Of a DNA stretch of 64,000 bases, positions 1 through 64,000 are shown one piece after another. Origin of the DNA: Calditrichia bacterium (GTDB taxonomy: Bacteria > Calditrichota > Calditrichia > RBG-13-44-9 > J075). Under the pieces are notes generated by a model that worked only from the letters and a program-made list of their open reading frames with translations, did no database searches and was not told the DNA's origin. Position numbers and translations under genes: made by a program. Where the stretch lies: the NCBI GenBank assembly GCA_028284905.1, contig JANQQU010000089.1:124001-188000 (forward strand), read 5' to 3'. Every line of letters starts with the position of its first letter. Position 1 is the first letter of the stretch.

Positions 1-621
1 ACGAAAAACGGCGCGATGGATGGTTTTGTAGTAAATCAACAATACAGCTTCTTTACAGGGTATTACCGCTTTCAGCCGGTGGGCAATGATCGCTTCCGAA
101 CCAATGTTGCTATGTGGCGAGATGGCCAGGCTGCAGCATTGGCATTTTCATTTCTTGAACCATCGGCTAATTACCAGCAATTTATGCTGCCGATTAACTA
201 TGCGACGACTGTGGCACCGGATTGCTGTATCATTACTTTTCAAATATGGGGAGATGAGAACAATCCAAACCAGCCGAATGCCGGTACCCAATTTCACATC
301 GACAACCTAAGTTTGGGATACGTCGATGCATTGATTGATGAGAATCCCGGTTTGCCGGAACAAATCAACTTATATCAGAACTATCCGAATCCATTCAACC
401 CTTCAACGACATTCGAATTCAGTTTACCACTTTCGATGCCGGTAAAGTTAGCAGTTTATAATACACTCGGCCAGGAAGTCGCCATCATTGTAAACGAAAA
501 GCTGGCGGCAGGCAATCATGCAATATCCTGGCATGCTCAAGGACTTCCCGGAGGAATATATTTTTATCGTCTTTATGGAGAAAATTTTTCCAGGACACGA
601 AAACTGGTTCTGCTAAAATAG
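1..621 (+). CDS. Secreted protein with C-terminal sorting domain (5' partial)
   Basis: The reading frame is open to the left edge, so the true start lies outside; 206 residues are visible and the first ATG (position 16) is probably internal. The first ~105 residues look like the end of a beta-sandwich, carbohydrate-binding-like domain closing with FHIDNLSLG. The last ~90 residues are a FlgD-like / Por-type (T9SS type A) sorting domain: NYPNPFNPST, VKLAVYNTLGQEVA, GIYFYRL and a basic RTRKLVLLK tail. In FCB bacteria this domain directs outer-membrane translocation and surface attachment. No T9SS machinery gene is in the window. Followed by a good intrinsic terminator. The function of the missing N-terminal part is unknown. 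Confidence 0.85.
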   Translation, partial: TKNGAMDGFVVNQQYSFFTGYYRFQPVGNDRFRTNVAMWRDGQAAALAFSFLEPSANYQQFMLPINYATTVAPDCCIITFQIWGDENNPNQPNAGTQFHIDNLSLGYVDALIDENPGLPEQINLYQNYPNPFNPSTTFEFSLPLSMPVKLAVYNTLGQEVAIIVNEKLAAGNHAISWHAQGLPGGIYFYRLYGENFSRTRKLVLLK

Positions 622-637
622 GATTTCTCAAATCAAC

Positions 638-677
638 AGAGAGCCTTCCGCAATGTGGTAGGCTCTCTAAATTTTTC
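638..677 (+). terminator. Intrinsic terminator
   Basis: A perfect 9-bp stem, AGAGAGCCT (638-646) with AGGCTCTCT (660-668), encloses a 13-nt loop and is followed by AAATTTTT. It lies 17 nt after the stop codon of the sorting-domain protein gene. Confidence 0.85.
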
Positions 678-990
678 CATTTTCACTCAACTTCGCGGCA
701 CCAATCACGGACTTTTTCCACACCGTTTCCGCTCCTTTTATTACATTTATCTTCAAATCCTGTAAAAATAAAAAAGCCAGTGCCAAAAATGATAAATCAG
801 CACTTGATTATCCAGCGCGGGTCGACCTATATTCAGCCCTATGCTAACTTTCCAGACAATCTATTCTGACTATTACAGCAATTTTAGTATTCGCTATTCA
901 TTTGCGTACAATTCCCGGATGACTCTTAACGCTCCCGGAATTCTAAGATAAATTAAACGATCCATTTTATTGGGATGATCCTGACGCTCC
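678..990. other. Gene-free stretch upstream of the divIC-like gene
   Basis: AT-rich and without a convincing gene. The longest ATG reading frame noticed (788-868, 26 codons) has no ribosome binding site and resembles nothing known. It presumably carries the promoter of the divIC-like gene; no clear -10/-35 or operator is recognised. Confidence 0.5.
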
Positions 991-1350
991 ATGGCAAAGC
1001 GACCTTTTTCGACCAGAAACAAAAGAGATAAGACACTTACGGTAAGCTACCGTTATTTTCCCTTGTGGATATTTATACTGATTGTTATTCTGGTTTTATT
1101 CGTCTTCTTAACCGGCAGTCGCTCCATTTTCCGATTATATGATTTACACAAACAGCATAATGAGCTTTTACAGCAGAAAGAAACGCTGGAGTCCGAAAAC
1201 GAGCAACTATTAGAGCAGATTGAAAAGCTCCAGGAAGATTTGGATTATATCGAGAAAGTTGCCAGGGAAAAATATAATCTGAAGCGAGAAGGCGAAGATA
1301 TTTACAAGATTGTCCCGGAAAAAGAGAATGACCCTGAAGACGATCAATAA
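991..1350 (+). CDS. FtsB/DivIC-family septum formation initiator
   Basis: A 119-residue bitopic membrane protein with the architecture of FtsB/DivIC, a divisome component that works with FtsL and FtsQ/DivIB to activate septal peptidoglycan synthesis. A short basic cytoplasmic N-terminus (KRPFSTRNKRDK) is followed by one membrane helix at about residues 23-43, then a periplasmic coiled coil (about 50-95, rich in E/Q/L heptads). The family signature VAREKYNLKREGEDIYKIV follows the coil. The length is normal for the family. No strong Shine-Dalgarno is visible. It stands alone, between a sorting-domain protein and an outer-membrane barrel. Confidence 0.88.
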   Translation: MAKRPFSTRNKRDKTLTVSYRYFPLWIFILIVILVLFVFLTGSRSIFRLYDLHKQHNELLQQKETLESENEQLLEQIEKLQEDLDYIEKVAREKYNLKREGEDIYKIVPEKENDPEDDQ

Positions 1351-1437
1351 CGCTTCCGGGAGTTTAACTGTCGACTAAAACACTTTTCATTCGTTATCAA
1401 ATTTATCATTGTCCTCAGCCATAGGAATCCATCCTGG

Positions 1438-3309
1438 ATGAGAATAAACGTCCACTCCCCTACTTTAATTGTAATGCTTTGCTGGCTTTCATTTTTTTCT
1501 TTTGCTCAGCAACCTCCATCTAATGCCAAGGAAACGCCTCCAAACATATACCTGGTCGATTTAAAAAAAGAATTTTCCAGTTGGTTATGGTTTGCGCAAC
1601 TGAAATCTACTGTCAAAACCGGAGAAAAATCAGCCTTAGCACTTTCAGACAATTTTTACAGCAGCCTTTTTCGCAGCTCGTCTGAAGACAAGTGGCGGGA
1701 TGACAATTTTTTTCATCTTTTCTGGCATTTGGCACCCACGGAGAAATTTGCAACACGCTCCTTTTTAACTTCGAAAATTCTCGCCGATGAAAACACCGGA
1801 CGAAGTTTTAACAAACATCTCCTCGCCCAGAAATTTTTCTACAATCCACATCCGAAGATACAATTGCAACCGGCGCTCGGTGTCGCCTTCGAAGAGGCGT
1901 TTGATATTCAGGATCAGGGTTGGTATGCCAGCGTTGGCGTCGATATCAGTAAACTGGATATGGGCGGCTATCTAAATTATACTGATTTAAATAGTACCAT
2001 ACGTGGCTTCCCCGGCCGCAAAAACCAGGACCACTCTTTTTTTACAGCATGGAATAAAAAATTTTCCCAGTATGCAACCGACTCATTGCGAATTGGATTT
2101 CAACTGCTGGAAAATCGTTATTTTATCTCCTCCGGGATGGAAGAAGTTTTTATCAATTCCCGCTTCCTCTACAATGAGCTTCAATACCGTTTGACCAATT
2201 CCTCTTTTCTGAAAGTATTAACAAATTTTAAAAACCGCTCGGTTGACCAACGGACACCGACCCCATTTGCAGAGAATCCCGATAGTATACGCTTAAATTT
2301 ACGCGAAGAACTCGTTCTGGAGAATGAATTTGAACATTTAATTTACAAGCCAAAATTTCGTATCCAAAATAAGGTGTTATTTTCGCAAATCCGTAATGAC
2401 AACAGTGGTTTTGATACGGATATCAACACTTTACAAACCGCTTTTAGTTCGACTTTACAATGGCTCCCCAGTTCATCCGGTTTGTTCTGGGGGAAATTTT
2501 CTTTTACCAAATTTGAATACAACACGCCAAATGTAACCAACCAGGGAGGATTGCTGGCATCATTGAGTGACCGGGAGGATCGCGATGAACAGGGATTTAT
2601 TATCGATGGGGGTTACCGGCATCGTTTCAGCCCTTTTTTTAGCGCAACTATAAAAGGCAATATTCATCTGTATCATCAAATATACATCCGTTCCGGTCGC
2701 AGTCAGAATAACAACTGGAATCGCATTTATCAAATGAGCACTTTATTAAATCATGAGCTTAGCGACGCTGTATCTCATATACAACAATTCAAGGTTCTGG
2801 CAGACTACACCACATTTGATTTTGAATCTGTTTTGGGACAAGTTCGAAGCTTTGTTTTTCGCAAGTTTATTTACGACGACACTTTAAACATCGCTTTAAC
2901 CGGCAATCTTGATGTTAATAGTATCTACCGACTGGAGAAACAGGATAATGGCACATTTTTTCAGGAAGATTTCACTCAATTGGTTACCAAGGAACTGACT
3001 GCACACTTCTTTAATTTAAATGTTTCGCATAAAAATTTTCTGGGATTAAGGGTTAGCAGTGGCGTTGCTTTCTTCATTCGCGACGAATGGCAATTTGATG
3101 CAATGCGGGAACGGCGCCAGGTACGGAAATTCCGCAGTATTACCCCCCGGCTAACAGTTACCTATCCTGCCGGCAGCAGATTATTGCTCTTTATGTCATA
3201 CGCTCCGAATCGCTCTACGAATGCAACTCGTAATATCAATGCCGATAACTTTTCGGAAACAATACAGTTTTTTACCCGTGGCAGCCTGAAACTGAGATAT
3301 ACATTTTAA
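1438..3309 (+). CDS. Predicted outer-membrane beta-barrel protein, unknown function
   Basis: 623 residues with a signal peptide (hydrophobic LIVMLCWLSFFSFA followed by QQ at about 23-24). The mature part has alternating polar/aromatic strands throughout and ends in LKLRYTF, the terminal aromatic residue being typical of Bam-inserted outer-membrane barrels. No TonB box or plug domain is seen, so it does not look like a TonB-dependent receptor. Start ATG is preceded by GGAATCC. It is 87 bp downstream of the divIC-like gene. I do not recognise the family. Confidence 0.7.
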   Translation: MRINVHSPTLIVMLCWLSFFSFAQQPPSNAKETPPNIYLVDLKKEFSSWLWFAQLKSTVKTGEKSALALSDNFYSSLFRSSSEDKWRDDNFFHLFWHLAPTEKFATRSFLTSKILADENTGRSFNKHLLAQKFFYNPHPKIQLQPALGVAFEEAFDIQDQGWYASVGVDISKLDMGGYLNYTDLNSTIRGFPGRKNQDHSFFTAWNKKFSQYATDSLRIGFQLLENRYFISSGMEEVFINSRFLYNELQYRLTNSSFLKVLTNFKNRSVDQRTPTPFAENPDSIRLNLREELVLENEFEHLIYKPKFRIQNKVLFSQIRNDNSGFDTDINTLQTAFSSTLQWLPSSSGLFWGKFSFTKFEYNTPNVTNQGGLLASLSDREDRDEQGFIIDGGYRHRFSPFFSATIKGNIHLYHQIYIRSGRSQNNNWNRIYQMSTLLNHELSDAVSHIQQFKVLADYTTFDFESVLGQVRSFVFRKFIYDDTLNIALTGNLDVNSIYRLEKQDNGTFFQEDFTQLVTKELTAHFFNLNVSHKNFLGLRVSSGVAFFIRDEWQFDAMRERRQVRKFRSITPRLTVTYPAGSRLLLFMSYAPNRSTNATRNINADNFSETIQFFTRGSLKLRYTF

Positions 3310-3363
3310 GGTAATGTCATTGAGGAGAGAGTCTGGCTAATCTTGAACCGATATTTAGCTTGA

Positions 3364-4305
3364 TTAGCGAAGCAAGAAATAAAGCAATAGGGTAAGAACT
3401 GTTGTAATACCGAGAATCGCTTTGGCCCAGAAGTGAGTTCGGAAAATCGGCAGCTTCCAGGCTGGTGAAGTTACTTCATCCAGCACATCTGCACCAGCGA
3501 GCATCTTTTCCACAATAGCCAGCGTTTCCTTTCGTAATACCGATATTGATGCTTCGGCAAATGCCTCGGACGCTCTGTCCGGAAAACCGATATATCCTTG
3601 CCGGCCTTTTTCAAATGCATAATTCCGCCGCGTTAGCCGCTCTTTTAACGTCGCGGTAGAACCGTTCAAGGTTTTGTAAACCGGATCGACAAGTTCCGGC
3701 TTTAGCTTGAGCATCATGGAAGTTTCCCATTGACCGGCGTGCAAATCATTAACAAAATCTTTCCGGTGTTCTGCTGAAAGCGGCTTTGGTAAAGCGCTAT
3801 CAATCTCATCCATAAACTCGCCACTCAGGAATCTGTATGCCAATTTACCAGTGATTGAGACTGCTTTGCACTTGAACTTGCGGGACACTTTTCTGGCTGC
3901 TTCCTCCAATGCGACGACATGTCCGCCACCGCCATGCCCATTAACGATAATGAAATTGGTAAATCCGTATTTGGCGAGAGAAGACAGTGCATCTACCAAA
4001 AGATCCCGGATAACACTTTGCCGAATGGTAATCGTTCCGGTATTATCCAAAACACAGCAGCCCAGTGGAATTAATGGATGCTTAACCACCGGATGCTCCG
4101 GCCATTTTCGGCAAATATCCTCTGCCAGTTGATCGGCAAAGTACTTGGCTGTGAATGCATCTACGCCCAATGGCAAATGTGGGCCATGTTCCTCTATTGG
4201 GCTAATCGGGAAAACGAAAACTGTTTTTTTCCGATCCAACTCGTCCAATTGCGGAAAGGAGAGATTTTCCAGGTTGATAACTTTTCCGGTGATTTGCTGC
4301 GTCAC
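3364..4305 (-). CDS. Creatininase-family metal-dependent amidohydrolase with C-terminal membrane tail
   Basis: 313 residues. The creatininase/MftE fold signature is clear: EEHGPHLPLGVD (metal ligands at about E39, H40 and D49), NGHGGGGH (about 122-129) and GQWETSMM (E194). Members hydrolyse cyclic or peptide amide bonds, for example creatinine, formamide intermediates in flavin synthesis, or the mycofactocin precursor. The substrate is not inferable here because no mycofactocin or creatine genes are nearby. Unusually, the last ~20 residues (AILGITTVLTLLLYFLLR) form a hydrophobic helix, suggesting a tail anchor in the inner membrane. Start is GTG, preceded by GGAAAG. Its 3' end faces the barrel gene. 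Confidence 0.85.
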   Translation of the reverse strand: MTQQITGKVINLENLSFPQLDELDRKKTVFVFPISPIEEHGPHLPLGVDAFTAKYFADQLAEDICRKWPEHPVVKHPLIPLGCCVLDNTGTITIRQSVIRDLLVDALSSLAKYGFTNFIIVNGHGGGGHVVALEEAARKVSRKFKCKAVSITGKLAYRFLSGEFMDEIDSALPKPLSAEHRKDFVNDLHAGQWETSMMLKLKPELVDPVYKTLNGSTATLKERLTRRNYAFEKGRQGYIGFPDRASEAFAEASISVLRKETLAIVEKMLAGADVLDEVTSPAWKLPIFRTHFWAKAILGITTVLTLLLYFLLR

Positions 4306-4550
4306 AGTTTTCTTTCCAAAATTTTTCTACCCATTCATGATTTTCAATCGTTTAACAGGGCGAAAAATATAAGGCAAAGAAAAGCATTACGCAATGCATT
4401 AGGACAATTCAGATTTTCTACAGAACTTGCCTGGCAGGACGATATAGATCCAACCTATCAAGTATCCCCTGAATAGACAGTGATGCTGCTGCAACAGTTG
4501 ATGCAGCAACACACACTGTTCTTTGTTCGCTCCACCGGTCCCCCGGTTTC

Positions 4551-5225
4551 TTAATCTTTCTGGTAAGTCATTTCGTCCATCCGCTTCTTCAACTGCTCAT
4601 TCGATTTCTGTAAAGCAAGCAGATACAATGTCAACTCTTCAACTTTCTGCAATAACTTCACTTGCATCTCTCCCAATGGAATACCTTCTACACGAATCTT
4701 CGTTTCGGACGGCATGCCGGGCAATCTTTTTTCTTCATCGATAAACAATTCCAGTGCTTGTAATGACATCAGTGAATAATCGTCTGCGAAAACAAAATCG
4801 GCCCAGTTATCAGTATGCACCCGTATTTCCCGCGCGCCGATGGTACCTTCCACGGCCAACCGGTATTCACCGGGATCACTGGTGCCAATCCCAATATTAC
4901 CTTCCGGTGTCACCAGCAATTTTGTGCTGCCATCTACCCGAAAGCGAATTTCAGCATCATCATTAAGCACATTAAGGATGGCATTATCACCATCATAATA
5001 CAGTTGTAAAGCATCTGAGGAACTGCTGCCATTCTGAATACGTAGCTTGCCATAAATATGCAAACGATCATCCGGATCTGTGGTCCCGATACCCAACTTT
5101 GTTAGCTGAGTACTCAGATAGGCGCTATCCCCGTCTTTGATCCATAGCGATTTTGATTGGCTCCACCCCAGACTACTCAGGCAGAAAATCATTCCAACCA
5201 TAATAATACACCACTTATTGTTCAT
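4551..5225 (-). CDS. Secreted surface-fibre-like protein with GIGT repeats
   Basis: 224 residues with a signal peptide (WCIIMVGMIFCLSSLGWSQ). The body carries repeats of the type (L/N)GIGTTDP...L.I.G, found in phage tail fibres and trimeric surface fibres of Bacteroidota and relatives. The C-terminal part (LPGMPSE..., IPLGEMQVKLLQKVEELTLYLL, then a coiled coil) closely follows the segment that ends many Bacteroidota tail-fibre-domain proteins. It may be a degenerate chaperone or oligomerisation region. A strong ribosome binding site (AAGGGGGC) precedes the ATG. Similar in type to the product of 14908-15690. Probably exported; role unknown, possibly adhesion. Confidence 0.72.
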   Translation of the reverse strand: MNNKWCIIMVGMIFCLSSLGWSQSKSLWIKDGDSAYLSTQLTKLGIGTTDPDDRLHIYGKLRIQNGSSSSDALQLYYDGDNAILNVLNDDAEIRFRVDGSTKLLVTPEGNIGIGTSDPGEYRLAVEGTIGAREIRVHTDNWADFVFADDYSLMSLQALELFIDEEKRLPGMPSETKIRVEGIPLGEMQVKLLQKVEELTLYLLALQKSNEQLKKRMDEMTYQKD

Positions 5226-5586
5226 TTTGCCCCCTTCATATCATAAGGATTTGATCTTTAAGTTTTTTTACTAATGATGAATGCATCTACTGTGCCACTA
5301 GCAACAGAGGTTTATTTTGGGTGGATTTCAGGGCATTCGTTTTGGAGAAGCCGCAAGATTTTTTGCATTCTCTCGGTTTCTGAATTCCCCTATGCATTTG
5401 TTTATTAAATACATATGCCCATGCAAAAACATTGACTAATTGATTATGAAATTTTGCGGTTACTGTCATCAGCAAAGCATAAACAACAATTTTCAAAAAA
5501 TAGAGCGGCAGCGTTTACAGACGTAACAAATCCATTTTCTTCCCGTTCTATTTCGGGCGCATCCATTACCGTAAAGGCAGGTTATT
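5226..5586. other. Divergent intergenic region
   Basis: 361 bp between the minus-strand fibre gene and the plus-strand permease gene. It should hold both promoters. A 69-codon minus-strand reading frame (5287-5496) shows no family resemblance and was not accepted. No terminator or clear operator is seen. Confidence 0.5.
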
Positions 5587-7986
5587 ATGTTTAAAAGTTA
5601 TCTAAAAATCGCTCTCAGAAATATCGTTCGGCAAAAAGGATATTCATTAATCAACATTACCGGGCTAACCATCGGACTTGTTATTTCCCTGGTAATTGCC
5701 TTTTATGTCATCGACGATCTTACGTTTGACCGCTTCCATCCTGAACCGGAAAATATCTATCGTGCATTAACATTGGAAAATACCAATAGCGGCACGATGA
5801 CCTATTCGATTACTGCCGGCCCCATATTACCGGCGGCGAAGGAAAATATTCCGGAAGTTGTTGCTGCCACCCGGGCATTCGCCATTGGTACTCCCTTCGT
5901 CGCGGCCGGAAGCGTGCCTTTCGCGGAAATGAATGCTGACAATTCTATCAGCTTACGGGGTTTTATGACCGAACCGGGATTCTTCGATGTTTTTGGTTTT
6001 AAGATTATTCGCGGGGACCGGGAAGCGGCCATGGTAGATCCGAATGGGGTTTTATTAACTCCGGATGCCGCCGTCGCTTTATTCGGTGAGGAAGATCCTA
6101 TCGGTAAACGATTAACTTTGCCAGGTGTGCAGGAGCCGTTCGTCATTGGCATTGTAGAAGCACCCCCAACGAATTCTCATATCCAATATCAATTTATTCG
6201 CCCATTGCGGGTAGAAAACAATCCACTCTGGTGGGATTCCTGGGAAAATTTTATGCTCCAGGGATATTTCCGGCTTTCCCCGGGTGCGGATCAGGCAACA
6301 GTAGAAGAGAAACTGGTTAACCTCGCCCGCGCCAACGGTATGCCGGAAATTAATACCCCGAAGCTCCAGCCCTTGCTCGATGTTCACCTTGGTTCCGCCC
6401 ATCATCGCTATGACGGATCCAATCGCGGAAAAAATGACAAGACCGTTGTTTATGCACTTGCAGTTATCGGCTTGTTAATTATTGCCGTCGCAGTTATTAA
6501 TTTTATCAATCTCTCCAGCGCGAGGGCATCCCGGCGGGCCCGGGAAGTGGGCATGCGAAAAGTCGTCGGGTCCAATAAAATTCAGCTGATAATGCAGTTC
6601 CTGGGAGAATCGATCATTATCACTGTCATTGCGATGATATTTTCTCTCTTCATTCTGCAATTTACCCTGCCGCAAATAAACAACCTGCTCGGGAAGCAGC
6701 TGGAAATCAGTTTCTTTGACAATCCATTGCTATTACTCGGAATGCTTGGCTTTGCGATTTTTGTTGGCGTAATGTCCGGCCTCTATCCGGCTTTTATCCT
6801 TTCCGCTTTTAAGCCGGTTACCGTGCTGAAAGGGGAATTCAATAAAAGTGGTGTCGGGGCAACCATTCGCAAAGTATTGGTGCTTTGCCAGTTCGCTATT
6901 ACGATTTCCCTGATTGTTGCGGTATTAATGATTCGCGAACAAATCATCTATCTGAAAAGTATGGATCTCGGTTACACCCGCGACCAGGTCGTGACAATTT
7001 TTACCCCGAACAACAATAACGCCGATCAGCTCTTTAATGATCGGGCCTCGACTTTACCAGGTGTTGCTGCTATTGGCCGCTCCAGTGGTGTTTTAGGTGG
7101 CGATTTTATTCGCTACGAAGTCATCCCGGAAGGTAGTACCCGCGAAGATGGTCAGATGTTTCAGCAGCTGGCAATTGACGATAACTTCTTTGCATCGCTG
7201 GAAATCGAGTTTGCGGAAGGCCGCCCCTTCTCGCTGGATTTCCCTTCTGATTCATCGGAAGCAGTCATTGTTAATCAAACCGCAGCGCGGAAGGCTGGCT
7301 GGGATAACCCCATTGGCAAACGGCTGGAAATGGTGGAGATTGACGGATCGATTACAGCAAAATATGTGGTTGGTGTCGTAAAAGATTTTCACTTTGCCAG
7401 CGCCCGGCAAAAAATTGAGCCGCTGTTCTTTCAATACAACCCGGGCAATACATTCCTTTCCATTACCCGGCTTTCCGGGGGACAAATTCCGGAAACGCTG
7501 GAAGCGCTTGGGGATGTTTACACCGCGGCATATCCCAACCGGACCTTTAATTATCAATTCCTCGATGATCTCTTCGATCAGCAATTTGACAACGATCGGG
7601 CCTTTGCCGTCAACATCGCTTACTTTTCCGGCATCGCGATATTTATTGCCTGCCTGGGATTAATCGGCCTGGTGGCCTTTACTGTCGGCCAACGCAGGGG
7701 CGAAATCGCCATCCGGAAAGTGCTTGGTTCCGGGGAAAGCCGGCTCTTCTTCCTGCTGGCGAAAGACTTCCTGAAATGGGTGCTTATTGCCAACCTGATC
7801 GCCTGGCCGTTAAGCTATCTCGGTATCGGTCTCTGGCTGGACGGATTCGCTTATAGAGTATCCCTGCGAATCATGCCATTTATTTATGCCGGACTGGCGG
7901 CAGTGATTATTGCTTTATTGACGATATCATTCCAGACGATACGGGCGGCGCGCGCCAATCCGGCGGATAGTCTGCGTACGCAGTAA
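5587..7986 (+). CDS. ABC transporter permease, MacB/FtsX type
   Basis: 799 residues with the duplicated architecture typical of FCB permeases. The start NYLKIALRN-like segment precedes membrane helix 1 (about 20-42). A MacB-like periplasmic domain (about 50-270) is followed by an FtsX block with helices at about 288-308, 340-365 and 380-405. A second first-helix/periplasmic domain (about 425-660) and a second FtsX block (about 670-790) follow. Conserved RRAREVGMRKVVGS and RRGEIAIRKVLGS stretches are the FtsX-domain signature. Such proteins work with an ATPase of the LolD/MacB type as mechanotransducers in lipoprotein, peptide or antibiotic export, but no ATPase is adjacent, so the partner and substrate are unknown. 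The SD-like AAAGGCAGG precedes the ATG. Confidence 0.9.
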   Translation: MFKSYLKIALRNIVRQKGYSLINITGLTIGLVISLVIAFYVIDDLTFDRFHPEPENIYRALTLENTNSGTMTYSITAGPILPAAKENIPEVVAATRAFAIGTPFVAAGSVPFAEMNADNSISLRGFMTEPGFFDVFGFKIIRGDREAAMVDPNGVLLTPDAAVALFGEEDPIGKRLTLPGVQEPFVIGIVEAPPTNSHIQYQFIRPLRVENNPLWWDSWENFMLQGYFRLSPGADQATVEEKLVNLARANGMPEINTPKLQPLLDVHLGSAHHRYDGSNRGKNDKTVVYALAVIGLLIIAVAVINFINLSSARASRRAREVGMRKVVGSNKIQLIMQFLGESIIITVIAMIFSLFILQFTLPQINNLLGKQLEISFFDNPLLLLGMLGFAIFVGVMSGLYPAFILSAFKPVTVLKGEFNKSGVGATIRKVLVLCQFAITISLIVAVLMIREQIIYLKSMDLGYTRDQVVTIFTPNNNNADQLFNDRASTLPGVAAIGRSSGVLGGDFIRYEVIPEGSTREDGQMFQQLAIDDNFFASLEIEFAEGRPFSLDFPSDSSEAVIVNQTAARKAGWDNPIGKRLEMVEIDGSITAKYVVGVVKDFHFASARQKIEPLFFQYNPGNTFLSITRLSGGQIPETLEALGDVYTAAYPNRTFNYQFLDDLFDQQFDNDRAFAVNIAYFSGIAIFIACLGLIGLVAFTVGQRRGEIAIRKVLGSGESRLFFLLAKDFLKWVLIANLIAWPLSYLGIGLWLDGFAYRVSLRIMPFIYAGLAAVIIALLTISFQTIRAARANPADSLRTQ

Positions 7987-8093
7987 AATCTGATGAAAGG
8001 GCGTGGCCTCAGTTAGCAGTGGCAGTGGCAGTGGCAAGAGAATTAATTGCTATTGCTGCTGCTTTTCTGCCTTCTTTCAAAATACAATTTCAG
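7987..8093. repeat. Short GGCAGT tandem repeat in intergenic DNA
   Basis: About four imperfect hexamer copies (AGCAGT GGCAGT GGCAGT GGCAAG, 8014-8037) occur just after the permease gene and just before the inverted-repeat element. Nothing else is recognised in this stretch. Confidence 0.6.
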
Positions 8094-8334
8094 TAACTGA
8101 TGTTACGCGATAATGAGAAAAAAGGCAGTTTTTTACCGTTATCGTCGCCCGCCCCCGAAGGGATTCCTTTGGAACAGGGATGAATCCACTGGCTCATTAT
8201 CGTAAGCCCGATAAATCGGGCAAGTCTTTGCGTCACTTTTGACGCCTGATAATGAGCCCGGTCCCAAAGGGATTCCTTCGGAAGGATTCATCCCGGGGTG
8301 GATGGTTTTTATCGCCCGTGCGTAACATCAGTTA
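8094..8334. mobile_element. MITE-like structured element with 15-bp terminal inverted repeats
   Basis: The ends are a perfect 15-bp inverted repeat, TAACTGATGTTACGC (8094-8108) and GCGTAACATCAGTTA (8320-8334). If the outer TA is a target duplication, the repeat is 13 bp, ACTGATGTTACGC, which would fit a TA-inserting transposon family (inference). The 241-bp interior has no gene and is highly structured. CGATAATGAG (8108-8117) can pair with CTCATTATCG (8193-8202), which overlaps the competing pair GGCTCATTATC (8191-8201) / GATAATGAGCC (8248-8258). The latter encloses two hairpins, GCCCGAT/ATCGGGC (8206-8221) and GCGTCA/TGACGC (8230-8245). GGATTC/GAATCC (8161-8187) and CCTTC/GAAGG (8275-8285) add further stems. 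No transposase is in the window. Confidence 0.7.
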
Positions 8335-8782
8335 GTAATTCAATAATATACCCGTAGACTATGAGTTAAGCATGCTGACCTTGTGGCTGGTTTCTCTTTA
8401 CCAGCCACCAGTAACCAGTAACAAAATGCAAGAGAACTTCCTACATATTATTAAGCTTACCATTAGAATTTAAGGAATCATATTCCACCCAATATTTTGA
8501 TATCCGAAAATTATTTGTAAATTGATCCATTCGAAAGGATATCGAACGCTTCCCGGCTATCTCATTTGAGGAATGAGTATAGCATCTGACTATTGAATCA
8601 ATGGAAAATTAGTTATTAACAACAAGCTCTGGTAGCTTTTTACCTGTTTGTTCATAAATTTATTTTCAATATTTGTCGACACATTGCAAAGCAATTAATG
8701 AGACCGGCTCAACGGTGTTTTATTACAAATGAAAACGCCGAATTAATTGTTGATTGTTTAATATTCGCCAAGTGAGGAAAAA
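8335..8782. other. Gene-free region with hairpins upstream of the propeller-like gene
   Basis: No gene is supported. A 9-bp stem GTGGCTGGT (8383-8391) / ACCAGCCAC (8400-8408) has an 8-nt loop and no following T-run. A second stem CGGTGTTTT (8713-8721) / AAAACGCCG (8732-8740), with one G-T pair, lies 42 nt before the next start codon and may be a 5' leader structure. The rest is AT-rich and probably contains the promoter. Confidence 0.5.
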
Positions 8783-10087
8783 ATGAATAGGAAATCTATG
8801 CTATTTCGTTTATGCTTTATTTTTTTGGTCGGCAGTAATTTATCGGTGTATTCACAAAACGAAAGTCAGAGGGGCAGTGAATCACAATATATTAGCACTT
8901 TAGATTTTACGCTTTCAGTTGGAGACAATTATCATTCGAATACCCAGCAAGTAACCTTGAGTACGGATTTTACTCAGTATAAGATGATAACCAAATTATC
9001 ACTTTATTATTGTGGAACAGAGAATTTCGATGAAGCCATACCCGTTAAGATTAATCCCGCACGATCGCAAGCGCTTTACGCCTGGGAATATGGCCAGAAA
9101 AAGCACGTCATTTTTCATCCCAATACTCCGGGCAATATTACAGCATCCCCACTTAGTCCCGCGACAAATACTTTTATGGCCGGGGATTTTGCTGAAGATA
9201 ACAATTCCTATTATGCAATCGATCATGATGTCGATTCATTATTGACTGTAGACATCTTCACCGGGCAAGAAAATTTAGTCGCCCCGATTGTAACACCGTA
9301 TCTTGGTAAAAAAATTACCGGCATGGCCTATGATCACTCTGCCCAAACGATGTATGTAGTTAGCACCGACTCAGTAAAGAATTCCTGGTTATATACAATT
9401 GACTTAAACGATGGCAATTTATCCCTTATCGGTGCAATTGGATTTCCATCCATCGCTAATTTAGGTGATGCTCATCAGACTACATCGCGAGGTGGAAGTT
9501 TATATGGGATTGATGTCAATTCGAATCAATTGATTAGTATCTCTAAGACATCTGGACAAGGTACTATTGTTGGTAGTATACAAACAAATATTACCGGACT
9601 TATGCATGGAATGGACTATGATGCAACCCGACACAAAATGTATGTCACCATTACTCGACCGGGGAAAAGGAATGCAGAAGTCGGAGAAGTTAATTTAACA
9701 AGTGGCGCTGTCCAGAATTTAAAAGCAGTTGGGAATGCATCTCACCTAAGTTATGCTGCTGTTCATCCTTTTGAAGAACCGCGGGAAAGAACGGTTTGTA
9801 TTCCTCCGCCAGACCCTGATCCCATGGATCCTGCCCCAGGTGATTCAACGTATTACAAACCATGGATAAACAAGCGACACTCAGACTCTGGGAATCCATT
9901 AATACTTAATGTAGATGTTCGTACATCTTTAGGAGAGCAGGTAATTAAAAGTAATAAAACCCATTATTATCAACTTCGTATAGACAGAAAAGCAAAGACA
10001 GACGACCATGGTTGGAAAGATACAGAATGGGTATATTGGGGAACAATAGATATAACGATAGAGCCATCCGGTTCCAGTGGAGGTTAA
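8783..10087 (+). CDS. Secreted propeller-like protein, unknown function
   Basis: 434 residues with a signal peptide (MLFRLCFIFLVGSNLSVYSQ). Residues ~130-320 contain repeated units such as GMAYDHSAQTMYVVS...LYTIDLNDGNLSLIG and GMDYDATRHKMYVTI...GEVNLTSGAV, the pattern of beta-propeller blades (DUF4394/WD40-like). A proline-rich linker (PPPDPDPMDPAPGD, about 340-355) leads to a C-terminal ~80-residue beta-rich domain. GAGG precedes the ATG. The CHAT protease gene begins 24 bp downstream, so the two are probably co-transcribed and the protein could be a partner or substrate of that protease (inference). Confidence 0.65.
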   Translation: MNRKSMLFRLCFIFLVGSNLSVYSQNESQRGSESQYISTLDFTLSVGDNYHSNTQQVTLSTDFTQYKMITKLSLYYCGTENFDEAIPVKINPARSQALYAWEYGQKKHVIFHPNTPGNITASPLSPATNTFMAGDFAEDNNSYYAIDHDVDSLLTVDIFTGQENLVAPIVTPYLGKKITGMAYDHSAQTMYVVSTDSVKNSWLYTIDLNDGNLSLIGAIGFPSIANLGDAHQTTSRGGSLYGIDVNSNQLISISKTSGQGTIVGSIQTNITGLMHGMDYDATRHKMYVTITRPGKRNAEVGEVNLTSGAVQNLKAVGNASHLSYAAVHPFEEPRERTVCIPPPDPDPMDPAPGDSTYYKPWINKRHSDSGNPLILNVDVRTSLGEQVIKSNKTHYYQLRIDRKAKTDDHGWKDTEWVYWGTIDITIEPSGSSGG

Positions 10088-10111
10088 TCAATAGTTAAAT
10101 CCCATAAAAAA

Positions 10112-13100
10112 TTGGTTCCAAACCTGGGGAGTAATCAAATCAGAACAAGGCTTATAAAAGTCTTACTGTTTACGGTAGCCTTCTTTTTTTTGCTGATAAA
10201 TTGCGAACAGCTTGAGGAACCGCCCAAAACACTGAGCAACTGCAGAGAGAATTTAGAGATTGATAATCTGGAGGAGCATCTATCAGTAACGGCACTGCTC
10301 GATTCTGCAAATATGTGGTATGCGCAATCAAATTATGATTGCGCATTACCTTATTTTAGAAAAGCTTTGAATAAGTATAAAAATCAGCAATGGGCAAAAG
10401 AAGATACTACTATTTGGCCTTCATATTTTTTAGCCATTAAACGTACCGCTTATATCCTAACGATAAAAGATAGCATCGAAGCGACCAGATCCTTGCTAAA
10501 TCAAGCTATCTCGTCAGGAATTAAACATCTAGGGGCTAACCATTCCGATATTGCCTACTTATACAATGATCTCGCAATCTGCGCCCTGCGGCAAAATAAG
10601 AGTCAGAAAGCGTTAGCGATTGCCCTACAGGCAGATTCGCTGCTTCGCCAAACCCAGATAAATGACAGTACAATATTTAGTAGAATCAATAGTATACTGG
10701 GGCTTATTTATCAACAAAAAGGGTATTTTAATAACGCCCTGGATCATCTCCTTAAATCACTTAAAATTCTTCAAAAAATAGATGATGCCGACTCTCTGAA
10801 AGTTGCTGCGAATTATCACAATCTTGCTTCGATATATGATGAAAAAGGTGATTACAAACGTGCATTAAACTACTATCAACAATCATTGAAATTAAAAAAA
10901 CGACGATTTGGCGAAGGCCATATCAGTGTAATTAATACCTACCAGAATATCGGTGTAACGTTGGACTTAAAAGGCGATATCGACCAAAGTCTGGCCTATT
11001 ACCAAAAGGCGCTTGATTTAATGGATAAATACGCCATCAACAACAATCGCTTGAAAGCGAAGCTTTATCACAATATTGCGATTATTTATAAAGATAAAGG
11101 CAACTATCAAGCGGCTTTAAATTACCATCAATTGGCCCTGACTATGAAAACCGGCCGTGATAACATTACCAATTCCTATATCGGCATCGCCAATGTCTAT
11201 TTTCAGATGGGCGATTATAATCAGGCAGAAAAATATTATTTTAAGACGCAAAAAAATTTGGAGGATTCATCCGATACGCCCAATTATCCTTTATTGGCAA
11301 TCGCCCATCAGGAATTCGGTAAATTCTACCTTCATACAGATAGTCTCAAACATGCTGCACAACATTTTCAAACAGCGATTGACCTGCAGAAAAGTTACCT
11401 GGGAGAAAGGCATCCACTGCTTGCGGAAAGCTATGTAAGGATGGCGGAAATTGCTGGCAAACAAGAAAATGTAAGCGCCGCTCTTGATTCTATTTCTGCC
11501 GCATTTATGGCAAATAATATCGAAAATATCCAGAATCCTGTTCCCTTTTTGTCCAGAAAAGCAATGTCCAGGAAAATCCTTCTGGAAACTTTTTATCGAA
11601 TGGGAATTATTCTTTCTGAGAATGCCAGCAAAAATGATGATATCCACTTAATGAAAAAGGCTATCCTTCCCCTTCGCAAGGCAGTTGCACTGATTGAAGA
11701 AATTTATCATGATTATCGTCAGGAAGGTTCCCGCCTTTTTCTCCGCGAGAAATCTCAGAAAATTTTTGAAGCGGCGATTCACTGCGCACTCAATCTCTAT
11801 AAGGATAGCAGTAATAAAAAATATGCGGAAGAAGCATTCCAATTAATGGAACGCGGAAAGGCCAGTTTATTACGACAATCTTTTCAGGACTCCCAAGCGA
11901 AGCATTTTGCCGGCATCGCCGATTCCCTCTTGCAGCAAGAAGACGATATTAAGATCGACCTCGCTTACTATGAGACCGAACTGCAAAAGGAACAGCGCAA
12001 GGCACATCCGGATGAAAAAAAACTGCGGGACTTCCAGGCCAAACAATTTGATTTAAAACAATCCTATGATGCTTTGATCGCTGAATTAGAGGAAAAGAAT
12101 CCGGCTTATTTTCAACTTAAACATCGTAAGGATGAACTCTCATTAGCAGATTTGCAATCCACGCTTCCATCCCATAGCGTGCTGGTTTCTTATTTCGAAG
12201 CAGAGAAACACCTGATCATTGCAACGGTTACCGCAAAAAGGCTTCTGGTACGTTCAGTAGCGAAACCCCTTGAATTTGATAAATCCGTTGCCACCTTTAT
12301 AAAGTCCCTACGAACTGAGTTTCATCAACGGGCTTATTTAAAGCATGGCCAGGAATTGTATCAATGCTTAATTGCCCCGATCGAAGATGTGCTCGCCGCT
12401 CATAAAGGGGTGATTTTTATACCGGACGGCGTATTGCATTATATCCCCTTTGAAGCCTTGATTGATCCCGCCCTCCTGACATCGACACCAGAAAATGAAA
12501 TCGCATTTTCAAAGCTGCCATATTTGATTAAAAATTTCGATATATCCTATCATTATTCGGCTGCTCTGTACCGCCAAACGTTGTTAAGTGGCAAGGAAAA
12601 AACAGTTAGCAATAAAGGATTTATCGGATTTGCGCCAATCATTTGGCCGGAGAGTGAGGGAGAAAAAGATCAGCTGATGGCATCTGCAGAGATCCAACCG
12701 GACAACATCCGTAGTGCTTACCGGCAGTCCCACTTTCCGCTCCCCTTCACCCGCCTGGAAATAGATTCGATAGCCTTCGCTTTTCGGGCACGGGGTCATC
12801 AGGCAAAAACATTGTTTTTCGATAAAGCATCGGAGGGCGCATTCAAGCGCAGCACCGGCAACTTTCGCTACGTGCACCTTTCGACACATAGCAAAGCAGA
12901 TGCAAACTTACCGGCGCTATCGAATGTTGCCTTTTTTCCTTCCCCGGACTCATTATCGGTTTTATCAGATCAAAGTGAGACCAAGCAAAATCATCAAAAA
13001 CAGGATGATGGCTTTCTGTACAGCGCCGAAACCTACAATCTTGATCTTAATGCAGATCTTTTGGTTTTAAGCGGCTGTGAAAGCGGCCTGGGGAAATTAA

Positions 13101-13345
13101 CCCGAGGGGAAGGTTTAATGTCGCTTACCAGAGGATTCCTCTATGCGGGTGCGAATAACATCGTTGTCTCCCTCTGGAAAGTGTATGACAAAGAAACCAG
13201 TGCCTTAATGATTAATTTTTACCGGGAAGTTTTGAAGGAACGCTCTTATTCTACCGCCCTTCGACAGGCAAAATTAAAATTGCTGGAAAATGAAGATACG
13301 GCTTTTCCCAGCTATTGGAGTGGCTTTGTGCTCATCGGAAACTAG
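10112..13345 (+). CDS. Exported TPR-CHAT domain protein (caspase-like protease)
   Basis: 1077 residues from a TTG start. A hydrophobic N-terminus (VLLFTVAFFFLLINC) ends in a Cys, suggesting export, perhaps as a lipoprotein, although Asn at -1 is unusual for a lipobox. Residues ~145-480 hold about eight tetratricopeptide repeats, e.g. NLASIYDEKGDYKRALNYYQ. A coiled-coil stretch at ~600-680 links to a C-terminal CHAT domain (~700-1077). The predicted catalytic dyad is His926 (HLSTHS) and Cys989 (LSGCESG). CHAT proteins are caspase-relative proteases; TPR-CHAT architecture is also that of the Craspase protease, but no CRISPR genes are here. It follows a secreted protein gene and meets an anti-sigma factor gene tail to tail with a 4-bp overlap. 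Confidence 0.88.
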   Translation: MVPNLGSNQIRTRLIKVLLFTVAFFFLLINCEQLEEPPKTLSNCRENLEIDNLEEHLSVTALLDSANMWYAQSNYDCALPYFRKALNKYKNQQWAKEDTTIWPSYFLAIKRTAYILTIKDSIEATRSLLNQAISSGIKHLGANHSDIAYLYNDLAICALRQNKSQKALAIALQADSLLRQTQINDSTIFSRINSILGLIYQQKGYFNNALDHLLKSLKILQKIDDADSLKVAANYHNLASIYDEKGDYKRALNYYQQSLKLKKRRFGEGHISVINTYQNIGVTLDLKGDIDQSLAYYQKALDLMDKYAINNNRLKAKLYHNIAIIYKDKGNYQAALNYHQLALTMKTGRDNITNSYIGIANVYFQMGDYNQAEKYYFKTQKNLEDSSDTPNYPLLAIAHQEFGKFYLHTDSLKHAAQHFQTAIDLQKSYLGERHPLLAESYVRMAEIAGKQENVSAALDSISAAFMANNIENIQNPVPFLSRKAMSRKILLETFYRMGIILSENASKNDDIHLMKKAILPLRKAVALIEEIYHDYRQEGSRLFLREKSQKIFEAAIHCALNLYKDSSNKKYAEEAFQLMERGKASLLRQSFQDSQAKHFAGIADSLLQQEDDIKIDLAYYETELQKEQRKAHPDEKKLRDFQAKQFDLKQSYDALIAELEEKNPAYFQLKHRKDELSLADLQSTLPSHSVLVSYFEAEKHLIIATVTAKRLLVRSVAKPLEFDKSVATFIKSLRTEFHQRAYLKHGQELYQCLIAPIEDVLAAHKGVIFIPDGVLHYIPFEALIDPALLTSTPENEIAFSKLPYLIKNFDISYHYSAALYRQTLLSGKEKTVSNKGFIGFAPIIWPESEGEKDQLMASAEIQPDNIRSAYRQSHFPLPFTRLEIDSIAFAFRARGHQAKTLFFDKASEGAFKRSTGNFRYVHLSTHSKADANLPALSNVAFFPSPDSLSVLSDQSETKQNHQKQDDGFLYSAETYNLDLNADLLVLSGCESGLGKLTRGEGLMSLTRGFLYAGANNIVVSLWKVYDKETSALMINFYREVLKERSYSTALRQAKLKLLENEDTAFPSYWSGFVLIGN

Positions 13346-14034
13346 GGCGCAAAGAAAAATGGGCGGCGATAATAGAATCGGCCGATATGCAGTTGGTCGG
13401 TTTCATCCAACAATACCCAGTAGTAGAGCCCGGGCGTCAGCACCTCTTGTAGACGATATTCGCTGCCACTAATCTGCCGTCGGAAGATTTCCTGACGCTG
13501 GTTATCAAAAATCAGCAATTCGTAATTGCCAACCGCAACAGCATTTTTAAATTCCCAACGAAAAAGCACCTCCCCGCTTACGTTTGCATCATTGACAGGC
13601 GTCAGGGTTAAATCCGATGTCGTAGAGCGTTGAAACTGGGAAATCCGTGATTCCAGAAAACCGTGCGGCGTAAAATTTTCCCCGTAGGTTTGCCCGATTT
13701 GGTAATCCTGATATAAAAATGGGGCAAAGGTCAGCAACCCAAGAAAAACAGCCGTTAGCGCCAATCGTCCGTACGCCGGACGAAATTCTCCGGATGGCAA
13801 TTCAAAACTAAACCATTTTTTGAAGCGATGATACCAGGGCGTTGCCGGCTTCTCGAAAGCGCTCGCTCCCTCCTGCCGGATGACCGCAACACCTGTTTCC
13901 AGTAATTTCAAGGCGTTATAGCAGGTTTGGCAATCGAAATAGTGGGTTTCAAAATCCAGCATTTCCGTATCGCTCATCTCCCCGCTCAGATAGCGGACGA
14001 TCAAATCATCGCGGTTTTTTATTTCACAAGACAT
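13342..14034 (-). CDS. Zinc-finger (zf-HC2) transmembrane anti-sigma factor, paralogue A
   Basis: 230 residues. The N-terminus has the zf-HC2/ZAS motif FETHYFDCQTCYNAL (H-x3-C-x2-C), which in this family binds zinc and holds an ECF sigma factor. One membrane helix (LALTAVFLGLLTFAPFLY, about 98-115) follows. The ~115-residue outer part ends in a compact beta-rich domain with VLFRWEF, LLIFDNQRQEIFRR, LTPGLYYWVLL and LHIGRFYYR. The same outer domain occurs in the two anti-sigma proteins at 44130 and 45130. GAGGAAAAG lies immediately upstream of the ATG. It is 92 bp downstream of its sigma factor gene on the same strand, the usual sigma/anti-sigma order. Confidence 0.85.
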   Translation of the reverse strand: MSCEIKNRDDLIVRYLSGEMSDTEMLDFETHYFDCQTCYNALKLLETGVAVIRQEGASAFEKPATPWYHRFKKWFSFELPSGEFRPAYGRLALTAVFLGLLTFAPFLYQDYQIGQTYGENFTPHGFLESRISQFQRSTTSDLTLTPVNDANVSGEVLFRWEFKNAVAVGNYELLIFDNQRQEIFRRQISGSEYRLQEVLTPGLYYWVLLDETDQLHIGRFYYRRPFFFAP

Positions 14035-14126
14035 CTTTTCCTCATTTACTAAAACTGCCTAAATATATCTTTGATTCAGCAGCGTATATATTGAGTAAAA
14101 ATTTCATATTAAACGTTAAATTTCCC

Positions 14127-14699
14127 CTACGATTTCCCCTGTAAACATTTCAACAACAACTTTAGGGCATAATTAATTCTTTCGCTCACCCGGCGCCGTT
14201 CCATATCGAGCATTTCGGCAATATCCCCAATAGATAAATCCTGGTGAAAGCGCAAGGTAAGTGCGGTTGCATAATTGGTATTCAATTGAGCGAGACAAGC
14301 TTTTACCCGGAACTGCTGCTCCCGGGAAATCATCAGGTTTAGTGGCTTGGCAGCAACCGCCGGCTCGGGATGATCGTCCGGGGAACCGGGATCAAAATAT
14401 TTTCGTTCCTGTTTTTTCTTCCGGAAATACATCGCTATAGTATTATAAACAATCCCGGCGATAAAGGCGCCGAGTGATTTCCCTTTCTCCGGATCAAAAC
14501 TGCCCTTACGCAACGAAAGTAATATTCCTTCATTAATTTTCGCAAGTGTATCCGCCTGGTTTTCCTCCGATTCCCGGTGCATCCGTACTCGCACCATCGT
14601 TCGGATCTCATCCTGAAAACGGCGAAATACAGCCTCTTCCGCAGACTTGTCCCCACTCTTAATCTGTTCAACCCATTCAATTTCAGAATGTTGAGCCAC
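14127..14699 (-). CDS. ECF-type RNA polymerase sigma factor, locus 1
   Basis: 190 residues with sigma-2 (about 5-95; IEWVEQIKSGDKSAEEAVFRRF, then KGKSLGAFIAGIVYNTIAMYFRKKKQ) and sigma-4 (about 130-185; LSIGDIAEMLDMERRRVSERINYAL helix-turn-helix). I chose the GTG at 14699 because GAAAGGG lies 8 nt upstream and sigma-2 begins directly after it. The reading frame continues upstream to 15131, but that part is low-complexity and runs back through the divergent 14908 gene. The alternative is an ATT one codon earlier. It directs transcription of a stress or surface regulon, held by the anti-sigma factor encoded downstream. Sister of the sigma factor at 43541. Confidence 0.85.
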   Translation of the reverse strand: MAQHSEIEWVEQIKSGDKSAEEAVFRRFQDEIRTMVRVRMHRESEENQADTLAKINEGILLSLRKGSFDPEKGKSLGAFIAGIVYNTIAMYFRKKKQERKYFDPGSPDDHPEPAVAAKPLNLMISREQQFRVKACLAQLNTNYATALTLRFHQDLSIGDIAEMLDMERRRVSERINYALKLLLKCLQGKS

Positions 14700-14838
14700 A
14701 ATCAACGCCCTTTCAGGAATCCCCAGTGCTATTGTTTTTTGTGAGATTGACTGAATGTAAAACTTTTTTTCAATATATCCAATTGGGCAGCAAAGGGATA
14801 GATGTGGGCGCGCCACAATAGCAACATCCCAATAAAAT

Positions 14839-14869
14839 GGCAGTGAATTTTCCCAACGAAAGCACTGCC
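14839..14869 (+). promoter_or_regulatory. Inverted repeat between sigma factor and fibre gene
   Basis: GGCAGTG (14839-14845) and CACTGCC (14863-14869) form a 7-bp inverted repeat with a 17-nt spacer, in the 208-bp divergent region and 28 nt before the ribosome binding site of the fibre gene. It could be a leader hairpin or an operator. No T-run follows. Confidence 0.35.
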
Positions 14870-14907
14870 CGAAAAACAATTCCCTAACTGTCTTAAAGGA
14901 GTTTTCC

Positions 14908-15690
14908 ATGAAACAGATGAATCGAATTTTTGTAATTGCAGTTATCTCTTTGTTAATCAGCAGTTTACTGAATGCACAGGATACCACCCTGGTGGTTTCG
15001 GAATCCGGCAATGTTGGTGTTGGCACTACCAACCCGACAGAACTACTGCATCTCCAGCAAGCAAATAAACCGACACTTAAGTTACAATCCGCAGGAGATG
15101 TTGCCGGTAGATTATCTTTTCGCCAGGCCAATGAAACCGGCGTGGATATCTTTTACAACAGTGTTGATGATGGTCTGTCTTTCGAAACATTTGGGGGCGG
15201 CGCCTCTTTGGGTATTCCTCTCTATCTAAAACAAAACAATGGCAATGTTGGCATTGGCACAACTGCACCTGCCAGTAAGCTGGAAGTCGCAGGCATGGTT
15301 CACGCTAGCAGCGGTGGGTTTAAATTCCCGGATGGCACTACCCAGGAAACAGCAACAAAGTTTATGAAATTCACCATAAATCTCGGTGCAACCGTTCCGG
15401 CAATTCAAGGCGGTAGAGCCTGGACGACGATTGGCCCGATAAACGGACTGGAGCCGGGTGCTACTGTCGTTGTTTCACCCAGCGAATTATTGCCACTCGG
15501 TGTCGTTCTCAACTATGCGTTGGTATCTGCCGAGAATCAAGTTCGTATACTTTGGATCAACGCTACATCGAATGAAATTACTGTGCCAGACATGGATTAT
15601 TATTTTACCGTATTCAATCCAGATAATCTTTCGGCGCCTAATAAAGTTAATCCTTCGAATATCTCTGTTATCAGTCAATCAACGGATTAA
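14908..15690 (+). CDS. Secreted surface-fibre-like protein with GIGT repeats
   Basis: 260 residues, strong ribosome binding site AAAGGAG at 14894-14900, signal peptide (FVIAVISLLISSLLNAQ). Residues ~25-125 hold two fibre-type repeats (GNVGVGTTNPTELLHL and GNVGIGTTAPASKLEVAG) followed by SGGFKFPDGTTQ, a motif of phage-tail-like fibres. The C-terminal ~130 residues are a beta-rich domain I do not recognise (TVVVSPSELLPLGVVLNYALV). It is divergent from ECF sigma factor 1, an arrangement that makes it a plausible target of that sigma factor (inference). The next gene encodes another secreted protein 84 bp downstream. Confidence 0.72.
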   Translation: MKQMNRIFVIAVISLLISSLLNAQDTTLVVSESGNVGVGTTNPTELLHLQQANKPTLKLQSAGDVAGRLSFRQANETGVDIFYNSVDDGLSFETFGGGASLGIPLYLKQNNGNVGIGTTAPASKLEVAGMVHASSGGFKFPDGTTQETATKFMKFTINLGATVPAIQGGRAWTTIGPINGLEPGATVVVSPSELLPLGVVLNYALVSAENQVRILWINATSNEITVPDMDYYFTVFNPDNLSAPNKVNPSNISVISQSTD

Positions 15691-15774
15691 TAAAAACGAA
15701 GAATATTCGGTATTGCAGTTTTTTTCTTTCAATAAGAAGACAATGCTGATAGCGAATAGAACGAAGGAGATAAA

Positions 15775-16380
15775 ATGAATTCAACATACTTTTCTTTAGC
15801 ACGCTTCAATATCGCAGTATTGATCTTATTCGGCAGCTTGTTTCACACTGCAATTGCCCAGAGTTTAATCGTGCAAGACACAACGATTACAACTGTGGCA
15901 TCGTTTACAGCTGAGAATATTATCGCCGGGCCGAATGTGGTAGTAGAGAATGGCGGTGTTGCAACCTTTACTGCCCGCAACAGCAAAATCACCAACCGTT
16001 TTTATGTCGTCGCCGGTGGGAAATTTCAAGTGATTAGCAGCAGCACTCCGGTGGGCGTAGAGCCGGACAACGTCGGAGATCCCGCAGTGCCCAATCTGCC
16101 CACAGCATTCGCCCTGGCGCAAAATTATCCGAATCCGTTTAACCCGAGCACCAGCATCCGATTTTCTCTGCCGGCAACGGAAACGGTGCGTTTGAAAATC
16201 TATAATGCCCGGGGGCAATTAGTAAGAACCCTTATCGACGGCACCCGGGCGGCTGGCCATTACACCCTGAAGTGGCATGCAATTACCGACAATGGCCAAC
16301 AGGTTAGCAGTGGTATCTATTTCTATCGGCTTGATGCCGGTAAGTTTACCCAAATCAGGAAGATGGTGCTATTGAGATAA
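15775..16380 (+). CDS. Small secreted protein with C-terminal sorting domain
   Basis: 201 residues. GAAGGAG lies 7 nt before the ATG. Signal peptide at about residues 1-29 (IAVLILFGSLFHTAIAQS). A short ~70-residue region resembling a single solenoid turn (ENIIAGPNVVVENGGVATFTARNSKI) leads to a full FlgD-like / T9SS-type sorting domain (NYPNPFNPST, VRLKIYNARGQLVRTL, SGIYFYRLDAG, IRKMVLLR). The mature cargo is very small, so it may itself be a surface appendage subunit or coat protein. It ends the plus-strand group with 14908 and is closed by an intrinsic terminator. Confidence 0.85.
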   Translation: MNSTYFSLARFNIAVLILFGSLFHTAIAQSLIVQDTTITTVASFTAENIIAGPNVVVENGGVATFTARNSKITNRFYVVAGGKFQVISSSTPVGVEPDNVGDPAVPNLPTAFALAQNYPNPFNPSTSIRFSLPATETVRLKIYNARGQLVRTLIDGTRAAGHYTLKWHAITDNGQQVSSGIYFYRLDAGKFTQIRKMVLLR

Positions 16381-16407
16381 TCACCCCTTTACCGCTATTA
16401 TCTTACT

Positions 16408-16443
16408 CCGCTTACAAATAATTAATTGTAAGCGGGGTTTTTG
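16408..16443 (+). terminator. Intrinsic terminator
   Basis: A perfect 10-bp stem CCGCTTACAA (16408-16417) / TTGTAAGCGG (16426-16435), with an 8-nt loop, is followed by GGTTTTT. It lies 28 nt after the stop of the small sorting-domain protein gene. Confidence 0.88.
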
Positions 16444-16519
16444 ATTCTTTCGCAACGTATATTTGAATTAAGAAACAGTTCATTTATATTGAATTCGGAC
16501 ATCAAAGAAGGAAGAATGT

Positions 16520-17563
16520 ATGGCGGCCTATCCCGGAGATCTAGTAACTTTTTCCATTAAAAGTAATGGCAGCGAAATTCCAGACACTTACCAGGTTCTG
16601 AATGTCTTTGTTAAGGAAAAAATTAATGGTATTCCTTATGCGGTTATTACCCTTCATGATGGGGATCCATCCAGGGAAAATTTTCCCATCGCCAATCATT
16701 CAACTTTCGCACCGGGCAGTAAAATTCAGATTGATGCTGGCTATGATGCCAGAAATACAACCATCTTCAAGGGCATCGTCGCTAAAAATTCGATCATCAC
16801 AAATTCGAAAGTGGGCAGTGTTTTAAAAGTATCCTGTAGCGTAACTGCGCTAAGGCTGGCTCGTTCCGTGCAAAATAGATCTTTTACAAATAAAACAGAC
16901 GCGGATATTATCACTCAGCTCTGTCACGATCAGGGTCTAATAATCAGCATACCGGCAACCAACTTAATCCATGAGAAAGTATCGCAGAATAAAATCAGCG
17001 ATTGGGCATTCATTCTGGAACGGGCGGCAGAAAATGGTTTGCTGGTTACTGCTGCTGACGATGAAATAACTGTCGCAAAACCGGCCATTCATGGCGCGCC
17101 TGTTCTGAAGATTGTTTACGGTGACAACCTTTATGAAATGAAACTGACGCTGGATGCCAGCGAGCAATTTGTTTCGACGACAATATTTGGTGAAGATCCT
17201 GATGGTAATGACCTTGAGATACAATCCCGGGAAGTTGACGCGAACTCCCAGGGCAACATCAGCGTGCAAAGACTGGCGGAAACCATCGACGACAATACCA
17301 AACGGCTGTATGCGGATCAGCCGGCCAGCAAAACAGCCTTGCAAAACCAGGCCAACGCTGCGCTGCTTTTTTCCCGGCTAAGCCGCTTTTACGGCTATGT
17401 AAAATGTGCCGGCACTGCTTTGGTGAAACCAAATTCACTGATCAATTTAGCTGGGCTCGGGGCAAGGTATAATGGTGACGCATTCGTCAGCGGTGTTAAG
17501 CATTTCATTGGGGATGGCAATTGGTTCACCCGCATAGAAATTGGCTATCCGAAAAACAGATAG
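16520..17563 (+). CDS. Stand-alone gp27/VgrG-type hub protein (phage late control D family)
   Basis: 347 residues matching the pattern of the gp27-like half of VgrG/Pvc8/GpD hub proteins of contractile injection systems. The features are a PSxYQV-like start (IPDTYQVLNVFVKEKINGIPYAVITLHDGDP), FPIANHSTFAPGSKIQIDAGY, TIFKGIVAKNSI, SDWAFILERAAENGLLV, and near the end VKPNSLINLAGLG...FVSGVKHFIGDGNWFTRIEIGYP. The protein stops exactly where the gp5-like OB fold and spike of full-length VgrG would begin. No sheath, tube, baseplate or AAA ATPase gene is nearby. It may be a split hub of a system encoded elsewhere, or a remnant. No ribosome binding site problem: GAAGGAAGA precedes the ATG. Confidence 0.8.
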   Translation: MAAYPGDLVTFSIKSNGSEIPDTYQVLNVFVKEKINGIPYAVITLHDGDPSRENFPIANHSTFAPGSKIQIDAGYDARNTTIFKGIVAKNSIITNSKVGSVLKVSCSVTALRLARSVQNRSFTNKTDADIITQLCHDQGLIISIPATNLIHEKVSQNKISDWAFILERAAENGLLVTAADDEITVAKPAIHGAPVLKIVYGDNLYEMKLTLDASEQFVSTTIFGEDPDGNDLEIQSREVDANSQGNISVQRLAETIDDNTKRLYADQPASKTALQNQANAALLFSRLSRFYGYVKCAGTALVKPNSLINLAGLGARYNGDAFVSGVKHFIGDGNWFTRIEIGYPKNR

Positions 17564-17868
17564 CCGGAAATTCCTCACAGACAAATTACTGAGTTATGTG
17601 CTCCGCAAACAAATTGCAACTTCCTGCACTAAAAAACGGTAGTCTCTCCGAGCGATGCGCACAATTAGCAGAAATGGACGGACCTTATGAAAACCCCATT
17701 CAGTAATTTTTCCCCGCCTTTTTTCCAGTTATATTTCCGGTATTATTTTTAGTTGGCATTTCCAAACGCGAACCTGAAACCAATGCACAGTTAATTTCGG
17801 AAATGCTTTCAGCATCTCTTCGGTCTCTCATTCATCCATACAGCAGAAAATTATTCTGGAGGAAAAGT
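17564..17868. other. Gene-free stretch
   Basis: 305 bp between the hub gene and the WD40 gene. A plus-strand frame from 17803 is continuous with the WD40 gene, but the ribosome binding site places that start at 17869. No hairpin or further coding continuation of the hub protein was found in any frame. Confidence 0.5.
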
Positions 17869-18819
17869 ATGTCTAATTGTCGTACGAATAAGTCTATACA
17901 TCATTTCAAAAAATATATTGGTCTTACCTGCCTATTCTTTTTTGGCCTGATCATTCAGACCTTAAACGGGCAGAAGTTGGTGCAAACCAAACAATATTCA
18001 AATACCCTCTATGGGGTCGATATCGACCCGAAAGGCACCCGGGCATTTATTGCCGGGAAAGATTCGCTGGCAAGAGTCGTCAGTCTTTCCGGTGAAGAAT
18101 TGCAGGTTTTCAACGGCCATGAACATGCGATCTCATCAATAAAATATCTCCCCACACAGAATACAGTTTTAACTGGCAGTTATGATAACAGCGCAATTTT
18201 GTGGGACATGAATGGAGAGATTCTCAGCAGGTTCATCGGACACAAAAATGCCGTTATCAACATTGATGCGACGGATAAACTGGTCGCAACGGCAAGCCGG
18301 GATAAAACAGCTAAAATTTGGGATCATAAAGGTCAATTATTGCTAACCCTTACGGGACACTATAAGCAGCTGAATAGTATTCAATTTTTGGAGCAAAAAG
18401 GCTGGATTTTAACTGGAGGGGATGATGCAACGGTGAAGATTTGGAGTTTCAAAGGAGAGCTATTAACAAGCTCGGTGCGGCTGGATGCTGGCGTGCGGGC
18501 TATCGGGGTTGCACCTGGTGAACAACACATTTACGCCGGATTGCGGGATGGGACAATTTCCATACTGGATTTTCAAGGCAATTTGGAGGGAACCTTTGAT
18601 CCGCATAATGAGATGGTCAGCGAAATTATTGTTCTGGCCCATGAGAACCTGCTTATTTCCTGCGCTGGCGATAGAAAGATTGTCTTCTCTCATCTGAATG
18701 GAAAATTCGTCCGCTCTATCGAAGCGCATCAGTCTTATGTTGCTGGCATCGCTCATGCCGGTAATATGCTGCTCTCCGCAAGCGGGGATAATAGCCTGAA
18801 AGTATGGCGGTTAGAATAA
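17869..18819 (+). CDS. Exported WD40-repeat beta-propeller protein
   Basis: 316 residues. The ATG at 17869 is preceded by CTGGAGGAAAAG, which fixes it against an upstream in-frame ATG at 17803. A hydrophobic segment (IGLTCLFFFGLIIQTLNGQ) at about 18-37 is a signal peptide or anchor. Six to seven WD-type repeats follow, with characteristic GH...D..A.IWD/VKIW ends (SAILWD, TAKIWDHKG, TVKIWSFKG, SLKVWRLE). WD40 propellers are protein-binding scaffolds; the extracytoplasmic location is unusual for bacteria but common in this group. The next gene starts 15 bp downstream. Confidence 0.85.
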   Translation: MSNCRTNKSIHHFKKYIGLTCLFFFGLIIQTLNGQKLVQTKQYSNTLYGVDIDPKGTRAFIAGKDSLARVVSLSGEELQVFNGHEHAISSIKYLPTQNTVLTGSYDNSAILWDMNGEILSRFIGHKNAVINIDATDKLVATASRDKTAKIWDHKGQLLLTLTGHYKQLNSIQFLEQKGWILTGGDDATVKIWSFKGELLTSSVRLDAGVRAIGVAPGEQHIYAGLRDGTISILDFQGNLEGTFDPHNEMVSEIIVLAHENLLISCAGDRKIVFSHLNGKFVRSIEAHQSYVAGIAHAGNMLLSASGDNSLKVWRLE

Positions 18820-18834
18820 ATGGAAGGAGTAACT

Positions 18835-19320
18835 ATGCGTTTATATCATCAAAAAAATTATTGCGCACTGGCACTAGTGCTGCTGTTTACAATAAATAGT
18901 TTTGCCCAGATTTCTGCGGATGAGCAACAAAAATTAGAGGCAGTTGTTTTGTCCTATCATCAGGGATTTATCAGTGGCGATAGCGCGCAGACTGCCGGGG
19001 TGCTTTCCGATGGTATTATGATGTTCAATGGCAATGCCTCGGACGATCCGCTCGATTGGCAGGCGCATCTTTATTTTACCGGCGATACCTTGCACCAATG
19101 GGTTAAAGATATGATTACTTATGCCAGCCCGCATGAAAATAAAATAGTGTTCCTCAATACGCATATCCGTAACGGCGCAGCAGTCGTCGTAACAGCGGAA
19201 ACCGGCAGCAACAAATTTCGCAGTTGGAAAGATGAGAAAGTCGTGTATCTTTTAGGAAAAACAGGCGGGCGCTGGAAACTGACCGGATTTTTTATTCGGG
19301 ACGCAAAAAATCCGGAGTAG
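18835..19320 (+). CDS. Secreted NTF2-like (SnoaL/lumazine-binding type) protein
   Basis: 161 residues from the ATG at 18835, chosen because GGAAGGAG lies just upstream; an in-frame ATG at 18820 overlaps this ribosome binding site. Signal peptide LALVLLFTINSFAQ. The mature part has the cystatin-like NTF2 pattern: a long first helix (EQQKLEAVVLSYHQGFISGDSAQTAGVLSDG), then strands ending in VVYLLGKTGGRWKLTGFFIRD. Such proteins are small-ligand binders or enzymes, many of unknown role. Probably in an operon with the WD40 gene and the membrane protein gene 28 bp downstream. Confidence 0.72.
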   Translation: MRLYHQKNYCALALVLLFTINSFAQISADEQQKLEAVVLSYHQGFISGDSAQTAGVLSDGIMMFNGNASDDPLDWQAHLYFTGDTLHQWVKDMITYASPHENKIVFLNTHIRNGAAVVVTAETGSNKFRSWKDEKVVYLLGKTGGRWKLTGFFIRDAKNPE

Positions 19321-19348
19321 CCTCAGCAGTAGAGAAATTGAGGAAATT

Positions 19349-19798
19349 ATGGCAGAGAAATCTACGATACCGTTATTCTGGTTTCGCTGGTTGTATGCAG
19401 TGGTTGTCGGGGTGATGTTATTCGGTATTTTTATGTTTCTGACACCGGGTTGGGCGAAGGCATTTTTCAGCACTTTATTTTACGCCGATGCAGCGTTGAT
19501 CGATACCCGTTTTAATGCTGAAGGCGTCCGATATATTGAGCTCATGCACGGGGTCACCGGCGCGGTGATCCTGGGATGGGCAGTGGCGCTCTTCCTGGTG
19601 CTGAAAGGGCCTTTCCAGCGCGCTGAGCGGGAAGGCTGGCTTATTTTTGCAATCTCCCTGGCAATTTGGTATGTGCCGGATACTATCGTTTCCCTGGCAT
19701 CGGGTTTCTGGCAAAACGCCTTACTGAATCTGGTCTTTGCCGTCTTATTTGCCATTCCACTGGCAGCGACTTACCAGTATTTTCCGAAAAGGAAATGA
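19349..19798 (+). CDS. Small four-helix integral membrane protein, unknown function
   Basis: 149 residues with four predicted membrane helices at about 11-31, 66-86, 97-116 and 121-141. There is a charged loop between helices 1 and 2 (FYADAALIDTRFNAEGVRYIELMHG). No catalytic motif is recognised; overall it looks like the DUF-type four-helix proteins often found as accessory genes. GAGGAAATT precedes the ATG. Last gene of the 17869-19798 group; its end faces the ABC exporter gene 17 bp away. Confidence 0.6.
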   Translation: MAEKSTIPLFWFRWLYAVVVGVMLFGIFMFLTPGWAKAFFSTLFYADAALIDTRFNAEGVRYIELMHGVTGAVILGWAVALFLVLKGPFQRAEREGWLIFAISLAIWYVPDTIVSLASGFWQNALLNLVFAVLFAIPLAATYQYFPKRK

Positions 19799-19815
19799 CA
19801 ATCTGAACCTTCCGG

Positions 19816-21627
19816 TTACACCACATTTTCATCTGCGCTGGCGAGTTTATAAAACTCGCCGGCATTGGCTAGCAGTTTTTCGGCGTTCCCCGCTTCCGCT
19901 ACCCGACCGTTTTTCATCACGATGATCTGATCCGCCCCCTGGATCGTAGACAGCCGATGGGCGATGATGATCACTGTCCGCCCGGCGCTAAGTTCACGAA
20001 TCGCTTTATGAATTCGCTGCTCGGTGACGGTATCAAGAGAGCTGGTGGCTTCGTCGAGAATGAGAATTTCCGGATCGCGGATAATCGCGCGGGCAATGGC
20101 CAGCCGCTGCCGCTGTCCGCCGGAAAGTTGCACACCGCGCTCCCCGATCATCGTCTCATAACCATCCGGCATCTCCATAATAAATTCATGAGCACCGGCT
20201 TTTTTCGCGGCAGCAATTACAGCATCATCCGATGGCCGCTCTTCTAATCCGAATGCAATATTATAATTGACGCTATTGTTAAACAGATAAGTATCCTGAC
20301 TAACAATGCCGATCCGGGCATGATAGGTGGCGATTTGAAAGTTGCTTAATGATTGACCATCGATAGTGATTTCCCCCTGACAAGGGTCGTAAAGCCGTTG
20401 TAACAATCCGACAATCGTTGACTTTCCAGACCCGGAATCGCCGACAATCGCCGTTGTTTTCCCAGCCGGGAACACCACGTTGACATTCTTTAAAATATCC
20501 GGCTTTTCGGCATCATAATGAAAGCCGACATTGCGCAGGCGAATTTCTTCCTGCAATTTCCGGTAAGTTTTATTCCCGTCCGGCAGAATCGTTTTGTCGT
20601 GTTCTTGTAGTAAATCATATACCAAACCGACATAGGACCAGCGACTGTTAATCTCCCCCCGTTGGGAGTTCAAGTGTTTCACCAGGGGCACCATTCGGAG
20701 CAGGATATAAACGAATGGGAGCATTTCCGCCAGCATCAACGGCGTATTCATATCATACATATGCATCGCTCCCCAGAACAAGACTGCGATGGCTAAAGAA
20801 GCCACGATATCCGTTAAAGGATTCAGTGAGAACACCCGGAAATTCCGTTTGAATTCCGCCTGGCGGACAGCGTTAACATTATCGATCAACTGATCACCTT
20901 GTGCCGCTTCCTGGCTATAGGATTTAATGATGGCGATGCCCCCTAAGACCTCATGAATCACCCGCATCAAACCACGTTCAGAACTTGCAGAGGCTTCTCC
21001 GATCGCCCGAAAGGTTCGGGTATAATACACGATCAAACCGATAAACACACTGCCGATCGCGAAAGTTAGCAGAGTCAGTTCCCAGGAGAGCAGAAAGAGC
21101 ATGCTAAACAAAACCAGCAATGTTAATGCATTCGCAAAAAACTCGATCGCCATGCGCAGCAGAAAATCTACTTTTGATGTATTGTTAATGGTTTTTTCGA
21201 TCAATTCGCCGGGACTGGTGCGATGATGATAATCGATACTCACCCGCATCAACAACCGAACGATGCTTTCCCGGAGATCTGCCACTGCCCGGGAAGACAA
21301 CCAGTATCCCAATCGGATAGACAAGGTCATAAACAAATTCTTAAGCACAATAGCGCCAATGACCAGACTGATAACCGCCAGTATTTGCCCATCACCGGAA
21401 TAGCCGCTAAACACATTCAACAGCCATTGAAAGATCTCCGGTAAGCCTTCGGTATCTTCCATTTGCTGCAAGTTGCTTAATAGCGGCACCAGCAGTCCGA
21501 TAGAAATACCGTCGAACCCGGATGCCAATACAGAAAACCCGATGATCGACAATACGATCAGGCGATAGGGCTTTAGCAGGGAATAAAGAAAAACGACTTT
21601 CGGATAACGATTCACTATAAAATCCAA
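19816..21627 (-). CDS. ABC exporter half-transporter (MsbA/PglK-like), candidate glycolipid flippase
   Basis: 603 residues. An N-terminal six-helix exporter domain (about 1-330) is followed by a nucleotide-binding domain with Walker A GDSGSGKST (about 396-404), the signature LSGGQRQRLAIARAI, Walker B ILILDEATSSLD and the H-loop IIIAHRLST. Half-size exporters of this type work as homodimers, and MsbA and PglK flip lipid-linked saccharides across the inner membrane. It is the last gene of the glycan cluster, 3 bp after the GT62-like gene, so flipping the cluster's lipid-linked product is the most economical role (inference). Start is TTG at 21627 without a clear Shine-Dalgarno; a GTG four codons later is possible. 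Confidence 0.88.
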   Translation of the reverse strand: MDFIVNRYPKVVFLYSLLKPYRLIVLSIIGFSVLASGFDGISIGLLVPLLSNLQQMEDTEGLPEIFQWLLNVFSGYSGDGQILAVISLVIGAIVLKNLFMTLSIRLGYWLSSRAVADLRESIVRLLMRVSIDYHHRTSPGELIEKTINNTSKVDFLLRMAIEFFANALTLLVLFSMLFLLSWELTLLTFAIGSVFIGLIVYYTRTFRAIGEASASSERGLMRVIHEVLGGIAIIKSYSQEAAQGDQLIDNVNAVRQAEFKRNFRVFSLNPLTDIVASLAIAVLFWGAMHMYDMNTPLMLAEMLPFVYILLRMVPLVKHLNSQRGEINSRWSYVGLVYDLLQEHDKTILPDGNKTYRKLQEEIRLRNVGFHYDAEKPDILKNVNVVFPAGKTTAIVGDSGSGKSTIVGLLQRLYDPCQGEITIDGQSLSNFQIATYHARIGIVSQDTYLFNNSVNYNIAFGLEERPSDDAVIAAAKKAGAHEFIMEMPDGYETMIGERGVQLSGGQRQRLAIARAIIRDPEILILDEATSSLDTVTEQRIHKAIRELSAGRTVIIIAHRLSTIQGADQIIVMKNGRVAEAGNAEKLLANAGEFYKLASADENVV

Positions 21628-21630
21628 TAA

Positions 21631-22455
21631 TTATTTTTGATGAAGTATTTCCAGGTTGGGCATCCCCCAGCACTCGTAGCCCATATCATAGGCCATAATG
21701 CCCAGGCCTTCCGTTTCCATTTCCCCCTGGAATTGATTATCACGAATTTTTCCGGGAATTTTATTCAGCCCCTTGATCGCCTCCCGGTTATTAGCAAAGA
21801 AAAAGTTGGCGGGGCGAATCAGCTTGCTTTTCTTGCCATAGAGATATGGCGGGAACACCAGACCATCCCGATGGACATCAGCTTTAATCAACAACATTGT
21901 CCCGCCAACGGCATGCAATTTAACCAAATCCCCTTCCTGACGAAGATCTTCCAGATGCAGCTTCTTTTTATCCCGCCAGGCATTGCGATCATAACTTTTC
22001 CCGCCATATTCCAGCACACAATTGGGATGGACAATTTCCTTCCCGCTTGCTAATAATTGCTCGATGATATCCGTCGGATAATCAATCACATCAACATCGA
22101 GCCAGAGCACCCAGTCCTCATCATCCAACGCCCGGAAGAGGAGATGATTGCGGCTTTTCGCGAGCACTTCCCGCCGTTTATATTGAATGTGCCCGGCCCA
22201 GCGAGGCGTTCCTTCAGGAATCTGAAAATTAAAATCTTTCTTCCAGATGCCCACCCGGCGATACTGCTTTTGCAAAACCGGTAAATGATCTTCCAGCATT
22301 TTAAAAGTGTCATCCGTACTATCCCCTTCTAGAATTCCCAGTGAGATATTTTGATGCGGGAAGCTTAGTTTTTCCAGATTTTTGAAATAAACGGCTAAAG
22401 ACCCGGCGGCATTTTTTACCGGGGTCAGGAGAAGAATTTTTGTTTGATTTTCCAT
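21631..22455 (-). CDS. Anp1/Mnn9-like glycosyltransferase (GT62 type)
   Basis: 274 residues. The order of motifs follows the fungal Anp1/Mnn9/Van1 alpha-mannosyltransferases: LLLTPVKNAAGSLAVYFKNLEKLSFPH, LGILEGDSTDDTF, LAKSRNHLLFRAL, the DxD site WVLWLDVDVIDYP, YDRNAWRD, and the hallmark METEGLGIMAYDMGYECWGMPN near the C-terminus. GT62 enzymes use GDP-mannose; the sugar used here is not proven. It lacks the membrane anchor of fungal members, so it should be cytosolic or peripheral. Its start overlaps the end of the GT4 gene upstream by 31 bp and the exporter follows directly. Confidence 0.8.
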   Translation of the reverse strand: MENQTKILLLTPVKNAAGSLAVYFKNLEKLSFPHQNISLGILEGDSTDDTFKMLEDHLPVLQKQYRRVGIWKKDFNFQIPEGTPRWAGHIQYKRREVLAKSRNHLLFRALDDEDWVLWLDVDVIDYPTDIIEQLLASGKEIVHPNCVLEYGGKSYDRNAWRDKKKLHLEDLRQEGDLVKLHAVGGTMLLIKADVHRDGLVFPPYLYGKKSKLIRPANFFFANNREAIKGLNKIPGKIRDNQFQGEMETEGLGIMAYDMGYECWGMPNLEILHQK

Positions 22456-23681
22456 GGGATTGCCTTCAACTGTTTTCGGCGAATCATCCGAAAATATTTT
22501 TCGATTCGTTTATTTTTTTCGTTGGTCGTATCTGCAGTATTTTCAACTAATTCGTTTATCTCTTGCAGGCGCTTCCGAATCTGCCTGCCAATCGTTTCCG
22601 GTGCCAGTTGTCTACGGATATCCCTGCTCGCGCGCTGGCCAATTTTCATAGCTGAAGCTTTTTGCTCATAAACAAATCGCATCGCTTCTGCTGCTTTGCC
22701 CACATCCGGTTCTGCCCAACGGGTTCCTCTTTTGTAAACACCGCTGGTTTCAGCTAAGGTGGTTATCTCATAGTCAATCGGAAAAGTATTTTCGGCATCC
22801 ATAAAATCGATATTCCCGGAATAATTTGTTGCTATTACCGGCTTGCCATAGTACATCGCTTCGACGATTGTTAACCCATAACCTTCAGAGCGGTGGAGGG
22901 AGACATAACAATCACAGTTTTTGATTAATCCACTCAGTGCCTCCCGCGATACATCTTCATTGATAAAGCTGATTCCCGGATGATTATCCGCGATCGTTTC
23001 CAGCGATTGCTTTTGAAAGGGTTGCAAATTTCGGGATTTTATTAACAGACCGACACCGGATTCTTCCTTTCCGAATGATTGGCAAAATGCTTTGATAACT
23101 GCCTGAGGATTTTTTCTCTGGTAATTGCTGTATTCATCAAAAACAAAGAGAAAGAGCCACTTATCTTCCGGCAGATGCAGATCTTTGCGTTGCAGGGTCG
23201 ATGGCGTGAAGTTATTGCAGAAACGAAATACTTTTACGGGTAGGTTTGTGCAGCGTCGGATTGCCGCTGCAACATATTGGCTGCCTGTCCAAATTTCATC
23301 AAACAGATTTAACGCGGGCAACCAGTTTTCCGGGATTTCCGGTGTTTCCCAGCTCCAGTAGCCAATATTATATCTACTCTGAAAATAGCCGGGATTAAAA
23401 AGTTTTTGAGCATGAGCATCTTTAAGTATTAATTTTTCTAATATATCGGGATTGGTACAAACAAGATTAATCGGGTAGGGATTAACCCTTTCCACCGGCT
23501 CCGGCGATTCATTCCTTGCCTCGCTTGCTTGGGATAGATTATTGAGATACAAGGGAATTTCTGCCGTTTTCATTGCTGCGACTGTCGCTTTGGCGGCTTC
23601 TCCCAAACCAAAGGTCGCTGATAGATGGCCGGCGACATTTACGCCCGGAATCTCATTTGTTGTCGTTTTTAGTTTTGTCAA
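22425..23681 (-). CDS. GT4-family glycosyltransferase
   Basis: 418 residues of the GT-B fold. The N-terminal domain starts with GVNVAGHLSATFGLGEAAKATVAAM, a donor-side glycine-rich loop typical of the family. The C-terminal domain has DCYVSLHRSEGYGLTIVEAMYYGKPVIATNYSGNIDF, the E-x7-E retaining motif of GT4 enzymes. Retaining transfer from a nucleotide-sugar to a growing glycan is predicted; donor and acceptor are unknown. A short basic C-terminal tail may contact the membrane. Start is TTG with no clear Shine-Dalgarno. It begins 51 bp from the divergent GT4 gene at 23733. Confidence 0.85.
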   Translation of the reverse strand: MTKLKTTTNEIPGVNVAGHLSATFGLGEAAKATVAAMKTAEIPLYLNNLSQASEARNESPEPVERVNPYPINLVCTNPDILEKLILKDAHAQKLFNPGYFQSRYNIGYWSWETPEIPENWLPALNLFDEIWTGSQYVAAAIRRCTNLPVKVFRFCNNFTPSTLQRKDLHLPEDKWLFLFVFDEYSNYQRKNPQAVIKAFCQSFGKEESGVGLLIKSRNLQPFQKQSLETIADNHPGISFINEDVSREALSGLIKNCDCYVSLHRSEGYGLTIVEAMYYGKPVIATNYSGNIDFMDAENTFPIDYEITTLAETSGVYKRGTRWAEPDVGKAAEAMRFVYEQKASAMKIGQRASRDIRRQLAPETIGRQIRKRLQEINELVENTADTTNEKNKRIEKYFRMIRRKQLKAIPWKIKQKFFS

Positions 23682-23732
23682 AATATTATTGAAGAAATTT
23701 AGCGCCTGATTCGTTGCAGTAATCTATGAGGA

Positions 23733-25028
23733 ATGAATTTGCGGATACTATATGATGCGTCTTTAGCAGGCATCGGCCATCGCAATGGCAGTATTTCCGG
23801 ACTAATACGCACCGCTGAAAATTTATTGTTTGCTTTGCTAAAAAATGGCACTGCCGAAATTACCCTTTGTAGCAGTCTGTCCTATGAAATATGGCGCTAC
23901 AGCCGGCAATATTTAACAGTGAATGAATCAACAACTCACTTAAATTTTGTCCGAGATTCGCTTTTCCGGAACAACCGCTTTGAAAAACTGCAGCAGACAA
24001 TTTTCCCGGCAAATTCTTCTCAAGCAAATTTAAGTATTAGCAACAGGCTTCTGAAACGTGCATTCGGAATGAATTTTCGTCCTTTCCGGAAAAAAGATCT
24101 AATTGGGCAGGACATTTATCATTCCCCTTACCATGCACTACCGAAATTGCTCCGCCAGGTAGCTCATATCCAACCGGTACTAACTGTGCATGATATAATA
24201 CCGATGATTCATCCGGAGTATTTTGGCCTTCCGAGAAACTACCGTAGCAAACATTTCGATAAGGAATATAATCTCTTAGAATCATTAAAAAGCCTGGACA
24301 ACGAAACCTGGATTCACTGCCCTTCCCTCTCAACACGCAACGATCTCTGTAATTTTTTAGGGAAGCAGATCGATCCGAAAAAAATCGCCGTCGTTCCCTG
24401 GGCCGCCTCCCCACAATTCTATCCCTGCCGGGATCCGCGGAAATTCGCAACCATTCGGAAGCAGTATCAAATTCCGGAGGGGCAATACATACTTAGCTTA
24501 AGCACATTGGAGCCGCGCAAGAACATCGTTCAGGTCATTCGCAGTTTTGCACAGTTACTGGCGCAGGAGAATTTACCGGATTTTTACCTGGTATTAGCCG
24601 GTGCAAAAGGCTGGCAATATCAACCGATTTTTCAGGAATTGAGCAAATTTGATGGGTTACAGGAACGGATTATTTTTACCGGATATGTCGCGGATGATGA
24701 CCTTGCTACACTTTACAGCAATGCCCGGGTATTTGTCTATCCTTCTCATTATGAAGGTTTTGGCTTACCACCGCTGGAGGCAATGCAGTGCGGCACGCCG
24801 GTTATCACCGCTAACACTTCTTCGTTGCCGGAAGTAGTTGGCGATGCCGGTATTCTGCTGCCACCTGATGATCTAAACGGACTTTCCGAGAACATTTTGA
24901 AGATATGCACCACCCAATCTTTATATCAGCGCTTATCTGAAAAAAGCAAGCTGAGAGCTGCGCAATTCAGCTGGGAAAAATGTGCTGAGGACACCTATGC
25001 CGCTTACCGCCTGGCGTTGAAACACTGA
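23733..25028 (+). CDS. GT4-family glycosyltransferase (opposite strand within the glycan cluster)
   Basis: 431 residues, GT-B fold. N-terminal: LRILYDASLAGIGHRNGSISGLIRTAENLL; the linker region contains HIQPVLTVHDIIPMIHPEYF. C-terminal domain: ILSLSTLEPRKNIVQVIRSF, VFVYPSHYEGFGLPPLEAMQCGTPVITANTSSLPEVVGDAGILLPPDD (E-x7-E motif). This is the mannosyltransferase-like GT4 subfamily, though the sugar is not determinable from sequence. It is the only plus-strand gene in the cluster and therefore needs its own promoter in the 51-bp gap shared with the divergent gene. GAGGA lies very close to the ATG. Confidence 0.87.
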   Translation: MNLRILYDASLAGIGHRNGSISGLIRTAENLLFALLKNGTAEITLCSSLSYEIWRYSRQYLTVNESTTHLNFVRDSLFRNNRFEKLQQTIFPANSSQANLSISNRLLKRAFGMNFRPFRKKDLIGQDIYHSPYHALPKLLRQVAHIQPVLTVHDIIPMIHPEYFGLPRNYRSKHFDKEYNLLESLKSLDNETWIHCPSLSTRNDLCNFLGKQIDPKKIAVVPWAASPQFYPCRDPRKFATIRKQYQIPEGQYILSLSTLEPRKNIVQVIRSFAQLLAQENLPDFYLVLAGAKGWQYQPIFQELSKFDGLQERIIFTGYVADDDLATLYSNARVFVYPSHYEGFGLPPLEAMQCGTPVITANTSSLPEVVGDAGILLPPDDLNGLSENILKICTTQSLYQRLSEKSKLRAAQFSWEKCAEDTYAAYRLALKH

Positions 25029-25058
25029 GCTTTTTTCCCTACTATCTCGCCCAATAAT

Positions 25059-25976
25059 TCAATCGAGCCAATGAGATAAATCTCGTTGAATCAGCGCTTG
25101 CAGTTTCTCAATATCTTCGCGAAAAATAGCTCGATTTAACGCTTTGCACTCATCGCCATCTAACACTTCTTTTTTTACCCAACGATCAAAATATCGATTC
25201 CGTGCGGACTCCATCCGGTTTCCAAGATCTTTGCTGCCCCGAAGATGGATTTGACGCATTAAACGATGATTGAGACTTTTCATCACCAGGCGATGGGCAA
25301 TGCGGGAGCGTGGCACACCGGACCGATTCGGTTGGCCGACTATTTCCGGTTGAAAGGCAGTATCGACAGCTAAAAATTGATACAGAGATTTCATCAACGC
25401 TTGCGGGTTGGCAGCAAAATCCTCATATAAAATCACCCGGATATTCTTCTCCTCCAACACTGCCAAAAAGTTATTCAGGTGCGGTGCATATAAGCTATTA
25501 TGCAATGGCGGGGGCATTGTGCGTTCAGCCAGCGCTTTTCGCACAAATGTTTGAAATTCTCCCTTTTTTCCGCCATCACGAATATCCATCATATAATGGG
25601 AATGCATTCGTTCTGCGGGATTGCGCAGTATAATAATAATTTTTGCATCAGGGCAATAATGTGCGATGCGTTCCGCAACCCGCCGATGATAGATGTAATG
25701 GGGCGTTGCATCCCCGATTACCGTTTCACTTTGCCAATGGCGGAAGAGTGCCTGATAGTCATCTATAGTTGTCAGAAAATAATTTTGCTGACGTTTATGA
25801 CGGTCTTCCAAATCAAAAAGCGCCCCGTCTACCGCAAAGAATCCCGGTTCCTTGGATGGGGTCATAAAGATATCCGGATGCTGCCGTAAGTAAGCGTATA
25901 CAGCGGTCGTGCCAGCCCTCGGCACACCTGCCAGAAAAAGGTTCGGCCAAATAATTTTCGAAAGATCATTTCGCAT
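25059..25976 (-). CDS. PAPS-dependent sulfotransferase
   Basis: 305 residues of the Sulfotransfer_1/3 type. The 5'-phosphosulfate-binding loop LAGVPRAGTTAVYAYL lies at about residues 15-30 and the 3'-phosphate-binding segment IIIILRNPAERMHSHYMMD at about 110-128. The intervening KEPGFFAVDG and ATPHYIYH match carbohydrate-sulfotransferase topology. It should transfer sulfate from PAPS to a hydroxyl or amino group of a glycan. It starts 3 bp after the GT39-like gene, so it is in the glycan operon and the product is likely sulfated (inference). No PAPS-synthesis genes are in the window. Confidence 0.88.
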   Translation of the reverse strand: MRNDLSKIIWPNLFLAGVPRAGTTAVYAYLRQHPDIFMTPSKEPGFFAVDGALFDLEDRHKRQQNYFLTTIDDYQALFRHWQSETVIGDATPHYIYHRRVAERIAHYCPDAKIIIILRNPAERMHSHYMMDIRDGGKKGEFQTFVRKALAERTMPPPLHNSLYAPHLNNFLAVLEEKNIRVILYEDFAANPQALMKSLYQFLAVDTAFQPEIVGQPNRSGVPRSRIAHRLVMKSLNHRLMRQIHLRGSKDLGNRMESARNRYFDRWVKKEVLDGDECKALNRAIFREDIEKLQALIQRDLSHWLD

Positions 25977-25979
25977 TTA

Positions 25980-27551
25980 TTACTCAGCTACTTTCTTCTC
26001 TAGTCTATAGATCCGCCAACGATCGACACTTTTTCTCAATTGATAATCATAGCCGGCATTTAGACTACCCAGCAGGCTTTCCAGTCTGTCTCCATTACTG
26101 GATTCTCCTGATGGCAATTGCCAATATCGCTTCACTGCCGGCTGATCCAACACAATCCAATCCGGCGGCGCAGCGGTGATTTCTGCCATCACAGTGTCGA
26201 CATTTACCGGAAGATAAATGGCCAGCCAGCCGAAAAAATGCTCCCAGTGAATTTTGTGGACAGGCTGTAATTTTGAGCAGTAATAGATGTAAGCACTGTT
26301 ATGGCCGGCGGCAAACAAAGTTGCATCTTTGCCACTTTCGGATTCGATGATTTGGGCAACCCTGTTCATTGCGGCCTGTTCACCATCATCATCTCCCAAT
26401 GCCGATGCCGTCACCGATAGCTGCAGAAAAATCACCAATAGCAACGGCATTGCCAGCCAGCGAACGGCAGCGGGAGACACATCCTGTAGCCGGCGTAGAA
26501 TCAGCAATGCTCCAATCGCAAAAGCCGGTATCAACTGTTGATGATAGTGGGAGAACTGTTTCATTGGCAACAGCACGGCGATTAATGAAACAAGCAATAA
26601 AGCGGCCATAAACAAACGCCACTGCCAGCTCTTTCCGATAAAAATTGCCAACAATGGTATGAACAGCAGCAGATCCGAGCCTAATGCGGAAAAATGAAAT
26701 ACCAGCACATTGCGAATCACATGAGTCTGCGATAACACCCGCTCGATGAAAGCACTTAAAAGACCGCCACTCGGATGATTTGCAGCGGCAATCGGCGCAT
26801 TTTCCACCGTGGGGATACTGGCGGTTACGCCTCCATACTTTAGGGCGCGATTGAACAGTGCGTCCAGGTATGATTGCCAGTCGCTCACCAGTAACATCAA
26901 TGCGAACATGGTCAAAAAAGCAATAGCACTCCCGAGAGCAAGCGCTGAGGCGCTCCGCCATTTTTCCCGTCGCAGTTCGGGAGAAGAAAGCAATGCCAGC
27001 ATGGGAAGTCCCAGAAAGAGGATGCCGGTTTGCCGGGCATGGAAGGCCCAAATTGCTGCCAGCCCGCAGGCCAGCCACATTCCCGGAGAAATTTTCCCAT
27101 CGCGGCAAATGCGGTACCCCGCGAGCGCCAGGATCATCGTAAATCCGTTGACAACATCTTCTGAGCCGCCCCAGATAAAGTCTCCCCGGGTTAAGGGCAT
27201 CCAGAGGATGATTATCGTGACCGTCAGGCGAATCCACCGCTTTTCTCCCTTTAAAAGAAGAAAAGCCACGATTGCAAAGCCAGCGGTCCAGATAAATGTG
27301 AATATTTGCTGAACGAGATAATTGCCCGGTGCCAGCCATTGCGCAGGAAAATAAAACATCAGGGCCAGCGGCGGTTTGTTATCCCAGGCGTCACTGTACA
27401 GCGCTGCACCACCGGCAACCCGCTGAGCGACATCGCCCATTACAAATGCATCGTGATCAACAATTTTACCGCTGCCGACAACATAAGCAGCAAGAGCAAC
27501 AACAAGCGCGCCGAAAAGCCAGAATCCTTCTTTTTGCCAGATGTTACTCAT
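25980..27551 (-). CDS. Polytopic membrane glycosyltransferase (GT39/ArnT-like, GT-C fold)
   Basis: 523 residues with about 11 hydrophobic helices in the first ~400, then a soluble C-terminal domain of ~110. The first periplasmic loop carries the acidic motif DHDAFVMGDVAQRV followed by DAWDNKPPLALMFYFPAQ, the pattern of GT39/GT83 polyprenyl-phosphate-sugar transferases (ArnT/PMT relatives). Those enzymes add a sugar from a lipid-phosphate donor on the periplasmic face. Its ATG overlaps the stop of the fucosyltransferase-like gene by 4 bp (ATGA), so they are translationally coupled. Donor and acceptor are unknown; a protein acceptor cannot be excluded. Confidence 0.78.
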   Translation of the reverse strand: MSNIWQKEGFWLFGALVVALAAYVVGSGKIVDHDAFVMGDVAQRVAGGAALYSDAWDNKPPLALMFYFPAQWLAPGNYLVQQIFTFIWTAGFAIVAFLLLKGEKRWIRLTVTIIILWMPLTRGDFIWGGSEDVVNGFTMILALAGYRICRDGKISPGMWLACGLAAIWAFHARQTGILFLGLPMLALLSSPELRREKWRSASALALGSAIAFLTMFALMLLVSDWQSYLDALFNRALKYGGVTASIPTVENAPIAAANHPSGGLLSAFIERVLSQTHVIRNVLVFHFSALGSDLLLFIPLLAIFIGKSWQWRLFMAALLLVSLIAVLLPMKQFSHYHQQLIPAFAIGALLILRRLQDVSPAAVRWLAMPLLLVIFLQLSVTASALGDDDGEQAAMNRVAQIIESESGKDATLFAAGHNSAYIYYCSKLQPVHKIHWEHFFGWLAIYLPVNVDTVMAEITAAPPDWIVLDQPAVKRYWQLPSGESSNGDRLESLLGSLNAGYDYQLRKSVDRWRIYRLEKKVAE

Positions 27552-28798
27552 GCACTTTTATCGATATTGATGCCATTCTTCCGATCGATGATCGCCTGAC
27601 ACAATCGTTCAAAAGGCGGTATATTTTGAATCCGATAGTATTCCTGATACTTCTCCCGGCAGGGTTGTTTTCTCCAGGCATGATAGGCGTTGTAGGCATC
27701 ATCATCCTCGTTCAATTCCAGGAGGAATTCCGCTAGCTCTTTCGGTCCGCTAAAATCAGCCGCATTGACGAAACAATGATCACCCGGTGCAAAATCATCG
27801 GCATTCGGTGCCCCCATGTAAACCGGCACACATCCCACCTGTAAAGGATCAAAGAACTTTTCCGTCAGATAATCCTTTTCGATAGAATTTTCATAAGCGA
27901 GGTTGAATTTGTAATCGGATATTACCCGCAGCTTGGTCTCCGCACCATTATCATCGGGTAACGGGCGATTTCGCAAAAAACGGCCGTAGCTATGCACATC
28001 GATATGTTTTACCAACTCCTCGACATAAGTATTCCGTCCGCTCTTCTCCCCGAGGTATGAAAAAAACATTGCAATCAAATTATCCCGGGTTTTCGGTTTC
28101 GGGCGATTGGTGATCAAATCATCGAAATTGGGAAAATAATAGGGTGTCCAGACGTCTGATTCGCGGCGATAACTCATCATCATATTAAATTGACTCATGA
28201 ATTTTTCATCACGAAGAATCGGGTACTGCACACCCGACTCCATAAACCAGGCGACGGAAAGCTGCCCGGGATCCAGACGCAGTTTGTAGGGCCGGCGCAG
28301 GGTTGGCAAATGATAAACCACCGCGGTAGCATCCCGCCGGAATCGTTGATCGGTAGTAATCGCACAACCGGCTGGCAAGTTTAATTTATCCAGATGTAAA
28401 GGCATGTTAAACATGCTGTTATAAACAACAACCAATGTGTCCGTTGCGCCAGTGGTGGGATTTCCCATTCGTAAATTCCGGCTACTCTCTGCCGCGCTAA
28501 AACGGCGTTCCAGCTGCCATTTTAATTCCCTGGAAATCCGACGGACCCGGCCAAAGAGATAACGGGTACCATCGCGGCGAATTCCTAAAATCCCACCAAC
28601 TATTCCCCCAAGCAAAGTGGTGACAGTTAGGACGGCGATTGTGGTTTGTCCATCGTCGGGAAGCGTTACCAGCCAGGGAATTGAGCTAAAAAAGAAACGA
28701 TTTAAAATAGCCCCGAGGAAAAAGCCGGCAATGGCGCCATTCACCGTATAGCGCAAACGAGTTGAGCGAATACGGGTCTGAGCAACGATCAGCGCCAA
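27548..28798 (-). CDS. GT10 fucosyltransferase-like protein with N-terminal membrane helices
   Basis: 416 residues. Two hydrophobic helices at about 20-38 and 53-73 precede the catalytic region. The alpha-1,3/4-fucosyltransferase signature is present at about 291-325: FNLAYENSIEKDYLTEKFFDPLQVGCVPVYMGAP, equivalent to the F-x-L-x-F-E-N-S...D-Y-V-T-E-K motif that binds GDP-fucose. The GT10 N-terminal acceptor domain includes VWFMESG-like and FNMMMSYRRESDVWTPY segments. The double membrane anchor is unlike typical soluble bacterial GT10 enzymes such as those of Helicobacter. Start is TTG with no clear ribosome binding site, so the exact N-terminus is uncertain. Confidence 0.85.
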   Translation of the reverse strand: MALIVAQTRIRSTRLRYTVNGAIAGFFLGAILNRFFFSSIPWLVTLPDDGQTTIAVLTVTTLLGGIVGGILGIRRDGTRYLFGRVRRISRELKWQLERRFSAAESSRNLRMGNPTTGATDTLVVVYNSMFNMPLHLDKLNLPAGCAITTDQRFRRDATAVVYHLPTLRRPYKLRLDPGQLSVAWFMESGVQYPILRDEKFMSQFNMMMSYRRESDVWTPYYFPNFDDLITNRPKPKTRDNLIAMFFSYLGEKSGRNTYVEELVKHIDVHSYGRFLRNRPLPDDNGAETKLRVISDYKFNLAYENSIEKDYLTEKFFDPLQVGCVPVYMGAPNADDFAPGDHCFVNAADFSGPKELAEFLLELNEDDDAYNAYHAWRKQPCREKYQEYYRIQNIPPFERLCQAIIDRKNGINIDKSA

Positions 28799-28887
28799 TA
28801 TTGTTATTGTACATTCAATTAAAAAAGCAGTATTCAGATGAACCTCGAACGTTATCAGGTTGTTAGATTAGTATGAACCGAGTGGCG

Positions 28888-29781
28888 TTATCCCTGCTGC
28901 TGACTGCGAAGCACTTTTTTTGCTGCGGATTGCTCCGGTTTACGAAAGCGCCGGGTAATCCTCCCGGCCATGTAAAACAAATAGCCGGAAACCAGTGACG
29001 ATCCGAAGACAGCGGTTTTCCATAAACCAAAACGATGATCGCGTATACAGCGCAAGGCTAATTGGATATTGTCCGGCAGCTGCAGTGGGCGGTAGGCACT
29101 GGCATTCTTATAAGTCTCGGAATACTGCCCGCATTCGTAAAGTTTGTAAAGGTGATGGCCAAAACGCGTCACCTCATCGTGTATGACTTTCGCCTCCGGG
29201 GCATAGACGATACCGGCATCCGCCCGGACGGCGAGCAGATTATGAATGACCTCAGTATCGCCAACAATCGGCATGCCGGAAAAGAGTCCGGTTTCAGCAA
29301 AAACCCGCGAATGGACAGCCATATTTCCGGCATGCCCGTAATAATATTCGCTGCGACGAGATTCTAAAATGCTTAGCATTTTGGTATGATAATATTCTTC
29401 GTGGCATTTCAACGCTAACGGTGTGGGAGAGGGATACAGCAAACTGCCAATGACGATATCGGCTCGGGTATTCTGAATATTTTCATAGTAGCAACTAAGC
29501 CAGTCCGCTGCAGCGATGCAGTCTGCATCAGTAAAGATAATATATTCCCCTTTTGCTGCCTCAATACCGCGGTTCCGGGCAATATACGGATCTTTGCGGA
29601 TTTCATTCAGCAGCGTTACCGGATATTGACGAACAATCTCTGCGGAACGATCCTCCGATCCGTTATCAATAAATATCAACTCAAAATCATTTTTAGCAAA
29701 CTCTTGATTTAACAACGCTTGCAAACATTTTTCAATTCGCTTTTCTTCATTAAGAAAAGGTACTACGATGGAAAAAAACAT
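28888..29781 (-). CDS. GT2-family glycosyltransferase
   Basis: 297 residues, GT-A fold. Signature features are FSIVVPFLNEEKRIEKCLQALLNQ at the N-terminus, IFIDNGSEDRSAEIV, ARNRGIEAAKGEYIIFTDADC (the DxD metal site) and an acceptor-side GHAGNMAVHSRVF. A C-terminal hydrophobic segment (LWKTAVFGSSLVSGYLFYMAGRI, about 250-272) suggests membrane association. It is an inverting transferase, sugar unknown. Its ATG overlaps the stop of the GT87-like gene by 1 bp (TAATG), i.e. translationally coupled. A gap of 89 bp separates it from the GT10 gene downstream. Confidence 0.87.
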   Translation of the reverse strand: MFFSIVVPFLNEEKRIEKCLQALLNQEFAKNDFELIFIDNGSEDRSAEIVRQYPVTLLNEIRKDPYIARNRGIEAAKGEYIIFTDADCIAAADWLSCYYENIQNTRADIVIGSLLYPSPTPLALKCHEEYYHTKMLSILESRRSEYYYGHAGNMAVHSRVFAETGLFSGMPIVGDTEVIHNLLAVRADAGIVYAPEAKVIHDEVTRFGHHLYKLYECGQYSETYKNASAYRPLQLPDNIQLALRCIRDHRFGLWKTAVFGSSLVSGYLFYMAGRITRRFRKPEQSAAKKVLRSQQQG

Positions 29782-30977
29782 TAATGCCCTTTTTGTATCG
29801 ATGTAATTTCAAAACGCAGCAAGTAAAGGATCCATAAACCAAATACTGCTGTTTTTAATGCGATTAATCCCGGAAACCATAAGTGATGTTTCTCTTCCAG
29901 ATAATAAATTATCGGAAAATAAATGTAGGTAATGAGGTCCAGGATGATAATACCGGCAATTTCTCCGGGAGACCTTGCCAAAAGAATGAGGAAGGGAAAA
30001 ATCCAGAGTATCCATTGCGGGGAATAGAATTTGGCAAAAAGGATAAATCCAAGAATCGATAATGCCGACCAGCGAATGACTTTTTCCCAATTGTCGATGC
30101 CGACAAATACACAGACACCTGCGATTGTAAACTGCAGCAAAAAGAAAAATTTCTGTAGAATCGTATCAATGATAATTTCTGGCGTTCCCAGCAACTTCAG
30201 CGCTACCGCGATCAGATGAAAAAGACTTTCTGCATTTCCCCCCCGGGAAAGATGAAACCGGTAAGGAATCATAAATCCGTCCCAGCCGATAGCAATAATT
30301 GTTGGCAAAATAATCAGCAGGCCGGTTATACCATAGCAGGCGGTTGCACGTAAAATCACTTTTTTATCGGTATTCCACAAATAGCTGATAAACACCGGCA
30401 ATAACACTATAGCATACCACTTTGTCGCGGTGGCGATTCCCAACACGATGAAGGCGGTATAGATCATTCTTCGCGACAGAAATATCAGGCTAACCACTGT
30501 CAGCAGCGCCGGCAGGATATCGTAGCGATTATGAACAAAATACCAACTAGCCGGTAGCAGGAGTAAAAAAGCTAACCAGCGTTTATCGCTGCGTTCGCCG
30601 TAAAGTAAATAGATGGTAACAGAAAGGAACAACGCCATTAACAGGGAAAACATTTGCCGGTATCCTGCTTTGGCATTATCGAGATTTATGCTTAGCTGAT
30701 CCCGTTCGAGATTGATAATATGCGGCAGCGCAAAAAACCAGGTTGCAATCTGCGGATATTCCGAGAATACGTCCCGATAGGGTTGGGCTGCGCTATTTAC
30801 CCACTCTCCCCGCTGGAAGTAAATATCAATATCATGATGATCATTCACAGAGGGATATGGCCCAAACGCCGTTGCCATTAAAGAAGTAATGACCAAAAGC
30901 CCAGTTAGCAAACCAGCCTGCAATGGGGTTAGTTTTTTTCTTCTCGGGAGGTATTCTTCGTTCAATGCCGGATTCAA
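29781..30977 (-). CDS. Polytopic membrane mannosyltransferase-like protein (GT87/DUF2029 type)
   Basis: 398 residues with ~10 membrane helices. The first outside loop carries NDHHDIDIYFQRGEWVNSAAQPYRDVFSEYPQ, the acidic motif and YRD...YPP-like pattern of the GT87 / DUF2029 GT-C transferases, known in mycobacteria for using polyprenyl-phosphate-mannose. Further family-like stretches are KWYAIVLLPVFISYLW and SPQWILWIFPFLILL. The sugar is not proven. Start is TTG. It sits 22 bp after the GT4 gene and overlaps the GT2 gene by 1 bp. Confidence 0.75.
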   Translation of the reverse strand: MNPALNEEYLPRRKKLTPLQAGLLTGLLVITSLMATAFGPYPSVNDHHDIDIYFQRGEWVNSAAQPYRDVFSEYPQIATWFFALPHIINLERDQLSINLDNAKAGYRQMFSLLMALFLSVTIYLLYGERSDKRWLAFLLLLPASWYFVHNRYDILPALLTVVSLIFLSRRMIYTAFIVLGIATATKWYAIVLLPVFISYLWNTDKKVILRATACYGITGLLIILPTIIAIGWDGFMIPYRFHLSRGGNAESLFHLIAVALKLLGTPEIIIDTILQKFFFLLQFTIAGVCVFVGIDNWEKVIRWSALSILGFILFAKFYSPQWILWIFPFLILLARSPGEIAGIIILDLITYIYFPIIYYLEEKHHLWFPGLIALKTAVFGLWILYLLRFEITSIQKGH

Positions 30978-30999
30978 ATTTTCAATGGTTACTTTTTAT

Positions 31000-32238
31000 T
31001 TATGCCCGCACCGCGGATACCATGGTGGCCATTTTCCCGACGAGCACCTCAAGCGTATACTTTTTCTGAAATAACGCCAGGGCATTGTGGCTCAATGCAC
31101 GAGCTGTATTTGCATCATTCATCAATCGGCAACATTGCCGGGTAAATGCATCTGCCGAATCGGCAATCAGCAGCTCTTTTTCGTGCGTTGCTGCAATTCC
31201 TTCTGCCCCAATACTTGTCGAAATCACCGGGCGTTGATAACAGAATGCCTCGAGTACTTTTATTCGCGTACCACCTCCGGCGCGGAGCGGCACAACAACA
31301 CAATTTGCCTGCTGGTAATAGGGAGAAAGATCCGGGACAAATCCATGAAAATGACAATCGGTTAATTTTTGGTATTGTGCTACACCGTCCCATTTGCCGG
31401 AGCCAACAATATGAAACTCAATTTTCCGACTGGCATTTGCCCGAACTTGCGGCAGTATTTGCTCAATAAAAAATCTCAGTCCATCCCGATTGGGGTAATA
31501 GTTGAGATTCCCGACAAAGAGCAGTCGAAAGGTGTCATTAAGTTCAGGCGGCGTTATCGCTGCGACCGATCGGAGCACATTGGGGAAAACAGAAATTTTT
31601 TGCCCCGGATAATCCCTTTTCAAGATTTCACGATCTTCTTCCGAACAAACTGCGATGTTATCAAATTGGGGAATAAATGTTTCTTCCTGCTGCTGAGAAA
31701 TCATTGCCTGATTCTCTGCCTCAATGGCCAGACGGGTTTCCCCGTTTGAGCGATACAATTCTGCCATTCGTCTGCCGGTGATTGATTCGATATCATCCAA
31801 ATCGAGTATCTTTTCCCGGAGAGAAGGCTTATTGAAACAACTTTTCAGCAACGGGGCCATATAGAGGCGAAAGACATAAAGGAACGGAAACTGATGCTCA
31901 TCATAAATTTTTTCGGCTGCTCTGGCGAACCGAATGGAGTGTGTTAAGATTTTGAAAATATTCTCTTTATGAACCCACCTTTTCGCTCTGGCAATTAACC
32001 GCTCCTTTTCCGAAATGGGAATAATATCGATGTTGTGGCAGTAAGGCAGAAGCGCATCCGACAACTTTTTCCTACCGGGATCATAAATCGGGATTACCAA
32101 CAGGTGAACAGAAAAATATGCCGAAAGCGCTTCCAGTATTACCCCGGCGCGCATCGCTAAACCGTATTCACTAACAGCCGGGAAAACCGGAGTGACATAC
32201 AATAGGGTTGGTTTATTGCTTTCGCTTCGTTGATTCAT
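31000..32238 (-). CDS. GT4-family glycosyltransferase
   Basis: 412 residues, GT-B fold. N-terminal LLYVTPVFPAVSEYGLAMRAGVILEALSAYF; C-terminal domain RLLFVGNLNYYPNRDGLRFFIEQILP and CVVVPLRAGGGTRIKVLEAFCYQRPVISTSIGAEGI. The latter is the G-G-T-R-I-K-x2-E-A variant found in the WecB-independent GT4 subgroup acting on surface polysaccharides and S-layer glycans. Donor and acceptor unknown. Its ATG overlaps the stop of the preceding gene by 4 bp (ATGA). Confidence 0.86.
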   Translation of the reverse strand: MNQRSESNKPTLLYVTPVFPAVSEYGLAMRAGVILEALSAYFSVHLLVIPIYDPGRKKLSDALLPYCHNIDIIPISEKERLIARAKRWVHKENIFKILTHSIRFARAAEKIYDEHQFPFLYVFRLYMAPLLKSCFNKPSLREKILDLDDIESITGRRMAELYRSNGETRLAIEAENQAMISQQQEETFIPQFDNIAVCSEEDREILKRDYPGQKISVFPNVLRSVAAITPPELNDTFRLLFVGNLNYYPNRDGLRFFIEQILPQVRANASRKIEFHIVGSGKWDGVAQYQKLTDCHFHGFVPDLSPYYQQANCVVVPLRAGGGTRIKVLEAFCYQRPVISTSIGAEGIAATHEKELLIADSADAFTRQCCRLMNDANTARALSHNALALFQKKYTLEVLVGKMATMVSAVRA

Positions 32239-33041
32239 CTTTTTCGTTTATCCGGCTTCTGTAGCCCCAAATATTCTGCGGCCATCTGCGCATATTTCCG
32301 GCTAATAGATGGTATGGAGATATTTCTTTTCCGGGTATGATCGATTATTTGCCCATAGCGTGAATCCGGATATTTTTCTTCTCCGCCGTTCCCCCACTGA
32401 CTGGGATCCCGATGAGCTGTCAGTTGGTATTTCTTACTGAGTAAACTAAAAATTGATTGGTCATGCCGATGGCCGACAAACCCGGGATAATTTGGCAACC
32501 CCATTTCATTGGGAATGTCGGTAAGAATTCTGATATCGCTGGCATAGCTCAGATAGTCATTGACAAATGCCATACTCATTGCAGATTTCCGGATTAGCAT
32601 AAAGGAGGCTTGTCGCTGCGAAGTAGCCGAATATGCTGCCGTATCGCAGTCCATTAATACAAAAGCATCCCGCTTCGTAAAAAGTTTTTCAGATAAGCCA
32701 ACATCGAAGGGAAGAATATCCTGACCGGTATTTTTGATTACCTGTATCATTGGGTCAATTGAATCGATAAAACAGGCGCCGGCATCGCTGTAGAAGAGAA
32801 AATCCCCATCACTGAGTTTCTCTAAAGTTCTCAGAATAAAATATGGTTTCCAGAGCCAGTAACCGGCCCCTCTGCTGCGCGTAAGTGTCCAGTGATTTTC
32901 CGCTAAAAAGCTGGCATCAATGTCCGAAAATTGATATGCGAATACTTGCTGAAAACCAGCGGTCCTTAGCCCGGACTGTGAATTCAGTTTCTGACTTTTT
33001 GCGAATAATCCATCCGCGTAATTGATAAGCACTTTTCTCAT
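32235..33041 (-). CDS. Unclassified GT-A-like glycosyltransferase, first gene of the glycan operon
   Basis: 268 residues. Recognisable only in part: GAGYWLWKPYFILRTLEKLSDGDFLFYSDAGACFIDSIDPM, where KPY...L...DGD...YSDAG resembles the DxD-like region of small GT-A proteins found in capsule and LPS loci. Later features are FVGHRHDQSIFSLLSKKY and DHTRKRN. No membrane segment or signal peptide. It opens the minus-strand operon that runs to the ABC exporter, and the 348-bp gap upstream should hold the operon promoter. A sugar-transferase role is an inference from fold pattern and context. Confidence 0.6.
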   Translation of the reverse strand: MRKVLINYADGLFAKSQKLNSQSGLRTAGFQQVFAYQFSDIDASFLAENHWTLTRSRGAGYWLWKPYFILRTLEKLSDGDFLFYSDAGACFIDSIDPMIQVIKNTGQDILPFDVGLSEKLFTKRDAFVLMDCDTAAYSATSQRQASFMLIRKSAMSMAFVNDYLSYASDIRILTDIPNEMGLPNYPGFVGHRHDQSIFSLLSKKYQLTAHRDPSQWGNGGEEKYPDSRYGQIIDHTRKRNISIPSISRKYAQMAAEYLGLQKPDKRKR

Positions 33042-33389
33042 TGGCTGGTAAAGAGCGAAGATTTTCAGGGGGCTTTTGATATCGCTTAAACGATATTGTG
33101 TGGTGGATAGCGAAACGATTTTCAGACCTTAGCGACATTTTAACGAACTGCAGAAATCGATCGGTCAAATTGGATTGTTTGACAGTAACGACTATGCTAA
33201 AAACCTATTTCCCACAGCTCCGCCAGGTCAATCCACGGAATGAATCTATCTGGTAACTAACTAAGGGGTTTTTTAATGCTGCCATTTTTTAACCTCAATG
33301 GGGTAAAATATTGATTTTATAGGCGATTGGATTTATTTGAATCACAGATTTTCCTGTGGGGAAATAATTGCTATTATTAAATTCATCCC
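33042..33389. other. Intergenic region upstream of the glycan operon
   Basis: 348 bp with no supported gene; an 83-codon minus-strand frame (32917-33168) mostly overlaps the first glycan gene and was rejected. It should carry the glycan operon promoter on the minus strand and the 3' end of the secretion operon. CACAG/CTGTG (around 33343-33358) is a weak hairpin after the lipoprotein gene. No clear terminator. Confidence 0.45.
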
Positions 33390-33938
33390 CTACAATTGCT
33401 TGACAATATCCCGGAGCATTCGCTCAATTTTTTCAGTCGGAGAATGCTCGAATTTTCGCGATTCCCGGACAATATTTCGAACTTCTCCACTCTCACCTTC
33501 CAGAAAACGCAATGTGATAACAGTTCTCCCTCGGCGCTGCTCCCATAAATCTTTGTTTAATAGTCTTTCGCTATCAATAATTCCCATAACGATACAATCT
33601 GCATTGAGGGTATCTGCCAGCGCCAGCAGCTCATTTTTTCCCAGAAAATAAAGATTATTAATCCCAGCCTGATTGAGACAGGCATTTATCTGACTACGAT
33701 CAACAACTGCCATCTGCTTTTCGCTAAAGAGATAAGTTGTCAACTGATCTGCAGCAACATGACCAACCCGGGCGGATATTCCCGCACCACGAACGGTAAA
33801 CGGCAGCACCGCAACTCTTTCGATTTTCTTTGTAACAAGTGATTGGCTTCCGGCGCATTGCATAAAAAATGCTACGGACATCAAACAAAGAGCGCATCGA
33901 AAAAATATTACCGAGCTTCGATATGAACCATAGAGCAT
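33390..33938 (-). CDS. Lipoprotein of CsgG/LpoB-like type, end of the secretion operon
   Basis: 182 residues. The N-terminus CALCLMSVAFFMQCAGSQ shows a lipoprotein-type signal ending at Cys. The mature part has IERVAVLPFTVRGAGISARVGHVAADQLTTYLF, MAVVDRSQINACLNQAGI and LNADCIVMGIIDSE. This is the pattern of CsgG, FlgT and LpoB-like domains (curli secretion channel, flagellar and PBP-activator lipoproteins). It is too short for a full CsgG channel. An excellent ribosome binding site, AGGAGG, precedes the ATG. It lies 45 bp after the pseudopilin gene and could be a pilotin-like or accessory lipoprotein of the secretin (inference). Confidence 0.68.
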   Translation of the reverse strand: MLYGSYRSSVIFFRCALCLMSVAFFMQCAGSQSLVTKKIERVAVLPFTVRGAGISARVGHVAADQLTTYLFSEKQMAVVDRSQINACLNQAGINNLYFLGKNELLALADTLNADCIVMGIIDSERLLNKDLWEQRRGRTVITLRFLEGESGEVRNIVRESRKFEHSPTEKIERMLRDIVKQL

Positions 33939-33983
33939 CGAGTCCTCCTGTTTTTCAATTTCTATTGCATGATTATCAACATA

Positions 33984-34394
33984 TTAATCCAGCGAGACCT
34001 GAATAATTTTCCCTGTTTCAGACACTTCAAATGTGCTGAAAACGCCATCACCATCATTATCGACAACAGACACTGCCCGGGCAGTATATCCCTGCAGATT
34101 TGCATCGAGAATGCCAATTTTATAGCGGGCATTTCCCCCACTGGTGATAAGCGCTTGTTGTTCGAAACCAATTTCAGCTAAAGTTTTCCCAAAACGGTCA
34201 TTTCCATAGCGATAGGTTTGCTGCAAAGTATGGAGATGCTTTAGCTGCAATCGCGCCTCGGTTTCCTTGGTACGATCGATGACCGCAGTGAATTTCGGCA
34301 AGGCCAGCAATACCAGAATACCAATGATAACAATGACTACTAAAATTTCTGTCAATGAAAAGCCGTCATCTTTGGCTAACATTTCCCGGAACAT
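33984..34394 (-). CDS. GspG-like major pseudopilin
   Basis: 136 residues. Prepilin signature DGFSLTEILVVIVIIGILVLLALPKF, with cleavage predicted after Gly and the conserved Glu at +5. The leader is 11 residues (MFREMLAKDDG). The C-terminal part has DNDGDGVFSTFEVSE, an acidic loop like the calcium-binding loop of GspG. It is processed by the prepilin peptidase encoded at 40221-40949 and assembles into the pseudopilus that pushes substrates through the secretin. GAAAGGGGGGAA precedes the ATG. Confidence 0.85.
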   Translation of the reverse strand: MFREMLAKDDGFSLTEILVVIVIIGILVLLALPKFTAVIDRTKETEARLQLKHLHTLQQTYRYGNDRFGKTLAEIGFEQQALITSGGNARYKIGILDANLQGYTARAVSVVDNDGDGVFSTFEVSETGKIIQVSLD

Positions 34395-34464
34395 AATTCC
34401 CCCTTTCGATAAAGCGAACAGTAAGAGATTTAACTTCTTAGAAACCGCTCAGCGCAGCTCCTCA

Positions 34465-35571
34465 CTAAAACATCACGGTGCTCAGGTTAAACAATGGCAG
34501 ATAAATGGAAATCAGAATAATACCGATGATTCCCCCAAGAAAAACAATCATCACCGGCTCGATAACTGATGCCAGCGTTTCAATTGAACTATCGATTTCT
34601 TTTTCATAATAGTCAGCGATGCGTAAAAGCATAGACGGCAGCTCTGCCGTTTCTTCACCGACGGCAATCATGCGAATGACCATCATTGGAAAGATTTTGG
34701 ACTGTTGTAAAGCACTGGTCAGATTCCCCCCTTTTTGGGCGGATGAATGCATCATCCCAATATCAGCTGCAACCAGATGATTGGCTGCAGCTTGCCGGGT
34801 GATATCCAATGCCCCCAACAACGGAATTCGGCTTTCTAATAATGTTCCCAGTGTACGGCAGAAGCGTGCGATATGGTTTTTACGAACTAAAGCACCGATA
34901 AAAGGAATCATTAATAACAGTCTTTCGAAAAAATGGCGCAGTTTATCGCTTTTTTGTATGCGTCGGTATAGTAAAAACATCATGAGGAAAATGGCAGGGA
35001 ATCCCCACATATACTGGCCAATCCAGCTGCTGATGGCAATTAGGATCCGGGTTGGCATCGGTAGTGTTGCATCAAAATCCGCAAAAATTTCTGCGAATGC
35101 CGGAATCACAAATTGCATGATAAACATTAATGCCATCAACGCTACGGCAATGACCAGTGCCGGATAGGTCATTGCCTGCAGCAGCTTTCGCTTTAGGTCG
35201 GCGATTTTTTCCAGGTAGGCAGCCACGCGCCCCAGCATTTCCGGCAGTTTACCGGTCATCTCCCCTACCGCAATTAACTGGCAATAGAATTCATTGAATA
35301 TTGACGGGTAGCTGCGTAAGATTTCATGAAGAGCAGCGCCTGAATTCAGACGATTTGCAACTTGCACCAATAGCTCAGGAAATTTCTGATGAGAATGCTG
35401 CCGGGCGAGAATATGAATACTATCAACCAATTGCATCCCGGCATTAAGCATAATTCCCAAATCGCGAGTAAACTGAAGGAGTACTTTTCCCGGCACCCGT
35501 TTGATTTGAGAATTTTCAGACGAATGTTCATCCCGAAAATCAGCGGCTTCCGAAATAGAAATGGAACGCAA
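34465..35571 (-). CDS. GspF/PilC-type inner-membrane platform protein
   Basis: 368 residues with the duplicated T2SF domain: first half about 30-150 (LLQFTRDLGIMLNAGMQLVDSIHIL), second half about 225-350 (ARFCRTLGTLLESRIPLLGALDIT). Membrane helices are at about 128-155, 180-200 and 340-362. The GEMTGKLPEMLGRVA and GEETAELPSMLLRIADYYE motifs are diagnostic. It forms the platform that couples the cytoplasmic ATPase to pseudopilus assembly; that ATPase (GspE/PilB) is not in the window. Start TTG with AGGAGGAAAA directly upstream. Slightly short for GspF (usually ~400). Confidence 0.9.
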   Translation of the reverse strand: MRSISISEAADFRDEHSSENSQIKRVPGKVLLQFTRDLGIMLNAGMQLVDSIHILARQHSHQKFPELLVQVANRLNSGAALHEILRSYPSIFNEFYCQLIAVGEMTGKLPEMLGRVAAYLEKIADLKRKLLQAMTYPALVIAVALMALMFIMQFVIPAFAEIFADFDATLPMPTRILIAISSWIGQYMWGFPAIFLMMFLLYRRIQKSDKLRHFFERLLLMIPFIGALVRKNHIARFCRTLGTLLESRIPLLGALDITRQAAANHLVAADIGMMHSSAQKGGNLTSALQQSKIFPMMVIRMIAVGEETAELPSMLLRIADYYEKEIDSSIETLASVIEPVMIVFLGGIIGIILISIYLPLFNLSTVMF

Positions 35572-35640
35572 TTTTCCTCCTGTTAATTGAAAGATTTGCT
35601 TAAAACTCGTGTAAAAAAAATGAACCCGATCATCACTTTT

Positions 35641-36120
35641 TTACTTCATCAATTCCAAGACACTTTCCGCACCTTGTCTAAAAAGATGTATTTGCGAGGT
35701 ACTAATTTTGACAACCCGAAAGTTTTCCAAAGTATCGCCAATCGCACAAATTTGTGTCGTCCCATCCGGCATCTCTATAATCGCCAGTGGCTGCTGAAGA
35801 TCGTCTAAAAATCCGCGATAAATTATTGACGGCAATTTTTCCGTCACTTTCCGCAAAGTGCTTCGCGGGCTTCTTTTCCGTTTTTTGGGTCTGTAAGGCT
35901 GAAAGGGATTTCGCATACCATTCAATCGACTCAGAATGCTACTATCACTCAACGCAATTGACCTGGCTGGTAATTCTGATAGTTGAATATCATCGCTGAC
36001 CTTTACTGTTGCTCCCGAAGCGCTGCCATTTAAGAGCTGATCAAATACTGCCCCCCAGACAAGCAGAGATATTCCTGCCAGGAAAATAATCAGCGTTTTA
36101 TTATGCCTGTTTTTATTCAT
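35641..36120 (-). CDS. GspC/PilP-like periplasmic protein
   Basis: 159 residues. One membrane helix (LIIFLAGISLLVWGAVFDQLL), then a linker and NPFQPYRPKKRKRSPR, then an HR-like small beta domain: YRGFLDDLQQPLAIIEMPDGTTQICAIGDTLENFRVVKISTSQIHL. That is the pattern of GspC/PilP homology regions, which connect the inner-membrane assembly to the secretin. The start is either TTG 36123 or ATG 36120; CAGGAG fits the ATG. It follows the PilO-like gene by 26 bp, the same relative order as pilO-pilP. Confidence 0.72.
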   Translation of the reverse strand: MNKNRHNKTLIIFLAGISLLVWGAVFDQLLNGSASGATVKVSDDIQLSELPARSIALSDSSILSRLNGMRNPFQPYRPKKRKRSPRSTLRKVTEKLPSIIYRGFLDDLQQPLAIIEMPDGTTQICAIGDTLENFRVVKISTSQIHLFRQGAESVLELMK

Positions 36121-36146
36121 CAACGCACTCCTGGTGGTTGGCCCAA

Positions 36147-36695
36147 TTAATTAAGCGAACTTGGAACATTTTCTTTTCGTAAATAACAGTGTATCGTTAA
36201 TTGACTCTCCACCAGCGAACGCCGTTTTTCCGGCGATTTAATAGAGATTTTATCTATCCGGCAACCTGGAATCTGCCTTTCCAGACGGTAAAGAAATTGA
36301 ATTAACGGAGCGAATTCCGCCTGTATTTTCAGGGTAATTTTTAAGATTTCGAAATTGCCTTCAGATTCAATCGGATGAGGACTTAACTGAACCAACTGAA
36401 TTCGGCAGCGCTTTACAAAATCGTTTATTTGCGCATATAATTTTCCTGATTCTTCCCGGTTAGCATATTTTTCCAGATCCGTTTGAATGTTTCTTTCCAG
36501 ATAGGCAATCTTTGCCCGCTTCTTCTGAATTTCCTGCTTTATCTGCTGGGAGGTTATATCTGCCGCTTCCCGATAAAGCAGCGAAGATGCCAACTGGTAA
36601 TTACTCTCTAATAAAGGGACAAGTGCTATGGTGCCTATTATTCCCAGCAGCAGCCAGCTGCCCCATAATCCATATTGCCAATTAAAGCTGCGCAT
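36147..36695 (-). CDS. PilO/GspM-like protein
   Basis: 182 residues. One N-terminal membrane helix (YGLWGSWLLLGIIGTIALVPLL), a coiled coil (about 45-85, TSQQIKQEIQKKRAKIAYLERNIQ) and a ferredoxin-like C-terminal domain (IQLVQLSPHPIESEGNFEILKITLKIQAEFAPLIQFLYRLERQIPGCRIDKISI). This matches PilO/GspM topology. It would pair with the PilN-like half of the next protein and align with the secretin. It overlaps the GspL-like gene by 14 bp. Confidence 0.75.
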   Translation of the reverse strand: MRSFNWQYGLWGSWLLLGIIGTIALVPLLESNYQLASSLLYREAADITSQQIKQEIQKKRAKIAYLERNIQTDLEKYANREESGKLYAQINDFVKRCRIQLVQLSPHPIESEGNFEILKITLKIQAEFAPLIQFLYRLERQIPGCRIDKISIKSPEKRRSLVESQLTIHCYLRKENVPSSLN

Positions 36696-38130
36696 CCAAT
36701 CGAATCCGAAATTGTGTTAGTTCCTGATAGGGCAATTGCCATTTCCGCTTAATTTTCCCTGATTCAAGCAGAGAGATATCAAGCAGTGTAACATTTTTCG
36801 AAAATCCCAATTCTTCCAGCAATTGCATCCATTGGGAAACAACTTCTGCTGCCGGTGATAAACCGGCGATCTGAATACTTATTTTTTCTTCCCCGGCCGG
36901 TAATATTTCAGCGGATGTTAACCAAATCTCTTGCGGCAGAGATTCCGCAATCTGAAAAAGATAATTTGCACTGTTACTTTCCCGTTGAACCGGGACACTG
37001 AATTCCGGTATTTTCTCCTGTAGCAGCGTATAATTTACATTCAGAGAATCCCTTTCCCGGATCAAAGGCTGCAAGGATGTTTCCCGAAAATTTTCCGCCT
37101 GCATCGCTCGCTTCAGCATGCCTTCGGTAATTGAGAAAGTCAGGAGGATGAGCATCAACATTCCACCGAATAGTAGCACGCTTTTTTTCAGGAGATGCTG
37201 GTAATATGCTTCATTCCGTCGTTCTTTCGATTTCCCATCGAGCATATCAAATTTATCTTCCCGGTTAACGAACGGATTGAGGCAAGCAGCAGCTGTTGAG
37301 AGATACGAATTCTGTGGGAAAGGCAGTTCCTGGTGAAAAGGTTGCAGACCTTCGTTTTCAAAAAATGTTACCAATCCAGCATCGGTACCCTCGTTTCTGC
37401 TGATTAAATAATGATATTCTTCCGACCCGCGATCCTCTCCAAATACCGTATTCATTGAAGCACGAACTTCCCTTTCGAATGCTGTTCCATTATCAACTTT
37501 CCCGCTATAAAGCGCTGTAAATTTCCCAGCTCTATAAAACAACATTAAAACATCTGCATTACAGAGGTCTACTAAGACGCCGCTAAATTTAGCATTACTG
37601 ACCGTTAACAGATTATCCAACACCGTGTTTCCGGCAATAATCTGGAATGCTTCTACTTGATTTAATTCCTGCCGGTATTTTTCCAATACATGCCGATGCT
37701 GTAACAATACCAACAGGGTCAGTTCTGTGTCTGTTGCCTCCAGTATTTTGTAATGCAGGCTAAATCTTTCCGCGGAAATTCCCGGTAACAAAAAACGATT
37801 CGCATGTTGAAATAAATAGCCGGGAATCTCATTTACGCGCATCAGCGGTATTGTCACCTTCTTAAGCAAAGTTGAAGTTTGCGGAAGAAGAATCGTTGTA
37901 AAATGAGGCTTAATGCCCAACGTTTTCTTCACAGTTAATATTTGCTTTCCCAGGTGCATATTATCCTTGAGCGGGAGATTGGTAACAGTCTTAATTTGAT
38001 ATCGGGCAAGCCAGCGGCGGCAGACAACAAAGTTTAAACTATCAGCATTTATTTTCACCGCCAGGCTAACATCTCCGGCATGCAGGAATTGGTAGATTTT
38101 TTCCACAATGGTCATCAAACGAACACTCAT
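36682..38130 (-). CDS. GspL-like protein (PilM and PilN in one chain)
   Basis: 482 residues. Residues ~1-290 are a PilM/GspL actin-like cytoplasmic domain (LPQTSTLLKKVTIPLMRVNEIPGYLFQHANRFLL, VLVDLCNADVLMLFYRAGKFTALYSGKV). A membrane helix (VLLFGGMLMLILLTFSITEGML, about 315-336) is followed by a coiled coil and a PilN-like ferredoxin domain (NYLFQIAESLPQEIWLTSAEILPAGEEKISIQIAGLSPAAEVVSQWMQLLEELGF). In type IV pili these two parts are separate proteins; one chain is the GspL arrangement. It recruits the assembly ATPase. Overlaps the secretin stop by 4 bp. Confidence 0.8.
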   Translation of the reverse strand: MSVRLMTIVEKIYQFLHAGDVSLAVKINADSLNFVVCRRWLARYQIKTVTNLPLKDNMHLGKQILTVKKTLGIKPHFTTILLPQTSTLLKKVTIPLMRVNEIPGYLFQHANRFLLPGISAERFSLHYKILEATDTELTLLVLLQHRHVLEKYRQELNQVEAFQIIAGNTVLDNLLTVSNAKFSGVLVDLCNADVLMLFYRAGKFTALYSGKVDNGTAFEREVRASMNTVFGEDRGSEEYHYLISRNEGTDAGLVTFFENEGLQPFHQELPFPQNSYLSTAAACLNPFVNREDKFDMLDGKSKERRNEAYYQHLLKKSVLLFGGMLMLILLTFSITEGMLKRAMQAENFRETSLQPLIRERDSLNVNYTLLQEKIPEFSVPVQRESNSANYLFQIAESLPQEIWLTSAEILPAGEEKISIQIAGLSPAAEVVSQWMQLLEELGFSKNVTLLDISLLESGKIKRKWQLPYQELTQFRIRLDAQL

Positions 38131-40022
38131 GGCAACATCCAGTTATCGCTATAGGACAGGTGGGGCGTCACATAAATAATCAGCTCGCTCTTGGATTTAT
38201 TAACATTACGGCTGCTAAAGAGTTTTCCCAGCAGCGGCAAACGGCCGAGCAGCGGGAAGCGCCGGGTTGATTCGGTTTCCCGCTCTTCAATCAATCCTCC
38301 GAGAACGATGGTTTCCCCATCGCGCAATCGCACGGTAGAGGTTAATGATCGGCTGCGGATATTTGGTGGTAATCCCGCTTCATTCTCGCCATCAACGGTA
38401 TTAAACTCGGGATGAATTTCCACGGTAATTTCTCCGGAAGCGCTGACCCATGGGGTGATTTCCAGAGAGATGTTAATATCCACAGTTTCAAAGCGTTCCG
38501 TGGTAGCGATGTAGGGCAGATTTTGATTCACATTGCCACCAAGCGGTGTTTCCGTATCCAGCTTAAAATAGCGGGTTTCCCCGATTTTCAATTGGGCCGG
38601 ATGCCCATTCAAGGTTGAGATCTGAGGCTTGGAGCGAATATCGACCTTCTCCAATTTTTCCAATGCGGCAATCTGCAGATAAAAATCTTCCGGGAGCTTG
38701 CCAATATTCACCCCGGAAAAATATTTGCCCAGTGAAGTCAGGTAATCATTTAGCTCTCCACCACTAAACAAATGGCGAATCTCTGGTAGCCAGCGGGTGG
38801 CGTCAACATTTCCGCTGGAATCCTCATCTACCGGCGTACCTTCGCCGGCAGAGAGCGTTAGTTCAGAAACATCCGTATCGTTAAAATCCACCACCAACAC
38901 TTCAAAGAAAATTTGCGGGATTGGTTGATCCAGTTCGTGAATAATTTCTGCCACTTCAGACAAAACATCCCCGGCACCGGTAACAAGCAACGCGTTATGC
39001 TCCCGAATGATCTTCATTTCCGCATTACGAACGGCCTGTTTCGGCAAAACATCGAGAATGCCATCCACTTTTAAATGCTTTAATTTCAACAAACGGGAAC
39101 TGCTCAGCCCCTGATTATTTTTCCCGCCAATCAAATACACGTTTCGGGATTTTTTAAAGGTGAATTCGCTACTCAACAAGATCAGGTTTAGTCCTTCCTC
39201 CAGACTCACATTTGCCATCCGCGCATTCACTTTTCCCTTTGCTTCTCCCAGCACAATAAAATCTGCAGCGCTCTGCCGGGAAATTTCACTCAAGACATCC
39301 CCCAGGGAGATATTTTGCACATCAATCGACAGGCCATTCTGGTTATAATCTATCCAGAAAGTACCTTTAGCACCTTTTGCTGTTGTTGGGGAATAACCAT
39401 CGACAGCGCGAACAAAATATCCATGTGCTGCTTTTTTCAGGAGGAACCCATTCGCCCGAAACAACTCTTTGAGACCTGTTTCAAATGGTGCATTTTTCAG
39501 ATTCCCGGAAATATGTCCATTTACTGCCTTATCACAGAGTACCGTTTGTCCGCTCACCCGGGCTATCTCGGCAACAACTTCGCGAACGTCTTCTCTGTGA
39601 ACATTCAGCGATAGTTTACCGTCGTGATATTCGATGTCCCAAATCTTCGGTGCTGGTAAGGGGGCCGGCGCATTAACGATTTTGTAAATTTCACCATACT
39701 TTTTTATCGACAGTTGATTGTCATTAACGATATAATTCAGCGCATCTTCCAAACTGATATCAGATAAATTGAGGGTGAGGCGCTTATCGACATCATTGGC
39801 AATCAATAGGTTAACCTGATATTTTTTTGCCAGCATTCGAATAACATCCCGAACATCCGCATCGCGAACATTCAGCGAACTAAGGCGTTGCTGGAAGGCC
39901 GCTACAGGTGGCGTTTTCTCCTCGCCGATTAATGGATGGCAAATTAGCACCAGGCAAATGAACGCCAGTTGACCGGCGCGCCTCCATCGGGAAAAGCAGA
40001 TATGTTTTTTCCAGAAATTCAA
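38127..40022 (-). CDS. Secretin (GspD/PilQ type) outer-membrane channel
   Basis: 631 residues from a TTG at 40022, chosen because AAAGGA lies 6 nt upstream; the same frame extends to a TTG at 40073. Signal peptide RRAGQLAFICLVLICHPLIG. Three consecutive STN/AMIN-like modules follow (starting LNVRDADVRDVIRMLA, LNVHREDVREVVAEIA and IDVQNISLGDVLSEIS), then an N1 domain (LKLKHLKVDGILDVLP) and the secretin C-domain ending VRLRDGETIVLGGLIEERETESTRRFPLLGRLPLLGKLF...LIIYVTPHL. It forms the dodecamer- to pentadecamer-type channel for export or a pilus. First gene of the minus-strand operon. Confidence 0.92.
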   Translation of the reverse strand: MNFWKKHICFSRWRRAGQLAFICLVLICHPLIGEEKTPPVAAFQQRLSSLNVRDADVRDVIRMLAKKYQVNLLIANDVDKRLTLNLSDISLEDALNYIVNDNQLSIKKYGEIYKIVNAPAPLPAPKIWDIEYHDGKLSLNVHREDVREVVAEIARVSGQTVLCDKAVNGHISGNLKNAPFETGLKELFRANGFLLKKAAHGYFVRAVDGYSPTTAKGAKGTFWIDYNQNGLSIDVQNISLGDVLSEISRQSAADFIVLGEAKGKVNARMANVSLEEGLNLILLSSEFTFKKSRNVYLIGGKNNQGLSSSRLLKLKHLKVDGILDVLPKQAVRNAEMKIIREHNALLVTGAGDVLSEVAEIIHELDQPIPQIFFEVLVVDFNDTDVSELTLSAGEGTPVDEDSSGNVDATRWLPEIRHLFSGGELNDYLTSLGKYFSGVNIGKLPEDFYLQIAALEKLEKVDIRSKPQISTLNGHPAQLKIGETRYFKLDTETPLGGNVNQNLPYIATTERFETVDINISLEITPWVSASGEITVEIHPEFNTVDGENEAGLPPNIRSRSLTSTVRLRDGETIVLGGLIEERETESTRRFPLLGRLPLLGKLFSSRNVNKSKSELIIYVTPHLSYSDNWMLP

Positions 40023-40220
40023 ATTTTTCCTTTCTCTAATAAAGCAGGTCGACCGAACGGATAGTTCCCCCAACTACCCGGGCGATCGTGACCTGTTTTA
40101 TGCAAATTGTCAATCCCGGACTTTTTTCAGAAAAATTTTTCGATTTTTTTACTGCCCGGAAATATCAACCGGAAATTCGCTGAACGTGTCGGGCGACAGA
40201 CGCCTTTACATCAGCAAAAA

Positions 40221-40949
40221 CTAGCGGATAAAATCATCCACCAGATATGCAATAAAACAGCCGATACCAATAAACGGCGCGAAAGGAATCTTGCTTTTCC
40301 TGTTTTTCGGAAATATCAGTGCTACGATTAATGCGATTGAGGCAGCGAAAAACAATCCCAGCCAGACCATCTGCCAGCTGAGAAAGAAACCGCATACCGC
40401 AACAAGCTTAACATCCCCCATCCCTAATGCTTCTCTACCGGCAAACCAATCGCCCCAAAAACGCAATAGGAGCATACCGGCAAGGCCGCTAAAGAATCCT
40501 CCGAAACTAGTTGTCCACAGGAGAACACCTGCAAGTGCATTCAGCAAAACTCCGCCAAGTAACATGATTAGCAGAATAGCGTTGGGGACAATTAAAGATT
40601 GGAGGTCGATTACCGCGATTGTCAATAGACCATAAAAGAAGAGAAGAAAAAAGACTTTGTCCGGCCAGGTTGGTTCCGCCCAATAAATAGTCAGCGTTAA
40701 CAGACCTACAAGCGCCTCAATGATTGGATAACGCATTGAAATTGGCTGTTGACAATGAGAGCAATTCCCCCTTAGTAGCAGAAAACTGAACAGCGGTAAA
40801 TTTTCCCACCAGCGAAGTGAATGTCGACATGCCGGGCAAAAGGAGCGTCGCGGCATCAACAAGGAAATACCGGCAGGAATGCGAAATGTGCAACAGCCGA
40901 TAAAGCTGCCAAATACAAGTCCGGATATAATGATCAATAAGACTTCCAT
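40221..40949 (-). CDS. Prepilin peptidase (PilD/GspO)
   Basis: 242 residues, eight hydrophobic helices. The N-terminal domain has the zinc-type tetracysteine motif CPACRHSLRWWENLPLFSFLLLRGNCSHC. The catalytic aspartates are in AVIDLQSLIVPN and LGMGDVKL, the A24 aspartic protease pair. It cleaves the leader of the three pseudopilin-like proteins encoded here and N-methylates the new end in bifunctional members. GAGGGGA precedes the ATG. It is 198 bp upstream of the secretin in the same direction, possibly the head of the operon. Confidence 0.92.
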   Translation of the reverse strand: MEVLLIIISGLVFGSFIGCCTFRIPAGISLLMPRRSFCPACRHSLRWWENLPLFSFLLLRGNCSHCQQPISMRYPIIEALVGLLTLTIYWAEPTWPDKVFFLLFFYGLLTIAVIDLQSLIVPNAILLIMLLGGVLLNALAGVLLWTTSFGGFFSGLAGMLLLRFWGDWFAGREALGMGDVKLVAVCGFFLSWQMVWLGLFFAASIALIVALIFPKNRKSKIPFAPFIGIGCFIAYLVDDFIR

Positions 40950-41097
40950 AATCCCCTCTCATAAAATTTTCTCTAATTTTCTAAAAAGCATCTCATTCCG
41001 ACAATTATAGAGCAAACAGCTAAGAAGTTTTCGACTTCACGATCCGCAACAGGTAAAATCAGTAGTTTAAGTCTAAATTGACAGCGCCGGGGGAAAT

Positions 41098-42471
41098 TTG
41101 GAAAATTCAGTTAAAAAAACATTTTGGCAGGAAGAAGGCTCCGCGCTGGTAACGGTATTGTTTATTGCTGTCATTTTCAGCACAACTCTGCTGATTTTAT
41201 TGAGCTTACTGCAGCAACACAGTATTTTTCTTCATCGGAAAGCATCTTTTCTCGCTGCCAAATATCAGGCAGAAGGTGGGCTATTTAAAGCGCTTGATTA
41301 TCTCAACAATTTACCGCAAAGCGAATATCCGTTTCAGAGTGATACACTAACGATACAACTTTCCGGGAAAGACAGCGCGGTAAGCACATATCGCATTTGG
41401 GGCGGCTATCTTTCATTGACATCCTCAACCGAAAAACGAAATGTCCGTTATGATTTTTCAACACTGGCTGGTCGCGATGAGGCAAACTGGCAACAGTATG
41501 CTTTGCTGCTTAATCCGGAGAATTTTTCACTGACTGTCACTGGCGACACTCGCCTGGCAGGAGATGTCATTACTGGCCCCGCCGGTGTTCGCAAAGCTGC
41601 TTTCCGGGGGCGCCCTTACAGCGGCAATCAACCGGTATATGGCAAAATTATTAAAACCGGGCAGGATCTTCGTCCTATTCCCAATCGCCAATATTTAGAT
41701 CGACTTTATCATCATTTTCGATGGCAATTTACCGGGAAGAAAATACCCGCTTTAGAAACGGTGATCGAAAAAAACTCCCTTCAGGTAGACCTTAACAAAA
41801 ATGGGAGGGCCGGAATTTATTTCGCCACTGCGCAACTGCTGCAGCTGCGTCCCTGGCAAATCCGGGGACCGGGCACTATCATTTTAACCGAACCGCTTTC
41901 TCTTGATCACCCTATTCAATTTTTGCAGCAAGCGAACCTGTTATCCCGGGCGTCAATATTACTCGGAAATGCTGTAGAGCTCCGGAAAGCGCTTGTTTAT
42001 TCCGAGCAAGAAATCGTTCTCAACAATAGTCAACAATTCAACGGACAACTTTTTTCCGAAACTGCGATTACTCTTGATAATACTCAAACTTCATCACCAT
42101 CTCTGGTAACTGTTTATGCGAAAAACGGAAACGCCAATCTGAAAATCAAAAACCACTCCCGGGTAGACGGCAGCCTTTTTTTTCTTCATCAGGACAGCAG
42201 TTTAGCGGGTGGTTATTCAAACGGGAAGATTTATATTGAATCTACCGCACACATCGATGGACTGGTTTACAGCGATCATCTCTTAACCCTGGAAGGAAGC
42301 GTTGCCGGAACAGTAATAACCGATCGCTTTCACTTTTACTATTCACCAACAGATTATTTTAACTGGATTAACGGCGGTAAAATTATCCGCGCTGAAAGGA
42401 AAAGGAATTTCCCAATGCCCTTATTTTTTAAACAGAAAACCAACAAGCTGGTTGCATTGAATCATGAATAA
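41098..42471 (+). CDS. PilX/GspK-like pilin-related protein with beta-solenoid-like body
   Basis: 457 residues, start TTG with GGGGGAAA just upstream. The N-terminus WQEEGSALVTVLFIAVIFSTTLLILLSLLQQHS resembles minor pilins of the PilX/GspK type, but cleavage after Gly is only weakly supported since the +5 Glu is missing. About residues 230-420 have repeats of short strands (RASILLGNAVELRKALVYSEQEIVLNNSQQFNGQLFSETAITLDNTQ..., IKNHSRVDGSLFF, IESTAHIDGLVYSDHLLTLEGSVAGTV), suggesting a right-handed solenoid as in bactofilin or pilus-tip adhesins. It overlaps the next pseudopilin gene by 8 bp and is probably at or near the tip of the pseudopilus (inference). Confidence 0.65.
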   Translation: MENSVKKTFWQEEGSALVTVLFIAVIFSTTLLILLSLLQQHSIFLHRKASFLAAKYQAEGGLFKALDYLNNLPQSEYPFQSDTLTIQLSGKDSAVSTYRIWGGYLSLTSSTEKRNVRYDFSTLAGRDEANWQQYALLLNPENFSLTVTGDTRLAGDVITGPAGVRKAAFRGRPYSGNQPVYGKIIKTGQDLRPIPNRQYLDRLYHHFRWQFTGKKIPALETVIEKNSLQVDLNKNGRAGIYFATAQLLQLRPWQIRGPGTIILTEPLSLDHPIQFLQQANLLSRASILLGNAVELRKALVYSEQEIVLNNSQQFNGQLFSETAITLDNTQTSSPSLVTVYAKNGNANLKIKNHSRVDGSLFFLHQDSSLAGGYSNGKIYIESTAHIDGLVYSDHLLTLEGSVAGTVITDRFHFYYSPTDYFNWINGGKIIRAERKRNFPMPLFFKQKTNKLVALNHE

Positions 42472-42850
42472 GAACCCATTCAACGATATTGCCCGGGAGG
42501 AAGCTGGTTATACTTTAGTAGAAGTGCTGACAGCATTGGTAATACTTTTCATCGTTTTTTTGCCGGTTAGCAGATTATGCAGTCAGCTGTTATCCAGCCC
42601 AACTAATCGGGATCGTATCGTTGCTATTAATCTGGCAGAAGCGGCCATGAATCGAACAACGCTTAGCAAGAAATATCAAACCGGGCAATGGACGGAAAAA
42701 CGGCAGAATCACAGCTATGTTGTCGACCAAAAAGTAGACCGGGAAGGAGAAGCATTGGTGCGAATCGAAATATCTGTTTTTTCTAAGCAGGAAGAACAAC
42801 CACTGGTAACAGTCTATACATTTCGGCCCGTTTTGGGAGAGGATCAATGA
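42464..42850 (+). CDS. GspI/PilV-like minor pseudopilin
   Basis: 128 residues. Prepilin signature EAGYTLVEVLTALVILFIVFLPVSRLCSQLL with Gly at the cleavage point and Glu at +5 (GYTLVE). The C-terminal part (YVVDQKVDREGEALVRIEISVFSKQEEQPLVTVYTFRP) is a small beta sheet like that of GspI. It forms part of the pseudopilus tip with the neighbours on both sides. Overlaps the upstream gene by 8 bp and the downstream gene by 4 bp, so all three are translationally coupled. Confidence 0.83.
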   Translation: MNKNPFNDIAREEAGYTLVEVLTALVILFIVFLPVSRLCSQLLSSPTNRDRIVAINLAEAAMNRTTLSKKYQTGQWTEKRQNHSYVVDQKVDREGEALVRIEISVFSKQEEQPLVTVYTFRPVLGEDQ

Positions 42851-43410
42851 AAGCGTTCATCAGAGACATATCGCTTAAAAATCCACGGAGAAAAATTCGG
42901 GGATTATTACAAGAGACATCCGGTTACACGCTTTTTGAATTGATTGTTGCTTTACAGCTGGCCTTTATCATAATCGGGATGATTTACCTCGCCTATGGTT
43001 TATTTCAGCAGCAAATGGAAAGATGGCAGGCTAAAATAAACCGGGAAGCTGCATTCAGCCAATTCTCTCACGTTTTAACTTTAACGTTCGACCCGGCAGA
43101 AAAAATACTGCTGGCTACGCCGGATAAATTTATTGCGCAATCTGCAGAAGGCGACAGCATCACAATAGAACTTCGGGATAATATCTATATTAACCAGCGT
43201 CCATTACTCGAGGCAGGCTGGATTTCACTGGAGAAAGGACACTTCAGTTTTTATGATAAAAATCTGAGCGAAAAAGAGTTTTTTCCCGGACAGGCAATTA
43301 CGCCAGACAAATTCGACCAGATTCGCGCTTTAACGGTTAATTTACAATTGTCAACACAGATTGGCTCATTTCAGGAAAAACTCTTCTTTCAGCTGCCGGC
43401 AAACCGCTAG
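42847..43410 (+). CDS. GspJ/PilW-like minor pseudopilin
   Basis: 187 residues. Prepilin-type segment SGYTLFELIVALQLAFIIIGMIYLAYGLF, cleavage after Gly and Glu at +5, but with an unusually long (~30-residue) basic leader. The mature part has a beta-rich C-terminal domain (SITIELRDNIYINQRPLLEAGWISLEKGHFSFYD). It is the third of the coupled trio of tip components. ATG overlaps the previous stop by 4 bp. Confidence 0.8.
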   Translation: MKAFIRDISLKNPRRKIRGLLQETSGYTLFELIVALQLAFIIIGMIYLAYGLFQQQMERWQAKINREAAFSQFSHVLTLTFDPAEKILLATPDKFIAQSAEGDSITIELRDNIYINQRPLLEAGWISLEKGHFSFYDKNLSEKEFFPGQAITPDKFDQIRALTVNLQLSTQIGSFQEKLFFQLPANR

Positions 43411-43540
43411 TCATTGCAATTTGCCCATCGTTCCTAAGTGTTTGTATTTATAGCGCCGATGCAATATATTACCGAACGATACTTGTTTTTCAATATGATT
43501 TAAACAGCGAACGCCCTTACTGAAACGGATTGAAGGGGAT

Positions 43541-44101
43541 ATGAAGGAATCGGCGCAAATATCCGAAATAGATTTGGTTGCCAGAATTAAAGATGGCGAT
43601 CCGGCAGCAGAAAGCGAACTGATTAAGCGTTTTAAAGTGATTGAAAGAATCGAGGTTATGATTCGTGCCCGTATCTATACGAATCGGGAAGACCAGGACG
43701 ATTTAATCAATGATGTGCTGTTATCGGTTGTAACGAACTTACGGCGGGGCATGTATAATCCGGAAAAGGGTGCCCTTGGCTCATATTTATGGGGAATTGT
43801 CCGTAACAAACTTCGCGATTTTATGAAACCGAATGCTGCCCGGGAGCGCAATATGGCTGCCCTGGAGCCGAATCTTGTCGACTTTCATGAGTCCGCGCTT
43901 GTAAAGAATGAGCGTAAAAATATGTTAAGAACGCTGGTTAAACAATTGGACTGGAAATATCAGGAAATTCTGATACTCAGATATTATGAAGACCTCTCAA
44001 TCGATGACATCGCCGCACAGCTGGGACTGACGGCAATGCAGGTATATAACCGTATTCACTACGCCCTTGCATTAATGCGGGAAGGCTTCAAAAAAATGTA
44101 G
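43541..44101 (+). CDS. ECF-type RNA polymerase sigma factor, locus 2
   Basis: 186 residues. Sigma-2: SEIDLVARIKDGDPAAESELIKRFKVIERIEVMIRARIY, then DQDDLINDVLLSVVTNLRRGMYNPEKGALGSYLWGIVRNKLRDFMK. Sigma-4: LDWKYQEILILRYYEDLSIDDIAAQLGLTAMQVYNRIHYAL, a clear helix-turn-helix. GAAGGGGAT precedes the ATG. It is closely related in pattern to the sigma factor at 14127 (both have the YNPEKG/FDPEKG...LG motif). Two anti-sigma genes follow at 44130 and 45130, so it is probably held by one or both. Confidence 0.9.
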   Translation: MKESAQISEIDLVARIKDGDPAAESELIKRFKVIERIEVMIRARIYTNREDQDDLINDVLLSVVTNLRRGMYNPEKGALGSYLWGIVRNKLRDFMKPNAARERNMAALEPNLVDFHESALVKNERKNMLRTLVKQLDWKYQEILILRYYEDLSIDDIAAQLGLTAMQVYNRIHYALALMREGFKKM

Positions 44102-44129
44102 TTTCGGATTGGAAAGAAAAGAGCAAAAA

Positions 44130-44894
44130 ATGACCGCAAAAAAGAACAATGTATGCCCGGAAAATCTCGAAGCAAAAATCGATAATTATCTTTCCAGAAA
44201 AATGCCGGAAAGTGAAATCGACGCTTTCGAAGAACATTACTTTAATTGTGATAGCTGTTTCGAAGAGCTTCAACTGAGGGAACAATTGAAAGGCATCCTG
44301 GAATCTGAAGCTGAAACCCTTGTGCCGGCATATTTTCAAAAAGCGGATAAAACCGCTGTGTCTTCGCAACCGGTGCAATCTTTTGCCGGTCAGGTTAATC
44401 AACCGATTAAAATGTTTCCGGAAGAACGGGATACGAAATGGTCTTATTTGTCCGGTGTAGCAGCAGTCATCCTCCTGCTTCTGGCGACTTACATCTATCT
44501 GAACCCTGGTCCGGATGATCCGATGCAGGCGCGCATTCCGGAAACTGTCAATAATGAATACTTCTCCAGCGCCTCTGAAGATAATTTTCAACCATTTGCC
44601 CAGTTGGAGCAACGGATGAACAACTTGCGGGATGGATCCGCGCAAATCATCATATTATCCGCCCCTTCAGAAACCGCCGAGAATGGAAATCTGAATTTCC
44701 TCTGGAGAAACCACGGGGAAAACGCCCCCCTGGATTTTCATATTCTCAACAATCGCGGTAATAAATTATATACTTACAAAATTGAACAAAACAACTTTAC
44801 CTTTACCGAATCACTTGATCCTGGCCGATATTATTGGGTGCTGGAGTCCTCCCGGGAAACGCTGCACATCGGCTACTTTTTAATAACCCAATAA
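44130..44894 (+). CDS. Zinc-finger transmembrane anti-sigma factor, paralogue B
   Basis: 254 residues from the ATG at 44130; a TTG at 44109 in the same frame is possible. The zf-HC2 motif FEEHYFNCDSCFEEL lies near residue ~40. One membrane helix (LSGVAAVILLLLATYIYL) is followed by an outer part ending in the same domain as its paralogues: NLNFLWRNHG, FHILNNRGNKLYTYKIEQ, LDPGRYYWVLES and LHIGYFLI. It should bind the sigma factor encoded just upstream (gap 28 bp) and release it on a signal sensed by the outer domain. Confidence 0.83.
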   Translation: MTAKKNNVCPENLEAKIDNYLSRKMPESEIDAFEEHYFNCDSCFEELQLREQLKGILESEAETLVPAYFQKADKTAVSSQPVQSFAGQVNQPIKMFPEERDTKWSYLSGVAAVILLLLATYIYLNPGPDDPMQARIPETVNNEYFSSASEDNFQPFAQLEQRMNNLRDGSAQIIILSAPSETAENGNLNFLWRNHGENAPLDFHILNNRGNKLYTYKIEQNNFTFTESLDPGRYYWVLESSRETLHIGYFLITQ

Positions 44895-44932
44895 ATTTTT
44901 AAAGCTATTATCCGCGCATTGAATTTTTCCAA

Positions 44933-44964
44933 GGCAGATGCCAGCGATTAATTAGGTATCTGCC
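44933..44964 (+). terminator. Possible hairpin terminator between the two anti-sigma genes
   Basis: GGCAGATGCC (44933-44942) pairs with GGTATCTGCC (44955-44964), 10 bp with one G-T pair and a 12-nt loop. No T-run follows, so it may be an attenuating or mRNA-processing structure rather than a full terminator. Confidence 0.4.
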
Positions 44965-45129
44965 AAATCCTTCCTTAGCGTAATCCTTTTATTTACAACC
45001 ACCTACCCTGCAGCCAACATTGCTCTCCCAAAGTATTAGATAGTTTTTTTTTAACTTTTCAAAAAAAAACCGGAATTGTGTAATAAATGATTGCAGAAAA
45101 GTAAAGTATTTAACAAAGGTCGAATTACA

Positions 45130-45882
45130 ATGGGCACATTATTTAATGAACAAGCTGGACAGGCTTGCCCGGAAAATCGATTGGCATTGATCGACGATTA
45201 TCTGGACGGCAAGCTTGACGAAGCTACAATGAAAGCATTCGAAACACATTTTTTTCAGTGTGACGATTGCCTGCAATCCCTGCAATACCAATCCGAGTTA
45301 AAAAATCTTATTAAGGACGAAACCCCGGCGTTATTTCCCAACTATCAGTCACGAGGGAATAATCCTACAGCAGAGGTTTTGCCACTCGTCCCCTCGCTTC
45401 CCCTGCGGAGTTTTGCGAACTGGGCATATCTTTCCGCTGCGGCTGTTTTGCTATCCCTGGTACTCTTTAATCTTTCCTCATTTTTGGGCAAGCATAAGGG
45501 GATCGATTTACCTTTGCCGGACAACATCAGCGCGGAGCAGGTAGCGGCTCGCTATGGTGAGAACTTTATCTCCTTGCCATCCCTGGAAGATGAGGTGACT
45601 ACCCGATCAACCGACCCCCTCGTTGAGGTTTTTCCTCCCAATGAAAGCGTGGTTACATTTCCGTTGCGCTTCAGGTGGCGATTATCATCTACAGCTGCCG
45701 GGGAGTTTCAATCCTATAAATTCAGTCTGATGGACAATCGCCGCAAGGTGTTGGACCAACAAATAATCAGCGACAGGGAATACTTCCTAAAAAGCCGTTT
45801 GATACCGGGATTATATTACTGGACTTTAAGCAGCGACTCCCACATATTCCATACGGGCAAATTTTGGGTCTTGCCACAATAA
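45130..45882 (+). CDS. Zinc-finger transmembrane anti-sigma factor, paralogue C
   Basis: 250 residues from the ATG at 45130, with AAAGGT upstream; an in-frame TTG at 45091 is less likely. zf-HC2 motif FETHFFQCDDCLQSL; membrane helix YLSAAAVLLSLVLFNLSSFL; outer domain FPLRFRWRL, FSLMDNRRKVLDQQ, LIPGLYYWTLSSDS and FHTGKFWVLP. The segment AARYGENFISLPSLEDEV resembles the TYGENFTPHGFLESRI of paralogue A, so C is nearer to A than to B in that linker. It has no sigma factor of its own in the window; a second layer of control on the locus-2 sigma factor is possible. Confidence 0.8.
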   Translation: MGTLFNEQAGQACPENRLALIDDYLDGKLDEATMKAFETHFFQCDDCLQSLQYQSELKNLIKDETPALFPNYQSRGNNPTAEVLPLVPSLPLRSFANWAYLSAAAVLLSLVLFNLSSFLGKHKGIDLPLPDNISAEQVAARYGENFISLPSLEDEVTTRSTDPLVEVFPPNESVVTFPLRFRWRLSSTAAGEFQSYKFSLMDNRRKVLDQQIISDREYFLKSRLIPGLYYWTLSSDSHIFHTGKFWVLPQ

Positions 45883-45917
45883 TTGATCCGCGGATTTAAT
45901 CTTATTTGGAATAACTT

Positions 45918-46532
45918 ATGTCCAACCCTGCCGTTTCGGCGATTGTGCTTGCTGCCGGTTTTTCCAGTCGAATGGGAGATGAAAACAAGCTATTACTCCC
46001 ATTCGGCCAACATTCTGTTTTGCAGGAAACGCTTTCGCAATTATGCGCGAGTAATGTCGCCGAGGTTATACTGGTATCCGGTTTTCAATCATCCACCGTC
46101 TTAAATAGCCTGGACACTTCCCGTATTACCATTACGTCCTGCAAGAACTATTATGAAGGAATGACGCGTTCGATTCAGCAGGGTGTGCGAGCAGTAGCAG
46201 ACACCAGCGAAGGCTATATGATCTGCCTGGGAGATATGCCTTTGATTCAAAAAGCGGAATATAATTTGTTGATAGAAGCGTTTGGCAAGGCATATCGAAA
46301 TAGTCCACAAACCATTATTTTAGCGGAATCCCAGGGGCGGCGCGGGCAGCCTGTCACATTTTCTACACATTATCGAGAAGCGATTCTGAATCACCAGGAG
46401 ATGAATGGGTGTAAGGGAATCATCGAGGATAATTATGGAAATGTTACAACGGTGGAAATGGCCGGGGATAGTATTCTTTGCGACATTGATACGATAGCGG
46501 ATTATCGGAATATCTTAAAGAGTAGGCGCTAG
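45918..46532 (+). CDS. MocA/MobA-like nucleotidyltransferase
   Basis: 204 residues. SAIVLAAGFSSRMGDENKLLLPFG is the NTP-binding signature (LAAGxSxRMGxxKLLLP) of MocA-type molybdenum cofactor cytidylyltransferases, and YMICLGDMPLIQ carries the metal-binding Asp. GRRGQPVTFSTHYREAI and CDIDTIADYRNI are also typical. It would attach CMP to molybdopterin-Mo for xanthine-oxidase-family enzymes. No other molybdenum genes are adjacent, so the assignment rests on the sequence alone; a sugar-phosphate nucleotidyltransferase is the less likely alternative. Confidence 0.85.
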   Translation: MSNPAVSAIVLAAGFSSRMGDENKLLLPFGQHSVLQETLSQLCASNVAEVILVSGFQSSTVLNSLDTSRITITSCKNYYEGMTRSIQQGVRAVADTSEGYMICLGDMPLIQKAEYNLLIEAFGKAYRNSPQTIILAESQGRRGQPVTFSTHYREAILNHQEMNGCKGIIEDNYGNVTTVEMAGDSILCDIDTIADYRNILKSRR

Positions 46533-46557
46533 TCGTAAATCTTCACCTTTTATCCTG

Positions 46558-47520
46558 CTATCTTTTAAATCCCCACATAAACCGCTCGCTACCGATACCG
46601 CTGATTAAGAGCCGCTCCTTGCGGTTACTGAGAAATTGGCTAGTCCAGTCCGTAAATCCACCATCAGCAAGAAAAAACGCATCACCTTCCCGGTTTCTCG
46701 CATTTATTTGAAAGCCAACTTCCAGATAATACCCGCGTCCACTGGTTCGCTCCCGGTCAAATTGGATTTTAACATCAGGGTAAAGTTTTGATAATGGCTG
46801 CATCAGCTTTTCTTCGAGCAACGCCTCTCGTTTGCTGTTAAAGGGCATTATCATCACCTCGATGTCTTTCGCCGGGCGTCCGACAACTGTCCCCTTTTTC
46901 AACAAGTTCAGATAAAAAATAATATGTTCGCTGAGGTTGTTTAATTCAAACTTAAATCCACCTTCATCACGCCCGGCACTGCATAATCCAAACACCATAA
47001 AATGCGGAAAAGCGCCAGGGAATTCCATCAGTTGCGGACGCATCAGGCGATGGCTACTGGCATACTTTATAACTTCGCGACTCTTGGGATTTTCCAACAA
47101 CAAACGACGACGCTGCCGGGCACACTCCAGCGCCATAACGTTGGTGTTGTCCGAACAAACTTCCGTGTTTCGCACAGTCACAACACTGTTGATTTGATCG
47201 ACAGTTGCGACGATCGAATTCGCCCCCAGCGGGGCAACCGGAGAAAGCTCCACAGCCCTGAATCCCTTTGGCAATAAACCAAATGCCAGTTGTTCAAAAG
47301 CTAATCGCTCTACCGGAGAATTGCTGGCCATTTGCACAAAGCGGTTTTGCTGATATTGATTAAAGAGATCCCTGGCAGACATCTTTTCCGTCCGTTGACG
47401 ATAAACCGCCAATAACAGGGACTGCAGGTCGGAGAGGCTCAGTCTATTCGTCAGGGCCTCCATTATATCCGGGATGCCTGAACGAGCGATGATTCGTTGA
47501 AGAATTTTGTCTGTTTTCAT
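46558..47520 (-). CDS. Conserved-looking protein of unknown function
   Basis: 320 residues from the ATG at 47520; the frame extends upstream to 47583, but that would overlap the cupin gene. No signal or membrane segments. Striking stretches are VERLAFEQLAFGLLPKGFRAVELSPVAPLGANSIVATVDQINSVVTVRNTEVCSDNTNVMALECARQRR, which recalls a class II aminoacyl-tRNA-synthetase-like catalytic core (similar to the PLGxxS...Q...RNTEV...TN..ALE pattern), and a C-terminal GYYLEVGFQINARN...ADGGFTDWTSQFL. The fold resemblance is a weak impression, not an assignment. Same strand as the cupin gene 14 bp upstream; probably co-transcribed. Confidence 0.6.
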   Translation of the reverse strand: MKTDKILQRIIARSGIPDIMEALTNRLSLSDLQSLLLAVYRQRTEKMSARDLFNQYQQNRFVQMASNSPVERLAFEQLAFGLLPKGFRAVELSPVAPLGANSIVATVDQINSVVTVRNTEVCSDNTNVMALECARQRRRLLLENPKSREVIKYASSHRLMRPQLMEFPGAFPHFMVFGLCSAGRDEGGFKFELNNLSEHIIFYLNLLKKGTVVGRPAKDIEVMIMPFNSKREALLEEKLMQPLSKLYPDVKIQFDRERTSGRGYYLEVGFQINARNREGDAFFLADGGFTDWTSQFLSNRKERLLISGIGSERFMWGFKR

Positions 47521-47534
47521 ATTCAATGAAAGGA

Positions 47535-47855
47535 TTAACGATACTCTTCGCGCACCGGCGCAAAGACGTCCAGTATCCGGCAATCCGTGATTGCTTTTCC
47601 GGAGTGAATTGCGTTGGATGGAATAACCGCCACTTCCCCTGGCGTCAGGATGCGTTTTTCTCCTTCGACCGTTAATTCGAATTCACCCTCCAGCACATTA
47701 GCGACCTGCTCATGATAGTGGGAATGAGACGGCAGCTCACTGCCTGCGGAAATATCCCAAAAGGCGAAGGTCATCTGCTCGGTATGAATAAATCTTCCCC
47801 GAAATCCAGGTAGCAATTCTTTGTCTTTGATCGACTGTAGTGGAATAAAAGGCAT
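47535..47855 (-). CDS. Small single-domain cupin protein
   Basis: 106 residues. Cupin motif 1: SELPSHSHYHEQVANVLEGEFELTVEG (His ligands, Glu), motif 2: LTPGEVAVIPSNAIHSGKAI (His). Single-domain cupins bind a metal and act as dioxygenases, isomerases or ligand sensors; the reaction is not deducible. GAGGAGAACG precedes the ATG. It is followed 14 bp later by the unknown 320-residue protein gene, hinting at a shared pathway. Confidence 0.88.
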   Translation of the reverse strand: MPFIPLQSIKDKELLPGFRGRFIHTEQMTFAFWDISAGSELPSHSHYHEQVANVLEGEFELTVEGEKRILTPGEVAVIPSNAIHSGKAITDCRILDVFAPVREEYR

Positions 47856-47918
47856 CGTTCTCCTCTAGGCTATTAAAGGCTTTTTATCTGCTAAAATGTT
47901 TTTGTATTCGGCAATTTA

Positions 47919-48236
47919 TTACTCAGATGTATCAACGCCGTTTTCATATTTCGCGATCCATTGATAAACGGCGCTTTCGATTTCTTCGGGTGAAGTTGTC
48001 TTGAGAGACTCAAGCGGATTTTGCCAATCTTTATTCACAATAACGTTTGCGCCATAAATACGATGATACCAACCGACATCGATCAGCAGATTGTCATTGT
48101 TATCATGATACAGCTGAAGAATATCTTCGGTTTTTTCCGCTGCTGCTAACCAGCCTTTCTTCGCGGTAAACCCGTATGGATCGAAAGCAATTTGCCACCT
48201 GCTAATGCTCGCTGGTATAGCTTTATTCCTGATCAT
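47919..48236 (-). CDS. Small protein of unknown function
   Basis: 105 residues, acidic C-terminus (EKYENGVDTSE), no signal or membrane segment. WQIAFDPYGFTAKKGWLAAAEKT and LLIDVGWYHRIYGANVIVNKDWQNPLES give it a normal folded-protein composition and codon use like its neighbours. I recognise no family. It lies 63 bp upstream of the cupin gene on the same strand. Confidence 0.55.
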   Translation of the reverse strand: MIRNKAIPASISRWQIAFDPYGFTAKKGWLAAAEKTEDILQLYHDNNDNLLIDVGWYHRIYGANVIVNKDWQNPLESLKTTSPEEIESAVYQWIAKYENGVDTSE

Positions 48237-48311
48237 TCTTTAGACCTATTTTGTCATACATTTTTTTAAGGTTAGAGATTATGATTTGCTTTCTGTTACT
48301 GTAAAGAGCCA

Positions 48312-48674
48312 TTACCCCCCGGCACGTTTTACCGGAAAACCTTCTTTTTGCAGGTGAGCAACGATTTTATCGCAGTGGTCGCCCTGGATGATAATTGCGC
48401 CATCCTTTAGCGTTCCCCCGGTGCCGCAAAGCTGTTTCAGGCCGCGGGCAAAATCTTTCAACTCAGCGCCTTCGAAGGGTGCATTGTAGATGGCTGTGAC
48501 TGTTTTCCCGCCGCGCCCTTTCATCTCCCGGCGCACACGTATCACACCATCCTGTTTAAATTGCGGTGGCGCTGCAGTATTTTTCTTTCTTTTCGACTTC
48601 TTACCCGGTTTTTGTGATTCGTTCACTCGGCCACTTTCCGTCGAGTAAACCAGGTTGGTATTTTTCCGTGCCAT
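48312..48674 (-). CDS. SUI1/eIF1-like translation factor (YciH type)
   Basis: 120 residues. A basic N-terminal tail (KKSKRKKNTAAPPQ) is followed by the SUI1 domain: VIRVRREMKGRGGKTVTAIYNAPFEGAELKDFARGLKQLCGTGGTLKDGAIIIQGDHCDKIVAHLQKEGFPVKRAGG. The closing region is the conserved CGTGGTxKDGxIxxQGDH signature. Bacterial SUI1 proteins resemble eIF1 and can discriminate against improper initiation. GAGGCAAT precedes the ATG. Length is normal. Confidence 0.92.
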   Translation of the reverse strand: MARKNTNLVYSTESGRVNESQKPGKKSKRKKNTAAPPQFKQDGVIRVRREMKGRGGKTVTAIYNAPFEGAELKDFARGLKQLCGTGGTLKDGAIIIQGDHCDKIVAHLQKEGFPVKRAGG

Positions 48675-48693
48675 ATTGCCTCAATTTTTCTAA

Positions 48694-49461
48694 TTAGTTT
48701 TCCAGGAGCGTAACAGTAACATTTTCCAGAACGATTTCCGAGGCTTTTTTAAGTTTTCCCGCCTGAAAAAGCGTATCAAAAGTAGCGAGGTCAACACCCG
48801 GTTGCGGTCCCTTGTAATTGTGGTAATCAGCAAAAATAATGTTATTTACCTCCCGCTGATTAAACGCCTCCCGAAAGCGAGTGCCACCACCATCTGTATG
48901 GAACTCGTACGCCAGGTAATCCATGGTATTTTTCTCCTGATGAATCCAGTAAACAAATACATCTTCATAATCCTTGCCGCCATCTTCCTGACGAAAGGTG
49001 ACTTCAATCTCATGATATTTTTCATCGCGGATGATTCCGGTGCCGAGATATCGTTTCTGTACCGCCGGGTCATTTAAGGCGTAAGGCAGCAAAGCAAAGT
49101 AAATCACGGAGTTTACGGAATTTGCATATTTACTTTGCCACTCTTCACTGAGATCAATCTTCTCATTATTCACTTCTCGGAAAAAACCTTCGTTGGTCAG
49201 ATGATCATTCACACGGCCGCTGCTATCGCTGAAAATCCGTTGGTAATGGAAAATTCCCCCGCTACGCTCGCTTACATAATGACGATCCCGGAAATCGAAA
49301 TTGATTCGGCTGGCGAGGTAATGCTTCCCGCCATGCGCTTCAATTGCCCGATCAATAATTGTTTGAGCATCGGTAGTTTCAGTTTCGCCGTAAAGTGCTG
49401 AGCCTGCAAAAATTAAAATCAATAAAAACAATAGATTGCACATCTTGCAATGGAAGGACAT
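48694..49461 (-). CDS. DUF6503-like secreted protein
   Basis: 255 residues from the ATG at 49461, chosen because GGAGTTAAT sits directly upstream (an in-frame ATG at 49491 lies before this site). Signal peptide (CNLLFLLILIFAGSALYGE). The mature part begins AQTIIDRAIEAHGGKHYLASRINFDFRDRHYVSERSGG and continues with a beta-rich LolA-like body: DYEDVFVYWIHQEKNTMDYLAYEFHTDGGGTRFREAF. That is the pattern of the DUF6503 proteins common in Bacteroidota, fold like outer-membrane lipoprotein carriers. Exact role unknown. It lies 55 bp from the DJ-1/PfpI gene on the same strand. Confidence 0.75.
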   Translation of the reverse strand: MSFHCKMCNLLFLLILIFAGSALYGETETTDAQTIIDRAIEAHGGKHYLASRINFDFRDRHYVSERSGGIFHYQRIFSDSSGRVNDHLTNEGFFREVNNEKIDLSEEWQSKYANSVNSVIYFALLPYALNDPAVQKRYLGTGIIRDEKYHEIEVTFRQEDGGKDYEDVFVYWIHQEKNTMDYLAYEFHTDGGGTRFREAFNQREVNNIIFADYHNYKGPQPGVDLATFDTLFQAGKLKKASEIVLENVTVTLLEN

Positions 49462-49516
49462 ATTAACTCCTGAGAATTCCGAAAATATCAATATTGAAAT
49501 CGTTACAACGTTTTAC

Positions 49517-50275
49517 TTATTCCATCCTTCCTACGACCAGGTGAGGAATTTGATCCAGCTGCCAGTCGATTACCAGTCCTTTTGCCGTTCGTACAGCATT
49601 TTTCCGAGAGTAAATTTTCTCAACCAGGTACAAGGCCGGTTCATAGCTAAGGGCGCCGCCGACAGATGTAATATATTTTCCATCAACCACAAAATTGACA
49701 TCGAAACGTACATCAATTTCCGGATAACGCGCCTGCAGGCTATCGCGATCACCGGGAAAGGTGGTTGCCGACAATCCGTTTAAAACCCCGGTCTCCGCCA
49801 GCGGGAAAGCGCCGTCACATAACGTAACGACATAGCGGGCTTCTTCACTTGTTTTCCGGATCCAATCCATATAAACTTTATTTTCCAAATCGCTGCTCAT
49901 ACTGGTTTCTGTGCTGGGAATGAGCAGTATATCTGTGGATGGTACATTTTCAAATGAATAATGCGGGGTAATTGTGATGCCTTCCGAGGTGACGAACGGC
50001 TTGCCATCCGGCGTAACGACAAAGCAGTTAACGTAATTATTTTTGTCCCGGTAGATCGTATGTTGCAGTATGTCATAGGGCGCCATTAACTCGGAATTAT
50101 AGACGCCATCCAGGCAAACGAAAGCGGCATTCAGTATCTTTCCATCGCTGGATTCAGGGATATCTTTCAGGGAAGCATTCAGCTTTTCCGCGCCGTCCAT
50201 ATCATAGTACCAGCCAGCGAAAACCATTAAAGAGAATAACAGAATCCCCTGAATAAGCATCATTAGCTTTTTCAT
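49517..50275 (-). CDS. Exported DJ-1/PfpI-family protein
   Basis: 252 residues. An N-terminal hydrophobic segment (LIQGILLFSLMVFAGWYY) suggests export or anchoring. The GATase1-like domain follows: LNAAFVCLDGVYNSELMAPYDIL, TDILLIPSTETS, and the nucleophile elbow VVTLCDGAFPLAETGVLNG with Cys. This is the branch also used as the N-terminal domain of GATase1-AraC regulators, but no HTH is present here. Members include amidases, chaperone/glyoxalase-like proteins and isonitrile hydratases; the reaction cannot be told from sequence. GAGGGA precedes the ATG. Confidence 0.82.
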   Translation of the reverse strand: MKKLMMLIQGILLFSLMVFAGWYYDMDGAEKLNASLKDIPESSDGKILNAAFVCLDGVYNSELMAPYDILQHTIYRDKNNYVNCFVVTPDGKPFVTSEGITITPHYSFENVPSTDILLIPSTETSMSSDLENKVYMDWIRKTSEEARYVVTLCDGAFPLAETGVLNGLSATTFPGDRDSLQARYPEIDVRFDVNFVVDGKYITSVGGALSYEPALYLVEKIYSRKNAVRTAKGLVIDWQLDQIPHLVVGRME

Positions 50276-50604
50276 GACATATCCCTCTCTGTTTCAAAAA
50301 AATTAACTGCCGGCGGCCTGATATTTCCAGGTCGCATTTACATCGCAAATATTTTTTGCGGATCCCCGTCGCGAGTATGCGTGAGCTACTTTTCCCCCGT
50401 GGCGGAAAAAATATACGCTCTGCCGGGCAGTATCACAAATTTTCCGCTAAATTTTGTATCCAAACTATCCGATATACATCAAAACCCTGAAATAGAAATT
50501 CGTTTCATTTCACTTTACAGATAGAATTCTATTTTATATATTTGATAGTTGTAGTATGAATTAAAACGAATTAAACGCATTTTACATAAATACGAGGGTT
50601 TTTC
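50276..50604. promoter_or_regulatory. Divergent regulatory region with a palindrome upstream of the IscA-type gene
   Basis: 329 bp between the DJ-1 gene (minus) and the IscA-type gene (plus). A perfect 12-bp palindrome ATAGAATTCTAT occurs at 50521-50532, about 70 bp before the IscA-type start, within an AT-rich stretch suitable for a promoter. CGCAAA/TTTGCG (50344-50360) is a short hairpin nearer the other gene. A regulator-binding role is inferred only from position and symmetry. Confidence 0.4.
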
Positions 50605-50946
50605 ATGATTGGCATGGAAATCGATGTGAAGATTAGCGATAAAGCAGTTGAGCAAATTCGCAAGCTTCAGCAAGTAGAGGGCAAAGAAGGTTACGGCCTG
50701 CGTGTTGGGGTTAAGTCTGGCGGATGCTCCGGGCTGAGCTATTTTATGGAATTTAAAGAAGCGCCGTTGGCGAATGATAATGTCCTGGAATTTGGCGATG
50801 TGAAAATTTTTGTCGATGTATTCAGCGGCATGTATTTAAACGGCAGTGAACTGGATTATACCGATGGCCTGAATGGCTCCGGTTTCGAGTGGATCAATCC
50901 CAATGCAGGACGCACTTGTGGTTGTGGCCAATCCTTTTCGGCGTAA
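50605..50946 (+). CDS. IscA/ErpA/HesB-type iron-sulfur carrier
   Basis: 113 residues with the three invariant cysteines of A-type carriers: Cys41 (KSGGCSGLSY) and Cys105/Cys107 (GRTCGCGQSF). It holds an Fe-S cluster and passes it to apo-enzymes. The length is standard. The next gene, DUF2480-like, starts 16 bp downstream and is probably co-transcribed. No other isc/suf genes are in the window. Confidence 0.95.
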   Translation: MIGMEIDVKISDKAVEQIRKLQQVEGKEGYGLRVGVKSGGCSGLSYFMEFKEAPLANDNVLEFGDVKIFVDVFSGMYLNGSELDYTDGLNGSGFEWINPNAGRTCGCGQSFSA

Positions 50947-50961
50947 ATCAGGAGAACTGAA

Positions 50962-51243
50962 ATGAGCGAAGTAAAAGTAAGAACGCCGAAAACCAAAACA
51001 CTGGATATCATGGATTTTCTCGAAGGGGGCATTTTAAGAGAAAAGAGCTTTCGGGAAAAAATAGCGGCCATCGATTGGCAAGCCGACTACCAAGATGCCA
51101 AGGTGATCATCACCGGTTGTGACAAAGTGCCGATTCCTACCTGGGCTTACCTGGTGCTTGCAGCCAACCTGGCCCCTCATGCCAAAAGAATTTTCTGGGG
51201 AGAACCCTGTAGCGCAGTTCCAATCTACGTTCGCCCCTCTTAA
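50962..51243 (+). CDS. DUF2480-like protein
   Basis: 93 residues. KTLDIMDFLEGGILREKSFREKIAAIDWQADYQDAKVIITGCDKVPIPTWAYLVLAANLAPHAKRIFWGE follows the order of the DUF2480 family of Bacteroidota and relatives (LKEKDFR..v...dWs.y....v....sadai.PTWAymL....L.PyAk.i.fG). It is shorter than typical members, lacking their ~60-residue N-terminal part and ~15-residue tail. Function unknown; the family often lies near Fe-S assembly genes, which matches its place 16 bp after the IscA-type gene. Closed by an intrinsic terminator. AGGAG precedes the ATG. Confidence 0.8.
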   Translation: MSEVKVRTPKTKTLDIMDFLEGGILREKSFREKIAAIDWQADYQDAKVIITGCDKVPIPTWAYLVLAANLAPHAKRIFWGEPCSAVPIYVRPS

Positions 51244-51250
51244 GTTTAAA

Positions 51251-51284
51251 AAAAGGCAGATCGATTTTACGGTCTGCCTTTTTA
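51251..51284 (+). terminator. Intrinsic terminator
   Basis: A perfect 10-bp stem AAAAGGCAGA (51251-51260) / TCTGCCTTTT (51273-51282) ends in a T-run, 8 bp after the DUF2480-like stop codon. The A-run on the other side could also let it serve the minus strand. Confidence 0.9.
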
Positions 51285-51433
51285 ATGATATTATCTGCAA
51301 AACTCTCCCGCAATTTTCCTCAATATAATTCCCACCGATTCAATCCATGCGCTTTATCACCGCTGCCCGCTTTTAATCGGACATTTTACATCCTGGCATC
51401 TGAATTAATCACTCCTTAATTGAAGGCAGCATA

Positions 51434-52486
51434 ATGACCGCAACCTCCACTTTACATGACATTCTTTTATCCACCGGTAAAATGGTACTGTTACAATTTA
51501 ATTCCCAGGGAAAGCTGGAAAGTATTTCTCCGGCCGGGGCAAATTTTTATGGATGGATAGATAGCAATCTAGACAAATTCAATCTCACCAATCATTTCCT
51601 CAATCAAAATGAAATTAGTGCCGAAACGTTTCGGGAGATGCTAAAAAGCGATTCGCAAAAGGAGCGGCTGCTTTCCTGGCAAACGCCAGATGGTGAAACA
51701 ACACCGCCATTGCCGGTTACCTGGCTCCGGCCGGGAGAAAGTGGCAACGAAGGCATTGCTGCGCTGGTAAAACTTGAAAGGAATTCCGCGGCAAGTAAAA
51801 ATGACTTCATGGATAAAATTCTTCAGCAGCAAGCCCATTTCCTTCCCGGCTTCATTCACAATCTAAATACACCATTAGGCACAATGTTCGGACGTGCTGA
51901 ACTACTGCGCTTCAAGTATCCTGATTTAGCGGATTTAGGAGAGATCATCGATACCGGCTATCAACTGCAGCAAACCATTAGCGGCTTTAACAAAAAGATT
52001 AACCGGGAGCGATATCAGGAAACGATCGACATTTCCATCAATCAATTTCTGGAAGAAAGCAAAACCCATCTGCGAAGTGATCTGTTTTTCAAACACCATG
52101 TCGAATGCCAGCTGAATTTATCAGATGAGCTTCCTCCCTATTCCGGAAGTTATGCAGCACTCAGTGGTTTATTTATGGAGGCATATCTATTCCTGCACCG
52201 CTTTGTCGATGAAGATAAGAATTATCAGGGATCGGTTCGTAGTAGCACTGAAGCGGGGACAATATTAATTGATTTCGAAATTACTGGTGAATCAGCGAAT
52301 TTGCCAAATGGCGCCGGAAAAATAACGCTCGAAACCGGCAAAGCTAACAAACCTAACGATGATGCTGCGGAATACGGTCTCGATCTGAATTTCTTTCATA
52401 CCTGTTTAACGCATTTACCCGGTAAACTTTCCCTCGATTTAGGCGAAGAGAATCTATCTTTTCAGATATCTTTATACTCGCAGTAG
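51434..52486 (+). CDS. PAS-linked degenerate histidine-kinase-like protein
   Basis: 350 residues, no membrane segment. A PAS-like domain (about 15-115; VLLQFNSQGKLESISPAGANFYGW) leads to a dimerisation helix with an H-box-like motif, LPGFIHNLNTPLGTMFGRAELL (phospho-acceptor candidate His in FIHNLNTPLG). The C-terminal ~170 residues are in the place of the HATPase domain, but the N, G1 and G2 ATP-binding boxes are not recognisable. It may be a phosphotransfer-type or inactive kinase scaffold. No response regulator is adjacent. GAAGGCAG precedes the ATG. Confidence 0.6.
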   Translation: MTATSTLHDILLSTGKMVLLQFNSQGKLESISPAGANFYGWIDSNLDKFNLTNHFLNQNEISAETFREMLKSDSQKERLLSWQTPDGETTPPLPVTWLRPGESGNEGIAALVKLERNSAASKNDFMDKILQQQAHFLPGFIHNLNTPLGTMFGRAELLRFKYPDLADLGEIIDTGYQLQQTISGFNKKINRERYQETIDISINQFLEESKTHLRSDLFFKHHVECQLNLSDELPPYSGSYAALSGLFMEAYLFLHRFVDEDKNYQGSVRSSTEAGTILIDFEITGESANLPNGAGKITLETGKANKPNDDAAEYGLDLNFFHTCLTHLPGKLSLDLGEENLSFQISLYSQ

Positions 52487-52610
52487 AATAATGATATTTG
52501 CCGAGATTGAATGATATTGCGATATTAGTGAGTAAGTTTTTACTGAATCGGTAAAAGCCAAACAAACACTTGCTTAGACAGCAATTATATGCCTAAATTT
52601 ATGTTTAACA

Positions 52611-52675
52611 TGAATATCTTTATCGCTTTTCATCAGAGTGAAAAAAGCGAAGATAGCGCTGTTCAGATATTCATC
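52611..52675. repeat. Nested inverted repeats upstream of uvrC
   Basis: Outer arms ATGAATATC (52611-52619) and GATATTCAT (52667-52675) enclose inner arms TCGCTTTT (52624-52631) and AAAAGCGA (52644-52651). Together they would fold as one stem with a hairpin, 50 bp before the uvrC start. Some of this DNA is also open in a 69-codon minus-strand frame with no known relatives. Confidence 0.5.
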
Positions 52676-52724
52676 ATCGTCATAAAGATTCAATGCAACC
52701 GGTAAATTCGAGAGACTAGGGTTA

Positions 52725-54575
52725 ATGACGCGGAAAAAATGGCCTGCCGAAGTTGAAGAGAAGCTGAAAAACCTCCCCACCAATCCCGGTGTTTATCTCT
52801 ATCGCAATGAAAAGGAAAAAGTTATTTACGTTGGCAAGGCCAAGAATCTGCGTAATCGGGTGCGTTCCTATTTTCAAAGCAGCAGAAATCTGGACCGGAA
52901 AACCCAACGTCTGGTAAAGCAGATTCGGCGCATTGATACAATTCTGGTCGATTCCGAAGTTGAAGCGCTCATCCTGGAAGCGAATCTCATTAAAGAACAT
53001 AAACCCCGTTATAATGTTTTTCTACGGGATGATAAATCCTATCCCTACATCCGCATCACCAAAGAGCCTTTTCCCCAGGTATTTGTTACCCGGAAAATTA
53101 TTAAAGACGGCTCCAAATATCTTGGGCCGTATACCGATGTGAAGCATCTTCGGCACATCATGAAAACGGTAAACAAGATATTCCCGATTCGCTCCTGTAA
53201 GTATTATATCGATGACAAAAGCATTGCCGCCGGAAAAGTGAAGGTCTGCCTCGATTATCACATCAAACGCTGCCAGGGTCCTTGTGAGGGACTGGTTGGC
53301 CAGGAAGAATACCAGGCAATGATCCGCCAGGTCGAACAATTCCTAAAGGGTAAAACCCGCAATCTTATTACCGAGTTGACCGAGCAGATGGAAATCCAGG
53401 CCGAAGCAATGAATTTTGAAGGCGCTGCCCGCCTGCGTGACCAGATCCAGATGATCGAGAGCTACGGCTTCGTCCCGCAAAAAGTCGTTTTACGGGATTT
53501 TGAGGATCGGGATGTGGTCGCTTTGGCCCACGAAGATGAAGATGCCTGCGCGGTTGTTTTCAAAATCCGCGATGGGAAAGTTATCGGCCGGCAACACTTT
53601 TATTTGAAAGGTGTGGAAGAAAAAGAAAACACGGAAATACTACAAACTTTTCTCCAGCAATATTATCTCAATCCGGATGAATGTCCGCAGCAAATTCTTC
53701 TCCCTTTTGGCCTCGGCGATCAGCACGAACTTTTAGAAAAGTGGCTAAGTGAATCCAGTCAACAGAAAGTAGAGCTGCAGGTTCCGCAAATCGGCGAGAA
53801 ACGCAAACTGGTGATGCTTTGCCAGAAAAACGCCAAGTTTTTGCTGGACGAGTTAAAAATCCAGAAATTCGAGCAAAAGGATCATATTTCCTATAATGTC
53901 AAAGAATTACAAAAGCATCTCGGCTTAAAAAATCCTCCCCGGCGTATCGAAGGGTTTGACATTTCCAATATCCAGGGAAAAGATGCGGTCGCCTCGATGG
54001 TCTGCTTCGTTAATGGCCGTCCGAAGAAGAGCGAATACCGCATCTTCAAAATACGCTCCAAGGATACGCCCGACGATTTCATGATGATGAATGAAGCGGT
54101 TTTCCGCCGGTATAAAAGACGCCTGGCCGAAAAGGCGGAGATGCCCGATCTGATCTTAATCGATGGTGGTAAAGGACAGCTAAGCAGCGCGGTTGCTGCA
54201 TTGCGGGAATTAGATATTGATCCGGCCGAACAGCCGATCGTCGGATTGGCGAAGCGACTGGAAGAGGTTTTTGTGCCGGGCAGCAGTGATCCGATTATCA
54301 TCTCCAAACGTTCTTCCGGCTTAAAATTATTGCAGCAAACCCGGGATGAAGCGCATCGCTTTGCAATCACCCATTTCCGGAAGCAGCATAAAAAAACAAC
54401 CCTGAAATCGCCACTGGATGATATTCCCGGCATTGGACCTTCCCGCAAGCAGAAATTGCTGAAAACATTCGGATCATTGAAACGAATCAAGGAAGCTTCG
54501 CAGCAGGAATTACAGGAAAAAGGGAAATTACCGGCAAATGTTGCAGAAACACTGTTTCAGGCATTGCAAGGGTAG
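52725..54575 (+). CDS. uvrC: UvrC excinuclease ABC subunit C
   Basis: 616 residues, the usual length. Domains in order: GIY-YIG nuclease (about 16-95; NPGVYLYRNEKEKVIYVGKAKNLRNRVRSYF), a Cys cluster region (CKYYIDDKSIAAGKVKVCLDYHIKRCQGPCEG, about 165-195), UVR domain (about 205-240), RNase H-like endonuclease (about 380-540; RIEGFDISNIQGKDAVASMVCFV, LILIDGGKGQLSSA) and tandem HhH (DDIPGIGPSRKQKLLKTFGS, about 565-590). It makes the two incisions around a lesion recognised by UvrA/UvrB, which are not in the window. The ATG follows a poor ribosome binding site. Confidence 0.97.
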   Translation: MTRKKWPAEVEEKLKNLPTNPGVYLYRNEKEKVIYVGKAKNLRNRVRSYFQSSRNLDRKTQRLVKQIRRIDTILVDSEVEALILEANLIKEHKPRYNVFLRDDKSYPYIRITKEPFPQVFVTRKIIKDGSKYLGPYTDVKHLRHIMKTVNKIFPIRSCKYYIDDKSIAAGKVKVCLDYHIKRCQGPCEGLVGQEEYQAMIRQVEQFLKGKTRNLITELTEQMEIQAEAMNFEGAARLRDQIQMIESYGFVPQKVVLRDFEDRDVVALAHEDEDACAVVFKIRDGKVIGRQHFYLKGVEEKENTEILQTFLQQYYLNPDECPQQILLPFGLGDQHELLEKWLSESSQQKVELQVPQIGEKRKLVMLCQKNAKFLLDELKIQKFEQKDHISYNVKELQKHLGLKNPPRRIEGFDISNIQGKDAVASMVCFVNGRPKKSEYRIFKIRSKDTPDDFMMMNEAVFRRYKRRLAEKAEMPDLILIDGGKGQLSSAVAALRELDIDPAEQPIVGLAKRLEEVFVPGSSDPIIISKRSSGLKLLQQTRDEAHRFAITHFRKQHKKTTLKSPLDDIPGIGPSRKQKLLKTFGSLKRIKEASQQELQEKGKLPANVAETLFQALQG

Positions 54576-54582
54576 TAAATAT

Positions 54583-54622
54583 GCAAATGAGCAAATGGGC
54601 AAATGGGCAAGTGAGCAACTCT
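54583..54622. repeat. Octamer tandem repeat GCAAATGR
   Basis: Five consecutive 8-bp units: GCAAATGA, GCAAATGG, GCAAATGG, GCAAGTGA and GCAACTCT, directly between uvrC and the helicase gene. Units 1-4 differ by one or two bases and the fifth is degenerate. Confidence 0.75.
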
Positions 54623-54657
54623 GAGCTCTAAACTTTGAACTTTTCTAATTTTTTAAT

Positions 54658-57600
54658 ATGGCCGAAAAAAACCAATATTTGTATCTCAATTTTAAACGGA
54701 ACCGCGAGCGGTTGACGGATCATCTGCATCGTATCCGGAAGGCACATGGTGGGGAACTGTTTCCGACGTTGAACGAAGATACGAATATCCTGGCCTACTT
54801 TGTGGAAACATTTTTTGAGCGAGACGCGGCGGCAGAGTACTATTTAGCCAATACTTCCCTGAAAGATGAGTTCATTGATATTTCCGTTCGTCCCCGGCGA
54901 ACCGATATGCTTGAAGCTGAACTGCCGCCGGGCATCACCCTTTGTATCCGTGGAGGATTATACCCAAGGCAGCATAGTAGCCCGGAGCTGCTGATTGATC
55001 GTATCAGTAGTATCGCCGACTCCCCTCCCCGTGATTTTGAAGTAGCAGTAACGGCGATACCGGAATTTTCCGATGGGGAACGTCCCAATAATATTTTTAA
55101 TGGTAAGCTGCTGTTGCAACTGCCGGAAATCTCCAAAAAGACCGGTGAGAACCTCATCAAATGGAAAGCCTATCTTGCCTGGAAGAAGGAGATTGTTGAA
55201 AGCCAATTGGCTGGTATCCGCTACATCTCCGTCAAAGTAGAGGATAGGCGGGTTAAGTTCGGCGTGGTAGCGGCGGATGAAGCCGATTTCCGCGGATTTG
55301 AACGGCAGTTACGCAATGAAGATCTCATGGCTTTCCCGCTGCGTTATTCTACCGATCGCTGGGAGTTCAATTACAACCGGGAAACCCGTTCGCTGCGCCC
55401 CGCGGGATTGGGGCGATTTCAGAAGATTATCGCCCGGGATAAATCTCAATATAAGAAAGACCTGGATGAATGCCCCTGGCCAGATGCTTATCCCGCGGAA
55501 GTGCACTTTTCCCTGACCGAAGATGATCAGGCGGATATCGAATCGGCCAGTGATGACGAGCAGCGCAAGATCGTTCGCCGACACCTCCGTAAGCGTTTTC
55601 CGGATGATGGATTTTTAGCGGTTTCCCTGATCGGCGAGTTTGCCCTGATACACCGGCAGATGCAATCGATCCGCGACCTGGAACTGGAATCCGGTTATGC
55701 CCCCTTCCTGACATCCTGGCTTTTTGACATTGAAAAAGCGAATACACCACAAATTGCCCCGGCAATCAAAAGCTGGTTGATGAAAGGGATTAACGCCGAT
55801 CAGCAAAAAGCCGTGCAGAAGATGCTTGGCGCCCCGGATGTCGCGCTAATACAAGGCCCTCCCGGCACCGGGAAAACAACCGTGATTGGCGAAGCGATCT
55901 ATCAGTTTACCCGCACTGGTAAGCGGGTGTTGCTGGCCTCTCAGGCCAATCTCGCCGTCGACAACGCCCTGGAAAAACTCGCAGCTGTCCCGGAAATTCG
56001 GGCGATTCGCCTCGGACGCAGCCACAAGTTTTCCCCGGAAGGACAGGAGTTTGCAGAAGACAAAGTGCTGAAAAAATTCTATACGACGATCTCCGAATAT
56101 TGCGAGAAAAAATACCAGCATCCCTGGCAGGAAATAGACATTCAGCTGGAAGCGCTCCAAAAGCAGTTGGACGATATCACTACAATGGAGAGTAGCCTCA
56201 ACGCTATCAAGACTGAAATCGCCGATCTGGATCAGCGTCAGTATAACGCCGGCATCGAATATTTGACTGCGGAAAAACAGCGGAAAGACGCGCATCACCG
56301 CGCCAAATCGATGATCAGCCTGCGGGAAAATTTGACGAACTTTATCAAGCTGCTCCATGGTAATCTGGAAGTGAAGGTGCTGATACCGGATAAAATTCTC
56401 GATCTTATCCAGGCAACGATTATCGCCAGCATCGATCAGCTTCGCCGCTATAAAATCGATTTGAATCAGTATTGGCATGTAAAGGAAGGCCCTTTTAGCA
56501 CGCGGGAAAAAACCGATTTTTTTAAGGAAATTCTGAAACGCTGGTTTGAAATTCAATCCTGCATTCCCCGCCTGGAAGCAGAAATCGAACGGCTCAACAA
56601 TCCGGATACCCCGCTGGTGATCGATCCGGAAACTCGTTTGAAATTAAACAAACTGAATGAAGATCTCTTTGAAATTGAATCGGCCATGGATGAAGGGGAT
56701 GAACGCCAACTGCTACGCTGGCGGGAAATCCGTCAGGCAATTCAGGAAATAGAGACTACTGCCAGCATCGATATTCCACTCTATACCGCCGTATTTAATA
56801 TGATCGAAAAGGGACGACCGTTTTACGAGCGGCTGATCAATCCCAATCTGGAAAAACGCAAGCTTCTCATCGTTCTTAATCACACAACCAAGGCGCTCCG
56901 CCAAACGGAAGAACGTATCGCCCAGTTCAGCAAATTATTAATCAACAATGTCCAGAAGATAATTGGGAAGCTGAGCGTATCGGATCCGGATGATGATCTC
57001 CTCAAGAAAAAAGCCGAGCATATTGAAGCATTGAACCAAAGTAAGAGCGAACTGAAGGAAGCATTTCGGGATCAACAGGCAAAAATGCAGGATAATCTTC
57101 TCCAGCTTACCGACATACCAATTTCGCAGAGTGAGCAACCGGCGCAACAGATGCAGCAAATCCGGGCACGCCTGGAAAAATCGATCGCGGATCTGGAAAC
57201 CCGCCAGGCACCGGACCGCCAATTCCGGGAAAATTGGGAGCCCTTTCTGAAAAGCTGGTTGACCAGCCTGAACGATCCTGCCCAGATAGCCAACGATAAT
57301 GATCATTTTATCGCCACTTATATCGATAACTGTAATGTTATCGGCATCACTTGCAACGAAAACCGACGCACGCTGGAAGGAAAAGGGAAGAATAGTTTTG
57401 ACGTAGCAATTATCGACGAAGTCAGTAAAGCGACACCCCCGGAATTGCTGATGCCAATGATGCAGGCGACCAAAACGATTCTGGTGGGCGACCACCGGCA
57501 GCTGCCTCCCTTATTCAAAGAGCAGGAAGGGAGCTGGCAGGAAGCAATGGCCGCTGGTATGGAAGATGAGCAAGCCCCGGTCTATCAGCTCTTAACGCGT

Positions 57601-58446
57601 TCGAATTTTTACAAATTTAAAGATATGGTTACCGCGTCCCTCTTTAAACAATACTTTGAAAATGCCCCGGCGGCTATCAAGACAACCCTGTACACGCAAT
57701 ATCGTATGCACCCACAAATCATGGAAGTGATCAACCATTTTTATGACTACCGCTTAAAGTGCGGCTTAAAGAAACCGGATAAAGTGCGCGATCATGAATT
57801 AACCATCGCCTCTCCGGAGGGCATCGATTTAATTACCCCGAAAACCCACGCCCTTTGGATCGACACTTCCCGGGATCCGCAAGGGAAAGTGCATTACGAA
57901 ACCCAAAGCGGCACCTCGAAAGTCAATACACTAGAAGCCACCTTAATCGTCGAACTCCTGAAAAAGATGGATGCAGAATATAAAAAGAAAGGCTACGGCG
58001 ATGACAAACGAAAAACCGTAGGGGTGATTTCTTTTTACGGGAAGCAGGTTGCGGAAATTCGGCGACGGGTAAAACAACATAGCTTTAACGCCCTCTATGT
58101 TGATGTGAATACCGTCGACCGTTTTCAGGGCAAGGAGCGGCCAATCATTCTGGTGAGCCTGGTGCGAAATAATCGCGGTGGCCTGCAAACGAAGGGAAGC
58201 TTCGTTGCACAGTTCGAGCGGATCAATGTCGCTTTTTCCCGGGCGCAGGAGCTACTGGTTATCTTTGGGGCGCGGGATATGTTCGCCGATTGCGAGGTAG
58301 AACTGCCCCTGATGGATCAGCCCGGCGTCACCACCCGCATGATTTATAACGATATTATCAACAATCTCAATCGCGCCTCCTGCTTCTGGAATGCCTCCCG
58401 CATCGTTTCCCCGGAGAGTTACAAAAAACTGGGAGGTGCCGGTTAA
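54658..58446 (+). CDS. Large UPF1-like SF1 helicase with long coiled-coil insertion
   Basis: 1262 residues. Residues ~1-375 are an N-terminal extension I cannot assign. The helicase core: Walker A IQGPPGTGKTTV (about 399-410), motif Ia VLLASQANLAVDNALEKL, then about 450 residues of insertion (about 465-910) rich in heptads (e.g. EIDIQLEALQKQLDDITTMESSLNAIKTEI), then motif II AIIDEVSKATPPELL (about 917), motif III LVGDHRQLPPLF, motif IV-like TLYTQYRMHPQIMEVINHFY, motif V VNTVDRFQGKERPIILVSLVR and motif VI NVAFSRAQELLVIFGA. The coiled coil sits between Ia and II. UPF1-type enzymes unwind RNA or DNA. Its stop overlaps the next ATG by 1 bp. Confidence 0.9.
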   Translation: MAEKNQYLYLNFKRNRERLTDHLHRIRKAHGGELFPTLNEDTNILAYFVETFFERDAAAEYYLANTSLKDEFIDISVRPRRTDMLEAELPPGITLCIRGGLYPRQHSSPELLIDRISSIADSPPRDFEVAVTAIPEFSDGERPNNIFNGKLLLQLPEISKKTGENLIKWKAYLAWKKEIVESQLAGIRYISVKVEDRRVKFGVVAADEADFRGFERQLRNEDLMAFPLRYSTDRWEFNYNRETRSLRPAGLGRFQKIIARDKSQYKKDLDECPWPDAYPAEVHFSLTEDDQADIESASDDEQRKIVRRHLRKRFPDDGFLAVSLIGEFALIHRQMQSIRDLELESGYAPFLTSWLFDIEKANTPQIAPAIKSWLMKGINADQQKAVQKMLGAPDVALIQGPPGTGKTTVIGEAIYQFTRTGKRVLLASQANLAVDNALEKLAAVPEIRAIRLGRSHKFSPEGQEFAEDKVLKKFYTTISEYCEKKYQHPWQEIDIQLEALQKQLDDITTMESSLNAIKTEIADLDQRQYNAGIEYLTAEKQRKDAHHRAKSMISLRENLTNFIKLLHGNLEVKVLIPDKILDLIQATIIASIDQLRRYKIDLNQYWHVKEGPFSTREKTDFFKEILKRWFEIQSCIPRLEAEIERLNNPDTPLVIDPETRLKLNKLNEDLFEIESAMDEGDERQLLRWREIRQAIQEIETTASIDIPLYTAVFNMIEKGRPFYERLINPNLEKRKLLIVLNHTTKALRQTEERIAQFSKLLINNVQKIIGKLSVSDPDDDLLKKKAEHIEALNQSKSELKEAFRDQQAKMQDNLLQLTDIPISQSEQPAQQMQQIRARLEKSIADLETRQAPDRQFRENWEPFLKSWLTSLNDPAQIANDNDHFIATYIDNCNVIGITCNENRRTLEGKGKNSFDVAIIDEVSKATPPELLMPMMQATKTILVGDHRQLPPLFKEQEGSWQEAMAAGMEDEQAPVYQLLTRSNFYKFKDMVTASLFKQYFENAPAAIKTTLYTQYRMHPQIMEVINHFYDYRLKCGLKKPDKVRDHELTIASPEGIDLITPKTHALWIDTSRDPQGKVHYETQSGTSKVNTLEATLIVELLKKMDAEYKKKGYGDDKRKTVGVISFYGKQVAEIRRRVKQHSFNALYVDVNTVDRFQGKERPIILVSLVRNNRGGLQTKGSFVAQFERINVAFSRAQELLVIFGARDMFADCEVELPLMDQPGVTTRMIYNDIINNLNRASCFWNASRIVSPESYKKLGGAG

Positions 58447-59795
58447 TGAAGTTGGGTAGCTTCTCTATTTCCTTTCCCGTATTGAAGTTGAACTGCACGG
58501 TTCAACATGCGATTCCCCGGCAACCGACGCTCTTCGAGAAAGGGATTCTCGAATTGGTAGAGCGTTTTTCTGCCCACGATACCTATGGTAAATATAGCCT
58601 GGATAAAGTGTTTGCGGAAATACTTGGCGTCCCGGAAGTAAACAATTTTGTCAAACCCTCACTGGATAAACTCGTCGCCCTGGAATTAGTAGACTGCGCG
58701 ACGAATTACGCCTCCCTTGCCGAAGTCACCATCTCCCAATTAACCTTGACTGACGATGGCGCCGCGATGCAGGCAGAAGGCAATCTGCCCGGTATTCTCT
58801 CCAGAAACAGCGTTGAATATTATTACGATATCGTCCGCAACAGCATGATGACGGTGACGGAAATTGCCCAGCTGGGAGATATCGCCGCGGAAAAACGGAT
58901 CGATATCGATGTGGACGCGACCTTCCCGGAAGAGACACTACGGGAAACGATATTAGCTGAAAAACCGCAGTGGCTCACAGAAGGCAGTGATATCCGGAAG
59001 ATTATCCGCGATGATGTTGCGCTGTTCTGGCAGGAAGCACTCGGCAGCATTAATTTGACGGAATCCGGAGAACTGGGCATTCTTTTCGATGAGGAATTTT
59101 ACGAGAACTATTTTCTCAGCTTTAACAGCCTGGAGCTTTACCGGGATTATCTTGCCGACCTGTTTCAGGACAATGTTACCTCCATGTCCCCGGACCACAG
59201 TAACGTGGATTTAGGCGCGACCATGGCGCGTGCTGAAGAGATGTTTCTGCCCCGTGATCTTGATTTGAAAATCAAGTTAACGCCGGATGCCATCCATTTT
59301 TTACGCTTTCACGCTTATCTGAATGATCACCTGAAATGTAAGCCAAATACTCTGCTGGTGGTGTTTGAGCATCTCCCGGAAGAGATCCCTGAGGGTATCG
59401 AGTGGGATGGGCAAATCAATGGTGCGGTCATCTACCTTGATGAGCGCTTCATTATCGATAATTGTCATTATCTGAATGCTACCAAGGGCAATTTATTTGT
59501 CGATTATTTTTCGGTGAAAATCAATGGAGAAGCGCATACGATTCCGCTCGGCTATTCGCTAAAAAGTAGTGACCCATCATTGGATTTAGGGGAATGTTAC
59601 GAGTTACTGGAAGAGATCATCAACATTTCCGATACATTGGATCATCATCTCATCAAGCTCTTTTGGAAACCGGTTGATGAAGTGCTGAAAGATATTGAAA
59701 ACGCTATTTCCGATCAGATAGACGACCCGATGCGCATCGTTCAAAAGCTCACCGAATACCGGGAAAAAATTCAACAACTCCGCCCGGAAATGTAA
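58446..59795 (+). CDS. Unknown protein translationally coupled to the helicase
   Basis: 449 residues, no signal or membrane segment. The N-terminal ~120 residues look like one or two winged-helix domains (FEKGILELVERFSAHDTYGKYSLDKVFAEILGVPEVNNFVKPSLDKLVALELVDC..., LTLTDDGAAMQAEGNLPG). The middle is mixed alpha/beta and acidic (GTTGTC-free of known catalytic motifs); the end is helical (LDHHLIKLFWKPVDEVLKDIENAIS...). I recognise no family. The TAATG junction with the helicase gene means the two are made together, so they probably form a complex; the winged-helix part suggests nucleic-acid binding (inference). Confidence 0.7.
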   Translation: MKLGSFSISFPVLKLNCTVQHAIPRQPTLFEKGILELVERFSAHDTYGKYSLDKVFAEILGVPEVNNFVKPSLDKLVALELVDCATNYASLAEVTISQLTLTDDGAAMQAEGNLPGILSRNSVEYYYDIVRNSMMTVTEIAQLGDIAAEKRIDIDVDATFPEETLRETILAEKPQWLTEGSDIRKIIRDDVALFWQEALGSINLTESGELGILFDEEFYENYFLSFNSLELYRDYLADLFQDNVTSMSPDHSNVDLGATMARAEEMFLPRDLDLKIKLTPDAIHFLRFHAYLNDHLKCKPNTLLVVFEHLPEEIPEGIEWDGQINGAVIYLDERFIIDNCHYLNATKGNLFVDYFSVKINGEAHTIPLGYSLKSSDPSLDLGECYELLEEIINISDTLDHHLIKLFWKPVDEVLKDIENAISDQIDDPMRIVQKLTEYREKIQQLRPEM

Positions 59796-59823
59796 ATGGC
59801 TGCAAAAAATATTGAATGATTCC

Positions 59824-60753
59824 TCAGGAATTGGCCGCCACTTTTTCCCCGTTAAGCACTTTCAATTGCAAGGGAGATTCGATATTATCCCGGATACATT
59901 CCAGCAGGAAATCGATAAATCGTTGTGCATAGGGATGGGACAAGTCCGCATTGACATAACTGAGTACCGCAGTATTTGGCAGGTCCGGCAAATCGTTACT
60001 TTTTAGCAGGGGCATATCTGCCTCAACTGCCGAGAGCGGTAAGACACTAACTCCCAAACCAGCCCGGATCGCAGATTGAACCGCCTGCACGGAATTTGCT
60101 TCGATGGTGGTTTTGAATGGCTTTGCTGATTTGGTCAGCGCATTGAAAGCGATCTGCCGATAGCTGCAGGGCGGGTGCATCATGATTAGTTCAATCGGGG
60201 CGTCCGGATCATCAGCGAGATTAATTGCCCCACTCCACACCAGTGGTTCTTCCCATAACACCTGGCCGTTTTCCGCTTCCGGTCCCGCAAAGACAATATC
60301 AAGCTCTCCCCGATCCATCGCTTCATGCAACGACACCCCGGAACCAAGCACCAGGCTTAAATCGCAGCTGGGATGGGCCCGCCGGAACCGCGCCAGCAAG
60401 TGATGCAAGTGTTGCGGCACGAGGTATTCCGCAAACCCGACGCGCAATAATGTGGTTTCCTCCGGAGAGGTTACGGCCAATATAGCTTCGTCGGCCAGCT
60501 CGAGAATCCGCCGGGCATAACTGATAAAGGTTTCACCCGCAGGCGTTAGAGAAACAGAACGGCTGGTGCGTTCCAGCAGCTTTGTGTTCAGACGTTCTTC
60601 CAGTTTGGCAATTTGCAGGCTAATTGCCGACTGACTGCGATGAACCCGTTTTGCCGCCGCAGAGAAACCACCTTCTTCCACGACCGCCACTAACGCGCGC
60701 AGGCTGATCAGGTCGGTATCCAGCTTAAACTTCGATCTATTCGCTTTACTCAT
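59824..60753 (-). CDS. LysR-family transcriptional regulator
   Basis: 309 residues from the ATG at 60753; the frame also offers a TTG at 60774. N-terminal winged helix (LISLRALVAVVEEGGFSAAAKRVHRSQSAISLQIAKLEERLNTKLLERTSRSVSLTPAGETFISYARRIL, about 15-85) and a periplasmic-binding-like effector domain (LLRVGFAEYLVPQHLHHLLARFRRAHP; AGLGVSVLPLSAV). Divergent from the oxidoreductase operon with a 110-bp shared gap that carries two inverted repeats, the standard LysR arrangement, so it probably controls that operon and itself. Confidence 0.93.
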   Translation of the reverse strand: MSKANRSKFKLDTDLISLRALVAVVEEGGFSAAAKRVHRSQSAISLQIAKLEERLNTKLLERTSRSVSLTPAGETFISYARRILELADEAILAVTSPEETTLLRVGFAEYLVPQHLHHLLARFRRAHPSCDLSLVLGSGVSLHEAMDRGELDIVFAGPEAENGQVLWEEPLVWSGAINLADDPDAPIELIMMHPPCSYRQIAFNALTKSAKPFKTTIEANSVQAVQSAIRAGLGVSVLPLSAVEADMPLLKSNDLPDLPNTAVLSYVNADLSHPYAQRFIDFLLECIRDNIESPLQLKVLNGEKVAANS

Positions 60754-60780
60754 AGTTTCTATTGTTATAAACAATTTTAC

Positions 60781-60831
60781 TTATTGATTAGTTGTTTGTA
60801 ATATTACTCATAGATAATGAGATATCAATAA
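60781..60831. promoter_or_regulatory. Candidate LysR operator and divergent promoter
   Basis: Two inverted repeats lie in the gap between the LysR gene and the oxidoreductase operon: TTATTGAT (60781-60788) with ATCAATAA (60824-60831), and CTCAT (60807-60811) with ATGAG (60817-60821), the latter a 15-bp dyad of the size usual for a LysR box. The region is AT-rich. The Shine-Dalgarno of the first operon gene (GGGAG) follows about 10 nt before its GTG. Confidence 0.5.
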
Positions 60832-60863
60832 GAAATTTCAATAAATAGCTTGGGAGTATTAAA

Positions 60864-61877
60864 GTGAAAGCAATTGGTTATAATCAGGCCGGCCCCATTA
60901 GCGCAGCAAATGCCTTAATCGAGTTTGAAGCGGAAACACCAACTTTAGGACCTCGTGACCTGCTGGTTGAGGTACGGGGCATCTCACTGAATCCTGTAGA
61001 TGTAAAGGTTCGCGCCATGATGGATCCGGAAAAAGGTACAAAAATAATTGGCTATGACGCCGCTGGTATTGTCCGGCAAACCGGCAGTGATGTCCGCAAT
61101 TTCAAAATCGGCGACGAAGTTTTTTATGCCGGCGATATTACCCGGCCCGGCACAAATTCAGAATTTCATGCGGTTGATGAACGGATCGTCGGAAAAAAAC
61201 CAACCTCCCTCGGTTTTGCGGAAGCCGCCGCATTCCCCTTGACTGCTATTACCGCCTGGGAAATTCTGTTCGATTCTTTCGCCATCCCGGAAGGTACCGG
61301 CAAGGGTGAATCGCTCCTGGTAATCGGTGCGGCAGGCGGTGTTGGATCAATTCTTATTCAGCTGGCGAAACAGCTTACCGGATTAACCGTCATTGCCAGC
61401 GCATCCCGCCCGGAAACAGTTGCCTGGGTAGAAAAAATGGGTGCAGATCATGTTATCAATCACCGCGAATCGTTAGTAGACCAAATCAACGCTTTAGGTC
61501 TGCAACCGCGCTATGTCGCCTCGCTAAACGGCACAGGAGGGCACTTCCCTGCCATTGTCGAACTGATCAAACCGCGGGGGCACATCGCCATCATCGATGA
61601 TCCGCAATCGATCGATATCGCTTCGATAAAACTTAAAGCACTTAGTTTTAGTTGGGAATTCATGTTTGCCCGCTCTATGTTCCAGACCGATGATATCGAA
61701 AAGCAGCACGATCTGCTCAACAGGGTCTCAGCCCTTATTGATGACGGCAAATTAATATCCACAGTAACCAATCATCTCGGCACTATCAGCGTCGAAACAC
61801 TTACTGATGCGCATGTGCAGCAAGAGAGTGGACGGGTTATCGGTAAAAATGTGCTCGATGGATTTCAGCAGGCATAA
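60864..61877 (+). CDS. Medium-chain NAD(P)H-dependent quinone oxidoreductase-like protein
   Basis: 337 residues, GTG start with TTGGGAG upstream. The GroES-like N-terminal domain (about 1-135; [36 protein letters not shown]) is followed by a Rossmann domain with [19 protein letters not shown] (about 153-171). No zinc ligands are visible, so it is the zeta-crystallin/quinone reductase branch despite the common name zinc-type alcohol dehydrogenase-like. It reduces quinones or activated alkenes using NADPH. First gene of a LysR-linked operon of three redox enzymes; next gene 32 bp on. Confidence 0.9.
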
Positions 61878-61909
61878 ATAATAAATGAAAATTTTGACCG
61901 AGATTAAAA

Positions 61910-62878
61910 ATGATTGAAAATAACGAAACCAGAAAATTCCAGGCGATCAACAAAGGATATAACGCCGTTTTTCGCCCGAACCGGCTGAGCATTGGTCTGG
62001 TAGTGCCACTGGAAAGATATACGGCGGGACCGGTGCCTTCCATGATGCAACACCTGGAACGGGTCCAGTTAGCTGAAAAATTGGGATTTAAAGCGATTTG
62101 GCTGCGGGACGTGCCCTTTAACGTCCCCTCATTCGGGGATGCCGGGCAGGTTTACGATCCTTTTGTTTATCTCGGTTTTTTGGCCGGCCAAACCGAACGG
62201 ATTGCTCTTGGTGTTGCTAGCATTATCCTGCCATTGCGCCACCCGGCGCATGTTGCAAAAGCCGCTGCCAGTGCCGATGCGCTCTCCGGTGGACGACTGA
62301 TTCTTGGCGTTGCATCCGGCGATCGCCCGGCTGAGTATCCGGCGCTTAATCAGCCTTTCGCTGACCGCGGCGGCAAATTTCGAGCGAGCTTTAATTACAT
62401 CCGGCAGGTGGCCGAAGATGCAGCTGCATTTGAAAACGATTTTGGCAGCCCCTACGGCGGCATGGATATGCTGCCGAAACCGGTGGCCGGAAAACTGCCT
62501 TTACTTATTACCGGGGGTAGCCAACAGGATAGCGAGTGGATTGCCCGTAACGGAGATGGCTGGATGATTTATCCCCGCAGCACCGGCGTTCAAACCGGCG
62601 TTATCCGAAATTGGCGAGCCCAGGTAGAAGCTGCCGGCAGACCTGCCCAGCCGGTTATGCAACCGCTCTATATAGACCTGACGGATGATCCGGAAACTCC
62701 ACCGCAACCGATCCATTTGGGATTTCGATTGGGGGCAAAACATCTTCGCAACTATTTAAAATCACTGGAGGCGATCGGGCTAAATCATGTCGCCTTAAAT
62801 CTGCGTTTTAACCAGGCAGATATTGAAAAAACATTAAGATACCTGGCGGATGAAATTCTGCCGGACTTCTCAGAATAA
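61910..62878 (+). CDS. Luciferase-like (LLM) flavin-dependent oxidoreductase, BA3436 type
   Basis: 322 residues of the TIM-barrel bacterial-luciferase family. Features: IGLVVPLERYTAGPVPSMMQHLERVQLAEKLGFKAIWLRDVPF, YDPFVYLGFLAGQTERIALGVASIILPLRHPAHVAKAAASADALSGGRLILGVASGDRPAEYPAL, and LPLLITGGSQQDSEWIARNGDGWMIYP. The pattern is that of the small subgroup described as luciferase-type oxidoreductase BA3436. It would bind FMN (or F420) and oxidise an unknown small molecule. Middle gene of the LysR operon, 9 bp before the SDR gene. Confidence 0.9.
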   Translation: MIENNETRKFQAINKGYNAVFRPNRLSIGLVVPLERYTAGPVPSMMQHLERVQLAEKLGFKAIWLRDVPFNVPSFGDAGQVYDPFVYLGFLAGQTERIALGVASIILPLRHPAHVAKAAASADALSGGRLILGVASGDRPAEYPALNQPFADRGGKFRASFNYIRQVAEDAAAFENDFGSPYGGMDMLPKPVAGKLPLLITGGSQQDSEWIARNGDGWMIYPRSTGVQTGVIRNWRAQVEAAGRPAQPVMQPLYIDLTDDPETPPQPIHLGFRLGAKHLRNYLKSLEAIGLNHVALNLRFNQADIEKTLRYLADEILPDFSE

Positions 62879-62887
62879 GGAGAAAAA

Positions 62888-63700
62888 ATGTCAAAAAAAA
62901 TACTCATTACCGGATCGACCGATGGCATCGGCCTGGCAGCCGCTAAAATGCTCGCCGCAGCCGGACATACAGTTTTGTTGCACGGCCGAAATGCCACGAA
63001 ACTGGCGGCAGTTGAAAAGCTGCTTTCCGCTTTACCGGGAGGTGGAGATGTTGAGAGCTATCCGGCGGACCTTTCCCGCATGGCCGATGTAGAAGCGCTT
63101 GCCAATGCTGTGGCAGCGAAACATCAAACACTCGATGTATTGATTAACAACGCCGGCGTATTTAAGACCTCTACCCCGGTTACTGCCGATGGGCTCGACG
63201 TCCGTTTTGTCGTCAACACCCTTGCCCCCTATCTGCTGACACAACGTCTGTTACCGCTCCTCGATCAGACGGGGCGAATCATCAACTTATCTTCAGCGGC
63301 CCAGTCTCCGGTCAATCTACAGGCATTGGCGGGAAACATTCGCCTACCGGATATGGCCGCCTATTCACAAAGTAAACTGGCGATTACCATGTGGTCACGC
63401 ACTATGGCCGAGAATTTGAAAGGAGAGGGGCCAATCGTCGTTTCTGTCAATCCGGGATCGATGCTTGGCACAAAAATGGTCAAGGATGCATTTGGCGTTT
63501 CTGGCGGGGATGTCCGGATTGGTGCGGAGATACTCTACCGGGCAGCGCTTGATGATGAATTCTCGGCAGCATCCGGACAATATTTTGATAATGATTCCGG
63601 GCGCTTTGCACCACCGCATCCAGATGCCTTAGATCCGAATAAATCCGCAGAAGTTTTAGCGGCTATAAAGAGAATACTAGCCGAAATAAATTCTAATTAA
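62888..63700 (+). CDS. Short-chain dehydrogenase/reductase
   Basis: 270 residues. Cofactor motif TGSTDGIGLAAAKML at about 8-22, NNAGV at about 88, the catalytic Ser in NLSSAAQSP and Tyr/Lys in AAYSQSKLAI (Y-x3-K). An NAD(P)(H)-dependent reductase or dehydrogenase of unknown substrate; the retinol-dehydrogenase-like layout lacks any membrane segment. AGGAGA precedes the ATG. Last gene of the three-gene redox operon; its stop abuts the murB stop on the other strand. Confidence 0.92.
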   Translation: MSKKILITGSTDGIGLAAAKMLAAAGHTVLLHGRNATKLAAVEKLLSALPGGGDVESYPADLSRMADVEALANAVAAKHQTLDVLINNAGVFKTSTPVTADGLDVRFVVNTLAPYLLTQRLLPLLDQTGRIINLSSAAQSPVNLQALAGNIRLPDMAAYSQSKLAITMWSRTMAENLKGEGPIVVSVNPGSMLGTKMVKDAFGVSGGDVRIGAEILYRAALDDEFSAASGQYFDNDSGRFAPPHPDALDPNKSAEVLAAIKRILAEINSN

Positions 63701-64000
63701 TCAGCTAAAACCAACCAGGGCTGGTTCGAGTTCGATTTCCAGCCCGGTTTTTTCCCGAACGACTGTCTGCACATGCTTAATCAGCTGCTGAACCTCGGTT
63801 CCTGTAGCCCGTTTTTCCGGATTAATGATTGCCAGTGCCTGGGTTGGGGATACCTGTGCACCGCCAATACGATGCCCTTTCAATCCACAAACCTGGTCGA
63901 TTAGAAATGCAGTCGGAATTTTTATCCCCGATTCAGAGGAAAATCTCTCCCGGACACGCTGCAGTTTATCGAGCACCTCCGGCGGACTTATACTGGCAAC
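63701..64000 (-). CDS. murB: MurB, UDP-N-acetylenolpyruvoylglucosamine reductase (5' partial)
   Basis: The right edge cuts the gene; 99 C-terminal residues are visible and the frame is open to 64000. The visible part is the MurB C-terminal domain: AFLIDQVCGLKGHRIGGAQVSPTQALAIINPEKRATGTEVQQLIKHVQTVVREKTGLEIELEPALVGF, equivalent to the family's LIDxAGLKGxxxGGAxVSxxHANFIxN segment. MurB reduces UDP-GlcNAc-enolpyruvate to UDP-MurNAc with NADPH and FAD in peptidoglycan synthesis. The HA of the usual HANFIVN is replaced here by TQALAIIN, and the typical Gly at VCGLKG is kept. A GTG at 63976 is internal, not a start. Confidence 0.88.
   Translation of the reverse strand, partial: VASISPPEVLDKLQRVRERFSSESGIKIPTAFLIDQVCGLKGHRIGGAQVSPTQALAIINPEKRATGTEVQQLIKHVQTVVREKTGLEIELEPALVGFS

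Follow-up and report, generated by a model that had tools for sequence, protein, structure and literature searches.

A candidate two-gene envelope module of an exported TPR-CHAT protease and an ECF sigma/anti-sigma pair in a Calditrichia bacterium

CHAT proteases are common in bacteria, and few of their natural substrates are known. Membrane anti-sigma factors with an outer part, such as RseA (with DegS and RseP) and RsiW (with PrsW), are removed by regulated proteolysis, first at site-1 and then at site-2. The eukaryotic protease separase cuts after arginine. In Craspase (type III-E CRISPR), the TPR-CHAT protease Csx29 cuts Csx30, the inhibitor of an ECF sigma factor, and the same paper cites RseA, DegS and RsiW (PMC10028731). 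In Myxococcus xanthus, loss of DdvA activates its cognate sigma factor DdvS (PMC4374960); the titles of PDB entries 8rot, 8rw5 and 8rlz describe DdvA as a transmembrane anti-sigma factor. The ECF54 group has CHAT or subtilase neighbours, proteolysis was proposed for it, and it was described as being without an anti-sigma factor (PMC8999054). TPR-CHAT cleavage of a sigma inhibitor (Craspase), a CHAT protein near ECF54, and DdvA as a structural precedent are already known. In the openly licensed literature, the only literature searched, we found no description of a separate exported CHAT protein with an Ig-type anti-sigma factor, and such a system is apparently undescribed.

The window analysed here is a stretch of 64,000 nucleotides from a Calditrichia bacterium whose assembly (8.55 Mb) holds 19 CHAT genes. 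Four genes were confirmed at window positions 8783-14702, encoding a propeller-like protein, a TPR-CHAT protein, an anti-sigma factor and an ECF sigma factor (Table 1). With a probability of roughly 60%, we read this locus as sigma signalling under CHAT control, in an envelope form that uses two genes; the anti-sigma factor would be cut after Arg136 and then by an M50 protease.

Table 1. Positions in the window of the genes, domains and residues discussed
Feature	Position	Strand	Basis
Propeller-like protein, secreted, 434 aa, DUF4394-like	8783..10087	+	DUF4394 match at 238-321; signal-like N-terminus
TPR-CHAT protease, exported, probable lipoprotein, 1077 aa, TTG start	10112..13345	+	CHAT Pfam E=1e-51; TPR repeats
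CHAT signal sequence, lipobox-like end LLINC (Cys31)	10112..10204	+	Sequence
CHAT (caspase-like) domain	12344..13342	+	Pfam E=1e-51
Catalytic His926	12887..12889	+	Conserved in 56/56 linked CHATs
Catalytic Cys989	13076..13078	+	Conserved in 56/56 linked CHATs
Transmembrane anti-sigma factor, 230 aa	13342..14034	-	zf-HC2 + TM + Ig-like outer domain
Ig/FN3-like anti-sigma outer domain, ends PGLYYW...GRF	13357..13620	-	Same domain kept in soluble anti-sigma factors
Arg136-Ser137, candidate scissile bond in anti-sigma outer linker	13624..13629	-	Basic residue in 62/66 relatives
Anti-sigma transmembrane helix, about residues 88-112	13699..13773	-	Single helix with outer domain
zf-HC2 zinc-type anti-sigma domain, HYFDCQTC	13921..14007	-	Pfam weak, E=0.006; motif H31-x3-C35-x2-C38 intact
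ECF sigma factor, 191 aa, probable GTG start	14127..14702	-	NCBIfam TIGR02937 sigma70-ECF E=3e-16

The preliminary description of this DNA gave the spacing between the propeller-like and CHAT genes as 24 bp and the tail-to-tail overlap of the CHAT and anti-sigma genes as 4 bp; both values are correct (10087 against 10112, and gene ends at 13345 and 13342). It had also recognised the sigma gene, which probably begins with a GTG at 14702, 3 bases beyond the end coordinate of 14699 given there. The sigma gene scored above the cut-off for Pfam region 4 and Sigma70_ECF, with a weak region 2, and is separated by 92 bp from the anti-sigma gene on the same minus strand. No CRISPR gene is present at the locus, as had been noted, and the RAMP genes of the genome lie only on contig C62. 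The propeller-like gene probably forms one operon with the CHAT gene. It had no relative at the other fetched loci, so its product would be at most an accessory and not a conserved third component. An Rfam search found no RNA element, and PADLOC returned TPR matches only and no defence family. Upstream of the propeller/CHAT and sigma genes, a simple search for the ECF-type promoter GGAAC-N16-GTC gave nothing above chance, and neither did a search for shared repeats.

The N-terminus of the CHAT protein (residues 14-31, ...KVLLFTVAFFFLLINC, followed by EQLEE) combines a basic n-region with a hydrophobic stretch and a cysteine. Asn at position -1 of this lipobox-like end is unusual, but it recurs in two CHAT proteins of the family (L048 and L090, both FINC). 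Related linked CHATs showed either lipobox-like or ordinary signal-peptidase I ends. The preliminary description had turned on whether the protein is exported or cytoplasmic; by sequence criteria, judged by hydrophobicity, it is exported with a lipoprotein-like signal. The catalytic residues that it named, His926 and Cys989, are correct, and the His/Cys dyad is intact here as in all linked CHATs and nearly all other CHATs. A search for CHAT-specific acidic S1 residues that would tell linked CHATs from unlinked ones found none.

The predicted structure of the CHAT protein was of middling quality (pLDDT 72). Its best PDB match was DdvA (8rw5, 8rot; E=6e-13), then human separase, and further down Csx29. 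The full-chain TM-score against DdvA was low (0.22); low whole-chain scores are attributed to the flexible superhelix. The CHAT sequence profile also matched DdvA (E=1e-6). DdvA ends in a CHAT domain that has this His and Cys as well; when aligned with the anti-sigma profile, the first residues of DdvA showed letters identical to those of the separate DdvA entry 8rlz. With an anti-sigma N-terminus and a CHAT C-terminus, DdvA therefore unites in one chain what the window splits over two genes. DdvA/DdvS shares with the window a zinc-type anti-sigma domain, a transmembrane topology, the TPR-CHAT fold and a cognate ECF sigma factor (PMC4374960). However, DdvA is one polypeptide, whereas the window has two genes on opposite strands, and the window anti-sigma factor carries instead an Ig domain with an arginine linker. 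Separase is similar in its helical-repeat superhelix and CHAT-related protease fold, but it is eukaryotic, much larger and has another substrate motif. The preliminary description compared the system with Craspase; this holds as an analogy, but among solved structures DdvA is the closest relative. Craspase/CASP likewise combines a TPR-CHAT protease with a His/Cys dyad, an inhibitor of an ECF-type sigma factor and the sigma factor itself (PMC10028731). In contrast, Cas7-11 (gRAMP) is absent from the window locus, the window CHAT is exported, the inhibitor is a membrane zf-HC2 protein and the predicted cut follows Arg.

The DdvA match also bears on a reading in which TPR-CHAT does not cut at all. 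The protein might sit as a sensor on the anti-sigma Ig domain and alter the grip on the sigma factor, or act as a co-inhibitor that locks the anti-sigma factor shut, a role that DdvA may fill within a single chain. In favour of this, the outer part of the anti-sigma factor DdvA is a TPR-CHAT, DdvS becomes active when DdvA is lost (PMC4374960), and TPRs are binding modules. Retention of His and Cys in every linked CHAT is not required for binding alone, however, and the arginine in the linker, with a small residue after it, resembles a cut site; we consider this non-cutting role quite unlikely.

A profile of 16 anti-sigma relatives matched RsrA best among PDB entries (E=1e-4), with RslA, DdvA and RsiW among the next. 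From its family and its adjacency, the anti-sigma factor would bind and inhibit the neighbouring sigma factor. The membrane anti-sigma factor with an outer domain that had been proposed was observed as a single TM helix followed by an Ig-like outer domain. Among 56 linked pairs, 40 combined an exported CHAT with a membrane anti-sigma factor, 13 combined a signal-less CHAT with a soluble anti-sigma factor, none combined an exported CHAT with a soluble anti-sigma factor, and 3 looked discordant. In these three, the ORF begins inside a truncated contig (L199), the start was mis-called upstream with the signal visible further in (L080), or the signal lies just under the hydrophobicity threshold (L166). 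The soluble anti-sigma factors have kept the Ig-like domain (PGRYYW) that the membrane forms carry. Matched compartments together with a retained Ig domain are expected if CHAT acts on the Ig domain or the linker. The 56 pairs are not independent, as two switches suffice for the CHAT-domain tree and one of these falls on a long, uncertain branch; the compartment match thus rests on about two independent switches. The earlier claim that the protease and the anti-sigma outer domain share the outer compartment agrees with this topology match at the sequence level.

The conservation sample was obtained by scanning genome contigs with the CHAT alignment alone, giving 79 loci with 86 CHAT genes. A few of these loci duplicate ones counted in the family (L134=L080, L201=L090, L208=L112). 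A sigma or anti-sigma gene lay within 3 kb of 43 of the 86 CHAT genes; 27 of the linked genes were convergent, 2 were divergent, and those with a shared direction lay upstream in 10 cases and downstream in 4. Half of all CHATs in the sample had no sigma neighbour. Linkage was seen in Calditrichota, KSB1, Ignavibacteriota, Bacteroidota and Acidobacteriota. These counts uphold the conserved neighbourhood on which the preliminary description had staked its proposal. Over the 1.5 kb immediately downstream of CHAT, sigma genes reached a density of 17.6 per 100 kb; at 3-6 kb, which served as internal control, the density was 0.6-1.5 per 100 kb, so the excess is at least 12-fold. This peak just downstream of CHAT excludes a chance neighbourhood. 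The same genome has a paralogous locus (L042) of the same layout, in which the sigma and anti-sigma genes meet a TPR-CHAT gene tail to tail with hardly any gap, at 27% and 33% identity to the window locus (33% for the anti-sigma factor). The layout was also found in family genomes (L080, L084, L090, L112).

Since the two gene sets lie on opposite strands and co-expression is not required, they might simply converge with no functional tie, their gene order being retained by chance or through shared descent. This is very improbable, as the linkage is kept at 20-40% protein identity across five phyla and in convergent, operonic and divergent layouts. CHAT distances correlated with anti-sigma and sigma distances over 35 loci (r=0.50-0.63, with no permutation as high), and the correlated distances fit a module inherited as a unit. 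For co-divergence of CHAT with the outer as against the inner anti-sigma part, only a trend was seen; its interval includes zero and it is not significant. Ig-type anti-sigma factors occurred in 2 of 295 genomes of one sampled class, that of a Sphingobacteriales genome (G099), so the family is patchy.

The linker, which connects the Ig domain to the membrane (or to the inner domain), was compared in 66 distinct Ig-type anti-sigma factors. It carries a motif of about F-x-P-x-P-x-[LY]-E and, about 8 residues on, an Arg that precedes Ser, Gly, Ala or Thr in most. This position was basic in 62 of the 66 (Arg in 58, Lys in 4), whereas no column exceeded 26 of 66 in 40 rounds of shuffling and realignment. 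All 28 CHAT-linked membrane anti-sigma factors have Arg here. Arg136-Ser137 is the best candidate for a scissile bond in the window anti-sigma factor, as judged from this alignment. Cleavage after a basic residue is frequent among clan CD proteases, e.g., separase and metacaspases, but not universal, so the arginine motif is suggestive only. The motif is mostly kept, and nearly as common, in anti-sigma factors with no CHAT within 3 kb; the arginine may therefore be used by a different protease or by a CHAT whose gene lies elsewhere, or its role may be structural.

These CHAT-less loci, with the same anti-sigma factor and arginine motif, also favour a reading in which CHAT belongs to the regulon of the sigma factor and acts as an envelope effector with a different cleavage target, while another protease inactivates the anti-sigma factor. 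ECF sigma factors often control neighbouring genes, and about half of the CHATs lack a sigma neighbour. However, an effector role leaves unexplained why the anti-sigma membrane helix and the CHAT signal peptide were lost jointly while the Ig domain was kept, and why DdvA has both parts in one chain; a shared promoter motif was also not found in the simple search. We regard this role as unlikely.

We return to CHAT as the protease of the anti-sigma factor. Sequence-level support for it covers the genes, their layout and its conservation, the catalytic residues, the topology match and the arginine motif; the physical contact, the cleavage and its site, the later proteolysis and the signal we infer as follows. 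The zinc domain of the anti-sigma factor would hold the sigma factor at the inner membrane face. The TPR part of the exported CHAT lipoprotein may sense a signal or a partner, and CHAT would dock on the outer linker (FxPxxxLE) and the Ig domain of the anti-sigma factor. Acting as site-1 protease, it would cut after the conserved arginine, here between Arg136 and Ser137. After this cut, loss of the Ig domain would expose the remaining stub to an M50 site-2 protease, and cytoplasmic proteases would then act to free the sigma factor. The genome has several M50 protease genes, which are common to most bacteria. Site-1 followed by site-2 cleavage of a membrane anti-sigma factor with an outer part would resemble the RseA/DegS/RseP and RsiW/PrsW systems, but the site-1 protease would be a caspase-like CHAT and not a PDZ serine protease or PrsW. 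As in ECF54, a CHAT protein lies near an ECF sigma factor; the window module, unlike ECF54, includes an anti-sigma factor.

A broader proposal, which we hold tentatively and at somewhat less than even odds, is that of a widespread two-gene module. In it, an exported TPR-CHAT protein would make the site-1 cut, after a single conserved arginine, in anti-sigma factors of a dedicated Ig-domain family, and in a Bacteroidota clade the whole module would have moved into the cytoplasm with loss of the CHAT signal peptide and the anti-sigma membrane helix. Many ECF systems in FCB bacteria have no known inducing step, and the proposed module would point to one protease, one substrate and a single bond. 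If true, the protease-to-sigma logic of Craspase would be one specialisation within a broader design that does not depend on CRISPR and also covers DdvA.

Elsewhere in the window, a second ECF sigma gene preceded a tandem pair of Ig-type anti-sigma genes, and this set had no neighbouring CHAT gene. Both of these anti-sigma factors retained an arginine in the linker, and the window's CHAT protease may act on them in trans. The main locus was flanked on both sides by secreted proteins with tail-fibre-like repeats of the GNVGIGTTxP type; neither protein had a Pfam match.

Coordinates of additional features in the window and on contig C62 of the same genome
Feature	Sequence	Position
Secreted GNVGIGTTxP-repeat proteins, two	Window	4551-5225; 14908-15690
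Second sigma/anti-sigma set	Window	43541-45882
Tandem Ig-type anti-sigma genes of the second set	Window	44109-44894; 45091-45882
CHAT gene of another type; RAMP gene group	C62	18153-18965; 33830-39115

The single 7.6 Mb genome of a Bacteroidia bacterium (G100; loci L213-L233) carried more than 20 Ig-type anti-sigma genes, about half of which had a CHAT gene within the sequence retrieved around them. This is a large expansion of the CHAT/Ig-type anti-sigma module.

Four Calditrichota loci (L048, L115, L126 and L128) shared a recurring set unlike that of the main locus: an anti-sigma factor, further proteins that were either membrane or helical, a TPR-CHAT protein (lipoprotein-like in three of the four) and a Gly/Asp-rich protein (GGGGPDDP) of ~117 aa. 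This last protein is a possible small substrate. The sigma gene lay upstream of the anti-sigma gene where the contig extended far enough.

The window's own genome held further CHAT genes. The C62 gene lay ~15 kb from a RAMP (type III CRISPR-like) gene group. Loci L044 and L052-L056 encoded a family of large CHAT proteins, present in several copies, without a signal and starting with a PVIFLAFAND-type motif. At L040 (contig C93), TPR-CHAT was followed by genes that, from their N-terminal sequences, look like CHASE2-type and FecR-type; this layout is another common CHAT neighbourhood.
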